Shown here piece after piece: positions 1 through 64,000 of a stretch of 64,000 nt of DNA; positions within the stretch are counted from its first letter, which is position 1; every line of letters starts with the position of its first letter. The notes under the pieces are model-generated. The model was not told the DNA's origin. It did no database searches and saw nothing but the letters and a program-made list of their open reading frames with translations. Origin of the DNA: Rubrivivax sp. (GTDB lineage Bacteria > Pseudomonadota > Gammaproteobacteria > Burkholderiales > Burkholderiaceae_C). The position numbers and the translations under genes are program-made. Where the stretch lies: assembly GCA_022843905.1 (NCBI GenBank), contig JALHMT010000009.1:62001-126000 (forward strand), in the 5' to 3' direction.

Positions 1-610
1 CTTCCAGGCCTCGCAGGTCGCGCGCGGTGAAGATCATGCCGCCCTGGTCGCGCACGTAGTCGCGTGCCTCGCGTTCGCCGGCCGAGCGGATGCCGAACTG
101 GATGGTGCAGGCCGGGATCAGCAGGCCTTCCTGGAGGGCTTCGTAGACCCACGTGCCGTGTCCGCTGGGCTCGCCCATGTGGTCGGTCCAGGTGTCGCAA
201 TGCGCGTCGAAGTGGATCACCGCCAGCGGCCGGCCGAGCCAGGCGCGGTAGGCGCGCAGCAAGGGCAGGGTGATGGAGTGGTCGCCGCCCAGCCAGGCCA
301 TGTGGTGGCTGCGGATCAGCCGCTCGGCCTGTGGCATCAGGGCCTCGCGCATGCCTTGCAGCGAGGTGTTGGGCAGTGACAGGTCGCCCACGTCGCCCAC
401 TGCACCCAGCGGCGACAGCCCGAAGACCGGGTGACCGCCGTCGCAGAGCATGTGACTGGCCTGTCGGATGGCCCGTGGTCCGAAGCGCGCCCCTGGCCGG
501 TTGGTGGTGGAGCCGTCCCACGCGATGCCGGCGACAGCGAAGCGCTGTGCCGGCGTGACCGGCCCGCCGCGCAGGAAGGTCTGCTCGGACAGGAACGCGA
601 ACTCATGCAT
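1..610 (-). CDS. Agmatinase/arginase family ureohydrolase, 3' part beyond window edge
   Basis: Reverse translation from ATG at 608-610 gives MHEFAFLSEQTFLRGG...WDGSTTNRPGARFGPRAIRQAS...WLGGDHSITLPLLRAY...VIHFDAHCDTW, with ureohydrolase metal-binding motifs GGDHS and DAHCD. Confidence 0.9.
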   Translation of the reverse strand, partial: MHEFAFLSEQTFLRGGPVTPAQRFAVAGIAWDGSTTNRPGARFGPRAIRQASHMLCDGGHPVFGLSPLGAVGDVGDLSLPNTSLQGMREALMPQAERLIRSHHMAWLGGDHSITLPLLRAYRAWLGRPLAVIHFDAHCDTWTDHMGEPSGHGTWVYEALQEGLLIPACTIQFGIRSAGEREARDYVRDQGGMIFTARDLRGLE

Positions 611-686
611 CGGAAATCTCCATCGGCCCGCGGCGCAGCCGCCGCGGCGGCATCATAAGGATCCCCCGACTCCGCCGCCGCACACC

Positions 687-1412
687 ATGGCCCCTGTTCT
701 CGTCCTGCAGCACCTGACGGGCGACGGCCCCGCTTACCTGGCCACCTGGCTGCGTGCCCGGGGCATCGCATTCGAGCTGCGCAACGCCGAAGCCGGGGAT
801 GAGTTTCCCGACGACCTCGAAGGTCGCGAGACGATGGCCATCCTCGGCGGAGAGATGAGCGCCAACGACGACCTGCCGTCGCTGCGCCGAGCCGAGCGCC
901 TCATCCGCCTGGCAACGCAGGAGGGCGTTCCCGTGCTCGGACACTGCCTGGGCGGGCAGTTGATGGCCCGCGCGCTGGGGGCGCGCGTCGTCGCCTCGCC
1001 TCGTCCGGAGGTAGGCTGGCACCGCATCGACATCGCCTCCACGCCGGCAGCGCTGTCCTGGTTCGGCGCGGCGGCCGATGCGGGACATGCCCTGGTCTTT
1101 CAGTGGCACTACGACGCCTTCGAACTGCCGTTGGGGGCCGAGTCGCTGGCCGGCAACGCTTCGTGCCCGCACCAGGCCTTCGCCATCGGACCTCACCTGG
1201 CGATGCAGTTCCATGTCGAGGTCGATCGAGAGAAGCTGGACCGCTGGGTCGCCGAAGACGGCGCGCGCCACCGCCAGGCCCTGCGCGAGCACGTCACCGT
1301 GCACGACGCGAAGCGGATGCTGGATGACGGTGTGCAGGGCCTGGCGGCTCAGCAGCGCCTGGCCGACGGCATCTACGCCCGCTGGTGGGCGGGCCGGCGG
1401 CGCCGGGTCTGA
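687..1412 (+). CDS. Class I glutamine amidotransferase (GMP synthase-like GATase domain)
   Basis: MAPVLVLQHLTGDGPAYLATWL...GHCLGGQLMARALGARV...MQFHVEVD; GHCLGGQ nucleophile elbow. Confidence 0.85.
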   Translation: MAPVLVLQHLTGDGPAYLATWLRARGIAFELRNAEAGDEFPDDLEGRETMAILGGEMSANDDLPSLRRAERLIRLATQEGVPVLGHCLGGQLMARALGARVVASPRPEVGWHRIDIASTPAALSWFGAAADAGHALVFQWHYDAFELPLGAESLAGNASCPHQAFAIGPHLAMQFHVEVDREKLDRWVAEDGARHRQALREHVTVHDAKRMLDDGVQGLAAQQRLADGIYARWWAGRRRRV

Positions 1413-1434
1413 TTTTCCACCGATGAAATGCTCG

Positions 1435-1449
1435 TTTCGCAATGCGGAA
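1435..1449. promoter_or_regulatory. IclR-like near-palindromic operator TTTCGCA-A-TGCGGAA upstream of aceA; half-site AATGCGGAATT repeated at 1504-1514
   Basis: 6/7 paired positions; direct repeat AATGCGGAATT at 1441-1451 and 1504-1514, the second overlapping TATAAT (1501-1506). Confidence 0.45.
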
Positions 1450-1552
1450 TTCAGCCGTGCGGCGGCGCAGCAAAATTCACCATACGAGAGAACGCTATTT
1501 TATAATGCGGAATTTCAGATCTAAGTCATTGATTCATCATGGTTTAATCTTC

Positions 1553-1568
1553 TGTCTTATATAAGACA
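1553..1568. promoter_or_regulatory. 16-bp perfect palindrome TGTCTTATATAAGACA in the aceA upstream region
   Basis: Direct reading; AT-rich palindrome in a GC-rich genome, 82 bp before the aceA ATG. Confidence 0.6.
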
Positions 1569-1649
1569 TAAGTATTCACACTGCGGGCGAACCCGGCTAC
1601 GCTTGAGGCGTTCTTTGACCTCTTTTGCACTGACCCTCAGGAGCCTCCC

Positions 1650-2948
<1,299 letters not shown>

Positions 2949-2955
2949 GCCCGCG

Positions 2956-2981
2956 CGTACGAGGCCGGAAGGCCTCGTACG
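2956..2981 (+). other. Perfect 11-bp stem hairpin with GGAA tetraloop in the aceA 3' UTR
   Basis: CGTACGAGGCC-GGAA-GGCCTCGTACG, no T tract. Confidence 0.7.
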
Positions 2982-3049
2982 GCTGGCGAAGGCCAGAGCG
3001 CAATTCCAAGACTCATCCACCTGCCGCCAGAGCAGGGAGGAGACAAGGG

Positions 3050-3071
3050 AACGGGCCGCAAGGCCCGTTTT
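3050..3071 (+). terminator. Intrinsic terminator after aceA
   Basis: AACGGGCC-GCAA-GGCCCGTT followed by TTC; short T run. Confidence 0.65.
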
Positions 3072-3103
3072 CAATGCGGCCGAGGCGTCGCGGCAGGCGC
3101 CGG

Positions 3104-4009
3104 TCAGCGGCCCTGGCGACGGCGCAGCACCAGCAGTGCGAAGGCGGCAGCCCCGCCTGCCAGCGCGGCAAGGAAGCCAGGCGAGGCGGCCGCCGCCAGG
3201 GCACGCCCGGCGTCTGCCATCAGCCATTGCGCCGCAGCGGGCAGCAGGGCTCCGACCTCGTCGGGGTGTTCGACGATCAGTCCCCGGGTGCCCCCACCGC
3301 CTGCGCCGGCGTTGATGACGGCGTGCAAGGCCTGCTCGCCCATGGCCGCCACCGTCCGGCCGATGATGCCGATGCCATAGGCCTGCGACAGCACGAGGTG
3401 ACCGACACCGAGCGTGCCGATGACCACCGGCAGGCCCCAGCGCTTGAGCCAGGCCGATGCGGCCATGGTGCCCAGGATCAGCGGCGACAGCCACAGCGTG
3501 GCCAGCAGCAGACCGAGCCAGATGCGCAGCGCCAGGGCTGCAGCGGCCAGCAGCAGTCCACCCCAGGGCAGCGACCACCAGGCCTCCAGCCCGAAGACCT
3601 TGCCGACGATCACCGGCGAGACCAGCAGCGCGCCCAGCAGACCGGCCGCCACCGCCGCCCAGGGAAACGCCAGCAGGTGCATCAGCAGCGTGGCGCCCAC
3701 GCTTTGCACGTTGGACACCGGCATCGACAGCCAGAACTCGATCGATCGGTCCTGGGTGTCGCGACGTGCCAGGCCTGGCGCCATCAGCAGGGACGCGCCC
3801 CAGGCCAGACCGACGGTGAGCGCCACGAGGCCCATCGTCACCATCATCGTCAGCGCCAGGGCGCCGGGCATCTCCTCGTCCTGGCCGAGGTGGATCTCTC
3901 CGAAGGTGGCGATCAGCAGCAACACGCACAGGGGCAGCACCAGCAGCACGATCCAGCCGCGCTGGTGCTGCAGCCATTCACGGCGCAGCAGGGTGGCAAA
4001 GCGGTTCAT
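3104..4009 (-). CDS. ABC transporter permease (ABC-2 like)
   Basis: Multi-TM protein MNRFATLLRREWLQHQRGWIVLLVLPLCVLLLIATFG directly downstream of the ATPase gene. Confidence 0.8.
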   Translation of the reverse strand: MNRFATLLRREWLQHQRGWIVLLVLPLCVLLLIATFGEIHLGQDEEMPGALALTMMVTMGLVALTVGLAWGASLLMAPGLARRDTQDRSIEFWLSMPVSNVQSVGATLLMHLLAFPWAAVAAGLLGALLVSPVIVGKVFGLEAWWSLPWGGLLLAAAALALRIWLGLLLATLWLSPLILGTMAASAWLKRWGLPVVIGTLGVGHLVLSQAYGIGIIGRTVAAMGEQALHAVINAGAGGGGTRGLIVEHPDEVGALLPAAAQWLMADAGRALAAAASPGFLAALAGGAAAFALLVLRRRQGR

Positions 4010-4019
4010 GGTGCTCTCC

Positions 4020-4901
4020 TCAGGCTTCTTGCTTGCGGTTCATCTCGGGCGCGCGGGTGAGCGCCACGAACAGGTCGACCAGGCTGGGTCGCACGCGCTG
4101 GCCCAGCGCCATCACTTCGTCGGGCGGCATGCCGTCGAACAGCGCCGCACTGCCGCCCTGCACCCGATAGCGCAGCAGCGGGTGGGCAGCGGCCATGCGA
4201 TCCGCCGCCGCGCCGTCATGGCTGAGCGCCACGAAGCGGCGGTCGATGTCCTCCAGGCTCAGCGACAACACCAGCTTGCCTTCGTTGAGCATCAACACGT
4301 CCGACAGCAGCGCCTCGATCTCCTCGACCTGGTGGGTGGAGATGAGCACACTGCGCTCGCCGTCGCACCATTCGTCCACCAGCATCTCGTAGAAGGCCTT
4401 GCGCGACAGCACGTCCAGGCCGAGCGTGGGCTCGTCCAGGATCATCAGCCTGGCGTCGATGGACGCGATGAGTGCCAGGTGCACCTGCACCACCATGCCC
4501 TTGGACAGCGTCCTGACCTTGTCCTTGAGACCGACGCTGGTGCGCTGCAGCAGTTGTCGCGCCCGCTCTGCCGAGAAGCGCGGGTGCAGGCCCGACATCA
4601 GCGAGATGAGCTCGTCGACCCGGGCCCAGCGCGGCAGGATGGCCACGTCGGGGATGTAGCAGGCCGACTCCAGCAACTCGACCCGCTGGCGGCCGGGGTC
4701 CAGTCCCAGCACCGACAGATCGCCGAGGGCCGGCGCCAGGCCGACCAGGGCCTTCATCAAGGTCGTCTTGCCGGCGCCGTTGTGGCCCAGCAGGCCGACC
4801 ACGCGCCCCTTGGGAATGATGAAGCTCACGTCGTCGACCGCGCGTTTGCTGCCGTAGGCGATGCTGACGCCGCGTGCCTCTACCAATGTGTTGCCGCTCA
4901 C
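4020..4901 (-). CDS. ABC transporter ATP-binding protein
   Basis: GLLGHNGAGKTTLMKALVGL Walker A; LMILDEPTLGLD Walker B; GTG start. Confidence 0.9.
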   Translation of the reverse strand: MSGNTLVEARGVSIAYGSKRAVDDVSFIIPKGRVVGLLGHNGAGKTTLMKALVGLAPALGDLSVLGLDPGRQRVELLESACYIPDVAILPRWARVDELISLMSGLHPRFSAERARQLLQRTSVGLKDKVRTLSKGMVVQVHLALIASIDARLMILDEPTLGLDVLSRKAFYEMLVDEWCDGERSVLISTHQVEEIEALLSDVLMLNEGKLVLSLSLEDIDRRFVALSHDGAAADRMAAAHPLLRYRVQGGSAALFDGMPPDEVMALGQRVRPSLVDLFVALTRAPEMNRKQEA

Positions 4902-4960
4902 TGGACTACCCTCCGTGCTACGTACTCCGGGATGAGCGCTTGGAAGCGGCCCGGCGCGTC

Positions 4961-5311
4961 TCATGCGTCCTCCCAGTTCAGATGGCCCGGGTGGATGCCC
5001 AGGCGGCGCAGCTTCTCGCGCAGGCGCGGCCAGTCCTGTTCCAGGAATCGCTGTCGTTCGGCCTGTCGCAGGCGCTCCCGGGCGCCCGGCGTGACGTAGA
5101 GGCCCAGCCCCCGGCGGCTTTCCACCAGGCCCTCGTCGCCCAGGGTCTGCAGCGCTCGGTTGACGGTCAGCGGGTTGAGCAGGTAACGGCCGGCCAGCAC
5201 GCGCACGGAAGGCATGGCCTCGCCTTCGGGCGGCTGGCCGTCCAGCAACTGCTCGGCCAGCAGGTCGGCGAGCTGCTGGTAGATGGGCTGCTTCTGATCC
5301 CAGGTCTGCAT
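4961..5311 (-). CDS. GntR family transcriptional regulator, YtrA-like
   Basis: MQTWDQKQPIYQQLADLLAEQLLDGQPPEGEAMPSVRVLAGRYLLNPLTVNRALQTLGDEGLVESRRGLGLYV wHTH; short GntR upstream of ABC genes. Confidence 0.88.
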   Translation of the reverse strand: MQTWDQKQPIYQQLADLLAEQLLDGQPPEGEAMPSVRVLAGRYLLNPLTVNRALQTLGDEGLVESRRGLGLYVTPGARERLRQAERQRFLEQDWPRLREKLRRLGIHPGHLNWEDA

Positions 5312-5329
5312 CGCGGGGCGCTCCGGGCG

Positions 5330-5353
5330 GGTGTGTTGCTGAAGTAGCACACC
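5330..5353. promoter_or_regulatory. Candidate GntR autoregulatory operator GGTGTG-N12-CACACC
   Basis: 6-bp inverted arms about 20 bp upstream of the gntR start. Confidence 0.4.
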
Positions 5354-5457
5354 ATAACGGTACCGCCGGAGTGGCGCCTGCACCTTGCGACGGGCTGCAG
5401 GGCCGAGCGACAGGCTGCAGCAGCACCGGCCTCAGGCCGGCGCACGGTGGCGGGCGC

Positions 5458-6606
5458 TCAGAGGGAGGCTTCGAGCATCTCCTGGTAGTGCTCGCGCGTG
5501 GCCAGGCGGGGGTTGGTCTTGTGGCAATGGTCGGCCATGGCGCCATCGATGACCCGCTCGAACAGGCTGCGGTCCACGCCCATCGCCGCCAGGCCCTTGG
5601 GCAGCCCCAGCCTGGAGTTCATCTCGCGCAGCGCCTCGGCGAGCTCGGTGCCCTGGCGGCCGCAGAATCCGATGCCGATGGCCGCAGCCATTCTCTGCAG
5701 CCGGTGTTCTGCGGTGATGCTGGCCGCCGAGGCGTTGAACTGCACCACGGCGGGCAGGAACATCGCATTGAGCGTGCCGTGATGCAGGCGCGGGTTCACC
5801 CCGCCCAGGCTGTGGCTGAGCGAATGCACGCAGCCCAGGCCTTTCTGGAACGCCATCGCACCCTGCATGCTGGCACTCATCATGTTCCACCGCGCATCGC
5901 GGTCGCTGCCGTCACGCGTGGCGCGTTCGATGTGCGCCCAGCCCCGCATCAGGCCATCGAGCGCGATGCCATCGGCGGGGGGGTTGACCGCCGGTGCCAT
6001 GAAGGTTTCCATGCAGTGCGCGATGGCGTCCATGCCCGTGGCGGCGGTCAGCATCGGCGGCAGGCCCAGCGTCAGTTCGGGGTCGAGAAGGGCGATGCGC
6101 GGCATCAGGTGCCAGCTGTGGAAGCCGAGCTTGCGGCCGTCCTCGACGATGAGGATCGCGCCGCGCGCCACCTCGCTGCCGGTGCCGGCCGTGGTGGGCA
6201 CGGCGATCAGCGGCACGACCCGATCGGTGATCCTGTCGCTGCCGCCTTCGATGGTGGCGTAGGTCTTCAAGGGGCCGTCGTGGGTGGTGGCAATGGCCAC
6301 GCCCTTGGCGAGGTCGATGCTGGACCCGCCGCCCACGGCGATCAGGCCATCGCAGCCTTCGGCGTGGAACACCGCGGTGGCCGCGCGCACGGCACTTTCG
6401 TTGGGGTTGGACGGGGTGAGGTCGAACACCGCATGCGGCACGTCGCCCAGCGCCGCCAGCGCCTTCTGAAGCACACCTGCGGCGCGCACGCCTGCATCGG
6501 TCACGACCAGAGGACGCTTCATGCCCGTGCGGGCGCACTCGGCGGGCAGCAGCTTGACGGCGCCGTGGTCGATCTCGATCTGTGTCAGGTACTGGATTCG
6601 GGCCAT
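5458..6606 (-). CDS. Iron-containing alcohol dehydrogenase
   Basis: MARIQYLTQIEIDHGAVKLLPAECARTGMKRPLVVTDAGV...GGGSSIDLAKGVA...PTTAGTGSEV. Confidence 0.92.
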   Translation of the reverse strand: MARIQYLTQIEIDHGAVKLLPAECARTGMKRPLVVTDAGVRAAGVLQKALAALGDVPHAVFDLTPSNPNESAVRAATAVFHAEGCDGLIAVGGGSSIDLAKGVAIATTHDGPLKTYATIEGGSDRITDRVVPLIAVPTTAGTGSEVARGAILIVEDGRKLGFHSWHLMPRIALLDPELTLGLPPMLTAATGMDAIAHCMETFMAPAVNPPADGIALDGLMRGWAHIERATRDGSDRDARWNMMSASMQGAMAFQKGLGCVHSLSHSLGGVNPRLHHGTLNAMFLPAVVQFNASAASITAEHRLQRMAAAIGIGFCGRQGTELAEALREMNSRLGLPKGLAAMGVDRSLFERVIDGAMADHCHKTNPRLATREHYQEMLEASL

Positions 6607-6700
6607 GGGAGCAAGGGTTGCAACGGGGCGGCCAGTATGCTCCGGGCCCTGTTCGATTTCCTTTGCCACCCCCTTGAATGAGCGGTTGTTGACGCCGGCC

Positions 6701-7612
6701 ATGGCCGGCCTTCTGGATCGGATCCAGCGCGCGGGCAGGCTGCCCTTCCACGCCATGACGCCGGAGCAGGCGCGCGCTGCCTACGCCGCTGGCGCCGAAG
6801 TGCTGGAGCCGCCACGTGCGCCGTTGGCGCGGGTGCAGGACCTGCAGGTACCCGGCGGCGGGGGTGCGGTGCTCGGGGCGCGGCTGTACGCGCCGACGCA
6901 TTCCGAACTGCCCGTGCTGCTGTACCTGCACGGGGGCGGCTTTGTCATCGGCGGCCTGGAGACTCACGACAGCCTGTGCCGGCAACTCGCCCTGCGCAGC
7001 GGCGCCGCGGTGCTGGCGCTGGACTACCGGCTGGCGCCTGAACATCCCTTTCCGGCAGCGGTGGAAGACGCCTGGTCCGCGATGCGATGGTTGTCCGCCC
7101 AGGCCGCTTCGCTGGGCCTGGACGGTCGACGCCTGGCCGTCGGCGGTGACAGTGCCGGCGGCACGCTGGCGGCGGTCTGCGCGCTGCAGGCGCGTGACGA
7201 AGGCCTGCCGCTGGCCCTGCAACTGCTCATCACCCCCGGCACCGGCGCGCATGCCGACACGGCCTCGCACCGGCTGTTCGCGAACGGCTTCCTGCTGGAC
7301 GCGGCGTCGATCGAGTGGTTCTTCGACCACACCATCGCCTACCACCACCGGCGCGACTGGCGCTTCGCACCGCTGCTGGCGGACGATGTCGACGGCGTCG
7401 CGCCGGCCTGCGTGATCCTGGCCGAATGCGACCCGCTGGTCGACGAAGGCCTGGCCTATGCCGACCGGCTGCGCGCCGCCGGGGTGGCGGTGGAACTCGA
7501 GCTCTATCGAGGGCTCACCCATGACTTCATCAAGATGGGCCGCGTGCTGAAGGAGGCCGCGACGGCCCAGCAGGCCGCGGCCGATGCACTTCGAAAGGCC
7601 TGGTCCCCATGA
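6701..7612 (+). CDS. Alpha/beta hydrolase (HSL-type esterase/lipase)
   Basis: YLHGGGFVIGGLETHD oxyanion motif; VGGDSAGGTLAA nucleophile elbow; start could also be TTG 6674. Confidence 0.9.
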   Translation: MAGLLDRIQRAGRLPFHAMTPEQARAAYAAGAEVLEPPRAPLARVQDLQVPGGGGAVLGARLYAPTHSELPVLLYLHGGGFVIGGLETHDSLCRQLALRSGAAVLALDYRLAPEHPFPAAVEDAWSAMRWLSAQAASLGLDGRRLAVGGDSAGGTLAAVCALQARDEGLPLALQLLITPGTGAHADTASHRLFANGFLLDAASIEWFFDHTIAYHHRRDWRFAPLLADDVDGVAPACVILAECDPLVDEGLAYADRLRAAGVAVELELYRGLTHDFIKMGRVLKEAATAQQAAADALRKAWSP

Positions 7613-8475
7613 AACGCTCCGAGTTCCGCTACCTCGACCGCCTGCGCGTGCGCTGGGCCGAGGTCGACATGCAGAAGATCGTCTTCAACGGTCATTACCT
7701 GATGTACTTCGACACCGCAGTGGCCGGCTATTGGCGCGCCATGGCGATGCCGTACCACGAGACCATGCACCAGCTGTCGGGAGACATCTTCGTCCGCAAG
7801 GCGACGCTGGAGTACCTGGGCTCGGCCCGCTACGACGATGTCTGCGATGTCGGCATCCGCTGCCAGCGTATCGGCACGTCGTCGCTGCTGTTCATCGCCG
7901 CAGTGTTCCGCGGCGAGACCGTGCTGGTTCATGGTGAACTGGTGTATGTCTTCGCCGACCCGGCGTCGCAGACCAGCCGTCCGGTGCCGGCGTCCTTGCG
8001 CCGGGCGATGCTGGGCTTCGAGGCCCGCGAGCCCATGGTCGAGGTCAGCCTGGGTTCCTGGCAGACGCTGGGCGATCGTGCGCAGCCCATCCGCACGGCG
8101 GTGTTCGTCGACGAACAACACATCCCCGCCGACCTGGAGTACGACGCGGCCGATGCCACTGCCTTGCATGCACTGGCCACCAATCGCTTCGGCCTGCCGG
8201 TCGGTACCGGTCGCCTGGTCAACGTGGCGCCGGGAGTCTCGAAGATCGGCCGCATGGCGGTGCGGCAGGACGTGCGCGGCGGCGGCGTCGGAAGGGCCTT
8301 GCTCGAGGCGCTCGTGGACGCGGCCGCACAACGCGGTGACCGCGAGGTGATGCTGCACGCCCAGGCGTCGGCCGTTACTTTTTACCGTCTCGCAGGCTTC
8401 GAGCCCCGGGGACCCTCGTTCGAGGAGGCCGGCATCGAACACCAGGAGATGACTAAGGCGGTGCATTCCTTGTGA
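7609..8475 (+). CDS. Acyl-CoA thioesterase (YbgC/FadM hotdog) fused to GNAT N-acetyltransferase
   Basis: N-terminal VRWAEVDMQKIVFNGHYLMYFDTA hotdog; C-terminal VFVDEQHIP...IGRMAVRQDVRGGGVGRALLEAL GNAT. Confidence 0.88.
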   Translation: MKRSEFRYLDRLRVRWAEVDMQKIVFNGHYLMYFDTAVAGYWRAMAMPYHETMHQLSGDIFVRKATLEYLGSARYDDVCDVGIRCQRIGTSSLLFIAAVFRGETVLVHGELVYVFADPASQTSRPVPASLRRAMLGFEAREPMVEVSLGSWQTLGDRAQPIRTAVFVDEQHIPADLEYDAADATALHALATNRFGLPVGTGRLVNVAPGVSKIGRMAVRQDVRGGGVGRALLEALVDAAAQRGDREVMLHAQASAVTFYRLAGFEPRGPSFEEAGIEHQEMTKAVHSL

Positions 8476-8539
8476 ACGGCTGCCCCGCTCAGGTGCGCAT
8501 TGGGCACCAAGGTACCGCGAGCCCGGGTGCGGCCCGGCC

Positions 8540-8572
8540 AAAAAAATACCCCCCTGCGGCTGCAGGAGGGTA
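8540..8572 (-). terminator. Strong intrinsic terminator (minus strand)
   Basis: Minus strand reads TACCCTCCTGC-AGCC-GCAGGGGGGTA-TTTTTTT; 11 bp with one G-U, tetraloop, T7. Confidence 0.88.
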
Positions 8573-8627
8573 GGTACAAAGGGCCTTGCCCTGCTGAGGA
8601 GATAAGCAGACACCTGTCACGGCGTCG
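8540..8627 (-). ncRNA. Candidate sigma-54-dependent small RNA with anti-SD loop and intrinsic terminator, divergent to tsaD
   Basis: Minus-strand -24/-12 promoter at 8654-8638, predicted TSS about 8627, hairpin CUGCU-UAUCUCCUC-AGCAG (8609-8591), terminator 8572-8540. Confidence 0.6.
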
Positions 8628-8637
8628 AGACAGCTCC

Positions 8638-8654
8638 AGCAAGGCGTGTGCCAA
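8638..8654 (-). promoter_or_regulatory. Sigma-54 (RpoN) -24/-12 promoter
   Basis: Minus strand TTGGCAC-ACGCC-TTGCT matches TTGGCAC-N5-TTGCW at all defined positions. Confidence 0.7.
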
Positions 8655-8680
8655 GTCGGCCCCGACTAAACTGCCCGACG

Positions 8681-9721
8681 GTGAACATCCTCGGCATCGA
8701 ATCTTCCTGCGACGAGACGGGCGTGGCGCTGGTCAGTGTCGACGGTGCGGCCACGCCGCGCTTGCGTGCGCAGGCACTGCACAGCCAGGCCGACATGCAC
8801 GAAGCCTATGGCGGCGTGGTGCCGGAACTGGCTTCGCGCGACCACATCCGCCGCTTGCTGCCGCTGACCCGGCAGGTGCTCGAAGAAGCGGGTGCGGCGC
8901 TGGACGATCTCGACCTGGTGGCCTACACCCGCGGCCCGGGTCTGGCAGGGGCGCTGCTCGTCGGGGCGGGTGCTGCGGTGGCGCTGGCCGCATCGCTGGG
9001 CAAGCCGGCGCTCGGCGTGCACCACCTCGAAGGGCATCTGCTGTCGCCTTTCCTGGCGCCCGATCCGCCCAGCTTTCCCTTTGTCGCCCTGCTGGTTTCC
9101 GGCGGCCACACGCAATTGATGCGGGTGGACGGCGTCGGCGACTACGAACTGCTGGGCGAAACCATCGACGACGCGGCCGGTGAAGCCTTCGACAAGAGCG
9201 CCAAGCTGCTCGGTCTGGGCTACCCGGGCGGCCCGGCCTTGGCCCGGCTGGCCACCCAGGGAAACCCGGCAGCCTTCGCCCTGCCGCGGCCGCTGCTGCA
9301 CAGCGGTGATCTCGACTTTTCGTTCGCGGGATTGAAGACCGCGGTGATGACGCAGCACCGCAAGCTGGGCCCGACGCCTGCGGAAGCCTCGCGCGCCGAC
9401 CTCGCTGCATCGGCGCAGGCCGCCATCGTCGACGTGCTGGTGGCCAAGTCCATGCGGGCGATGCAACTGACCGGCCTGCGGCGCCTGGTGGTGGCCGGCG
9501 GCGTCGGCGCCAACCTGCGCCTGCGCTCGACGCTCGATGCCGGTGCCAGCAAGCTCGGCGTGCGCGTGCACTACCCGCCGCTGGCGCTGTGCACCGACAA
9601 CGGCGCCATGATCGCACTGGCCGCGGCGATGCGCGTGCAGGCGGGCAGGGCGGTGCCCGACAGCACCGGGGCCTTCGACGTGCGGCCCCGCTGGCCCCTG
9701 CACGAACTCAGCGGACGGTGA
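8681..9721 (+). CDS. tsaD: tRNA N6-adenosine threonylcarbamoyltransferase TsaD
   Basis: (GTG)[16 protein letters not shown]...[25 protein letters not shown]...VSGGHTQLM. Confidence 0.97.
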
Positions 9722-10148
9722 TCTTCGCCGTCGACTGGGCGGACCGCTTGGGCAGGCTCATGTTGAGCACGCCTTGTTCGAGCGTGGCGGTCACGTCGGC
9801 GGGATCGATCTCGGCCGGCAGCGTGAAGCTGCGCGCATAGCTCGAGAACGACCGCTCCCGGTACAGCACGCGCTCGCCCTCCTTGCGCTCTTCGCTGCGC
9901 TGGGTCTGCGCCTGCACGCTGACCACGCGGCCGTCCACCGAGATCTGCACGTCTTCCTTGGCCACGCCCGGCATTTCCAGCTTGACGACGTAGGCGCGGT
10001 CGGTTTCTGTCACGTCCAGCGCCGGGCTGCGCGGGCCTGGGTCTTCGGCAGCCACGGGCGTGAAGAAGCGCTCGAAGCTGTCGTCGAAGAGGCGGTCGAA
10101 GCCGCGGGACAGACCGTTCGAACGACGGGTGACGGGAACGAGGAACAT
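9708..10148 (-). CDS. Hsp20/alpha-crystallin family small heat shock protein
   Basis: [37 protein letters not shown]...[27 protein letters not shown]. Confidence 0.93.
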
Positions 10149-10217
10149 GTTGCACTCCTACAATCTTGCCAATCCGGCACCGCCGCGACGAACGCCCCTT
10201 CGGTGCCTGTCCCGTCA

Positions 10218-10246
10218 AGATGGCAGCGCTGCCCCAGGCTTTCAAG
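10218..10246 (-). promoter_or_regulatory. Sigma-32-type heat shock promoter upstream of hsp20
   Basis: Minus strand CTTGAA-N15-TGCCATCT, close to CTTGAA-N13..17-CCCCATNT. Confidence 0.6.
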
Positions 10247-10287
10247 ACCCCGTCAGGCGCTCTGTCTGAGCTGCATCAAACGACCTC

Positions 10288-11451
10288 ATGCGCCACGCCA
10301 TCACCCAACTGCCCGCATCCCGCATTCGCGAGGTCGCCAATGCCGGCCTGGGCCGTGCCGACGTGCTGGCCTTCTGGTTCGGAGAGAGCGACGAGGTGAC
10401 GCCGGAGATCGTGCGCGAAGCGGCCATGCGTTCGCTGGCGGCCGGGGAAACCTTCTACTCGCACAACCTCGGCTTGCCGGAACTTCGCGATGCGGTCGCG
10501 CGTTACGCCTCATCGCTGCACGGCCCGATCGACGACGACCGTGTCGTGATCACCTCGTCGGGTGTCAGCGCATTGATGCTTGCCATGCAGATGTTGGTGG
10601 GGGCGGGCGATGAAGTCGTCGCCGTGGTTCCGGTGTGGCCGAACCTGACCGCACAGCCGGCGATCCTGGGCGCCCAGGTCACGCGGGTGTCGCTGCGTCC
10701 GATGCAGGGCGCCTGGAAGCTCGACCTGCAGGAGTTGAAGTCCCGCGTGACCGCACGCACCAGGGTGCTGCTGCTCAATTCGCCGAACAACCCGACGGGC
10801 TGGACGCTCTCACGGGACGAGCAACAAGCCCTGCTGGACCATTGCCGCGGCACCGGCACCTGGATCGTGGCCGACGAGGTCTACGAAAGGCTGTTCTTCG
10901 GCGGCGCCCCTGCAGCGCCCAGCTTCCTGGACATCGCCTCGGCCAACGATCGCCTGGTGGTGGTGCACAGCTTTTCCAAGAGCTTCCTGATGACGGGATG
11001 GCGCCTGGGCTGGCTGGTGTTGCCCGCGGGGCAGCTCGATGCCGTGGGCAAGCTGGTGGAGTTCAACACCTCCTGCGCCCCGGTGTTCGTGCAGCGTGGT
11101 GGCCTGGCGGCGATGGCCGGCGCCGAGGCCTCGGTGCCGCCTCTCATCAGCCGGCTGCAGCATTGCCGCGACCGCCTGCTGACCGGGCTGCAGCGGCTGC
11201 CTGACGTCAACGTCGCGGTGCCGCCCAGTGGTCTGTACGCCTTCTTCCAGGTGGCCGGGCAGCCCGACTCCCTGGCCTTTGCCAAGCGGTTGGTCACCCA
11301 CCACGGCCTCGGTCTGGCACCCGGCGTGGCCTTTGGTGACGAGGGCGAAGGCTGGCTGCGCTGGTGCTTCGCTTCGAAGGACCCCGCGCGGCTGGACGCC
11401 GGTCTGGGGCGCCTGGCATCGGCACTTGGCGTAGAATCCCGGGTTCCCTGA
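10288..11451 (+). CDS. Pyridoxal phosphate-dependent aminotransferase class I/II
   Basis: LLLNSPNNPTGWTLS; VVHSFSKSFLMTGWRLGWLV Lys motif. Confidence 0.93.
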   Translation: MRHAITQLPASRIREVANAGLGRADVLAFWFGESDEVTPEIVREAAMRSLAAGETFYSHNLGLPELRDAVARYASSLHGPIDDDRVVITSSGVSALMLAMQMLVGAGDEVVAVVPVWPNLTAQPAILGAQVTRVSLRPMQGAWKLDLQELKSRVTARTRVLLLNSPNNPTGWTLSRDEQQALLDHCRGTGTWIVADEVYERLFFGGAPAAPSFLDIASANDRLVVVHSFSKSFLMTGWRLGWLVLPAGQLDAVGKLVEFNTSCAPVFVQRGGLAAMAGAEASVPPLISRLQHCRDRLLTGLQRLPDVNVAVPPSGLYAFFQVAGQPDSLAFAKRLVTHHGLGLAPGVAFGDEGEGWLRWCFASKDPARLDAGLGRLASALGVESRVP

Positions 11452-11616
11452 CCAGAGTCGACGCTTGCTGCGCCGACCCCGGGAGGGGAAAGCACGGCGT
11501 CGGTTGGTTTCACTGGCGGCCGCAAGTCCATCCGGAAACCGACCTGGGCAGGCCAAGGCGCACCTCACTGCGTCCGCTGGTGGTTCATGGCGGGTTCCAA
11601 CTACAAAGGAAATCCC

Positions 11617-11886
11617 ATGACTCTGGCCACCGCCACCAAGGCCGAAATCGTCGCCGCCAATGCCCGCGGCGCCGCCGACACCGGCTCCCCCGAAGTTCAG
11701 GTCGCGCTGCTGACTGCGCGCATCAACGAGCTCACCCCCCACTTCAAGACGCATGCCAAGGACCACCACGGTCGCCGCGGCCTGCTGAAGATGGTCAACC
11801 AGCGCAAGCGCCTGCTGTCCTATCTGAAGGACGTCGATCCCGGCCGCTACACGGCCCTGATCGCCAAGCTCGGCCTGCGCAAGTAG
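11617..11886 (+). CDS. rpsO: 30S ribosomal protein S15
   Basis: [54 protein letters not shown]. Confidence 0.98.
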
Positions 11887-11897
11887 GTTTCCGCACC

Positions 11898-11921
11898 GTG
11901 CCGGCCCCTGGTGGCCGGCAC
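11898..11921 (+). other. rpsO-pnp intercistronic hairpin
   Basis: GTGCCGGCC-CCTGGT-GGCCGGCAC, 9-bp perfect stem, no T tract. Confidence 0.7.
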
Positions 11922-12083
11922 GCCCCAGGAGAGGAAAGCCACCGACGCTGCTGTGTCATTCCACCGACGCCACTGCGCTGGCTTCACTGGAATGGCATTG
12001 CGTCATTCGGGCTCCACTCCCGGTAGAAGGCACCACCGCAAGCGTGCTGATCGTCCACAGGACAGCCCACAGGAGATTCCCGC

Positions 12084-14375
12084 ATGAGCATGTTCAACAA
12101 AGTCACCAAGACCTTCCAATGGGGCCAGCACACGGTCACGATGGAAACCGGCGAGATCGCACGCCAGTCCACCGGCGCCGTGATGGTGTCGATCGACGAC
12201 ACCGTGGTCCTGGCCACCGTGGTCGCCAAGAGCGACGCCAAGGCCGGGCAGGACTTCTTCCCGCTGACCGTCGACTACATCGAGAAGACCTACGCCGCCG
12301 GCAAGATCCCCGGCAGCTTCTTCAAGCGCGAAGGCCGCCCGAGCGAACTCGAGACGCTGACCAGCCGCCTGATCGACCGTCCGATCCGCCCGCTGTTCCC
12401 GGACGGCTTCTTCAATGAAGTGCAGGTCGTCGTGCACGTGCTGAGCCTGAACCCCGAGGTGCAGGCCGACATCGCCGCGATGATCGGCACCAGCGCCGCG
12501 CTGTCGATCAGCGGCATTCCGTTCAACGGCCCCATCGGCGCCGCGCGCGTGGCCTACATCAACGGCGAGTACGTGCTCAACCCCGGCCAGAGCCAGCTGG
12601 CGAACAGCCAGATGGATCTGGTGGTGGCTGGCACCGAAGCTGCCGTGCTGATGGTGGAGAGCGAAGCCGACCAGCTGTCGGAGGAAGTCATGCTCGGCGC
12701 CGTGGTGTTCGGCCACGACCAGGGCAAGATCGCCATTGCGGCCATCAACGAGCTGGTGCGTGAGGCCGGCAAGGCCGAATGGACCTGGACCGCCCCGGCC
12801 AAGGACGAAGGCTTCATCGCGAAGATCAATGCGCTGGCGCTGGGACCCCTGACCGCCGCCTATCAGATCCGCAGCAAGCAGGCCCGCACCCAGGCCTGTC
12901 GCGACGCTAGTGCCGGCGTCTTCGCCGCGCTGAAGGCCGAGGGCATCGACTTCGACAAGGTCTATGTCGAGAGCCTGCTGTTCGAGATCGAAGCCAAGCT
13001 CGTGCGCGGCCAGATCCTGGCCGGCGAGCCGCGCATCGACGGTCGTGACACGCGCACCGTGCGTCCCATCGAGATCCGCACCAGCGTGCTGCCCCGCACG
13101 CACGGCTCGGCACTCTTCACGCGCGGCGAGACCCAGGCCCTGGTGGCCGCCACGCTGGGCACCGAGCGCGACGCTCAACGCATCGATGCGCTGGCCGGCG
13201 ACTACGAAGACCGCTTCATGCTGCACTACAACATGCCCCCCTTCGCCACCGGCGAGACGGGCCGGGTGGGCAGCCCCAAGCGACGCGAGATCGGCCACGG
13301 CCGACTGGCCAAGCGCGCGCTCATCGCCGTGCTGCCGAAGAAGGAAGACTTTCCCTACACGATGCGCGTGGTTTCCGAGATCACCGAGAGCAATGGCTCG
13401 TCGTCGATGGCCTCGGTGTGCGGTGGCTGCCTGAGCCTGCTGGACGCCGGCGTCCCGCTGAAGGCCCACGTGGCCGGCATCGCCATGGGCCTGATCAAGG
13501 ACGCCAACCGCTTCGCCGTGCTGACTGACATCCTGGGTGACGAGGATCACCTCGGCGACATGGACTTCAAGGTGGCCGGCACCACGGCCGGCATCACCGC
13601 GCTGCAGATGGACATCAAGATCCAGGGCATCACCAAGGAGATCATGCAGGTCGCCCTGGCGCAGGCCAAGGAAGCGCGGCTGCACATCCTGGGCAGGATG
13701 GTCGAGTCGGTGGGCGGTGCCAAGGCCGAGGTGTCGCAGTTCGCTCCGCGTCTGTACACCATGAAGATCAACCCCGAGAAGATCCGCGACGTCATCGGCA
13801 AGGGCGGCGCCACCATCCGCGCGCTCACCGAAGAGACCGGCTGCACGATCGACATCGGCGAAGACGGCACCATCACCATCGCCTCGACCGATGCCGACAA
13901 GGCCGAGTTCGCGAAGAAGCGCATCGCCGAGATCACGGCCGAGGTCGAGATCGGCAAGATCTACGAAGGTCCGATCACCAAGATCCTGGATTTCGGTGCG
14001 CTGGTCAACCTGCTGCCCGGCAAGGACGGACTGCTGCACATCAGCCAGATCGCGCACCAGCGCGTCGAGAAGGTCACCGACTTCCTCACCGAGGGCCAGG
14101 TCATCAAGGTCAAGGTGCTGGAGACCGACGAGAAGGGCCGCGTCAAGCTGTCGATGAAGGCGTTGCTCGAGCGCCCGGAAGGCATGCAGGAAGAGGAGCG
14201 CCCGCGCCGCGAGCGCAGCGATCGGGGTGACCGCGGCGATCGTGGTGATCGTCCGCCGCGTCGCGAGCGCGAGCCGCGCGACACGCGCGAGCCGGGCGCC
14301 GATGCGCCCCAGGCCAGCTCCGAGGGCGGACCGTCGGGCGACTCGGGCGGCAACCCGTCCCGCGGCCAGGACTGA
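12084..14375 (+). CDS. pnp: Polynucleotide phosphorylase
   Basis: [37 protein letters not shown]...KH and S1 domains at the C-terminus ([20 protein letters not shown]). Confidence 0.98.
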
Positions 14376-14379
14376 TCCG

Positions 14380-15366
14380 GTGCGAGCGGTCGAGATCACC
14401 CGGTTCGGCGCGCCCGAGGTGCTGGTGCTGGGCGAACGCCCGGTGCCGGTGCCCGGTGCAGGCGAACTGCTGATCGCCGTCCAGGCGTCGGGCATCAACA
14501 GGCCCGACGTGCTGCAGCGCAAGGGCCTGTACCCGATGCCGCCAGGCGTGTCCGACCTGCCGGGCCTGGAAGTGGCCGGTACCGTAGCCGGTGGTGCCGA
14601 GGCCGACCTGAGGGCAGCGGGCCTCGAGGTGGGCGATGCGGTGTGTGCGTTGGTCGCCGGCGGCGGTTACGCCGAATTCTGCGTCGCCCCTGCGGTTCAG
14701 TGCCTGCCGGCGCCGGCGGGCCTAGACATGATCGAGGCGGCGAGCCTGCCCGAGACCTTCTTCACCGTCTGGCAGAACGTGTTCGACATCGCACGTCTCC
14801 AGCCGGGGGAGACCCTGCTGGTGCAGGGCGGGTCCAGCGGCATCGGCGTCACCGCCACGCAGATCGCCAAGGCCATGGGCTGCACGGTGATCGTCACGGC
14901 CGGCAGCGACGACAAGTGCGCGGCCTGCGTGTCCCTGGGTGCCGACCATGCCATCAACTACAAGACGCAGGACTTCGTCGCAGAAGTCAAGCGCCTGACC
15001 GACGGCCGTGGCGTCGACGTGGTGCTCGACATGGTCGCTGGCGACTACGTGGCACGCGAGGTCGAATGCATGGCGCCCGGCGGCCGCATCGCCCTCATCG
15101 CGGTGCAGGGCGGAGCCAAGGCCGGCTTCGATGCCGGTCTGGTACTGCGCAAGCACCTCGCGATCACCGGTTCGACACTTCGACCGCGCAGCGTGGCCTA
15201 CAAGGCGCTGATCGCCAGGGCACTGCGTGAACGGGTGTGGCCTCTCATCGAATCCGGCCGGGTCAGGCCCGTCATCCACCAGGTGTTCCCGGCGGCGCAG
15301 GCGGCCGAGGCTCACGCCCTGATGGAGTCGAGCACCCATGTCGGCAAGATCGTCCTGGCCTGGTAG
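14380..15366 (+). CDS. NAD(P)H-quinone oxidoreductase (zeta-crystallin/PIG3-like)
   Basis: (GTG)[51 protein letters not shown]...[20 protein letters not shown]. Confidence 0.92.
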
Positions 15367-15376
15367 GAGCAATCTC

Positions 15377-16117
15377 ATGCGTCGCAAACTCGTGGTGGGC
15401 AACTGGAAGATGCACGGCAGCCGTCCGGCCAATGCCGAGTTGCTGGCCGCCATTCTCGGCGCCCGCCCGTTCCAGGGTGACGTGGCGGTGTGCGTGCCTT
15501 TTCCGTACCTGGCCGAAACGGCAGCCACGCTGGCCGGCAGCGACGTGCGCTGGGGCGGGCAGGACTGCTCAGCACACGACCAGGGTGCCTACACCGGCGA
15601 AGTGTCGGCGGGGATGCTGGCCGAGTGCGGCTGCCGCTACGTCATCGTCGGGCACTCCGAGCGTCGCGCTTACCACGCCGAGACCGACGCGCTGGTGGCT
15701 GCCAAGGCGCAGGCTGCCCTGGCCAAGGGAGTGACGCCCATCGTCTGCGTCGGCGAAACGCTGGCCCAGCGTGAGGCCGGCGAGACAGAGGCCGTCGTCA
15801 AGCGCCAGCTCTCGGCGGTGATCCATCAACTGGCCCATTGCGCAGGCGAGATGGTGGTGGCCTACGAGCCGGTCTGGGCGATCGGCACCGGTCGCACCGC
15901 GACGCCCGAGCAGGCGCAGCACGTGCACGCCGTTCTGAGAGCGCAATTGCATGCCGCGACCGGCCACGGCGACAAGATGCGCATCCTCTACGGCGGCAGC
16001 GTGAAGGCCGACAACGCCGCCACGCTCTTCGCCCAGCCTGACATCGACGGCGGGCTGATCGGCGGCGCCGCCCTCAAGGCGGCCGACTTCATCGCCATCT
16101 GCCGCGCCGCTCGCTGA
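15377..16117 (+). CDS. tpiA: Triosephosphate isomerase
   Basis: [12 protein letters not shown]...[12 protein letters not shown]...[22 protein letters not shown]. Confidence 0.98.
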
Positions 16118-16148
16118 GCCTCGCGAACCCCCTCTCGGAACTCTTCAT

Positions 16149-16607
16149 ATGCAAATCTGGATCACCCTCATCCTCGCGCTGCAGTTGCTGACCGCCCTGG
16201 TCATGATCGGTCTCGTGCTGATCCAGCACGGCAAGGGAGCCGACATGGGCGCATCGTTCGGTGGCGGCTCGTCGGGCAGTCTGTTCGGCGCCACCGGCAG
16301 CGCCAACTTCCTGTCGCGCGCCACAGCGGCGTGCGCCACTGTCTTCTTCGCCAGCACCCTGTTCCTTGCCTACACGGGCAACATCGGCGCCTCCGGCAAG
16401 GGCGCCGCCGGCAGCAGCGTGCTCGATCGTGCAGCGCCCGCCGCCAGTGCGCCGGGAGCCATCCCGGGCGCGATTCCCGGAGCGACGCCGGGCGCCATTC
16501 CGGCCAGCGGGGCCAACTCGGGCCTGCCTGCAGCCGCGACGCCCGCCGCGGTTCCTGCGCCGATGCCCGCGGCCTCGGCTGCGGCCCCTGCGATTCCTAC
16601 CAAGTGA
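16149..16607 (+). CDS. secG: Preprotein translocase subunit SecG
   Basis: LQLLTALVMIGLVLIQHGKGADMGASFGGGSSGSLFGATGSANFLSRATA. Confidence 0.95.
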   Translation: MQIWITLILALQLLTALVMIGLVLIQHGKGADMGASFGGGSSGSLFGATGSANFLSRATAACATVFFASTLFLAYTGNIGASGKGAAGSSVLDRAAPAASAPGAIPGAIPGATPGAIPASGANSGLPAAATPAAVPAPMPAASAAAPAIPTK

Positions 16608-16716
16608 GTCGGGGGAACCTTCTGGAAGACCCGTATTTCGCTATAGAATCTCAGGTTGTTCGGTGAGCTAAAACCTCACGCAAACCGAACACGCTGCGGA
16701 GTGAAGTTCACGTCTT

Positions 16717-16801
16717 GCCGACGTGGTGAAATTGGTAGACACGCTATCTTGAGGGGGTAGTGGCGAAAGCTGTGCGAGTTCGAGTCTCGCCGTCGGCACC
16801 A
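16717..16801 (+). tRNA. tRNA-Leu (anticodon GAG), CCA encoded
   Basis: GCCGACG...CGTCGGC acceptor stem, GAG in CTATCTTGAGGGGGTAG arm, GTTCGAGTC T-loop, discriminator A followed by CCA. Confidence 0.97.
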
Positions 16802-16878
16802 CAACGTTGAACGCTTTGATCGAGAGGCCGTCAGGGCCTGCCGGTCAGCGCCCCCACCGCGGCGTGAAGGGGCAACGG

Positions 16879-16924
16879 GCGCGCCCGATGCTTGGCAACG
16901 ATGCTGGGCACGGCGCGCTTTTTT
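16879..16924 (+). terminator. Intrinsic terminator after tRNA-Leu
   Basis: GCGCGCC (16879-16885) pairs with GGCGCGC (16912-16918), followed by TTTTTT. Confidence 0.6.
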
Positions 16925-16961
16925 GCGACCGCATGGGACCTGACTGGACACTGACGACGCC

Positions 16962-17321
16962 ATGGAACTGCAACCCTACCTGCCCGTGATCCTCTTCATC
17001 CTCGTGGGCATCGCGGTCGGCGTGATTCCCCAGGTGCTGGGTTTCGTGATGGGCCCGAACCGGCCCGACGTCGAGAAGAACAGTCCTTACGAGTGCGGCT
17101 TCGAGGCCTTCGAGGACGCGCGCATGAAATTCGACGTGCGCTACTACCTGGTGGCCATCCTCTTCATCCTTTTCGACCTGGAGATCGCCTTCCTGTTTCC
17201 CTGGGCCGTCGCCCTGCGTGACATCGGGGCGTCAGGCTTCTGGGCGATGATGGTTTTTCTCGGGATCCTGGTCGTCGGCTTCATCTACGAATGGAAGAAG
17301 GGCGCCCTGGACTGGGAGTGA
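16962..17321 (+). CDS. nuoA: NADH-quinone oxidoreductase subunit A
   Basis: [52 protein letters not shown]. Confidence 0.98.
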
Positions 17322-17385
17322 AGCATGAAGCATCCGGCTCGCATTCATTCAACGTATCCGCTGGCCGCGTGCCGGAGAGGCTGAC

Positions 17386-17862
17386 ATGGGCATCGAAGGC
17401 GTTCTGAAGGAAGGCTTCGTCACCACCTCGGTCGACACCCTCATCAACTGGTCCAAGACCGGCTCCCTGTGGCCCATGACCTTCGGCCTGGCCTGCTGCG
17501 CCGTGGAGATGATGCACGCCGGTGCGGCACGCTACGACATCGACCGCTTCGGCATGTTGTTCCGCCCGAGCCCGCGTCAGAGCGACCTGATGATCGTGGC
17601 CGGCACGCTGTGCAACAAGATGGCGCCTGCGCTGCGCAAGGTCTACGACCAGATGGCCGAACCCCGCTGGGTGCTGAGCATGGGCTCGTGTGCCAATGGC
17701 GGCGGCTACTACCACTACAGCTACTCGGTGGTGCGCGGCTGCGATCGCATCGTGCCGGTGGACGTCTACGTGCCCGGTTGCCCGCCCACGGCCGAGGCAC
17801 TGCTCTACGGCATCCTGCAGCTGCAGGCCAAGATCCGGCGCGAGAACACCATCGCTCGCTGA
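17386..17862 (+). CDS. nuoB: NADH-quinone oxidoreductase subunit B
   Basis: [26 protein letters not shown]...[37 protein letters not shown]. Confidence 0.98.
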
Positions 17863-17869
17863 GCCCTGC

Positions 17870-18469
17870 ATGACCCAGAAACTCGACACCCTCCAGTCGG
17901 CGCTCGAAGCGGCGTTCGGCGACACCCTCAAGCGTCTGGTGCGCCAGCGCGGCGAGATCACCATCAGCGTCGCGGCCGACCGCTACCTCGAGGTGGCGAC
18001 GCGGCTGCGGGACGACCCCACGCTGCGGTTCGAGCAGCTCGTCGATCTTTGCGGGGTCGACTACTCCGACTACAAGAACGAAGCCTGGGACGGCCTGCGC
18101 TTCTGCGTCGTGACGCACCTGCTTTCCATCACGCACAACTGGCGCGTGCGCCTGAAGGTCTTCGCGCCCGATGACGACCTCCCGTCGGTGGCCTCGGTCA
18201 ACGAGGTCTGGAGCGCGGCGAACTGGTTCGAGCGCGAGGCCTTCGACCTGTTCGGCATCATCTTCGAGGGCCACATCGATCTGCGGCGCCTGCTCACCGA
18301 CTACGGCTTCATCGGCCATCCCATGCGCAAGGACTTCCCCGTGACGGGGCACGTCGAGATGCGCTACGACGCCGAGAAGAAGCGCGTGATCTACCAGCCG
18401 GTCACCATCGAGCCGCGCGAGATCACGCCCCGCGTCGTGCGCGAAGACAAGTACGGAGGTTTGCAGTGA
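17870..18469 (+). CDS. nuoC: NADH-quinone oxidoreductase subunit C
   Basis: [48 protein letters not shown]. Confidence 0.98.
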
Positions 18470-18475
18470 TCCCCC

Positions 18476-18570
18476 GGAGTCGTTTCAAGCAAACGCCGTG
18501 GAACCGGCTTTGCCGGGCCACTGGCGTTGCCCCCCTGGGGGGGAGCGCCGAAGGCGCTTCGGGGGGGGGT
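18476..18570 (+). repeat. Dispersed GC-rich multi-hairpin repeat unit between nuoC and nuoD
   Basis: AAGCAAACGCCGTGGAACCGGCTTTGCCGGGCCACTGGCGTTGCCCCCCTGGGGGGGAGCGCCGAAGGCGCTTCGGGGGGGGG; related units at 47911-48137. Confidence 0.7.
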
Positions 18571-18577
18571 CATTCCC

Positions 18578-19831
18578 ATGGCTGAGATCAAGAACTACAC
18601 GCTGAACTTCGGGCCGCAGCACCCGGCGGCGCACGGTGTGCTGCGCCTGGTGCTGGAACTCGACGGCGAGGTCATCCAGCGCGCCGATCCGCACATCGGC
18701 CTGCTGCACCGCGCCACCGAGAAGCTGGCCGAGCACAAGACCTTCATCCAGTCGCTGCCCTACATGGACCGTCTCGACTACGTGTCGATGATGTCCAACG
18801 AGCAGGCCTACTGCCTGGCGATCGAAAAGCTGCTGGGCGTGGACGTGCCGATGCGTGCGCAGTACATCCGCGTGATGTTCGCCGAACTGACCCGGCTGCT
18901 GAACCATCTGATGTGGCTGGGCACGCACGCGCTGGACTGCGGGGCGATGAACATGTTCATCTACTGCTTCCGGGAGCGCGAGGACATCTTCGACATGTAC
19001 GAGGCGGTGTCCGGGGCACGCATGCACGCCGCGTACTTCCGGCCCGGCGGCGTCTACCGCGATCTGCCCGAGCGGATGCCGCAATACCAGACCAGCCGCG
19101 TGCGCAGCCAGAAGGTGATGGACCAGCTGAACACGAACCGCCAGGGTTCGTTGCTGGACTTCATCGACGACTTCTGCCGCCGCTTCCCGGCCAACGTCGA
19201 CGACTACGAGACGCTGCTGACCGACAACCGGATCTGGAAGCAGCGCACCGTGGGCATCGGCGTGGTCACCCCGGAACGTGCGCTGAACCTGGGCTTCAGC
19301 GGCCCCATGCTGCGCGGCTCCGGCATCGCCTGGGACCTGCGAAAGAAGCAGCCCTACGACGTCTACGACAGGATGGACTTCGACATTCCTGTGGGCACCA
19401 ACGGTGACACCTACGACCGCTACCTGGTCCGTATCCAGGAGATGCGCGAGTCCAACCGCATCATCCAGCAGTGCGTGGCCTGGCTGCGCAGCAACCCCGG
19501 CCCGGTGATCACCGGCAACCACAAGGTGGCCCCGCCGTCGCGCGTGGAGATGAAGTCGAGCATGGAGGAACTGATCCATCACTTCAAGCTCTTCACCGAA
19601 GGTTTCCACGTGCCCGAGGGCGAGGCCTACGCCGCCGTGGAGCACCCCAAGGGAGAGTTCGGCATCTACCTGGTGAGCGACGGTGCCAACAAGCCCTACC
19701 GGCTGAAGATCCGCCCGCCGGGCTTTGCGCACCTGGCCGCGCTGGACGAGATGGCGCGTGGCCACATGCTGGCCGATGCGGTGGCGATCATCGGCACCAT
19801 GGACATCGTGTTCGGCGAGATCGACAGATGA
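18578..19831 (+). CDS. nuoD: NADH-quinone oxidoreductase subunit D
   Basis: [52 protein letters not shown]. Confidence 0.98.
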
Positions 19832-20313
19832 AATTCAGTGATCAAACACTGGCGCGATTCGCCAGCGAAGTCGCCAAGTACCCGGCCGACCAGAAGCCCT
19901 CGGCGGTGATGGCCTGTCTGGCCATCGTGCAGCACGAGCAGGGCCACGTGTCGCCCGACGCCGAGAGCGGCATCGCTGACTATCTCGGCATGCCGCCCAT
20001 CGCCGTGCACGAGGTGACGACCTTCTACAACATGTACAACCAGCAGGCGCTGGGCAAGTACAAGCTCAACGTCTGCACCAACCTGCCGTGCCAACTGCGC
20101 GACGGCGAGAAGGCGCTGCAGCACCTGTGCAGGACGCTCGGCGTCGAGCCCTACGGCACCACCGCCGACGGCGTCTTCACCGTGCAGCCCAGCGAGTGCC
20201 TGGGCGCCTGTGCCGATGCGCCGGTGATGCTGGTGAACGACCGCCAGATGCTCAGCTTCATGAGTGCAGAGCGGCTCGATGAACTGCTTCAGACCTTGAA
20301 GGCCCAGAGGTGA
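19828..20313 (+). CDS. nuoE: NADH-quinone oxidoreductase subunit E
   Basis: [45 protein letters not shown] overlap with nuoD. Confidence 0.97.
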
Positions 20314-20316
20314 TCG

Positions 20317-21669
20317 ATGCTTGATCTGTCGAAGTTCCAGGCCAAGGGCAGCGAGACCTGCTTTCACGGCCGCCACCTCAACCCGCAGATCTATGCCGGT
20401 CTCGACGGCAGGAACTGGGGCTTGAAGGACTACGTCGCTCGCGGCGGCTATTCGGCACTGAAGAAGATCCTGGGTGTGGATCAGGCCGAAGGGGCCGGCG
20501 CCATGACGCCCGACCAGGTCATTGCCGAGGTCAAACTCTCCGCGTTGCGCGGCCGTGGCGGTGCCGGCTTCCCGACCGGCCTGAAGTGGAGCTTCATGCC
20601 GCGCCAGTTCCCCGGTCCGAAGTACCTGGTGTGCAACAGCGATGAAGGCGAGCCGGGCACCTGCAAGGATCGCGACATCCTGGCCTACAACCCGCACATC
20701 GTCATCGAAGGCATGGCCATTGCTGCCTACGCGATGGGCATCCGCACCGGCTACAACTACATCCACGGCGAGATCTTCGAGGTGTACGAGCGCTTCGAGC
20801 AAGCCCTGCGCGAGGCGCGCGACGCCGGCTTTCTGGGCGACAACATCCTGGGCTCGACCCACAGCTTCCAGCTGCACGCCTTCCACGGTTTCGGCGCCTA
20901 CATTTGCGGCGAAGAGACGGCGTTGCTGGAATCTCTCGAGGGCAAGAAGGGCCAGCCGCGCTTCAAGCCGCCGTTCCCGGCCAGCTTCGGCCTGTACGGC
21001 AAGCCGACCACCATCAACAACACCGAGACCTTCGCGGCGGTGCCCTGGATCATCAACAACGGTGGCCAGGCCTACCTGGAATGCGGCAAGCCGAACAACG
21101 GCGGCACCAAGATCTTCTCGGTGGTCGGAGACGTCGAGAACCCCGGCAACTTCGAGATTCCGATGGGCACGCCGTTCTCCAAACTGCTCGAGCTGGCCGG
21201 CGGCGTGCGCCGCGGCCGAACGCTGAAGGCGGTGATTCCCGGAGGTTCCTCTGCTCCTGTGCTGCCGGCCAAAACGATGATGGACATCACGATGGACTAC
21301 GACGCCATCGCCAAGGCCGGCTCCATGCTGGGCTCGGGTGCGGTGATCGTGATGGACGACTCCCGCTGCATGGTCAAGAGCCTGCTGCGCCTGTCCTACT
21401 TCTACCAGCACGAGAGCTGCGGCCAGTGCACGCCCTGTCGCGAAGGCACGGGCTGGCTGTGGCGCATGGTCAATCGCATCGAGCACGGGCAGGGAAAGGC
21501 CGAAGACCTGGCCTTGCTCGACTCGGTGGCTGACAACATCAAGGGCCGCACCATCTGCGCGCTGGGCGACGCCGCGGCGATGCCGGTGCAGGGGATGCTG
21601 AAGCACTTTCGCGACGAGTTCGCACACCACGTCGAGCACAAGACCTGCATGGTCCCGCAATACGTCTGA
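20317..21669 (+). CDS. nuoF: NADH-quinone oxidoreductase subunit F
   Basis: [18 protein letters not shown]...[15 protein letters not shown]...[15 protein letters not shown]. Confidence 0.98.
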
Positions 21670-21674
21670 ACAAC

Positions 21675-23999
21675 ATGATTGAGCTCGAACTCGACGGCCA
21701 GAAGGTCAGCGTCAAGGAAGGCAGCATGGTCATGCATGCGGCCGACGCCGCCGGCATCTACATCCCGCACTTCTGCTACCACAAGAAGCTGTCCATCGCG
21801 GCCAATTGCCGCATGTGCCTGGTCGAGGTCGAGAAGGCGCCCAAGCCCATGCCCGCCTGCGCCACGCCGGCCACGCAGGGCATGGTCGTGCGCACCAAGA
21901 GCGACAAGGCCCTGAAGGCGCAGCAGTCGGTGATGGAGTTCCTTCTCATCAACCACCCGCTGGACTGCCCCATCTGCGACCAGGGCGGCGAATGCCAGCT
22001 GCAGGACCTGGCGGTGGGCTATGGCGGGTCGTCTTCCCGCTACACCGAAGAGAAGCGTGTCGTGTTCCACAAGGACGTCGGCCCGCTCATCTCGATGGAG
22101 GAAATGACGCGCTGCATCCACTGCACGCGCTGCGTGCGCTTCGGCCAGGAGGTGGCCGGCGTGATGGAACTCGGCATGATCCATCGCGGCGAGCACTCCG
22201 AGATCACCACCGTGACCGGCGGCACCGTCGACTCCGAGCTGTCGGGCAACATGATCGACCTGTGCCCCGTCGGCGCGCTGACCAGCAAACCCTTCCGCTA
22301 CAGCGCCCGCACCTGGGAGCTGTCGCGCCGCAAGAGTGTCAGCCCGCACGACAGCACCGGCGCCAATCTCATCGTGCAGGTCAAGGGCGGCAAGGTCATG
22401 CGCGTCCTGCCGCTGGAGAACGCCGAGGTCAACGAGTGCTGGATCGCCGACCGCGACCGCTTCAGCTACGAAGCGTTGAACAGCGACAGCCGGCTGAAGC
22501 AGCCCATGATCAAGCAGGGCGGCCAGTGGCAGCCCGTCGACTGGAACACGGCGCTGGCCTACGTGGCCGACGGGCTCAAGCGTGTGAAGGCCGAGTTCGG
22601 CGCCGCCGGCATCGGCGCCATCGGCAGTGGCACGAGCACGGTGGAGGAACTGCATCTGCTGTCCCGTCTGGTGCGCGGCCTGGGCAGCGACAACGTCGAT
22701 CACCGTACGCGCCACGCCGACTTCGGCAACACAGCCGAGCCCGGTCACGCCCGCTGGCTGGGGACCAGCATCGCGTCGCTGTCCGACGTGCAGCGGGCTC
22801 TCGTCATCGGCTCGTTCCTGCGCAAGGACCACCCGCTCTTTGCACTGCGCCTGCGGCATGCGGCGCGTCGCGGCGCCAGGATCCACAGCCTGGGTGCGCT
22901 TCAAGACGATTGGCTGATGCCGATGGGAACGCGGCTGGTCGCCGCACCTTCGGCCTGGCCGGCCCTGCTGGCCGAGGTTGCGGCCGCCATTGCGGCGGCG
23001 CAGGGTGTGGCGGCGCCGGTCGACGTCCAGCCTGGTGAAGCGGCCGAGGCCGTGGCGCGCTCCCTGCTCTCGGGAGAGCACAAGGCCGTGCTGCTGGGCA
23101 ACGCTGCGGCACAGCACCCTCAGGCCTCGGCATTGCTCGCACTGGCGCAGTGGATCGCAGCGGCCACCGGTGCCAGCTGCGGCTACCTCGGCGACAGCGG
23201 CAATGGCGTGGGCGCACAGCTCGTCGGCGCGATGCCTCGCGAGGGCGGCCTGAACGCCGGCCAGATGCTGTCGCAACCCATGAAGGCGCTGCTGCTGCTG
23301 AATACCGAACCCGTGCTCGACGCCGCCGACGCCGCGGCTGCGAAGCAGTCCCTGGCCGGTTCGGGGCTGGTGGTGGCGCTCACCGCCTTCCGCGACGCCG
23401 CGGTCGACAACGCCGACGTCTTGCTGCCGATCGCTGCCTTCACCGAGACCGCGGGCAGTTTCGTCAATGCCGAGGGGCGGCTGCAGGCCTTCCACGGCGT
23501 CGTCAAGCCCTTGGGCGAGGCGCGACCGGCCTGGAAGGTGCTGCGCGTGCTGGGCAACCTGCTGGGCCTGTCGGGCTTCGAGTTCGAGACCGTCGAGGAA
23601 GTGCGTGCGGAAGCGCTGGGCGACGTGTCCACGCTGGCGCAGCGGCTGGACAACCGTTCGAGCCAGGCCGCGGTCACGCTGCCGGCCCGCGACGCCGGTC
23701 TGCAGCGCGTGGCCGACGTCCCCATCTATGCCACCGACATGATGGTGCGGCGCGCGGCGCCCTTGCAGCTGACCGCCGATGCCCGTCCTCCCGTGGTGTC
23801 GGTGTCGTCGGCGCTGGCGCAGCAACTGAAGCTGGACAGCGGCGGCAGGGTGCTGGTGGCCCAGGGCCAGGCGGCCGTCGTGCTGCCGGTGGAGGTCGAT
23901 GATTCTCTGGCGGCGAACGCCGTGCGCGTACCGGCTGGTCACCCCGCCACCGCCGCGCTCGGAGCGATGTTCGGCGCGATCACCGTCGAAAGGGCCTGA
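21675..23999 (+). CDS. nuoG: NADH-quinone oxidoreductase subunit G
   Basis: [25 protein letters not shown]-type [2Fe-2S] region; [36 protein letters not shown]. Confidence 0.97.
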
Positions 24000-24001
24000 G
24001 C

Positions 24002-25063
24002 ATGCTCGAGTCGCTCAACCAGTTCGGCACCTCCGCCCTCGGCCCCACGCTGTGGCTGGTGGTGTGGAGCCTGATCAAGATCGTTGCCGTCGTCGCGCCG
24101 TTGATGGCATGCGTGGCCTACCTGACGCTGTGGGAGCGCAAGGCCATCGGCTGGTCGCAGATCCGGCCCGGCCCCAACCGTGTCGGTCCCTTCGGTCTGC
24201 TGACGCCGATTGCCGATGCGGTGAAGCTGATCTTCAAGGAGATCATCCGTCCGACCGCTGCCAGCAAGGGCCTGTTCTTCCTCGGCCCCATCATGACCAT
24301 CATGCCGGCGCTGGCGGCCTGGGCGGTGATTCCCTTCGGTCCCGACGTCGCGCTGGCCAACATCAATGCCGGCCTGCTGTTCCTGATGGCCATCACCTCG
24401 CTGGAGGTCTACGGCGTCATCATCGCCGGCTGGGCATCGAACTCGAAGTACGCCTTCCTGGGCGCGCTGCGCGCCTCGGCGCAGATGGTCAGCTACGAGA
24501 TCGCGATGGGCTTCTGTCTCGTCGTCGTGCTGATGGTCTCGGGCACCATGAACCTGTCGGCCATCGTGATGCAACAGGGCGAGGGCATGTTCGCCGACAT
24601 GGGTGCCGGCGTGCTGTCCTGGAACTGGCTGCCCTTGCTGCCGATCTTCGTCGTCTTCTTCATCGCCGGGCTGGCCGAGACCAACCGCCACCCCTTCGAC
24701 GTGGTGGAAGGCGAATCGGAGATCGTCGCCGGTCACATGATCGAGTACTCGGGCATGTCGTTCGCGATGTTCTTCCTGGCCGAGTACGCCAACATGATCC
24801 TCGTCTCGACGATGACCGTGTTGCTGTTCCTCGGCGGCTGGCTGCCGCCCTTCGAGTTCCTGTCCTTCATCCCGGGCTGGATCTGGCTGGCCATCAAGGT
24901 CTTCGTGGTCGCCACGATGTTCCTGTGGGTTCGCGCCACCTTCCCGCGCTTCCGCTACGACCAGATCATGCGTCTGGGCTGGAAGATCTTCATTCCCGTG
25001 ACGCTGGTCTGGCTGGTCGTTGTCGGCCTGTGGATCCAGTCGCCGTTCGATATCTGGAAGTGA
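24002..25063 (+). CDS. nuoH: NADH-quinone oxidoreductase subunit H
   Basis: [37 protein letters not shown]. Confidence 0.98.
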
Positions 25064-25077
25064 AGGAGCCGCGCACC

Positions 25078-25575
25078 ATGTCGACCCTCACCGCCGTCAA
25101 GGACCTGCTCTCGAGCTTCATGCTCACCGAGCTGTTCAAGGGCATGGCCATCACCGGCCGCCATTTCCTGTCGCGCAACATCACGGTGCAGTTCCCGGAA
25201 GAGAAGACGCCGCTGTCGCCGCGCTTCCGCGGGCTGCACGCGCTGCGCCGCTACGAGAACGGCGAGGAGCGCTGCATCGCCTGCAAGCTCTGCGAGGCCG
25301 TGTGTCCGGCGCTGGCCATCACCATCGAGTCGGAGGTCCGCGACGACGGCTCCCGCCGCACCACGCGCTACGACATCGACCTCACCAAGTGCATCTTCTG
25401 CGGCTTCTGCGAAGAGAGCTGTCCGGTCGACTCCATCGTCGAGACGCACATCCTGGAGTACCACGGTGAGAAGCGCGGCGACTTGTACTTCACGAAGGAC
25501 ATGCTGCTCGCGGTGGGCGATCGATACGAGAAGGACATCGCGGCCAACCGGGAGGCGGACGCGCGCTACCGCTGA
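25078..25575 (+). CDS. nuoI: NADH-quinone oxidoreductase subunit I
   Basis: [21 protein letters not shown]...[19 protein letters not shown]. Confidence 0.98.
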
Positions 25576-25635
25576 CGGCGGCGGCTCCGTCGCAGAGGCC
25601 GCAGGGGCCCGGGCGACGACAGCACGACAACACAC

Positions 25636-26265
25636 ATGAACACGATCACCGCCCTTTTCTACCTCTTCGCGGCCGTGCTGCTGTTCGCCTCGTTCAAGGT
25701 GATCACGGCACGCAGCACCGTGCATGCAGCGCTGTACCTGGTGCTGGCCTTCTTCAACGCGGCCTGCGTCTGGATGCTGCTGCGCGCCGAGTTCCTGGCC
25801 ATTGCGCTGGTGCTGGTGTACGTGGGCGCGGTCATGGTGCTGTTCCTCTTCGTCGTGATGATGCTCGACATCAACAGCGACAGCTTCCGTGAGGGTTTCT
25901 GGAAGCACTTTCCGCTGGCGGGTTTCATCGGCGTGCTCATCGCGCTTGAAATGGCGCTGGTGCTGATGCAGGGCCACCGGCAGACCGAGGCCGTGCCCAT
26001 CAGCGCTGCTGCGCTGCAGATGGGCAACACCAAGGTGCTTGGCATCGAGATCTACACCAAGTACGCCTACCCGGTGCAACTGGCCGCGGCGCTGCTGCTG
26101 GTGGCCATCATCGCGGCCATCGCGCTCACGCTGCGCCGCCGCAAGGACAGCAAGCACATGGACGCCAGCGAGCAGGTGAAGGTCAAGAAGGCCGACCGCG
26201 TGCGCATCATCAAGATGCCGCCTGTCGTCGAAGCCCCGGCCACCAAGGAGGGCCCCAACACATGA
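25636..26265 (+). CDS. nuoJ: NADH-quinone oxidoreductase subunit J
   Basis: [50 protein letters not shown]. Confidence 0.97.
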
Positions 26266-26579
26266 CTCTCGGCGCTCTCACGCTCGGGCACTACCTGTCC
26301 CTGGGCGGCATGCTCTTCGCGATGTCGGTGGTGGGGATCTTCCTCAACCGGCGCAATCTCATCGTGCTGCTGATGGCCATCGAACTGATGCTGCTGGCCG
26401 TCAACCTCAACTTCGTCGCCTTTTCCTACTATCTGGGGGACATGGCCGGGCAGGTGTTCGTGTTCTTCATCCTCACCGTGGCGGCCGCCGAGTCGGCCAT
26501 CGGCCTGGCGATCCTCGTCGTGCTGTTCCGAAACCGGGCGTCGATCAACGTCGAAGAGCTCGACGAGCTCAAGGGCTGA
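26262..26579 (+). CDS. nuoK: NADH-quinone oxidoreductase subunit K
   Basis: [31 protein letters not shown]...[19 protein letters not shown]. Confidence 0.98.
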
Positions 26580-26582
26580 AGC

Positions 26583-28613
26583 ATGGCTTCCACGATTTCC
26601 CAAGGTCTGCTGCTCACCGCGGCGCTCGCGCCGCTGGTCGGTGCGATGGTGGCCGGCCTGGCCGGTCGCCAGGTCGGCCGGCGCGGTGCGCACACCGTCA
26701 CCATCCTCGGCGTGCTGGTGTCCTTCATCTGCTCGACGGTGGTGCTCAAGGCGGTGGCACTGGACGGCGCACGATTCAACGAGACCATCTACGAGTGGAT
26801 GGTCATCGGCGGCCTGAAGATGGAGGTCGGCTTCCTCATCGACGGCCTTTCGGCCATGATGATGTGCGTGGTGACCTTCGTGTCGCTGATGGTCCACGTC
26901 TACACCATCGGCTACATGGAGGAGGATCCGGGCTACCAGCGCTTCTTCTCCTACATCTCGCTGTTCACCTTCAGCATGCTGATGCTGGTGATGAGCAACA
27001 ACTTCCTGCAGCTGTTCTTCGGCTGGGAGGCGGTGGGCCTGGTGTCCTACCTGCTGATCGGCTTCTGGTTCAAGCGACCCACGGCGGTGTTCGCCAACAT
27101 GAAGGCCTTCCTGGTCAACCGCGTGGGCGACTTCGGCTTCATCCTGGGCATCGGCCTGCTGCTGGCGTACACCGGCACGCTGAACTACGGCGAGACCTTC
27201 GCCAAGGCCGGCGAGCTGTCGAAGCTGAGCTTCCCCGGCACCGACTGGATGCTCATCACGGTGGCCTGCATCTGCCTGTTCATCGGCGCCATGGGCAAGA
27301 GCGCGCAGGTGCCTCTGCATGTGTGGCTGCCCGACTCGATGGAAGGCCCGACACCGATCTCGGCGCTGATCCACGCCGCCACGATGGTGACGGCCGGCAT
27401 CTTCATGGTGGCACGCATGTCGCCTCTGTTCGAGCTCAGCGACACGGCACTCAGCTTCGTGCTCATCATCGGCGCCATCACCGCGCTGTTCATGGGTTTC
27501 CTGGGCATCATCCAGAACGACATCAAGCGCGTGGTGGCGTATTCCACGCTCAGCCAGCTCGGCTACATGACGGTGGCACTGGGCGTGTCGGCCTACTCGG
27601 TGGCGGTGTTCCACCTGATGACGCACGCCTTCTTCAAGGCCCTGCTGTTCCTCGCGGCAGGCTCGGTGATCATGGGCATGCACCATGACCAGGACATCCG
27701 CAACATGGGCGGGCTGCGCAAGTACATGCCCATCACCTGGCTGACGGCGCTGCTGGGCTCGCTGGCGCTCATCGGCACGCCGCTGTTCTCGGGCTTCTAC
27801 TCCAAGGACAGCATCATCCTGGCCGTGTACGCCAGCAACCTCCCCGGTGCGGGCTTCGCCAGCTTCGCGGTGATGGCCGGCGTGTTCGTGACGGCCTTCT
27901 ATTCCTTCCGCATGTACTTCCTCGTATTCCACGGCGAGGAGCGCTTCAGGCACAAGCCGCACCCGCCCGAGGACGACCATGCGCATGACGACCACGGTGA
28001 CCACCACCACGTGCACGTGCCGCACGAGTCGCCCTGGGTGGTCACGGCGCCGCTGCTGCTGCTGGCCGTGCCCTCGGTGGTCATCGGATTCATCACCATC
28101 GGCCCGATGCTGCACGGCGACTTCTTCAAGGACTCCATCTTCGTCGATGCCACCAAGCATCCGGCGATGAAGGACCTGACCGAAAACTTCCACGGCGCAG
28201 CCGCCATGGCCCTGCACGGCCTGCAGACCGCACCGTTCTGGCTGGCCCTGGCGGGCGTGGTGGTGGCTTGGTGGTTCTACATCAAGCAGCCCGCCGTCCC
28301 CGCGGCCATCGATGCGCGCCTGCAGCCCTTGCGCAGGCTGCTCGAGAACAAGTACTACTTCGACTGGTTCAACGAAAACGTGCTGGCCGCCGGAGCGAGG
28401 GCCGTCGGCCGCGGCCTGTGGAAGGGTGGCGACGTGGCCATCATCGACGGTGTGCTGGTCAACGGTTCCGCCCGTGCCGTTGGCCTGCTGTCGGGCTTGG
28501 CGCGTCTGCTGCAGACCGGGCACCTCTACTGGTACGCGCTGGTCATGATCCTGGGCATCTTCGGCTTCATGACCTGGCGCCTGTGGCCCTACCTCAGCAG
28601 CCTCGTCCGCTGA
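26583..28613 (+). CDS. nuoL: NADH-quinone oxidoreductase subunit L
   Basis: GWEAVGLVSYLLIGFW...LPDSMEGPTPISALIHAATMVTAGIFMV. Confidence 0.98.
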   Translation: MASTISQGLLLTAALAPLVGAMVAGLAGRQVGRRGAHTVTILGVLVSFICSTVVLKAVALDGARFNETIYEWMVIGGLKMEVGFLIDGLSAMMMCVVTFVSLMVHVYTIGYMEEDPGYQRFFSYISLFTFSMLMLVMSNNFLQLFFGWEAVGLVSYLLIGFWFKRPTAVFANMKAFLVNRVGDFGFILGIGLLLAYTGTLNYGETFAKAGELSKLSFPGTDWMLITVACICLFIGAMGKSAQVPLHVWLPDSMEGPTPISALIHAATMVTAGIFMVARMSPLFELSDTALSFVLIIGAITALFMGFLGIIQNDIKRVVAYSTLSQLGYMTVALGVSAYSVAVFHLMTHAFFKALLFLAAGSVIMGMHHDQDIRNMGGLRKYMPITWLTALLGSLALIGTPLFSGFYSKDSIILAVYASNLPGAGFASFAVMAGVFVTAFYSFRMYFLVFHGEERFRHKPHPPEDDHAHDDHGDHHHVHVPHESPWVVTAPLLLLAVPSVVIGFITIGPMLHGDFFKDSIFVDATKHPAMKDLTENFHGAAAMALHGLQTAPFWLALAGVVVAWWFYIKQPAVPAAIDARLQPLRRLLENKYYFDWFNENVLAAGARAVGRGLWKGGDVAIIDGVLVNGSARAVGLLSGLARLLQTGHLYWYALVMILGIFGFMTWRLWPYLSSLVR

Positions 28614-28646
28614 GCGACGAGAAGAAGAGCAAAGAGAGCATCGAGC

Positions 28647-30122
28647 ATGGGTCTCCTGAGTATCGCGATCTGGCTGCCGATCGCATTCGGCACGCTGTTG
28701 CTGGCCGTCGGCCGCGACGAAAACGCGGGCGTGGCGCGCGCCATCGCCCTGGTGGGCGCGCTGGCCTCGCTGGCCGTCACGCTGCCGCTCATCGGCGGCT
28801 TCGACACCTCCACTGCGGCCATGCAGTTCGTCGAGAAGATCTCGTGGATCGAGCGCTTCAACGTCAACTACCACCTGGGTGTCGACGGCCTGTCGATGTG
28901 GTTCGTGCCGCTGACGGCCTTCATCACCGTCATCGTGGTGATTGCCGGCTGGCAGGTCATCACCGACCGGGTGCCCCAGTACATGGGTGCCTTCCTGATC
29001 CTCTCGGGACTGATGGTCGGCGTGTTCTCGGCGCTCGACGGCCTGCTGTTCTACGTCTTCTTCGAAGCCACCTTGATCCCGATGTACATCATCATCGGCG
29101 TCTGGGGCGGACCGCGGCGCGTCTATGCCGCCTTCAAGTTCTTCCTGTACACGCTGCTGGGCTCGCTGCTGATGCTGGTGGCGCTGGTGTACCTGTACTT
29201 CAAGTCGGGCGGCAGTTTCGACATCGTCGCCTGGCACAAGCTGCCGCTGCCGCTGTCGGCGCAGGCCTTGCTGTTCTTCGCCTTCTTCGCCGCCTTCTCG
29301 GTGAAGGTGCCGATGTGGCCGGTGCACACGTGGCTGCCCGACGCCCACGTCGAGGCGCCCACTGGCGGCTCCGTGGTGCTGGCGGCCATCATGCTGAAGC
29401 TGGGGGCCTACGGTTTCCTGCGCTTCTCGATGCCCATCGCGCCCGATGCGGCCCGGGAGTACGCCTGGGTCATGATCACGCTGAGCCTGATCGCGGTGCT
29501 CTACATCGGCGTCGTGGCCCTGGTGCAGCAGGACATGAAGAAGCTGGTGGCCTATTCGTCGATCGCGCACATGGGCTTCGTCACGCTGGGCTTCTTCATC
29601 TTCAGCGAACTGGGCGTCAGCGGCGGCCTCGTGCAGATGATCTCGCACGGCTTCGTCTCGGGTGCGATGTTCCTGTGCATCGGCGTGCTCTATGACCGCG
29701 TGCACTCGCGCGAGATCGCCTCCTATGGAGGGGTGGCCAACACCATGCCCAGGTTCACGGCGTTCGCGGTGCTGTTCGCCATGGCCAATGCCGGTTTGCC
29801 TGGCACGGCCGGTTTCGTCGGCGAATGGATGGTCATCCTGGGCGCCGTGAAGTTCAACTTCTGGATCGGAGCCCTGGCCGCCACCACGTTGATCTTCGGC
29901 GCCGCCTACACGCTGTGGATGGTCAAGCGCGTCTACTTCGGCGACGTCGCCAACGACGACGTGCGCCAGCTCACCGACATCAACGGCCGTGAATTCCTGA
30001 TGCTCGCCGTGCTGGCGATTGCCGTGCTGTGGATGGGCCTGTATCCCAAGCCCTTCACCGACGTGATGCACGTCTCGGTGACCGAGTTGCTGGCGCATGT
30101 CGCCAAGAGCAAGCTGAACTGA
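28647..30122 (+). CDS. nuoM: NADH-quinone oxidoreductase subunit M
   Basis: FFEATLIPMYIIIGVWGG...PVHTWLPDAHVEAPTGGSVVLAAIMLKLGAYGFLRFS. Confidence 0.98.
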   Translation: MGLLSIAIWLPIAFGTLLLAVGRDENAGVARAIALVGALASLAVTLPLIGGFDTSTAAMQFVEKISWIERFNVNYHLGVDGLSMWFVPLTAFITVIVVIAGWQVITDRVPQYMGAFLILSGLMVGVFSALDGLLFYVFFEATLIPMYIIIGVWGGPRRVYAAFKFFLYTLLGSLLMLVALVYLYFKSGGSFDIVAWHKLPLPLSAQALLFFAFFAAFSVKVPMWPVHTWLPDAHVEAPTGGSVVLAAIMLKLGAYGFLRFSMPIAPDAAREYAWVMITLSLIAVLYIGVVALVQQDMKKLVAYSSIAHMGFVTLGFFIFSELGVSGGLVQMISHGFVSGAMFLCIGVLYDRVHSREIASYGGVANTMPRFTAFAVLFAMANAGLPGTAGFVGEWMVILGAVKFNFWIGALAATTLIFGAAYTLWMVKRVYFGDVANDDVRQLTDINGREFLMLAVLAIAVLWMGLYPKPFTDVMHVSVTELLAHVAKSKLN

Positions 30123-30143
30123 CGGCCAGGACGAAAGAACACC

Positions 30144-31625
30144 ATGACCCCGATGAACTGGCCTGTCATCTATCCCGAGATGTGGCTGCTGGCGATGGCC
30201 TGCGTGGTGACGCTGGCCGATCTCTTCGTGACCGATCCGCAACGGCGCCCGACCTTCTGGCTGACTCAGGGCACGATCGCCGGCTTCTCGCTGCTGCACC
30301 TGGCGGCCTTCAACACCGGCGAGACGGCGATCGGCATGCAGGGACTGGTGGTGTCGGATCCGATGGGCCACCTGCTGGCCTTCTTCGCCGGCGTGACGAC
30401 GATGATCACCATCGCCTACGCGCGTCCGACGCTGGAGTCGCGCGACATGCTCAAGGGCGAGTTCTTCTCGCTGTCGCTCTTCATGCTGCTGGGCATCTCG
30501 GTGATGTGCTCGGCCAACAACTTCCTGGTCGTCTATCTCGGTCTGGAACTGATGAGCCTGTCGCTCTACGCGCTCGTGGCCCTGCGTCGGGACCATGCCG
30601 TGTCGACCGAGGCGGCGATGAAGTACTTCGTGCTCGGCGCGCTGGCCAGTGGTTTCCTGCTGTACGGCCTGTCGATGATGTACGGCGCCACCGGCTCGCT
30701 CGACATTCCCAGGGTCTTCGAGCAGATCTCCACCGGCCGCATCAACAAGGAAGTGCTGATCTTCGGCGTGGTCTTCGTCGTGGCCGGGCTGGCCTTCAAG
30801 CTCGGCGCCGTGCCTTTCCACATGTGGGTGCCCGACGTCTACCAGGGCGCACCGACTTCGGTCACCCTGCTCATCGGCGGCGCCCCGAAGTTCGCCGCTT
30901 TCGCCATCACCATCCGGCTGCTGGTGGAAGGCATGCTGGGGCTGGCAGTCGACTGGCAGCAGATGCTCATCGTGCTGGCCGTGGGCTCGCTGGTCATCGG
31001 CAACCTGGTGGCCATCGCGCAGACCAACATCAAGCGCATGCTGGCGTACTCCACCATCGCGCAGATGGGCTTCATCCTGCTGGGCCTGTCGGCCGGCGTG
31101 GTGACCGGCAACACGCTGTCGGCGGGCAACGCCTACAGCTCGTCGATGTTCTACCTGGTGAGCTACGTGCTCACCACGCTCGGCAGCTTCGGCATGATCA
31201 TGTACCTGTCGCGGCAGGGCTTCGAGGCCGAGTACATCGACGACTTCGCGGGTCTGGCCAAGCGCCGGCCCTGGGCGGCGGGCGTGATGTCGGTGTTCCT
31301 GTTCTCGCTGGCCGGCCTGCCGCCCATGGTGGGCTTCTACGCCAAGCTGGCGATCCTGCAGGCGCTGGTGTCGACCAACGTCACGGCCTACATCTGGCTG
31401 GCCGTCATCGCGGTGCTCCTGTCCCTGATCGGCGCGTTCTACTACATCCGCGTCGTCAAGGTGATGTACTTCGACGAACCGACGCAGACCGAGCCCATCG
31501 TCTCCACACAGGGCGTCTCAGCGCTGCTGGCGGTCAACGGCCTGGCCGTGCTGGTGTTCGGCCTGCTGCCCGGCGGGCTGATGGCGATGTGCCGCGAGGC
31601 CATCATCAAGGCCCTGGCCAGTTGA
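30144..31625 (+). CDS. nuoN: NADH-quinone oxidoreductase subunit N
   Basis: YLGLELMSLSLYALVALRRD...PFHMWVPDVYQGAPTSVTLLIGGAPKFAAF. Confidence 0.98.
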   Translation: MTPMNWPVIYPEMWLLAMACVVTLADLFVTDPQRRPTFWLTQGTIAGFSLLHLAAFNTGETAIGMQGLVVSDPMGHLLAFFAGVTTMITIAYARPTLESRDMLKGEFFSLSLFMLLGISVMCSANNFLVVYLGLELMSLSLYALVALRRDHAVSTEAAMKYFVLGALASGFLLYGLSMMYGATGSLDIPRVFEQISTGRINKEVLIFGVVFVVAGLAFKLGAVPFHMWVPDVYQGAPTSVTLLIGGAPKFAAFAITIRLLVEGMLGLAVDWQQMLIVLAVGSLVIGNLVAIAQTNIKRMLAYSTIAQMGFILLGLSAGVVTGNTLSAGNAYSSSMFYLVSYVLTTLGSFGMIMYLSRQGFEAEYIDDFAGLAKRRPWAAGVMSVFLFSLAGLPPMVGFYAKLAILQALVSTNVTAYIWLAVIAVLLSLIGAFYYIRVVKVMYFDEPTQTEPIVSTQGVSALLAVNGLAVLVFGLLPGGLMAMCREAIIKALAS

Positions 31626-31688
31626 TCCCATGAGCTCGTCCGGCAGCCCGAAGGGCGAATCCCCAAGCGCGAAGCGCGCAGCTGCCCA

Positions 31689-32264
31689 GTGAGCGACGAC
31701 GCCCACCTCGTCGAGAAGGGCGTCGGCTCCCAGCTGCTCGTGAAGGGCAACTTCCTCGAGGTGCGGCGCGACACGGTGGAACTGCCCTCGGGCAGCACTG
31801 CCACGCGCGAGTACGTGGTGCACCCGGGTGCGGTGGCCATCGTGGCCCTGCTGGACGACGGCCGCCTGGTGATGGAGCGGCAGTTCCGCTACCCCGTCGG
31901 CCATGTCGTCACCGAGATCCCGGCCGGCAAGCTCGAAGCCGGCGAGGACCCGCTGCGCTGTGCTCAGCGGGAGCTGCTCGAGGAGACCGGATACAGCGCG
32001 CGCGAGTGGGCGTCCGCCGGGCTGATCCACAACGCGGCAGCCTATTCCACCGAGATCATCCATCTCTTCTTCGCGCGTGGCCTGAGCCTGGGCGCACGGC
32101 AGCTCGACGACGGCGAGTTCATCGAGACCTGCCTGCTCGACGCGCGCCAGCTGGACGCCATGGCCTCTCGCGGCGAGCTCACCGACGTGAAGACGCTGAT
32201 CGGCCTGCAGTGGCTGCAACGCTGGCAAGCAGGAGCGTGGCCCTTGCATTTCACGCCGGCATGA
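31689..32264 (+). CDS. NUDIX hydrolase (ADP-ribose pyrophosphatase-like)
   Basis: GTG start; EIPAGKLEAGEDPLRCAQRELLEETGYSA NUDIX box. Confidence 0.95.
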   Translation: MSDDAHLVEKGVGSQLLVKGNFLEVRRDTVELPSGSTATREYVVHPGAVAIVALLDDGRLVMERQFRYPVGHVVTEIPAGKLEAGEDPLRCAQRELLEETGYSAREWASAGLIHNAAAYSTEIIHLFFARGLSLGARQLDDGEFIETCLLDARQLDAMASRGELTDVKTLIGLQWLQRWQAGAWPLHFTPA

Positions 32265-32309
32265 AGCCTTGCCTGGGCACGCCTGCAGTTGTGCCTCTAT
32301 GATGGTTTC

Positions 32310-32762
32310 ATGAAGGTTCTGAACCTGCGCTGCCAGAACGGACACGGCTTCGAGGGCTGGTTCGCCTCCGACGACGACTTCATGGCGCAGAACGGCCGCG
32401 GCCTCATCGAGTGCCCGGTATGCAATGACCGCCTCGTCACGAGGATGCCCAGTGCTCCCCGACTGAACCTCTCCGGCGCCCGGGAGCCCGCGGTACCTGC
32501 GGCGAAACCCGAAGCCGTGCACGACATGATGCCCGACACGGTGCAGGCCGGCTGGCTCGCGGCGGTGCGGCAGTTGCTGGCCAACACCGAGGACGTCGGA
32601 CCGCGCTTCGCCGAGGAGGCGCGCCGCATCCATTACGGCGAGACGCCGGAGCGGGCCATTCGCGGCGCCGCCACGCCGCAGGAGCGCGAGGCCCTTCAGG
32701 ACGAGGGCATCGAGGTGATGTCGATTCCCGTGCCCCAGGCGCTGAAGGGGCCGGTTCAGTAG
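32310..32762 (+). CDS. DUF1178 family protein
   Basis: MKVLNLRCQNGHGFEGWFASDDDFMAQNGRGLIECPVCND. Confidence 0.9.
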   Translation: MKVLNLRCQNGHGFEGWFASDDDFMAQNGRGLIECPVCNDRLVTRMPSAPRLNLSGAREPAVPAAKPEAVHDMMPDTVQAGWLAAVRQLLANTEDVGPRFAEEARRIHYGETPERAIRGAATPQEREALQDEGIEVMSIPVPQALKGPVQ

Positions 32763-32772
32763 TCCGGCGCTC

Positions 32773-34179
32773 TCAGAGCACCCGGCCCGGATTCATGCGG
32801 TTGTCGGGATCCAGCGCGCGCTTGATGCGTCGCATCATCTCCAGCGCCACCGGCGACTTGCGCTCCACCAGTTCGTCGCGCTTGAGCACGCCGATGCCGT
32901 GCTCCGCCGAAATCGAACCGCCGCGCTCGCACACGGCGTCATAGACGATGCGGTTGACCTCGTGCTCGTGAGACGCCAGGAAGTCGCTGGCCGACATGCC
33001 TGCAGGCGCCTGCACGTTGTAGTGCAGGTTGCCGTCGCCCAGGTGCCCGAAGTCGACCATGGCCACGCCGGGAAAGCGGGCGGCCAGCGCGGCATCGGTG
33101 TACTCGACGAAGTCGGGGATGGCCGACACCGGCACCGAGATGTCGTGCTTGATGTTGGGCCCCTCTTCGCTCTGCGCCAGCGGGATCGACTCGCGCACGT
33201 GCCACAGCGCCTGCGACTGCGCCATCGACTCGGCGACCACCGCGTCGTCGATGGTCCCGGCTTCGAGAGCCGCGCCCAGCAGCGACTCGAAACGCGCGCG
33301 CGCCTCGCTCTCGCTGTCGGTGGCGCTCTGCTCCAGCAGCACGGTCCAGGTCGCGTTGGGCAGCGGGTTGGGCAGGGCAGGGAAATGCCTGGCCACGAGG
33401 TCGATGGCGTAGCGGCCCATCATCTCGAAGCCGGTGAGGGCGGGGCCCAGGCGGCCGCGCGCCAGGTTCAGCAGGTCCACGCAGTGCTGCACCGAGGCGC
33501 AGGCGGCCAGCGCGGTGGTGGTGGCGGCGGGGCGCGGACTGAGCTTCATCGTGGCCGCGGTGATGATGCCCAGCGTGCCTTCGCTGCCGATGAAGAGATC
33601 GCGCAGGTCGTAGCCGGTGTTGTCCTTGCGCAGGCCGCTCAGGCCCTCCCAGACCTCGCCGTCGGCGGTCACCACTTCCAGCCCCAGGCAGAGGTCGCGC
33701 GTGTTGCCGAAGCGCAGCACCTGGGTGCCGCCGGCATTCGTGCCCAGGTTGCCCCCGATGGTGCAGCTGCCCTCGGCCGCCAGGCTCAGCGGGAACCACA
33801 GCCCGTCGGCCGCGGCAGCCTCCTGCACCGCCTTCAGGATGCAGCCGGCTTCGACCGTCAGCGTGAGATTGGCGCGGTCGATCTGGCGCACGCGGTTCAT
33901 GCGCTGCAGGCTCATCAGCACCTGCCTGCCGCTGTCGTCGGGCACGCCGCCGCCCACCAGGCCGGTGTTGCCGCCCTGCGGCACGATGCTCACGCCGTGG
34001 ACGGCGCAGGCCTTCACCACCGCAGCCACCTCGGCGGTGCTGCCGGGCCGCACGACGGCGCCGGCCCTGCCGCGCCAGCGGCGGCGCCAGTCGTGTTCCC
34101 AGGCCGAAAGGTCGCCTTCGGTGAGCACCTGGGCGGCGCCGACGATGCGGCGCAGGCTGTCGAGCAGTTGTGGATTCAT
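32773..34179 (-). CDS. FAD-binding oxidase, GlcD/D-lactate dehydrogenase type
   Basis: VSIVPQGGNTGLVGGGVPD...GGNLGTNAGGTQVLRFGNTRDLCLGLEVV...SAEHGIGVLKR. Confidence 0.93.
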   Translation of the reverse strand: MNPQLLDSLRRIVGAAQVLTEGDLSAWEHDWRRRWRGRAGAVVRPGSTAEVAAVVKACAVHGVSIVPQGGNTGLVGGGVPDDSGRQVLMSLQRMNRVRQIDRANLTLTVEAGCILKAVQEAAAADGLWFPLSLAAEGSCTIGGNLGTNAGGTQVLRFGNTRDLCLGLEVVTADGEVWEGLSGLRKDNTGYDLRDLFIGSEGTLGIITAATMKLSPRPAATTTALAACASVQHCVDLLNLARGRLGPALTGFEMMGRYAIDLVARHFPALPNPLPNATWTVLLEQSATDSESEARARFESLLGAALEAGTIDDAVVAESMAQSQALWHVRESIPLAQSEEGPNIKHDISVPVSAIPDFVEYTDAALAARFPGVAMVDFGHLGDGNLHYNVQAPAGMSASDFLASHEHEVNRIVYDAVCERGGSISAEHGIGVLKRDELVERKSPVALEMMRRIKRALDPDNRMNPGRVL

Positions 34180-34553
34180 GCCATGACCTTGGCGGCATTG
34201 CGAAGGCGCCACCGGATGTAGAGGGCGCAGGCCCCGAAGAGCAGCAGGCTGAGCAGCACTTCCAGTCCGGCCAGCCATTGCGACACGCCCCCTTCGGTGG
34301 TCACGCGCACCACGCCTTCGGTGAAGTACAGCCACACCAGCAGGCTCAGCCAGCGGTAGGTGTACATGCGGTGCCGCAGCAGGCCGACGACACAAGGCAC
34401 CAGGGGCACCACCTTCAGCGCCAGCGTGCCGCTGCCGGTGGGAGCCAGCCAGAGTTCCCAGGCCAGTCCCAGCACGATGAGGCCGATGAGGCCCGTCAAG
34501 GCCAGCACCCGTGCGCCGCGGACCACGGGGTCGGGCGTGTTCGAAGAGGTCAT
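34176..34553 (-). CDS. DUF2069 membrane protein
   Basis: Four-TM small protein with YTYRWLSLLVWLYFTEGVVR motif. Confidence 0.85.
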   Translation of the reverse strand: MTSSNTPDPVVRGARVLALTGLIGLIVLGLAWELWLAPTGSGTLALKVVPLVPCVVGLLRHRMYTYRWLSLLVWLYFTEGVVRVTTEGGVSQWLAGLEVLLSLLLFGACALYIRWRLRNAAKVMA

Positions 34554-34571
34554 GCTGGCATCATAGCCAGC

Positions 34572-35807
34572 ATGTCAACGCTGTCGGATCGCAAGGCTTC
34601 GGCCGCGGAACAAGCCCTGCGCCTGCTGGAAGACCTGCGCCACTGGCCCTGGCTCGACACGCTGAAGACGCTGCGCGAGCGTTTCCGCGAAGACCACCTG
34701 AGCCTGAGCGCCAGCAGCCTGACCTTCACCACCCTGATCGCCCTGGTGCCCTTGGTGACGGTGATGCTGGCGGTGTTTTCGGCCTTCCCCGTCTTCGGGG
34801 CGTTCCAGGGGGCACTGGAGAAGTACTTCCTGCAGGCCCTGGTGCCCGACGGCATCGCGCGCCCGGTGATGCGGGCCTTGACGCAGTTCGCGTCCAAGGC
34901 CAGCGGCATGGGCTCGCTGGGCCTGCTTCTGCTGTGCATCACGGCGCTGGCGATGGTCTTCACCATCGACCGCACGCTCAACCAGATCTGGCGCGTGCGC
35001 CGCCCGCGGCCCCTGGGCCAGCGCGTGATGGTGTATTGGGCCGCCCTAACGCTCGGGCCGCTGCTGCTGGGTGTGAGCCTGACCATGACGTCATACGCCG
35101 TGTCGGCCTCGCGCGGCTTCGTCAACGCGATGCCTGGCGGGCTGAGCCTGCTGCTGAATCTGCTCGAGTTCGGGCTGCTGAGCGCAGCGCTGGCCGCGCT
35201 GTTCCGCTACGTGCCCAATACCTTCGTGCGCTGGCGCCATGCGATGGCTGGCGCGTTGGCGGCCGCGCTCGGCCTGGAACTGGCCAAGGCCGGCCTGGCC
35301 TGGTATGTCCAGGCCGTGCCCTCGTTTTCGATGATCTACGGCGCCTTCGCGACGCTGCCCATCCTGCTGCTGTGGATCTACCTCGTGTGGGTCATCGTGC
35401 TGCTGGGTGCGGTGGTGGCGGCGTACGCGCCCAGCCTGCAGATGGGGCTGCGGCGGACCAGCACGGCGGCCGGCTCGCGCTTCGATCTGGCCCTGGACGC
35501 CCTGCGGGAGCTACGCCGCGCGCGCGTGCTGGGCGAGCGGGGCCGCACCCTGGTCGAGCTGGCGGCGGTGCTGCGCCTCGACCCGCTGCAGATCGAGACC
35601 GCCATGGAGGTGCTGGCCGCCATCGACTGGGTCGGCCGGCTCGACGAGCCCGGCGCGCGCCGCTACGTGCTGCTGTGCGAGCCCACGCAGACTCCTGCGC
35701 GGGCGCTGATCGATGCGCTTCTGCTCACACCCAGCGACTCGAGTGCGGCCTTCCGGCGTGCGGCCAGGATCGACGAACTCCAGGTGGCCGATCTTCTCGG
35801 CAGCTGA
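34572..35807 (+). CDS. YihY/BrkB family inner membrane protein
   Basis: LSLSASSLTFTTLIALVPLVTVMLAVFSAFPVFGAFQGALEKYFLQALVPDGIARPV. Confidence 0.93.
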   Translation: MSTLSDRKASAAEQALRLLEDLRHWPWLDTLKTLRERFREDHLSLSASSLTFTTLIALVPLVTVMLAVFSAFPVFGAFQGALEKYFLQALVPDGIARPVMRALTQFASKASGMGSLGLLLLCITALAMVFTIDRTLNQIWRVRRPRPLGQRVMVYWAALTLGPLLLGVSLTMTSYAVSASRGFVNAMPGGLSLLLNLLEFGLLSAALAALFRYVPNTFVRWRHAMAGALAAALGLELAKAGLAWYVQAVPSFSMIYGAFATLPILLLWIYLVWVIVLLGAVVAAYAPSLQMGLRRTSTAAGSRFDLALDALRELRRARVLGERGRTLVELAAVLRLDPLQIETAMEVLAAIDWVGRLDEPGARRYVLLCEPTQTPARALIDALLLTPSDSSAAFRRAARIDELQVADLLGS

Positions 35808-35810
35808 GCT

Positions 35811-35834
35811 CCGGGTCCGGGTCCGGGTCCGGGT
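35811..35834. repeat. Four-copy CCGGGT tandem microsatellite just after the yihY stop
   Basis: CCGGGTCCGGGTCCGGGTCCGGGT. Confidence 0.9.
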
Positions 35835-35855
35835 GTGGGGCCGGCCCGGGACGCT

Positions 35856-36821
35856 TCACTCGGGCTGGATCTTCGACCTGGCGATGACCTCGGCCCAGCG
35901 CTTGATCTCGCCAGCCAGCAGCCCCTGCAGATCGGCCGGCGTGCTGGCGGCCAGCCGCATGCCCAGCCTGCCGAGCTTGTCCTGCACGGCAGGCGACGCG
36001 ACGGCCTCGCGCGCGGTGCGATTCAGGCGCTCGATGATCTCCTGCGGCGTGCCCGCCGGCGCTGCCAGCGCGTTCCACGACGCCACGTCGTACCCTGCCA
36101 CGCCCTCCTGCTGCACCGTGGGCACCTGCGGCAGTGCCGGGTTGCGCTGGCTCGAGGACACTGCCAGCGCCTTCACCGCGCCTGCCGCCACCTGCGGCAG
36201 CATGGGGCCGACGATCTCGAAGGCGAGCTCGATCTCGCCCGCGCGCAAGGCCGTCAGCACGGCGGGCGAGCCCTTGTAGGGCACCACCAGGGTGTCGATG
36301 CCGGCGACCGTCTCGAACAGCTTGGCCGACAGGTGCTGTGTGCTGCCCACGGCGATGCTGCCGACGTTGAGCTTGCCGGGGTTCGCCCGGGCCCAGGCCA
36401 CGGCCTGACCCAGGTTCGCGAAACGGCTGCTCGCCAGGGCGAAGATGCCGATGTCGAAGAAGCCCAGCGTGCTGACCGGGGCAAAGTCCTTCAGCGTGTC
36501 GTAGGGCAGCTTCCTGAACAGCGAGACGCTGAGCGCGTTGCTGTTGCTCATCAGCAGCAAGGTGTGGCCGTCGGGCGCGGCCTGTGCCACGGCCTGCGAC
36601 GCCACGATGCTGCCGGCGCTGGGACGGTTGTCGACGATCACTGTCTGCGCCAGGCTGCGCGTCATCTGCTCGGCCACCGCACGCGCCGTGATGTCGGCGA
36701 TGCCGCCGGGCGCGAAAGGCACGATCAGCGTGATCGGCCGGTCCGGAAAGCGGCCCTGGGCGCGCAGGTGCGGCAGCGGTCCCAGCATCGTCAGCCAGGC
36801 CAGGCAGTTTCGGCGGTTCAT
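35856..36821 (-). CDS. Tripartite tricarboxylate transporter substrate-binding protein (Bug family)
   Basis: RFPDRPITLIVPFAPGGIADITARAVAEQMTRSLAQTVIVDNRPSAGSIVASQAVAQAAPDGHTLLL. Confidence 0.95.
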   Translation of the reverse strand: MNRRNCLAWLTMLGPLPHLRAQGRFPDRPITLIVPFAPGGIADITARAVAEQMTRSLAQTVIVDNRPSAGSIVASQAVAQAAPDGHTLLLMSNSNALSVSLFRKLPYDTLKDFAPVSTLGFFDIGIFALASSRFANLGQAVAWARANPGKLNVGSIAVGSTQHLSAKLFETVAGIDTLVVPYKGSPAVLTALRAGEIELAFEIVGPMLPQVAAGAVKALAVSSSQRNPALPQVPTVQQEGVAGYDVASWNALAAPAGTPQEIIERLNRTAREAVASPAVQDKLGRLGMRLAASTPADLQGLLAGEIKRWAEVIARSKIQPE

Positions 36822-36913
36822 CTTCGAAGGCAAGGCGGCTCCCCGGTACGCGGCGCAGTCCCGGCATTGTCGAGGAAGATCCCGGCCGGCCCCGGGCGGA
36901 GACACAATGCAGC

Positions 36914-38038
36914 ATGGCCGTGCAAGCACCCTTCAGCGAGTTCGACGACGCCTGCATGCAGCGTGCGCTCGAACTGGCCGGGCAGGCGGTCGGCTTGACC
37001 GAGCCCAATCCGCGCGTCGGCTGCGTGCTCGTGGGGGATGGCTGGCAGACCGAAGGCCACACGCAGGCTGCCGGTCAGGCCCATGCCGAGGTGATGGCGC
37101 TGCGCGCCGCGCTGTCGCAGGGTGTCGACCCCGGTGGCTGCACCGCCTATGTCACGCTGGAGCCCTGCGCCCACCACGGACGCACGCCGCCCTGTTGTGA
37201 CGCGCTGATCGACGCCGGTGTCGGCCGCGTCGTGGTGGCGCTGGGCGATCCGAACCCGCAGGTCGGCGGCGAGGGCATCCGCCGACTGCGCGCTGCCGGC
37301 ATCGAGGTGCAGGTGGGGCTGCGCGAGGCCGAGGCGCGCGAGCTCAACATCGGCTTCCTGTCGCGCATGCAAAGCGGCCTGCCGTTCGTGCGTCTGAAGG
37401 TCGCTGCCTCGCTCGACGGCCGCACGGCCCTGCACGACGGCAGCAGCCAGTGGATCACCGGACCCGAGGCGCGTCAGGACGGACACCGCTGGCGCCGCCG
37501 CGCAGGGGCGGTTCTCACCGGCATCGGCACCGTTCTGGCCGACGATCCCCGACTGGACGTTCGCGAGGTCTCCACCGCACGACAGCCGCTGCGCGTGCTG
37601 CTCGACGCGCGTCTGCAGCTGCCGCCGGCGGCGCGCATCGTGCAACCGCCCGGCGAACTGCGCATCTACACGGCCGACCCGGCGTCTGCGGTGGTCGACG
37701 CCTGGCGCGAACACGGCGTCACCTTGGTCAACGCCCCCCTGCACGAAGGCCGCATCGCGCTGGACTTCGTGCTGAAGGACCTGGCCGGCCTGGGCACCAA
37801 CGAGCTGCATGTCGAGGCCGGCCCGCGGTTGAACGCCTCGTGGCTGGCCGGCGGACACGTCGACGAGCTGCTGGTCTACCTGGCGCCGATGCTCATCGGC
37901 GAAGGGCGCGGAATGGCCGCGCTGGCGCCGTTGCAGCGCCTGGCCGACGCCAGCCGTTTCCAGTTCATGGAAGTCACGCCTGTCGGCACCGACCTGCGGC
38001 TGCGTGCGAGGCCGGTGTCCGGCGCCCGGCAGCCTTGA
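36914..38038 (+). CDS. ribD: Bifunctional riboflavin deaminase/reductase
   Basis: PNPRVGCVLV...HAEVMALRAA...YVTLEPCAHHGRTPPCCDALIDAGV; RibD reductase C-terminus. Confidence 0.97.
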   Translation: MAVQAPFSEFDDACMQRALELAGQAVGLTEPNPRVGCVLVGDGWQTEGHTQAAGQAHAEVMALRAALSQGVDPGGCTAYVTLEPCAHHGRTPPCCDALIDAGVGRVVVALGDPNPQVGGEGIRRLRAAGIEVQVGLREAEARELNIGFLSRMQSGLPFVRLKVAASLDGRTALHDGSSQWITGPEARQDGHRWRRRAGAVLTGIGTVLADDPRLDVREVSTARQPLRVLLDARLQLPPAARIVQPPGELRIYTADPASAVVDAWREHGVTLVNAPLHEGRIALDFVLKDLAGLGTNELHVEAGPRLNASWLAGGHVDELLVYLAPMLIGEGRGMAALAPLQRLADASRFQFMEVTPVGTDLRLRARPVSGARQP

Positions 38039-38083
38039 TCTTCGAGGGCAACGCCGAGGGGGGCCGCCGGGCGCCGGCGGCGT

Positions 38084-39277
38084 TCAGATCGCGCCCTGCG
38101 CCCGCAGTTCGTCGATGGCCCCGGGCGGCAGCCCGAGTTCGCCCAGGATGGCGTCGGTATGCTGGCCCACGGCAGGGATGCCGCCCATTCGTGGCTCGCT
38201 GTCGTCCCACGATCCTGGCGGCAGCAGCGCTGCTATGGGGCCGGCGGGGCTGTCGACTTCGCGCCAACGCTGGCGTGCGGCGAGCTGCGGGTGGGCCCAC
38301 AGCCCAGCGAGGTCGTTGACCTGCGCATTGGCGATCTGTGCTGCTTCCAGGCGTGCCGCCACCTCATCGGCGCTCATCGTCGAAAAGGCCTGGACGATCA
38401 GCTCGCGCAGCGCCGCGCGATGGCTGCTGCGCTGCGCATTGCCGGCGAAGCGCTCGTCCCGGGCCAGACCCGGCTGCTGCAGCACCTTGTCGCAGAACTG
38501 CTGCCATTCGCGTTCGTTCTGCAGGCCCAGCATCACGGTCCGGCCGTCGCCGGTGGGGAAGGGGCCGTAGGGATAGATCGTGGCGTGCGCAGCACCGGCC
38601 CGAGGCGGTGGCGGGGCACCGTCGAAGGTGTAGTACATCGGATAACCCATCCATTCACCCATCGCTTCGAGCATCGAGATGTCGATGCGCCGGCCGCGGC
38701 CATCGATCTTTCGCTGCAGCAGAGCGGCCAGGATGTTGCTGTAGGCGTACATGCCTGCGGCGATGTCGGCGACCGACAGCCCGGCCTTGCTGGGCTCGTC
38801 GGGCGTGCCGGTGACGCTGACGAAACCCGACTCGCTCTGGATCAGCAGGTCGTAGGCCTTCTTGTCGCGGTAGGGCCCGGGGTGATCGGCGTCGTCGCCG
38901 TAACCCGAGATGTCGCACACGATCAGGTCGGGCCGGCGTCCCTGCAGGGCGTCGAAGCACACCCCCATCCTGGCTGCGGCACCCGGTGCGAGGTTCTGCA
39001 CCACCACGTCGGCACGCTCGACGATCAACCGGATCAGCAGTTCGGCCGCGCGCGGGTGCTTGAGGTCGAGCGTCAGGCTTTCCTTGCTGCGGTTGGTCCA
39101 CACGAAGTGCGAGCACAGGCCGCGCACGCGCGTGTCGTAGCCGCGTGCGAAGTCGCCCAGGCCGGGGCGTTCGATCTTGATCACGCGAGCACCGAGATCG
39201 GCGAGCTGTCGGGTGGCGAAGGGTGCGGCCACCGCGTGTTCGAGCGCGACGACGGTGACTCCTTGCAGCGGCTGCAT
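38084..39277 (-). CDS. Family III CoA-transferase (CaiB/BaiF)
   Basis: MQPLQGVTVVALEHAVAAPFATRQLADLGARVIKIERPGLGDFARGYD. Confidence 0.94.
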   Translation of the reverse strand: MQPLQGVTVVALEHAVAAPFATRQLADLGARVIKIERPGLGDFARGYDTRVRGLCSHFVWTNRSKESLTLDLKHPRAAELLIRLIVERADVVVQNLAPGAAARMGVCFDALQGRRPDLIVCDISGYGDDADHPGPYRDKKAYDLLIQSESGFVSVTGTPDEPSKAGLSVADIAAGMYAYSNILAALLQRKIDGRGRRIDISMLEAMGEWMGYPMYYTFDGAPPPPRAGAAHATIYPYGPFPTGDGRTVMLGLQNEREWQQFCDKVLQQPGLARDERFAGNAQRSSHRAALRELIVQAFSTMSADEVAARLEAAQIANAQVNDLAGLWAHPQLAARQRWREVDSPAGPIAALLPPGSWDDSEPRMGGIPAVGQHTDAILGELGLPPGAIDELRAQGAI

Positions 39278-39351
39278 CTGTTCGATCCTTCGGTGACGAG
39301 GTTTCGCCGGCTCTCGACGCGAAAGGCGTTCCGGTCGAGGCCGGCACGTCT

Positions 39352-40349
39352 TCAGAACTCTTCGGTGTCGACCTCGCTGCGCGCCTGCGCCCCGTAGCGA
39401 TGGCCGGCCACCGTGCGCTGGTTGATCAGCGCATCGGCACGTGCCAGCACGTCGGCGGGCACCGGGACATCGGCAGCCGCCACGTTCTCGCGCACGTGTT
39501 CAGGCCGGGTCGTGCCGGGAATCGGAACGACGTTCTCGCCGCGCGACAGCAGCCAGGCCAGCGCGAGCTGGGCCGGGGTGCAGCCGGCCTCCTGCGCCAG
39601 CGCGCGGTAGGCCGGCAGCAACGCCAGGTTGGCGGCGTAGGGGGCCGGATCGAAGCGTGGCATGCTGCGCCGGATGTCCTTGGCGTCCAGGCCGCTGGCG
39701 TCGGGCAGGGCGTCGGCCAGGAAGGCCCGGGCCACCGGGCTGAAGGGCACGAAGGCCGCGCCCAGCTCCCTGCAGGTCGCCAGTACGGCGATCTCGGGGT
39801 TGCGCGTCCACAGCGAGTACTCGGTCTGCACCGCGGCAATGGGGTGCACCGCATGCGCCTTGCGCAAGGTGGCGGCAGAGACCTCGCTCAGTCCCAGGGT
39901 GCGTACCTTGCCCTGGCGCACCAGGTCGGCCATGGCGCCCACGCTGTCCTCGATGGGCACGCTCTTGTGCCAGCGGTGCAGGTAGTAGAGGTCGATGACC
40001 TCGGTCTGCAGCCGGCGCAGGCTGTCCTCGCAGTGGCGGCGGATGGCCTCGGGGCTGCCGTCGATCACGCGCTTGACGCCGTCGGGGAAGGTCTCGCCGG
40101 CCATGCCGCCCTTGCTGGCCAGCACGATCCTGTGGCGATGGGCCTTCAGCACGCGTCCGACCAGCGTCTCGTTGGCGCCGAAGCCGTAGAGCGCCGCCGT
40201 GTCGAACAGCGTGACCCCGGCGTCCAGCGCCGCCAGCAGCACGCGTTCGGCCTGCTCGACCGGCGGCGGCTTGCCGTAGGCGTGGCTGAGGTTCATGCAC
40301 CCCAGGCCGATGGGATGGACCTCGAACGGCCCGATGCGACGCAGCACGG

Positions 40350-40353
<4 letters not shown>
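39352..40353 (-). CDS. Aldo/keto reductase
   Basis: IGLGCMNLSHAYGKPPPVEQAERVLLAALDAGVTLFDTAALYGFGANETLVG. Confidence 0.94.
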
Positions 40354-42592
<2,239 letters not shown>

Positions 42593-43504
42593 TCACTCTT
42601 CGGGCCAGTACAGCCGCATCGGGTTGGTGACCAGCAGCTTGCGCTGCAGTTCGGGCGTGGTGGCGATGTGGGGAATGAAGTCGACCAGCAGGCCGTCGTC
42701 GGGCATGTGGTCCTTCAGGTTGGGGTGCGGCCAGTCGGTGCCCCACAGCACGCGGTCCGGGAAGGTCTCGACGATGCGGCGCGCGAAGGGCACGACGTCG
42801 CGGTAGGCGGCCTGTTCTCCGTTCAGCGCCTTCGGGCCGCTCACCGACAGCCGCTCCGGGCAGCTCACCTTGCTCCACACGTTGTCGTGCTCGCGCATGA
42901 ACTTCACGAACAGCTCGAACTCCGGCCCGTCCAGCGGCTTGCTCACGTCGGGGCGGCCCATGTGGTCGACCACCACCGTGGTGGGCAGTGCGGTGAAGAA
43001 GTCCCACAGCTCCGGCAGGTCGACCGCCTCGAAGTAGATGACGACGTGCCAGCCCCAGGCCCGGATGCGGCCGGCGATCTCCAGCAGCTCGTCCTTGGGC
43101 GTGAAGTCGACCAGGCGCTTGACGAAGTTGAAGCGCACGCCGCGCACGCCGGCGTCGTGCATGGCCTGCAGCTCGGCGTCACTGACGCTGCGCCGCACGG
43201 TGGCCACGCCACGCGCCTTGCCGTTCGACGCGAGGCAGGCGTCGACCAGGGCGCGGTTGTCGGCACCGTGGCAGGTGGCCTGCACGATGACGTTGCGCGC
43301 GAAGCCCAGGTGGTCGCGCAGCGCGAACAGCTGCTGCTTGCTGGCGTCGCAGGGCGTGTACTTGCGCTCGGGCGCGAAGGGGAATTCCGCGCCGGGGCCG
43401 AAGACGTGGCAATGCGCGTCGACGCTGCCGGCCGGCACCTGGAATCGCGGGCGGCTGGGGCCGGCGTACCAGTCCAGCCAGCCGGGGGTCTTCTCGAAGC
43501 TCAT
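42593..43504 (-). CDS. ligI: 2-pyrone-4,6-dicarboxylate hydrolase
   Basis: FQVPAGSVDAHCHVFGPGAEFPFAPERKYTPCDASKQQLFALRDHLG; within the lig cluster. Confidence 0.93.
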   Translation of the reverse strand: MSFEKTPGWLDWYAGPSRPRFQVPAGSVDAHCHVFGPGAEFPFAPERKYTPCDASKQQLFALRDHLGFARNVIVQATCHGADNRALVDACLASNGKARGVATVRRSVSDAELQAMHDAGVRGVRFNFVKRLVDFTPKDELLEIAGRIRAWGWHVVIYFEAVDLPELWDFFTALPTTVVVDHMGRPDVSKPLDGPEFELFVKFMREHDNVWSKVSCPERLSVSGPKALNGEQAAYRDVVPFARRIVETFPDRVLWGTDWPHPNLKDHMPDDGLLVDFIPHIATTPELQRKLLVTNPMRLYWPEE

Positions 43505-43505
43505 G

Positions 43506-44414
43506 TCAGTCCTTGTTCCGTGCCAGGTGCGCGAGGACGCGGTCGGCCTCTGTCCGCCAGTCGGCGCTGCGTGCGAAGCCCGGTGTGCCGCGCGTGCCGA
43601 AGAGGCCGGCGTCACCGAGGTCGGCCACCCAGGCCTGGCGCTCGGCCGTGCCGCTGGCGCTGAAGGGCTCCAGGCCGGCTTCGCGCACCGTCTGCGCCAC
43701 TTCGCGCACCTCTTCGCTGCGGCGCCGGCCGTGTTCGATCACACGCTGGAAGAAGTAGGCCGCCTGCTTCTCCCAGTCGATGCCGGGGAAGGTCTCGTAG
43801 AGCGAAGCGATCACCGCGTCTTCCACGCCATAGGCGCGTGCCGTGGTGAAGCTCTCGATGACCATGGCCTCCAGGCCCTTGATCATCACGCTGCGGCACA
43901 TCTTGGTGGCGCTGGCCACGCCGAGTTTCTCGCTGGCGACCTTGGCGGCGAAGCCGAGGTCGTTGAGCAAGGGCAGCAGCGCCGGAGCGTCGGGGCCGCC
44001 CAGCAGCAGCGGCACCTTGATGCGGTAGGGCGGCAGCGAGGTCATCACCGCGCCTTCGACATAGCGCCCGCCGGCGGCGTTGATCAGCGTCGACGCGGCG
44101 ATCTTGGCGCCGGGCGACGCCGAGTTGAAGTCGAGGAAGAAGGCGCCGGCGGGGAAGGCCGTGGCGCAGGCCTGTGCCACGGCCACGGTCTGGCTGGCGG
44201 TGACGGCGGAGATCACGAGCGTGGCGCCGCGCAGGGCCTCGGCCGGACTCGCAGCGAGCTGGGTGCCACGCTGCTTCGCGTGGGCGACCAGCGGCGCGGC
44301 GCGCGACGGATCGTCGAGCTTGAGGTCGTAGGCCGTGACCGCTACCCCGCGCACACGCAGGTCTTCGGCCAGGATGCTGCCGACCTCGCCGTAGCCGATC
44401 ATCGCGATGCGCAT
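43506..44414 (-). CDS. NAD(P)-dependent 6-phosphogluconate dehydrogenase-like oxidoreductase with DUF1932-like C-terminus
   Basis: MRIAMIGYGEVGSILAEDLRVRGVAVTAYDLKLDD; alternative GTG start at 44423. Confidence 0.85.
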   Translation of the reverse strand: MRIAMIGYGEVGSILAEDLRVRGVAVTAYDLKLDDPSRAAPLVAHAKQRGTQLAASPAEALRGATLVISAVTASQTVAVAQACATAFPAGAFFLDFNSASPGAKIAASTLINAAGGRYVEGAVMTSLPPYRIKVPLLLGGPDAPALLPLLNDLGFAAKVASEKLGVASATKMCRSVMIKGLEAMVIESFTTARAYGVEDAVIASLYETFPGIDWEKQAAYFFQRVIEHGRRRSEEVREVAQTVREAGLEPFSASGTAERQAWVADLGDAGLFGTRGTPGFARSADWRTEADRVLAHLARNKD

Positions 44415-44433
44415 ATCGCTCACTGAGGCGTCC

Positions 44434-45117
44434 TCAATCGATGTAGCGCAGGCCGGCTTTTTCCAGCGGCTCGCGCATCTTGTACATGTCCAGGCCCAGG
44501 ATGCCCGAGGCCAGCTTGTCGCGCTTCTCGCCTTCGTTGGCCTCGCGCGCCTTCGCGGCTGCCAGGGTCTTGGCGGCCATCGCGCGCGGCACGCAGACCA
44601 CGCCATCGTCGTCGGCCACGATCACGTCGCCCGGGTGCACCAGCGCGCCGGCGCAGACCACGGGGATGTTCACCGAGCCGATCGTGGCCTTGATGGTGCC
44701 CTTGCTGCTGATGGCCTTGCTCCACACCGGGAAGCGCATCTCGGTGAGCGTCTTCACGTCGCGCACGCCGGCGTCGATGACCAGCGCCCGCGCGCCGCGC
44801 GCCTGGAAGCTGGTGGCCAGCAGGTCGCCGAAGTAGCCGTCGGTGCATTCGGCGGTGATGGCCGCCACGACGATGTCGCCAGGGCGGATCTGCTCGGCCA
44901 CGACGTGCATCATCCAGTTGTCGCCCGGGTGCAGCAGCACGGTGCAGGCCGTGCCCGACACCATCGCCCCGGCGTAGATCGGCCGCATGTACGGCTGCAT
45001 CAGGCCGACGCGGCCCATCGCCTCGTGCACGGTGGCCGAGCCCAGGCCCGCCAGCGCGTCGGCGGTGGCGGCATCGGTGCGGACGATGTTGCGGTAGACC
45101 ACGCCCAGTTCGTACAT
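44434..45117 (-). CDS. ligK: 4-carboxy-4-hydroxy-2-oxoadipate aldolase (RraA-like)
   Basis: [48 protein letters not shown]... Confidence 0.92.
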
Positions 45118-45118
45118 C

Positions 45119-46147
45119 TCACTTCCCCTTCAGTTTCAAGGCTGCATCGAGGCGCGGGAACACGCGCCGCGCATTGCCCTCGTAGACCATGAATCGCTGC
45201 TCGGGGCTGAGCTGGGTCGAGGCCTCGATGTAGCGCTTGGTGTCGTCGTAGTAGTGACCGGTCTCGGGGTCGATGCCGCGCACGGCGCCGATCATCTCGC
45301 TGGCGAACAGGATGTTCTCGACCGGGATCACCTTGGTCAGCAGGTCGATGCCGGGCTGGTGGTAGACGCAGGTGTCGAAGAAGATGTTCTTCAGCAGGTG
45401 GTCCTTCAGCAGCGGCTTCTTCATCTCCTGCGCCAGGCCGCGGAAGCGGCCCCAGTGGTAGGGCACGGCGCCACCGCCGTGCGGGATGAGGAACTTCAGC
45501 GTCGGGAAGTCCTTGAACAGGTCGGACGTCAGGCACTGCATGAAGGCCGTCGTGTCGGCGTTCAGGTAGTGCGCCCCGGTGGTGTGGAAGCAGGCGTTGC
45601 AGCTGGTGCTGACGTGGATCATCGCCGGGATGTCGTACTCGACCATCTTCTCGTAGATGGGGTACCAGTGGCGGTCGCTCAGCGGTGGCGAATTCCAGTG
45701 CCCGCCCGAGGGGTCGGGGTTCAGGTTGATGCCCACGTTGCCGTACTGCTCCACGCACTTCACCAGCTCGGGGATGCAGGTCTTCGGGTCCACGCCCGGG
45801 CTCTGAGGCAGCATCGCGGCGGGGATGAAGTGGTCTGGGAACAGCCGGCTGACGCGGAAGCACAGCTCGTTGCAGATCGCGGCCCAGGTGCTGCTGACCT
45901 GGAAGTCGCCGATGTGGTGCGCCATGAAGCTGGCGCGCGGGCTGAAGATGGTGAGGTCGCTCCCGCGCTCGCGCATCAGGCGCAGCTGGTTGCTCTCGAT
46001 CGACTCGCGCAGTTCGTCGTCGCTGATGCGCAGGTCGGATACCTTGGGCATCAGGGCCGGGTCCTGGATGCCGGCGATCTGGGCGTTGCGCCAGCTCTCC
46101 AGCGCCTTGGGCGCGGTGGTGTAGTGGCCGTGGCAGTCGATGATCAT
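45119..46147 (-). CDS. ligJ: 4-oxalomesaconate hydratase (amidohydrolase superfamily)
   Basis: [51 protein letters not shown]. Confidence 0.92.
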
Positions 46148-46192
46148 GGTGGAGTCCTCGGAGGTCCGGGTCGGGAGGCGATGACGGTGGAT

Positions 46193-46891
46193 TCAGGCGG
46201 GTTCCATGCCTTGTCGGCGCTTGGCCTCGGCGGTGGCTGGAGAAGCCATCCACGCCAGCAGTTCGCGCACGGCCGGGGCCTGTGCCGACGTCGCGCAAAG
46301 CGCACCGGAGAAGGTGGTGATGAACTGCACCCCGGGTGGCAACGAACCCACCACGCTGATGCCCTTCAAGTGCATCAGCTCGCTGAGCTGCTGGAAGCCG
46401 AGCTCGACCTCGCCGCGGGCCACCAGCGAACCCACCGGCACGCCCGGTGGCGCCTGCACCAGTCGCGCGGCGATCTGCGCGGCGATGCCCCAGCGCTCGA
46501 AGAGCTGGGTCAGGTACACGCCGCTCGGGCCGGTGGAGCAGCTGATGCTGCGTGCTGCCAACACGGCGGCCTTCAAGTCGGCTTCGCTGGCGATGTCGGG
46601 CACTGCGGCACCCTCGCGCACTGCCACGGCCACCGGCGAACGCACCAGGTCGACGCGGCTTCCTTGCACCACGGCGCCGGCGGCGATGAGCTTGTCGATG
46701 GCGTCGGCCGCGAGAAAGACCACGTCGAAGGACTCGCCGGCGGCCACACGCCTGCCCGCGTCGACGCCGCCGACGGCTTCCACGCGCAAGCTTTGGCCGG
46801 CATGGGCCTGCCAGGCTTGGGCCAGGTCTGTCAGCAGCAGCCGCGTGGCCATCGACGAAATGCCGGTCAAGGTGAGGGGTGCAGCAGACAT
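46193..46891 (-). CDS. Substrate-binding-protein-like (ModA-type fold) protein without an apparent signal peptide
   Basis: LTLTGISSMATRLLLTDLAQAWQAHAGQSLRVEAVGGVDAGRRVAAGESFDVVFLAADAIDKL; first gene of the lig operon. Confidence 0.75.
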   Translation of the reverse strand: MSAAPLTLTGISSMATRLLLTDLAQAWQAHAGQSLRVEAVGGVDAGRRVAAGESFDVVFLAADAIDKLIAAGAVVQGSRVDLVRSPVAVAVREGAAVPDIASEADLKAAVLAARSISCSTGPSGVYLTQLFERWGIAAQIAARLVQAPPGVPVGSLVARGEVELGFQQLSELMHLKGISVVGSLPPGVQFITTFSGALCATSAQAPAVRELLAWMASPATAEAKRRQGMEPA

Positions 46892-46948
46892 GCAGCGATT
46901 CTTCAGCACGGCAGCTCATGCATCAACAGGCGTTTCGCACTAGCTGAT

Positions 46949-46963
46949 ATGCCGGAACGGCAT
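46949..46963. promoter_or_regulatory. LysR-type regulator box (T-N11-A palindrome)
   Basis: ATGCCG-GAA-CGGCAT, perfect 6-bp arms between divergent lysR and lig operon. Confidence 0.6.
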
Positions 46964-46994
46964 TTCCCATGCGACACTGTGACAGCGGGCAGCC

Positions 46995-47894
46995 ATGGAC
47001 CTCAAGCAACTCGAGTACTTCACCCACGTCGCCGAACTCGGCAGCTTCACGCGTGCCTCCAGCTTCCTGGGCATTGCACAGCCGGCGCTGAGCCGGCAGG
47101 TGCGCGCGCTCGAGGTCGAGCTGCACCACAGCCTGCTGGAGCGCAACGGCCGTGGCGTGGTGCTCACGGAGGCCGGCCAGCGCCTGTTGGCGCACGCCCG
47201 CGGCATCCTGCAGCAAGTCGAGCGCGCGCGGCACGAGATGGACGATCTGCGAGGAGCCGCCAGCGGCCGCCTGGCCATTGCCCTGCCGCCCAGCGTCAGC
47301 CGCACGCTCACCGCGCCGCTGGTGCAGGCGTTCCGTACCCGGTTGCCGCAGGCCACGCCCAGCGTGGTGGAAGGCTTGTCGACCTATGTGCTGGAGTGGC
47401 TGATCATCGGTCGCGTCGACTGCGGGGTGGTCTACAACGTCACGCCATCGCCGGCCATCGACCTGCAGCCCGTGCTCGACGAAGCGCTGTATCTGGTGTC
47501 GGCAAGGCAGCCCGGCCAGGCCATGGTGGGCCGCACGGCCTCGCTGGCCGACCTCGCCGATCGCCCGCTGGTCATTCCCAGCCGCCCCCACTCGCTGCGC
47601 ATGGTGGTGGAAACCGCCCTCGCCAACGAAGGCCGGCGCGCCAAGGTGGCACTGGAAGTCGAGAGCGTCCCCGCCATCCTCGAACTCGTGCGCCAGGGCG
47701 GCGTGCACGCCGTGCTGGCCCACAACGCCATCCGCAGCAGCGGTGACGAACCAGCCTTCCAGCGCCGCCCCATCGGCAAGCCCCCGCTGGCCACCACGCT
47801 CTGGATCGCCACATCGGCCCAGCGCCCCAGAGGCCCTCTGATCGAACAAGGCACCGCCCTGGTCAGAGAACTCCTGATGAAACTCTGGGCCTGA
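46995..47894 (+). CDS. LysR family transcriptional regulator (probable lig/pmd regulator)
   Basis: MDLKQLEYFTHVAELGSFTRASSFLGIAQPALSRQVRALEVELHHSLLERNGRGVVLTEAG. Confidence 0.95.
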   Translation: MDLKQLEYFTHVAELGSFTRASSFLGIAQPALSRQVRALEVELHHSLLERNGRGVVLTEAGQRLLAHARGILQQVERARHEMDDLRGAASGRLAIALPPSVSRTLTAPLVQAFRTRLPQATPSVVEGLSTYVLEWLIIGRVDCGVVYNVTPSPAIDLQPVLDEALYLVSARQPGQAMVGRTASLADLADRPLVIPSRPHSLRMVVETALANEGRRAKVALEVESVPAILELVRQGGVHAVLAHNAIRSSGDEPAFQRRPIGKPPLATTLWIATSAQRPRGPLIEQGTALVRELLMKLWA

Positions 47895-47910
47895 AACACA
47901 ACCACCAGGA

Positions 47911-48137
47911 GCAAGACGCCGCAGGCGTCGAGCGACCCATCAAGCGGACGCCGCAGATCCGGCCCTGCCGGTCCAACAGGGTCGCCACTGGGGGGAGCCC
48001 CGAAGGCGCTTCGGGGGGCCATTGAAGCAAGACGCCGCAGGCGTCGAGCGACCCATCAAGCGGACGCCGTGGACGGGCTTTGCCCGGCCACCGGGGTCGC
48101 CCCCTTGAGGGGGAGCGGCGAAGCCGCTACGGGGGTG
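47911..48137. repeat. Tandem pair of the dispersed GC-rich repeat (units about 47911-48019 and 48027-48137)
   Basis: Exact 43-bp repeat GCAAGACGCCGCAGGCGTCGAGCGACCCATCAAGCGGACGCCG at 47911-47953 and 48027-48069, each followed by the GC-rich hairpin tail. Confidence 0.85.
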
Positions 48138-48141
48138 GGCC

Positions 48142-48900
48142 TTACTTCGGCGCCATCCGAATCGCCCCGTCCAGCCGGATCACCTCGCCGTTCAGCATGT
48201 CGTTGGTGATGATCTGGTGCACCAGCTTGGCATAGTCCTCGGGCTTGCCCAGGCGACTGGGGAAGGGCACGCTGGCGGCCAGCGCGTCCTGCACATCCTG
48301 CGGCATCGAGAACAACATCGGCGTGCCGAAGATGCCCGGCGCGATGGTCATGTTGCGGATGCCGTTGCGCGCCAGGTCGCGCGCGATGGGCAAGGTCATG
48401 CCGACCACGCCGCCCTTGGACGCCGAGTAGGCGGCCTGGCCGATCTGGCCGTCGTAGGCCGCCACGCTGGCGGTGCTGATCATCACGCCGCGCTCGCCGG
48501 TGGCCTCGGGCGTGTTCTTGCACATCGCCTCGGCAGCCAGGCGGATCATGTTGAAGCTGCCGACCAGGTTGACCATGATGGTCTTGGTGAAGTTACCGAG
48601 CGGGTGCGCGCCGTCCTTGCCCACGGTCTTGATGGCCGGCGCGATGCCCGCGCAGTTCACCAGGCCCATCAGCTTGCCCTGACCGGTGGCGGCGGCCACC
48701 ACGGCCTGGCCATCGGCTTCCTGGCTGACATCGCACTTCACGAACTGGCCGCCCAGTTCCCTGGCGATGGCCTCGCCGCGCTCGACCTGCAAGTCGGCGA
48801 TGACGACCTTGCCGCCGTGTGCGGCCAGCATGCGCGCCGTGCCTTCGCCCAGGCCGGACGCGCCGCCCGTGACGATGAAGACCTTGCCCGAAATGTCCAT
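48142..48900 (-). CDS. Short-chain dehydrogenase/reductase (3-hydroxyacyl-CoA dehydrogenase-like)
   Basis: [59 protein letters not shown]. Confidence 0.92.
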
Positions 48901-48925
48901 GGAAACTCCTCGTGTGGGGTTGCGG

Positions 48926-48941
48926 TTGACGTTAACGTCAA
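48926..48941. promoter_or_regulatory. 16-bp perfect palindrome TTGACGTTAACGTCAA upstream of the SDR gene
   Basis: Direct reading; 25 bp upstream of the SDR start. Confidence 0.65.
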
Positions 48942-48954
48942 TTGTCATGCAGAA

Positions 48955-48977
48955 CAAAGCCACCTCGCGGGTGGCTT
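48955..48977 (-). terminator. Intrinsic terminator candidate for adk
   Basis: Minus strand AAGCCACC-CGCGA-GGTGGCTT followed by TG (T-rich TGTTC). Confidence 0.6.
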
Positions 48978-49017
48978 GTTCCGGAACGCGGCGCAGGGGG
49001 CCTGCGCGCGGGAGCGC

Positions 49018-50552
<1,535 letters not shown>

Positions 50553-50566
50553 GGCCTGTGGCACTC

Positions 50567-50779
50567 TCAGACGTTGACCTGGGTCGGCCTCTCGCCGTCG
50601 GCAAGCGGCCGGGCCTCGCTTTCCAGCATCTGCGGGATGCCGTCGCGCACCGGGTAGGCCAGGTGGTCGGCCCGGCACACCAGTTCAACAGGGCGGTTCT
50701 CGACGTCGCGCCACAGTTCCAGGGGCCCCTTGCAGAGCGGACAGACGAGCAGGTTGAGCAGTCGGTGGTCGAGGGTCAT
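50567..50779 (-). CDS. Trm112/UPF0434 family protein
   Basis: [25 protein letters not shown]...[12 protein letters not shown]. Confidence 0.95.
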
Positions 50780-51834
50780 GGCGCGGTGAGCTGGGACAGC
50801 CGATGAAGCAAGGCGCGGGTGAAGGCCTCGGGAAGCCCGAAGTCTAGTCCGACCACCCACACCACCGTGCCGGCGACGGCCTTGCCGGCCAGCTTCACGG
50901 CATCCTTCTCGGTCAGCACCAGTTCGCGCGTGGCAGCGGGCCAGGGGAGGCTGTCGAAGCTGTGGTGATCCGCCAGCGGCAGCCGGGTGATGTCCAGTCC
51001 CGAAGCCTCCAGCATGGCGAAGAAGCGCTCGGGCGAGGCGATGCCGGCGGCGGCCAGCAGCGGCCGGCCCCGCAGCGCGGACAAGGGCACCGAGGCCGCC
51101 GCGCTGTCGGTGTCGCCAGCCAGCCAGGCGCCCAGCGGCACCGCCCGGCCCAGGGCCCGATCGATCAGCATGCCAGGCAACGGCGTGCTTGGCCGGGGCG
51201 CGTTGTAGAGCAGCCAGGTGTCGGGCGGCAGCGTGGCCGGCAACGCTTCGCGCAAGGGCCCGGCGGGCAGCAGCCGGCCGTTGCCGCATCCCCGTTCGTC
51301 GAAGACGATGACCGACAGGTCGCGTTGCAGCGCCGCGTGCTGAAGGCCGTCGTCGCAGACGATCACGGTCACTTCGGGGTGTGCCGCACGCATCGCCTGC
51401 GCAGCGGCCAGCCTGGCGCGTCCGACCCACACCGGCACGCCGGTGCGTCGTGCAATCAGCGACGGCTCGTCGCCCACGTAGGCCGGGGCGGCGCCCGGCC
51501 GAACCTCGATGGGCGCCTGTGCTGCACCGCCATAGCCGCGCGACAGCACACCGGGTCGCCAGCCGGCACCTTGCAGCACCTTCACGAGTGCGATCACGGT
51601 GGGTGTCTTGCCGGCACCGCCGACGACCAGGTTGCCGACGACGATGGTTGGAAGACCCGTGCCACCGCTGTGCTGCCAGCCGGCAGCGTACATCTGGCGT
51701 CGCAGTGCAGAGAGCGCGCCGTACAGGGCCGAGAGAGGCCGCAGCGCGTGGACCCAGGGTGCCGGCCGGGCGCGCCACCACTGCGTCTGCAATGCCCGGG
51801 CCCAGCCGGACCCGCTCGCGCGCGCTGCAGTCAT
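50776..51834 (-). CDS. lpxK: Tetraacyldisaccharide 4'-kinase
   Basis: IVVGNLVVGGAGKTPTVIALVKVLQ...VIVCDDGLQHAALQRDLSVIVFD. Confidence 0.97.
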   Translation of the reverse strand: MTAARASGSGWARALQTQWWRARPAPWVHALRPLSALYGALSALRRQMYAAGWQHSGGTGLPTIVVGNLVVGGAGKTPTVIALVKVLQGAGWRPGVLSRGYGGAAQAPIEVRPGAAPAYVGDEPSLIARRTGVPVWVGRARLAAAQAMRAAHPEVTVIVCDDGLQHAALQRDLSVIVFDERGCGNGRLLPAGPLREALPATLPPDTWLLYNAPRPSTPLPGMLIDRALGRAVPLGAWLAGDTDSAAASVPLSALRGRPLLAAAGIASPERFFAMLEASGLDITRLPLADHHSFDSLPWPAATRELVLTEKDAVKLAGKAVAGTVVWVVGLDFGLPEAFTRALLHRLSQLTAP

Positions 51835-51863
51835 CGCAAGCCTGGGCCGGTGCGGCGGCCAGG

Positions 51864-52286
51864 TCAGCGGCCGTTGCCGGGGGTCTGGGCGGCGAAGGTC
51901 AGGCGCGACAGCCCGGCGCGCCGCGCCGCATCCAGCACGTTGACCACGGCCTGGTGCGCGGCGGACGCGTCGGCAGAGACGATCACCACCGTGTCGCTGC
52001 GCCCGCTGGCCGCCGCACTGAGTGCCGTGGTGAGCAGTTCAACGCTGCGACCATCGACGGGCATCTTGTTGACCGAATAGCGGCCGTCGCCGGAGACGGC
52101 CACGATGATCTCCGTGGGCCGGTCCTTCAGCGTCTCGGCGTTGGCCGTCGGCAGCGTGACCTGCAGTTCCGTGAAGCGCGAGTAGGTCGTCGACAGCATC
52201 AGGAAGATCAGCACGACCAGCAGCACGTCGATGAACGGGATCAGGTTGATCTCCGGCTCGTCCTTCTGGCGGCGGCGGAACCTCAT
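51864..52286 (-). CDS. exbD: Biopolymer transport protein ExbD/TolR
   Basis: MRFRRRQKDEPEINLIPFIDVLLVVLIFLMLSTTY. Confidence 0.95.
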   Translation of the reverse strand: MRFRRRQKDEPEINLIPFIDVLLVVLIFLMLSTTYSRFTELQVTLPTANAETLKDRPTEIIVAVSGDGRYSVNKMPVDGRSVELLTTALSAAASGRSDTVVIVSADASAAHQAVVNVLDAARRAGLSRLTFAAQTPGNGR

Positions 52287-52300
52287 GGCGTCGCGGGCGT

Positions 52301-52942
52301 TCAGGCCGCAGCGGCGGGGGCCCGCACGACGAAGCGCATCAGGTGCGGCACCATGCGCTCGGCCGCCAGCTCCATGCCCAGTTCGAACTCCTCGACGCGG
52401 CCACGGAAGTAGCGATAGAACATCAGCGACGGGATGGCGACGATGAGCCCGAAGGCCGTGTTGTAGAGCGCCACCGAGATGCCGTGGGCGAGTTGCTCCG
52501 GGTTGGATTCGCCGGTCGGTGACTGCGAGCCGAAGATCTCGATCATGCCCACCACCGTGCCCAGCAGACCCAGCAGGGGCGCCGCCGAGGCGATGGTGCC
52601 CAGCGTGTTCAGGTAACGCTCCACGCGGTGCACGGCCTCGCGGCCGGCGTTCTCCAGGGACTGGCGCAAGGCCTGTTCGGTGATGCGAGGTTCAGCGATG
52701 ACGCTGCGCAGGCCCGCGGCCAGCACGCTGCCCAGCACCGAGTTGGCCGCCAGCTTGTTCACCACGTCGGCGCCAGGCAGGCTGCTCCGTGTGACGGTGA
52801 TCACTTCGTCCAGCAGGGCCGGCGGGGCGACCACCTTGGTGCGGAGTTGGTAGAAGCGCTCGATGATCAGCGCCAGCGCGACGATCGAGCAGAGAATCAG
52901 AGGCCAGATCGGCCAACCGGCCGCTTGTATGATGGAAAACAA
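52301..52942 (-). CDS. exbB: MotA/TolQ/ExbB proton channel family protein
   Basis: MFSIIQAAGWPIWPLILCSIVALALIIERFYQL...LGTIASAAPLLGLLGTVVGMIEIF. Confidence 0.95.
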   Translation of the reverse strand: MFSIIQAAGWPIWPLILCSIVALALIIERFYQLRTKVVAPPALLDEVITVTRSSLPGADVVNKLAANSVLGSVLAAGLRSVIAEPRITEQALRQSLENAGREAVHRVERYLNTLGTIASAAPLLGLLGTVVGMIEIFGSQSPTGESNPEQLAHGISVALYNTAFGLIVAIPSLMFYRYFRGRVEEFELGMELAAERMVPHLMRFVVRAPAAAA

Positions 52943-53088
52943 GGCTTCCTCTTGGGCGCAGGCAAGGTCTGCTTTGGCCGCGGATTATGTCCGATGGCCA
53001 GTCCGCCCCCGCTGCGGTCTTTCGGCAGCGATTTCGTTTCACCGGGGTGGCGTTCCGCTGCGGCCCGTCAGAGTGCCGTTCAGAGTCT

Positions 53089-53109
53089 TGTGGATAACTT
53101 TGTGGACAA
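53089..53109. promoter_or_regulatory. Two adjacent DnaA-box-like 9-mers (TGTGGATAA, TGTGGACAA)
   Basis: TGTGGATAA is the complement of TTATCCACA; the second has one mismatch; spacing 3 bp. Confidence 0.4.
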
Positions 53110-53212
53110 AGCCTAGCCAAGACTGACGAGTCGTCACGCGCGACCGGCCTGTGGACTCTTGCCTCATTTTTAAGCGGTCATTTTTTGTTCAAATTCAAGG
53201 ACTTGCGACAGA

Positions 53213-53234
53213 TTGACCGCGCCATTGCGGTCAA
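53213..53234. promoter_or_regulatory. Inverted repeat TTGACCGC-N6-GCGGTCAA upstream of xseA
   Basis: Perfect 8-bp arms; additional half-site GCGGTCA at 53174-53180. Confidence 0.55.
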
Positions 53235-53302
53235 CAGGGCCGTTCCGGCCCGTGTTCACGCGCCTGTGGAGTTCTGCGCCCGCGGCTGCTCTGGGCCATC
53301 GC

Positions 53303-54607
53303 ATGGCTGCCGTTGATCCGGGCCTGGTTCCACGAGGCGCCTGGGGGGTCGCAGCCTTGCTGCTGGCCGCTGGCGATGCGATCGCCGCGCGCATGGGCGC
53401 GGTGGTCGTGCGCGGCGAACTCAGCGGCTTCGCTCGCGCCGCCAGCGGACACTGTTACTTTTCGCTCAAGGACGCCGAAGGTGCCGCCGCGCTGCTGCGC
53501 TGCGCCATGTTTCGCCGTGCCGCGTCGCTGCTCGACTTCCAGCCGGCCGACGGGCAGCAGGTCGAGTTGCGAGGGCGGCTGGGGGTGTACGAACCTCGCG
53601 GCGAACTGCAGCTGGTCGTCGAGTCGCTGCGCCGCGTCGGCACGGGCACCTTGTACGAAGAATTCCTGCGCCTGCGCGCCCGGCTCGAGGCGCAAGGCCT
53701 GTTCGAGCCCTCGCGCAAGCGTCCGCTGCCACTGCGGCCGGCGGTCATCGGCGTGGTCACCTCGCTCGGCGCCGCAGCGCTGCACGATGTACTGACGGCC
53801 CTGCGGCGGCGCGCGCCGCATGTTCGCGTCGTGGTCTACCCGAGCCTGGTGCAGGGCGCCGAGGCACCGGCGGCCATCGTCGCAGCCATTGCGACGGCCG
53901 AGCGCCGCGCCGAGTGCGACACGCTGCTGCTGGTGCGCGGCGGTGGTGCGCTGGAAGACCTGTGGGCCTTCAACGACGAGCGCGTCGTGCGTGCCGTGGC
54001 GGCCTGCAGCCTGCCGCTGGTGTGCGGTGTCGGTCACGAGACCGACATCACGCTGGCCGACCTGGCCGCCGATCTGCGTGCCCCGACGCCGACGGCAGCG
54101 GCGGAAATGGCGGCCCCTTCGCGTGACGATCAACTCGCCGCCCTGCAAGGCGGCGACAGGGCGCTGCAGGCGGCGCTGGCCCGAGCCATGCAGACGCATT
54201 CGCAGCGTCTTGATCGCCTCTCGCTGCGACTGGGCCGGCCGGCTGCCACGCTGGCCGCGCAAGGCGAGCGGCTCGACTCGCTGCAGATGCGGCTGGGCCA
54301 ATCGCTGCGCCAGCAGCTTCCGCGCCAGCGTCTGGCGCAGCAGGTGTTGAGCCAGCGGCTGCTGCGCGCCGCACGCGTCACGCTGGCGCAGCAGGCGCAG
54401 CGCCAGGCCTCCTGGCAGGCGCGGCTGCAGGCGCTGGACCCTACCCGCGTGCTGCAGCGGGGTTACGCCTGGGTCGAGTCGGCCGACGGACGGCCGGTGC
54501 TGTCTGCGCGGGCGCTGTCTGTCGGTCAGGTGGTGCAGGCCGTCTGGTCCGACGGTCGTGCGCAGGCCGAAGTGCAGAAGCTCGAGTCCCTGCCGCCGCG
54601 GGGCTGA
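53303..54607 (+). CDS. xseA: Exodeoxyribonuclease VII large subunit
   Basis: VVVRGELSGFARAASGHCYFSLKDAEGAAALLRCAMFRRAA...VRGGGALEDLWAFNDERVVRAVAA...GVGHETDITLADLAADLRAPTPTAAAE; start uncertain. Confidence 0.95.
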   Translation: MAAVDPGLVPRGAWGVAALLLAAGDAIAARMGAVVVRGELSGFARAASGHCYFSLKDAEGAAALLRCAMFRRAASLLDFQPADGQQVELRGRLGVYEPRGELQLVVESLRRVGTGTLYEEFLRLRARLEAQGLFEPSRKRPLPLRPAVIGVVTSLGAAALHDVLTALRRRAPHVRVVVYPSLVQGAEAPAAIVAAIATAERRAECDTLLLVRGGGALEDLWAFNDERVVRAVAACSLPLVCGVGHETDITLADLAADLRAPTPTAAAEMAAPSRDDQLAALQGGDRALQAALARAMQTHSQRLDRLSLRLGRPAATLAAQGERLDSLQMRLGQSLRQQLPRQRLAQQVLSQRLLRAARVTLAQQAQRQASWQARLQALDPTRVLQRGYAWVESADGRPVLSARALSVGQVVQAVWSDGRAQAEVQKLESLPPRG

Positions 54608-54683
54608 GGCCGCGTGCCTACAATCCCGCGTTTTCACCCACGCTGGGCCACGCGGCGCAGCGGTCAACAAGAGGATCCCACCC

Positions 54684-55265
54684 ATGGAACATACGCTGCC
54701 CGCTCTTCCCTATGCCATCGACGCCCTGGCGCCGCATTACAGCCGCGAAACGCTCGAGTTCCACCACGGCAAGCACCACAACGCCTATGTGGTGAACCTC
54801 AACAATCTGCAGAAGGGCACCGAGTTCGAGGCCATGTCCCTCGAGGACATCATCCGCAAGTCTTCGGGCGGGATCTACAACAACTCCGCGCAGATCTGGA
54901 ACCACACCTTCTTCTGGAGCTGCATGAAGCCCCAGGGCGGCGGTGAACCCAGCGGCGCGCTGGCCGCGGCCATCACCGCGAAGTGGGGTTCGTACGCCGC
55001 CTTCCGCGAGGCTTTCGTGAAGTCGGCGGTGGGCAACTTCGGCTCGGGCTGGACGTGGCTGGTGAAGAAGGCCGACGGCAGTGTCGACATCGTCAACATG
55101 GGTGCCGCCGGCACGCCGCTGACCACCGGCGACAAGGCGCTGCTGACCGTCGATGTCTGGGAGCATGCCTACTACATCGACTACCGCAACATGCGTCCGA
55201 AGTTCGTCGAGACGTTCCTGGACAAGCTGGTCAACTGGGAATTCGCCCAGGCCAACTTCGCCTGA
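54684..55265 (+). CDS. sodB: Superoxide dismutase (Fe/Mn)
   Basis: MEHTLPALPYAIDALAPHYSRETLEFHHGKHHNAYVVNLNNL...VDVWEHAYYIDYRN. Confidence 0.97.
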   Translation: MEHTLPALPYAIDALAPHYSRETLEFHHGKHHNAYVVNLNNLQKGTEFEAMSLEDIIRKSSGGIYNNSAQIWNHTFFWSCMKPQGGGEPSGALAAAITAKWGSYAAFREAFVKSAVGNFGSGWTWLVKKADGSVDIVNMGAAGTPLTTGDKALLTVDVWEHAYYIDYRNMRPKFVETFLDKLVNWEFAQANFA

Positions 55266-55297
55266 ACCGGGCACCTGCGGTTGCTCCGGCGCGCCGC

Positions 55298-55987
55298 ATG
55301 AGGATCCTGCTCGTCGAGGACGATCCGGCGCTGAGCCTGGGCATCGCCCGCGCGGCAGAGCGTGAGGGCTGGCGCGTGGATGCGCTGGCCGATGGCGAGC
55401 AGGCCTTGTCGGAAGGCCTGCTCGGGCACCACGACATGGCCGTGCTGGACATCGGCCTGCCGCGCCGCAGCGGCATGGATGTCCTGCGCCACTGGCGCCG
55501 CAACGGGCAGCGCATGCCGGTGCTGGTGCTGACGGCGCGCGATGAACTGTCCGACCGCGTGCTGGGTCTGGATGCCGGTGCCGACGACTACCTCGTCAAG
55601 CCCTTCGACCTGCCCGAACTGCTGGCGCGCATGCGGGCGCTGCGCCGGCGCTCGGCGGGCCGTCTCGACGAGAGCCTGCGCGTGGGTGAGCTCGAACTCG
55701 ACCTGTCCGGGCCCGAGCTGCGATTTCGCGGCATGCGCGTGGCCCTCAGCCCGCGCGAACTGGCGCTCACCGAGCTGCTGATGAGCAAGGCCGGTCGGGT
55801 GGTCAGCAAGGACCTCATCGTGGCCCGCCTGTCGAGCTGGGAAGCCGACTTCAGCGAAAACTCCGTCGAGGTCTACGTGCACCGGTTGCGCAAGCGCTTC
55901 GCCGATCTGGGCGTGGTGATCAAGACCGTGCGTGGTTTCGGCTACGTCTTCGAGATGGCCGACGGCGAGACCCCGCTTGCGCCATGA
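55298..55987 (+). CDS. OmpR-family response regulator (TctD/QseB-like)
   Basis: MRILLVEDDPALSLGIARAAEREGW...LDIGLPRRSGMDVL...LTARDELSDRVLGLDAGADDYLVKPFDL. Confidence 0.95.
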   Translation: MRILLVEDDPALSLGIARAAEREGWRVDALADGEQALSEGLLGHHDMAVLDIGLPRRSGMDVLRHWRRNGQRMPVLVLTARDELSDRVLGLDAGADDYLVKPFDLPELLARMRALRRRSAGRLDESLRVGELELDLSGPELRFRGMRVALSPRELALTELLMSKAGRVVSKDLIVARLSSWEADFSENSVEVYVHRLRKRFADLGVVIKTVRGFGYVFEMADGETPLAP

Positions 55988-57399
55988 CCCGCAGCGCCCA
56001 CGGGCCCAGCCTGGGCCGGCGGCTGATGCTGCCGCTGGCCTGGGGCTGGCTGCTGGGGCTGCTGCTGGCCGTGGGGGGCGCCTACCTGTTGGCTCGAAAC
56101 AGCGCCAACGCGGCCTTTGACCGCTCGCTCCAGGACGAGGCGGCGGCACTGGCGGCGAAGGTGACCTGGTCCGACCGCGGGCCGCTGCTCGACGTCAGCC
56201 GACAGACCCTGGAACTGCTGACCTGGGACAGCGCCGACCGCAACAGTTTTGCGATGGTCGACCTCGACGGACTGGCCCTCGCCGGTGATTCGAGCGTCCC
56301 GGTGCCGGCTGGCGACCGCAAGGACAGCTTCGCCAGGCCGGTGCTGTTCGATGCCGACTACCAGGGCGAGCCCGTGCGCGGCGCCGTGTTCTCGGTGACC
56401 TCTCCGATGATCGACCGCATGGTCTCCGTCATCGTCGTCGAGACCAAGCGCAAGCGTGCCGACCTCATGCGCGACCTGCAGATCGGCCTCATCCTGCCGG
56501 CTGCCGCCCTCGGTGTACTGACTTTCGTTCTGGTGGGCTTCAGCGTGCGCCGCGGGCTGCGTCCGCTGCGCGACATCGGCGCCGAGGTGGCGCTGCGCGA
56601 CCTGCACGACTGGCGACCGATCGACCTGCAGCAGGTGCCGGCCGAGGCCGTGCCGCTGATCGAACGCATCAACCAGCTGCTGCTGGACGTGCAGCAGTCG
56701 CTGGCCCTGCAGCGCCGCTTCGTTGCCGATGCCGCGCACCAGCTGCGCACCCCGGTGGCCGGCATCCGCGTGCTGGCCCAGGAACTGGAGCAGGAACTCG
56801 CCTCGGCAGGCTCGCAGGACAAGCCCGAAGCGTGGCGACCGCTGCTGTCGCAGCTGCGCGGCTCCAGCGACCGGCTCAGCCGCCTCATCGGCCAGCTGCT
56901 GAGCCTGGCGCGTTCCGAGACGGCCCTGACCTTCAACGCCGAGCACCACCCGCAGGACATCGTGCCGCTGCTGCGAGAGGCCACCGAACCCCTGGTGCTG
57001 GCTGGACTGCGGCAGGGCCGCAGCATCGAGCTGGAAGCGCCCGACACGCCGGTGGTGGCACGCGCCCACGCCGTGTGGCTGGGCGAGGTGGTCAACAACC
57101 TGCTCGACAACGCGCAGCGCTACGGAGGCAGCCGCATCGTGCTGCGGGTCGCGCCGCTGGCCGAAGGCGGCGCCGAGGTGGTGGTGGAAGACGACGGCCC
57201 GGGCGTGTCGGCCGACGAGCTGACGCGCATCTTCGAGCCGTTCTGGCGTGGCGAGCGCGCCGACCTGCGCAACGACGGCGGCACCGGTCTGGGACTGGCC
57301 ATCGCTCGCGAGATCGTGCTGCGTCTGGGCGGGCAGCTGACGGCGCTGTCGCGGCCCGACATCGCTGGCATGCGCCTGACGATCAGGCTGGCAGCCTGA
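55984..57399 (+). CDS. Sensor histidine kinase (TctE-like)
   Basis: FVADAAHQLRTPVAGIRVLAQELEQ H-box; VNNLLDNAQRYG; DDGPGVSADEL; GGTGLGLAIAREI. Confidence 0.95.
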   Translation: MTRSAHGPSLGRRLMLPLAWGWLLGLLLAVGGAYLLARNSANAAFDRSLQDEAAALAAKVTWSDRGPLLDVSRQTLELLTWDSADRNSFAMVDLDGLALAGDSSVPVPAGDRKDSFARPVLFDADYQGEPVRGAVFSVTSPMIDRMVSVIVVETKRKRADLMRDLQIGLILPAAALGVLTFVLVGFSVRRGLRPLRDIGAEVALRDLHDWRPIDLQQVPAEAVPLIERINQLLLDVQQSLALQRRFVADAAHQLRTPVAGIRVLAQELEQELASAGSQDKPEAWRPLLSQLRGSSDRLSRLIGQLLSLARSETALTFNAEHHPQDIVPLLREATEPLVLAGLRQGRSIELEAPDTPVVARAHAVWLGEVVNNLLDNAQRYGGSRIVLRVAPLAEGGAEVVVEDDGPGVSADELTRIFEPFWRGERADLRNDGGTGLGLAIAREIVLRLGGQLTALSRPDIAGMRLTIRLAA

Positions 57400-57555
57400 C
57401 ACCGCGGGCGCGCTCCCAGCCCGGCAGAAGCAGTTGTCGACGCGCGATCCCCGCTGGGGACAGGTCGTCGCGACGACCAGGGGAGCGGCCTCGACGAAGC
57501 GGGCCGAAGCCCATCCGGGTCTCCCGGTCGGGTTCGGAGCCCCCTCGGGCGGCCG

Positions 57556-58023
57556 TCAGCTCCCGAACGGCTTGCCGCGCAGCCTGGAGCCGGCCTGGAT
57601 GCCCCGCTTGGCAAACCAGCCCAGATTCATCTCCAGCGCGAAACGCACCGGTTGCTGGGAACAGTGCGAGGTTTCCGAACGCGGTGCCATGTCGGCGATG
57701 TTGACCACGGTGCCGTCGTCGGCGATGAAGGCGATGCTCAACGGGATCAGGGTGTTGCGCATCCAGAAGCAGCGCGTCTCGCGGGCTTCGTTGACGAACA
57801 GCATCGCCTCGTTGGTGCCCATTTCCGTGCGGAACATCATGCCGATCATCTGCTGCTCCGGCGTACGGGCCACTTCTGCGCGAATCACGTGCATGCCCGC
57901 CGTCAGTTCGATGGTCGGCAGTCGAGGCTGCGGGCCGCTCTGCGCCCCGGCTGGCGTCATCAGCAGGCCCGACAGCATCAGGCCGCCGAGCAAGTTGCAG
58001 AGGAGAGACTTGATGTAGATCAT
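57556..58023 (-). CDS. DUF192 family secreted protein
   Basis: HVIRAEVARTPEQQMIGMMFRTEMGTNEAMLFVNEARETRCFWMRNTLIPLSIAFIADDGTVVNIADMAP. Confidence 0.93.
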   Translation of the reverse strand: MIYIKSLLCNLLGGLMLSGLLMTPAGAQSGPQPRLPTIELTAGMHVIRAEVARTPEQQMIGMMFRTEMGTNEAMLFVNEARETRCFWMRNTLIPLSIAFIADDGTVVNIADMAPRSETSHCSQQPVRFALEMNLGWFAKRGIQAGSRLRGKPFGS

Positions 58024-58095
58024 GCGGTGAGGGGCGAGCGGTGCCTACATTATGGCCAGCCCGACCGGCCCACTCTGCCGGTGCGGGGACCCCCG

Positions 58096-60354
58096 ATGAC
58101 CGCCACGACCACCGCCACGCTCGACCCGCGTCCCGTCGCTGCGGCAGGCCTGTCGGTGCTGGACGACCCTGCGGAGCAGACCGGCTTCACCCGCTTCTCG
58201 ACCGATGCCCAGGGCCGCCGGCTCGGCGAATCGGCCTTCCAGATCTCCGGCATCACCTGTGCCGCCTGCTCCGGCATCATCGAATCGGCCCTGGCTGGTG
58301 TCGAAGGCGTCACCTCGGCACGCGTCAGCGCGGCCTCGCAGCGCGCCACCATCGGCTGGGACCCGTCGCGCACGCGGCCCTCGGCACTGGTCGAGGCCAT
58401 CCGCCGCGCCGGCTACGATGCCGTGCCCGATGCCGCCGCGCCGGCCCGGGAGATGCGCCGCATGGAACACCGCAAGGCGCTGTGGCGGCTGTTCGTGGCC
58501 AGCTTCTGCGGCATGCAGGTGATGATGTTCGCCACGCCCAGCTACGTCGCCGCACCCGGCGACCTGTCCGACGACCTGCGGCAGCTCCTGAACTGGGGCA
58601 GCTGGCTCGTCAGCCTGCCGGTGGTGGTGTTTTCGGCCTGGCCCTTCTTCCAATCGGCCTGGCGATCGCTGCGCAGCCGCAGCATCGGCATGGACGTGCC
58701 GGTGGCGCTGGGCGTGGCCGTCACGTTCGTGGCCAGCACCGGATCCACCTTCGACCCGCAGGGCATCTTCGGCCACGAGGTCTACTTCGACTCGTTGACC
58801 ATGTTCGTCAGCTTTCTGCTGGCCGGGCGGTACCTCGAACTGCGCACCAGGCATCGCGCTGCCAACGAGCTGGAAAACGCGCTGGCGCGAATGCCCGAGA
58901 CGGCGCTGCGGCTGGATGACGACGGCCGCTGGTCGGAGGTTAGCGTGCAGCGACTGCGCGCCGGCGACCAGTTGCGCGTGGCGCTGGGCCAGGCTTTCCC
59001 GGCCGACGGGCATTCGATCGGCAGCAGCACCCGGGCCGACGAGTCGCTGCTGACGGGCGAATCCGCACCGGTCGACAAGCCGCCGGGCAGCGAACTCGTG
59101 GCCGGCAGCCTCAACGTCGGTGCGCCCGTGGAAATGCGCGTCGAGCGCGTGGGTGCCGACACCCGCTACCAGGCCATCGTGGCGATGATGCGCGACGCCA
59201 TGACGCAGCGCCCGGCCGCGGCGCGGCTGGCCGACCGCTGGGCCGTGCCCTTCCTCTGGGCCGTGCTGCTGCTGGCCGGTGGCGGCGCCGTCGCGTGGAG
59301 CTTCATCGACCCATCGCGTGCCGTCTGGGTCGCCGTGTCGGTGCTCATCGTCACCTGCCCCTGCGCCTTGTCGCTGGCCGCGCCATCCGCACTCGTTGCG
59401 GCGGCCGGGGGCCTGGCAAGGCGCGGCGTGATGCTTCAGCGCATGGACGCGATGGAAATCCTGGCGAAGAGCCGCACGTTGTTCATCGACAAGACAGGCA
59501 CGCTCACTGACGACCAGCTCCAGGTCAGCGCAATGCACACCGAGCCGGCCTGGGAGGGCAGCCCCGAAGCGCTGCAGCGCCTGGCGGCGTCGCTGGCGGC
59601 GTGGTCCAGCCATCCGTTGTCCGTCGCCCTGGCGCGAACCCGTGGCGAGGGCGACGTCGCCCGCTGGAGCGGTGTGCAGGAGATTCCAGGCCAGGGACTG
59701 CAGGGCATCGACGAGGCCGGTGTCGTGTGGCGTCTCGGCTCGGCTGATTTCGCAGGCGCCGTCGGCGAGGCCCACGCCCGGGTCTGGTTTTCGCGCGACG
59801 GCCGCGTGCTGGCCGGCTTCGAATTCGACGAGACGCTGCGTCCCGGCGCACTCGAGGCGGTGCAGGGCCTGAAGGCGCTGGGCTGGCACATCACGCTGCT
59901 GTCGGGTGACACGCCGGAGCGTGCACAGCGCATGAGTGAGCGGCTGGGTCTGGACGCCTGGATCGGCGCGGCGACGCCCGAGGACAAGCTCGACGCCATC
60001 TCGCGTGCGCAGGCCGATGGCCGCCGCGTGGTGATGGTGGGCGACGGCGTCAACGACGCACCGGTGCTGGCCCGTGCCGATGTCTCTCTGGCCATGGGGC
60101 AGGGCGCGCTCGTGTCGCGCGCGCAGGCCGACGCCGTGATCACGAGCAACCGTCCGGCGGGGCTTCTGCTGGCGCATCAGGTCGCCGCACGCACGGTAGG
60201 CATCGTGCGCCAGAACATGATCTGGGCCGCCACCTACAACGCCGCCTGCATTCCGCTGGCCCTGGTGGGCTGGCTGCCGCCGTGGGCCGCCGGCCTGGGC
60301 ATGGCGCTCAGCTCGCTGCTCGTCGTCGGCAACGCGTTGCGCGCGGCGCGATAG
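58096..60354 (+). CDS. ccoI: Cation-translocating P-type ATPase (CcoI/FixI-like)
   Basis: ITCAACSGIIESAL HMA; VTCPCALSLAAPSAL CPC; FIDKTGTLT; MVGDGVNDAPVLARADVS; followed by ccoS. Confidence 0.93.
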   Translation: MTATTTATLDPRPVAAAGLSVLDDPAEQTGFTRFSTDAQGRRLGESAFQISGITCAACSGIIESALAGVEGVTSARVSAASQRATIGWDPSRTRPSALVEAIRRAGYDAVPDAAAPAREMRRMEHRKALWRLFVASFCGMQVMMFATPSYVAAPGDLSDDLRQLLNWGSWLVSLPVVVFSAWPFFQSAWRSLRSRSIGMDVPVALGVAVTFVASTGSTFDPQGIFGHEVYFDSLTMFVSFLLAGRYLELRTRHRAANELENALARMPETALRLDDDGRWSEVSVQRLRAGDQLRVALGQAFPADGHSIGSSTRADESLLTGESAPVDKPPGSELVAGSLNVGAPVEMRVERVGADTRYQAIVAMMRDAMTQRPAAARLADRWAVPFLWAVLLLAGGGAVAWSFIDPSRAVWVAVSVLIVTCPCALSLAAPSALVAAAGGLARRGVMLQRMDAMEILAKSRTLFIDKTGTLTDDQLQVSAMHTEPAWEGSPEALQRLAASLAAWSSHPLSVALARTRGEGDVARWSGVQEIPGQGLQGIDEAGVVWRLGSADFAGAVGEAHARVWFSRDGRVLAGFEFDETLRPGALEAVQGLKALGWHITLLSGDTPERAQRMSERLGLDAWIGAATPEDKLDAISRAQADGRRVVMVGDGVNDAPVLARADVSLAMGQGALVSRAQADAVITSNRPAGLLLAHQVAARTVGIVRQNMIWAATYNAACIPLALVGWLPPWAAGLGMALSSLLVVGNALRAAR

Positions 60355-60368
60355 GGCCAGCCCGCGTC

Positions 60369-60575
60369 ATGGAGATCCTGTACCTGCTGATTCCCGTCTC
60401 GGCCGTGCTCGTCCTGGTCATCGTGGGCATCTTCGGCTGGGCGGTGAACCGTGGCCAGTTCGAGGATCTCGAGCAGGAAGGTGAGCGGATCCTGCAACAC
60501 GATGCCGACGGGGTTGACGACGATCAAGTCCGCGGCAAGAGCCCGCCAGAACAATCTCATCCATCCAGTTCCTGA
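60369..60575 (+). CDS. ccoS: Cbb3-type cytochrome oxidase assembly protein CcoS
   Basis: MEILYLLIPVSAVLVLVIVGIFGWAVNRGQFEDLEQEGERIL. Confidence 0.94.
   Translation: MEILYLLIPVSAVLVLVIVGIFGWAVNRGQFEDLEQEGERILQHDADGVDDDQVRGKSPPEQSHPSSS
60514..60527. promoter_or_regulatory. FNR/Anr box TTGAC-GACG-ATCAA upstream of ccoN, inside the ccoS coding sequence
   Basis: 9/10 to TTGAT-N4-ATCAA; AACAAT at 60550-60555 fits a -10 with the box at about -41.5. Confidence 0.6.
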
Positions 60576-60596
60576 GCCTCAGCGAGGAGAGTTCCT

Positions 60597-62039
60597 ATGT
60601 CAAACAACACGGCACCGGGCAGCCCGGTGTACAGCGATACGGTGGTCAGGCTGTTCTCCCTGGCGGCCGTTCTATGGGGCGTGGTCGGCATGCTCGTCGG
60701 CGTCATCATCGCCGCCCAACTGACCTGGCCCGAGCTCAACCTGGGCATTTCCTTCCTGAGTTACGGGCGACTGCGTCCCCTGCACACCAACGCGGTCATC
60801 TTCGCCTTCGGCGGCTGCGTGCTCTTCGCCACCAGCTACCACGTGGTGCAGCGAACCTGCCAGACCAAGCTCTTCATGCCCAAGCTGGCGATGTTCACCT
60901 TCATCGGGTGGCAGCTGGTCATCCTGGCCGCTGCGGTCTCGCTGCCGCTGGGCTTCACGCAGGGCAAGGAATACGCCGAGCTCGAGTGGCCGATCGACCT
61001 GCTGATCGCCGTCGTCTGGGTCAGCTATGCCGTCGTCTTCTTCGGCACGGTAGGCATCCGCAAGGTGCGCCACATCTACGTGGCGAACTGGTTCTTCGGC
61101 GCCTTCATCATCGCCGTGGCGCTGCTGCACATCGTCAACAGCGCCGCCATCCCGGTGAGCCTGACCAAGAGCTACTCGGCCTACGCCGGCGTGCAGGACG
61201 CCATGGTGCAGTGGTGGTACGGGCACAACGCGGTGGGCTTCTTCCTGACCGCCGGCTTCCTGGGCATCATGTACTACTACATCCCCAAGCAGGCCGGCCG
61301 CCCGGTGTACAGCTACCGGCTGTCCATCGTGCACTTCTGGGCCCTCATCTTCACCTACATGTGGGCGGGCCCGCACCACCTGCACTACACGGCGCTGCCC
61401 GACTGGGTGCAGAGCATCGGCATGATCTTCTCGCTGGTGCTCCTGGCGCCCAGCTGGGGCGGCATGATCAACGGGATCATGACCCTGTCGGGCGCATGGC
61501 ACAAGCTGCGTGACGACCCGATCCTGAAGTTCCTCATCGTGTCGCTGTCGTTCTACGGCATGAGCACCTTCGAGGGCCCGATGATGTCCATCAAGACCGT
61601 CAACGCGCTGTCTCACTACACCGACTGGACCGTCGGCCACGTGCACTCCGGCGCGCTGGGCTGGGTCGGCCTGATCTCGATGGGTGCGCTGTACCACCTG
61701 ATCCCCCGCATGTACGGCAAGAAGCAGATGTACAGCGTGCGCGCCATCGAGCTGCACTTCTGGATCGCCACCATCGGCATCGTGCTGTACATCGCCGCGA
61801 TGTGGATCGCCGGCGTGATGCAGGGCCTGATGTGGCGTGCGGTGAACCCCGACGGCACCCTGGTCTACACCTTCGTCGAGAGCGTCAAGGCGACGTTCCC
61901 CTTCTACGTGATCCGCCTGGGCGGCGGCCTGCTGTACTTCGCAGGCATGCTGATCATGGCCTGGAACACGGTGATGACGGTGCGCGGCAGCAAGCCGATG
62001 CCGGCGCAGATCCCCATGGTTGCGCCCGCCCACGCCTGA
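60597..62039 (+). CDS. ccoN: Cytochrome c oxidase cbb3-type subunit I
   Basis: [35 protein letters not shown]...[39 protein letters not shown]. Confidence 0.98.
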
Positions 62040-62060
62040 CCCCCTTCCGGAGCACAAGAA

Positions 62061-62681
62061 ATGGCAAGCAACAAGGCCCCTGCCGGTCACGAGAAGATCG
62101 AGACCAGCAACTTCCTGATGATCGTCCTGATCCTCATCACGCTCGTCGTCGGCGGGTTGGTGGAGATCGTGCCCCTGTTCTTCCAGCGTTCCACGACGCA
62201 GGCGGTGGAAGGTCTCAAGCCCTATACCGCGCTGCAGCTCGCAGGGCGCGACGTCTACATCCGCGAAGGCTGCTACAACTGCCACTCGCAGATGGTGCGG
62301 CCTTTCCGCGCCGAGACGCTGCGCTACGGCGCCATCTCCAAGGCCGGGGAGTTCGTCTACGACCACCCCTTCCAGTGGGGCAGCAAGCGCACCGGCCCCG
62401 ACCTGCACCGCGTGGGCGGCAAATACAGTGACGAGTGGCAGCGGCTGCACCTGATCAGCCCGCGTGATCTGGTGCCCGAGTCGAACATGCCCGCCTATCC
62501 CTGGCTCGAGACGGCCATGGTCGACCCCGATGGCATGGCGCCGAAGCTGACCGCGCTGCGCAGGATCGGCGTGCCCTACACCGACGCCGAAGTGGCCGGG
62601 GCGGCCGAGCAGGTCAAGGGCAAGTCCGAGCTCGACGCCCTGGTCGCCTATCTGCAGGTGCTCGGCACCGCCACGAAGTAG
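62061..62681 (+). CDS. ccoO: Cytochrome c oxidase cbb3-type subunit II
   Basis: [32 protein letters not shown]. Confidence 0.98.
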
Positions 62682-62701
62682 CCGCAGGCCCGAGGCATCT
62701 C

Positions 62702-62872
62702 ATGGACATCAACATCCTCCGAATGATTGTCACCGTGTCAGGACTCGTCCTGTTCCTCCTGCTGGCCGTCTGGACCTGGAACCGGCGCCGCCGCGCAGCG
62801 TTCGACGAGGCAGCACGCCTGCCTTTCGCCGACAGCGACGGGAACATCGACAACGCAGGAGCAAGGCAATGA
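62702..62872 (+). CDS. ccoQ: Cbb3-type cytochrome oxidase subunit CcoQ
   Basis: MDINILRMIVTVSGLVLFLLLAVWTWNRRRRAAFDEAARLPF; not in the supplied ORF track, position and ATGA overlap with ccoP. Confidence 0.9.
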   Translation: MDINILRMIVTVSGLVLFLLLAVWTWNRRRRAAFDEAARLPFADSDGNIDNAGARQ

Positions 62873-63783
62873 GCGACTTCTTCAACAACGGGTGGGCGCT
62901 GTTCGTCAGCGTCGCCACGATCGTCAGCCTCGTGCTCTGCCTGGTGCTGCTGGCCATTGCCAGCAAGCGCAAGGTGATGGCCGAGGACAACTCCACCGGC
63001 CACGTCTGGGACGAAGACCTTCGCGAGATGAACAACCCGCTGCCGCGCTGGTGGGTGGGCCTGTTCATCATCACCGTGGTCTTCGCTGTCGTGTACCTGG
63101 CGCTGTATCCAGGTCTGGGCTCGAACGCCGGCGCACTGAAGTGGACGAGCCAGAACCAGTATGAATCGGAGATGGCCAAGGCGCGCGCGGCCATGGCGCC
63201 GGTGTACGCCCGGTTCGTCAGCATGCCGGCCGAGCAACTGGCCAAGGAAACCCAGGCCATGGCCATCGGCGAACGGCTGTTCGCCAACAACTGCGCCGGC
63301 TGCCATGGCTCCGACGCCCGCGGCAGCAAGGGTTTCCCGAACCTGACCGACAACGACTGGCTCTACGGCGGCTCGCTGGAGCAGATCAAGGAGAGCATCA
63401 CCGCAGGGCGCGCCGGCAACATGCCGCCGATGGGCGCGGCCGTGGGCACCGCCGAAGACGTGAAGAACGTGGCCCATTACGTGCTGAGCTTGTCGGCCAG
63501 CCCGCACGACAGCGTCTCGGCGCAGCTCGGCAAGGCCAAGTTCGCCACCTGCGCGGCCTGCCACGGCCCCGAAGGCAAGGGTAATCATGCCCTGGGCGCA
63601 CCCAACCTCACCGACAAGATCTGGCTGCACGGCTGGGGCGAGCAGGCCATCGTCAACATCATCAACAACGGCAGGGTCAACGTGATGCCGCGCCAGGACC
63701 GGCTGCTGAGCCCCGAGCAGATCCATGTGCTGGGCGGGTACGTCTGGAACCTGTCTCAGACTTCGACGGTCGCCACCAAGTGA
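62869..63783 (+). CDS. ccoP: Cytochrome c oxidase cbb3-type subunit III
   Basis: Two CXXCH motifs: NNCAGCHGSDARG and ATCAACHGPEGKG; VWDEDLREMNNPLPRWW. Confidence 0.98.
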   Translation: MSDFFNNGWALFVSVATIVSLVLCLVLLAIASKRKVMAEDNSTGHVWDEDLREMNNPLPRWWVGLFIITVVFAVVYLALYPGLGSNAGALKWTSQNQYESEMAKARAAMAPVYARFVSMPAEQLAKETQAMAIGERLFANNCAGCHGSDARGSKGFPNLTDNDWLYGGSLEQIKESITAGRAGNMPPMGAAVGTAEDVKNVAHYVLSLSASPHDSVSAQLGKAKFATCAACHGPEGKGNHALGAPNLTDKIWLHGWGEQAIVNIINNGRVNVMPRQDRLLSPEQIHVLGGYVWNLSQTSTVATK

Positions 63784-63807
63784 TCGCACCAGGCCATCGA
63801 GCTGTCC

Positions 63808-64000
63808 ATGACACCTTCGTCCGCAGCCGCGGCTGACCCGACTGCCGCCGCCAAGCATGCGGCGGGCGCGCCCGATGCGCCGGCCGGCGAGCACAGCGAC
63901 GATGCCGTCGTCGCTGTCGTCTCGCTGTATGCCAAGCACAAGAAGATCTACGCACGGGCGGTGAGCGGCTGGTTCGCCCACTGGCGATGGGGGCTGGTGT
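63808..64000 (+). CDS. ccoG: CcoG-like (FixG/RdxA) protein, 5' part only
   Basis: ...VAVVSLYAKHKKIYARAVSGWFAHWRWGLV, typical N-terminus directly after ccoP; truncated by window. Confidence 0.75.
   Translation, partial: MTPSSAAAADPTAAAKHAAGAPDAPAGEHSDDAVVAVVSLYAKHKKIYARAVSGWFAHWRWGLV

Follow-up and report, generated by a model that had tools for sequence, protein, structure and literature searches.

The minus strand between tsaD and the convergent ORF in the window (the whole 64-kb stretch of Rubrivivax DNA that was analysed) almost certainly encodes a structured RNA that has a sigma-54 promoter and a terminator of its own, as judged by comparison with its homologues. The best overall explanation, to which we assign a probability of roughly 0.7, is that this is a trans-acting small RNA (sRNA) controlled by NtrC and sigma-54, which would occlude ribosome-binding sites. 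The observation of a sigma-54 small RNA in an earlier note on this DNA is confirmed as genuine, and its elements were found where they had been placed (Table 1). The comparisons likewise support the reading of an intergenic sRNA that depends on sigma-54 and exposes an anti-Shine-Dalgarno (anti-SD) segment; both its expression and the anti-SD action are predicted.

Table 1. Coordinates of the RNA unit and the neighbouring genes in the window.
Feature	Positions	Strand	Basis
YbgC-type thioesterase + GNAT ORF, convergent neighbour of the RNA	7609..8475	plus	domain matches
Candidate NtrC-type enhancer, CGCACC-TGAGC-GGGGCA, past the terminator	8481..8497	minus	weak; site class enriched here in homologues
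Small RNA, ~88 nt, predicted start 8627	8540..8627	minus	match to covariance model R1, 74.3 bits
Intrinsic terminator: 11-bp stem 8572-8547, T7 8546-8540	8540..8572	minus	terminator scan and covariation
Helix 2: AGGGC (8592-8588) with GCCCU (8584-8580)	8580..8592	minus	fold and covariation
Unpaired CU-rich core UGCUUAUCUCCUC, complementary to SD-type GAGGAGA	8596..8608	minus	conservation and folds
Helix 1: GACGCC (8626-8621) with GGUGUC (8614-8609), from +2	8609..8626	minus	fold and covariation
Sigma-54 promoter: -24 TTGGCAC, -12 TTGCT	8638..8654	minus	sequence and conservation in homologues
tsaD, divergently oriented, with a GTG start at 8681	8681..9721	plus	TIGR03723, 423 bits, above cut-off

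The promoter sequence TTGGCAC-ACGCC-TTGCT, read from the window at 8654-8638 on the minus strand, is the only match without mismatches within the 64 kb. The predicted start lies 12 nt past the GC of the -12 element and gives 88 nt to the end of the T7 tract, in agreement with the start and length proposed in the earlier note. The 88-nt RNA folds at -38.5 kcal/mol and is more stable than all of its 200 shuffled versions (200/200, z -3.5). The unit occupies the space between the ORF that ends at 8475 and the tsaD start at 8681, and the open reading frames listed over the RNA (for example 7504-8613 and 8382-8654, both minus) are mechanical frames in GC-rich DNA with no signs of being genes. Among the TsaD sequences nearest to that of the window, several come from Rubrivivax MAGs. 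The sole tRNA gene in the window is tRNA-Leu(GAG) at 16717-16801 on the plus strand.

Homologues were sought with a covariance model (R1) built from the RNA part alone, with the promoter excluded. A first DNA search of 61 genomes had given matches in the same genus, each of which showed GGCAC-N5-TTGC followed by a short hairpin at the 5' end, the sequence UCUAUCUCCUCAGCAGGGC, a second hairpin of the GGGC/GCCC type and a terminator. The covariance model search yielded about 75 homologues. Within the genus, R1 matched 44 of 81 genomes at E <= 0.001 (about 38 with at least 50 bits), with one strong copy per matching genome, and about 46% of the genomes gave no match. A second model (R2), built from 69 members, matched 43 of the 401 genomes of the GTDB family and 19 of the 141 sampled genera at E <= 1e-6; a few of these matches are of the RF02278/S17 type discussed below, including two (G268 and G356) of the three that score about 40 bits (G268, G356 and G159). 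No true member was found outside the family among 400 genomes of the order; two order-wide matches (G050 and G638) were rejected after inspection.

Since the model contained no promoter, the sequences upstream of its matches provide an independent test of the sigma-54 assignment. The motif GGCA[C/T]-N6-TGC was found 31-42 nt before the core in 68 of the 69 loci, where 0.09 loci were expected by chance from its rate in the same DNA, although the homologous loci are related and counts over them are not independent. The single exception, L140, carries TGGCACGGAACTTGAT instead. In most loci helix 1 starts one base after the predicted +1. The promoter, the CU-rich core and the terminator are thus conserved together in the relatives, a comparison that the earlier note had proposed as a check.

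The structure is conserved as well. In the alignment of 69 members (68 distinct sequences), 95.6% of the cells pair, and all 20 base pairs of the three helices show at least one double change. Pairing is maintained in 97.6% of the cells in helix 1, 92.6% in helix 2 and 95.8% in the terminator stem, with double changes in 5/5, 4/4 and 11/11 pairs, respectively; the 11-pair stem and T7 tail described previously were also recovered by a terminator scan of the window. Altogether 237 double-changed cells were observed as compared with 61.8 in shuffles, a count that leans upward because the sequences had been aligned by means of the model. We regard this bias as a minor worry, because the signal was destroyed when the pairing partners were slid by one to three columns and because the sequence of helix 1 has been wholly replaced between genera (for example GACACC/GGUGUC, GGCAAG/CUUGUC and GCGAUGGUUG/CAACCAUCGC).

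The segment UCUCCUC is nearly invariant across the homologues and has at least six of its seven bases unpaired in the minimum-energy folds of 61 of 68 homologues. In the window it forms part of the CU-rich stretch UAUCUCCUC at 8604-8596 on the minus strand, which had been drawn as the loop of a hairpin, CUGCU-UAUCUCCUC-AGCAG. The letters of that hairpin are present, but it is missing from the minimum-energy fold, and all five of its pairs can form in only 4 of the 69 sequences (four pairs in 38). The anti-SD segment is exposed, as had been suggested, but between helices 1 and 2 rather than in a hairpin loop. Some distant members are able to form GCUG-UCUCCU-CAGC, and in these the segment may be weakly presented in a loop. 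The conserved design, as predicted from the alignment, is a hairpin (8626-8609), an exposed CU-rich linker, a second hairpin (8592-8580) and the terminator.

The genomic surroundings vary among the homologues. Gene identities were assigned from NCBIfam matches above the cut-off, and nrtD, which encodes a component of a nitrate ABC transporter (TIGR01184) and is usually accompanied by nrtB, was found directly upstream on the same strand in 32 of the 69 loci. In another 32 loci tsaD is upstream and divergent, as in the window, while five have neither gene. On the downstream side, 52 loci have the isc operon gene fdx as the convergent neighbour, 11 have lgt and six have other genes. The window's locus is the only one of the 69 in which a thioesterase-GNAT ORF replaces fdx or lgt. 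Within this single ORF (7609-8475), a thioesterase domain of the YbgC/FadM type precedes a GNAT domain.

Naturally empty sites were also identified. A search with fdx covered 24 genomes of the genus, namely the window's own and others selected for their lack of a strong RNA match, and gave an fdx match in 17. Among the 16 loci fetched from genomes other than the window's, 14 have fdx and tsaD adjacent, with a gap of 0-80 bp and no RNA (L246-L252, L254-L258, L260 and L262), while one (G032) has nrtB-nrtD, a divergent copy of the RNA with GGCACACCGTTTGC and then fdx. With 14 of 16 fdx loci empty and about 46% of the genus without a match, the RNA is dispensable. The mixed neighbours and the empty sites further indicate that both presence and absence are natural and that the RNA does not serve as a leader of tsaD; the claim that the unit is divergent to tsaD is correct for the window, but the RNA is not bound to this gene. 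We also considered the possibility that the element acts in cis on tsaD or is a bare transcription terminator, to which its position immediately before this gene, both here and in 31 other loci, might point. However, both the promoter and the terminator are oriented away from tsaD, the gene is missing on that side in 37 of the 69 loci, and a terminator needs neither a CU-rich core nor two covarying 5' hairpins, which leaves a cis-acting role or a bare terminator very improbable.

The question of which activator serves the sigma-54 promoter was approached through the sequences around the unit. GGTGC/GCACC words peak just past the terminator, with 81 in one 50-bp bin as compared with 20.7 expected, and 21 palindromes of the type TGCACC-N5-GGTGCA (at least 10/12) were seen downstream of the terminator as compared with 0.35 in shuffles; at the same threshold there were three upstream and none in three control windows. 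When the distance between the half-sites GCACC and GGTGC (9/10) was varied from 0 to 15, 31 pairs were found at a distance of 5 as compared with 0-9 at the other distances, a peak that equals the spacing of NtrC sites exactly. Members from no fewer than four genera carry the exact core GCAC-N7-GTGC, and the enrichment is low in loci without the RNA. The candidate site in the window (8497-8481) scores 9/12 overall and 9/10 in the GCACC-N5-GGTGC core, while no clear site was found in the narrow downstream gap of several homologues (e.g., L141, L142, L147 and L148).

We take the motif to be that of NtrC from the enteric consensus. As a positive control we examined, in the window's genome, the operon whose last gene is amtB and which we presume to be glnK-amtB as in other Betaproteobacteria; its upstream region carries TGCACCAAAGTGGTGTA, a second site and a sigma-54 promoter TGGCACGGAAGCTGC. 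With two such sites there, the motif is present at an operon that is classically under NtrC control. An alternative is that the sRNA is driven by another enhancer-binding protein and that the GGTGC palindromes serve a different protein or nothing. The absence or weakness of the sites in some homologues, a mild enrichment of the opposite orientation (GGTGC-N5/6-GCACC) and the unusual placement of enhancers downstream all speak for it, whereas the agreement of the spacing peak and the motif with those at glnK-amtB, the nitrate transporter neighbourhood and the confinement of the enrichment to the sRNA side, with low values in loci without the RNA, speak for NtrC. Some flagellar sigma-54 promoters are known to have their enhancers downstream. 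We consider another activator unlikely, though clearly less so than a cis-acting role, and it is fairly probable that NtrC acts at the sites past the terminator and that the RNA is produced when nitrogen is limiting. The nitrogen link, previously guessed through RpoN, has gained support of its own from the NtrC-type sites and the nrt neighbourhood.

Several sigma-54-dependent sRNAs offer points of comparison. NrsZ of Pseudomonas and other nitrogen-controlled sRNAs depend on NtrC and sigma-54; they resemble the window RNA in their sigma-54 promoter and in the NtrC control that we propose for it from sequence, but NrsZ belongs to another genus and has a different sequence and structure. The Qrr sRNAs of Vibrio are driven by sigma-54 and LuxO, are intergenic with several hairpins and act in trans on target mRNAs. 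They share with the window RNA the intergenic location and multiple hairpins, as well as the sigma-54-driven expression and the action in trans that are predicted for the latter, but have upstream LuxO sites, multiple copies in some species and another sequence. CrcZ and CrcY of Pseudomonas are sigma-54-dependent and much longer, and sequester Crc/Hfq via CA motifs, which the window RNA lacks. Among RNAs with a similar layout, anti-hemB (RF02837) of Burkholderia has a hairpin with a CU stretch and a terminator, yet its score against the window RNA (18.1 bits, E 0.11) is far under the gathering score of 49.5. NcS25 of Burkholderia cenocepacia, described in a paper that mentions sigma-54 and nitrogen, was rejected as a relative because it has no sigma-54 motif and is located at another locus (PMC10117139).

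No Rfam 15 family matched the window RNA at the gathering score, and relaxed thresholds gave no family assignment either. The nearest known RNA is the Betaproteobacteria toxic sRNA S17/bdhR1 (RF02278), which also has a single-stranded UGUCUCCUC stretch and an Hfq-type terminator and is found in the Betaproteobacteria, but which has a sigma-A promoter, RNase E processing and other flanks and structure (PMC11722255). Could the window RNA simply be a member of this family? The shared stretch UGUCUCCUC, a terminator of the same type and the common anti-SD logic would fit, as would the weak cross-matches between the models (15 bits, and 26-41 bits for RF02278 relatives with R2). However, with the RF02278 model the strong homologue L099 reaches 15 bits, far under the 50-bit gathering score, and none of 18 homologue loci attains that score. 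Furthermore, loci of the RF02278 type have promoters of the TATACT/TAGACT type rather than GGCAC-TTGC, and the window's genome has a separate true member with UUGUCUCCUCCACCUCCUCC that scores 67.2 bits. Membership in RF02278 is thus highly implausible. The true RF02278/S17-type RNA of this genome is CU-rich, has a sigma-70-like promoter and is located at G000:C2:5691-5753 (L093). Two more CU-rich, terminator-ended candidates with UUGUCUCCUCC were observed in the same genome (L094 at ~1501-1583, and L095/L096 at ~1499-1585), with scores of 23.1 and 18.7 bits, below the Rfam cut-offs; L095 and L096 are identical in sequence on contigs C35 and C36 and are possibly an assembly duplicate. Several anti-SD-like RNAs may therefore coexist in this genome.

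S17 is also instructive with regard to function. In Bordetella pertussis its CU-rich single-stranded segment pairs with ribosome-binding regions and represses many mRNAs, which makes an anti-SD action through the similar segment of the window RNA plausible (PMC11722255). We think it likely that the UCUCCUC linker, with Hfq bound to the U-tail, pairs with ribosome-binding sites of the GAGGAGA type and lowers the translation of the mRNAs concerned. In the favored scenario, NtrC would bind the enhancer sites just past the terminator, often within the gap to the convergent gene, and the sigma-54 RNA polymerase would transcribe the sRNA of about 88 nt upon nitrogen limitation. The unpaired UCUCCUC, flanked by the two hairpins and assisted by Hfq at the U-tail, would then pair with GAGGAGA-type ribosome-binding sites and thereby reduce the translation of a set of mRNAs. 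In searches of ten genomes for a 12-nt complement of the core, the RNA itself was the only perfect match, so that no target stands out, and pattern searches for complementarity gave no conserved extended target. The pattern GAGGAGATA-N-ATG occurs before scattered genes, including TRAP binding proteins, a porin and, three times, cytochrome oxidase subunit III. The cytochrome c oxidase subunit III gene with a GAGGAGATA ribosome-binding site, present in three genomes of the genus (L214, L218 and L221), is a candidate target.

The RNA apparently belongs to an undescribed sRNA family that is absent from Rfam 15. The open-licence literature contained no description of such an RNA in Rubrivivax, nor of any sigma-54-dependent sRNA for the group, which is weak evidence of novelty. 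The odds are about evenly balanced that the promoter, the RNA and the enhancer past the terminator form a cassette of about 170 bp, placed behind fdx or lgt and beside nrtD or tsaD, that serves as a global arm of nitrogen control by blocking ribosome-binding sites. The NtrC-type sites past the terminator represent a departure from the textbook upstream enhancer, and the naturally empty fdx-tsaD sites offer a ready comparison for the RNA cassette. Tractable phototrophs, Rubrivivax gelatinosus among them, belong to the clade in which the new family falls, and the RNA would link translational control to sigma-54 and probably to the nitrogen status of the cell.
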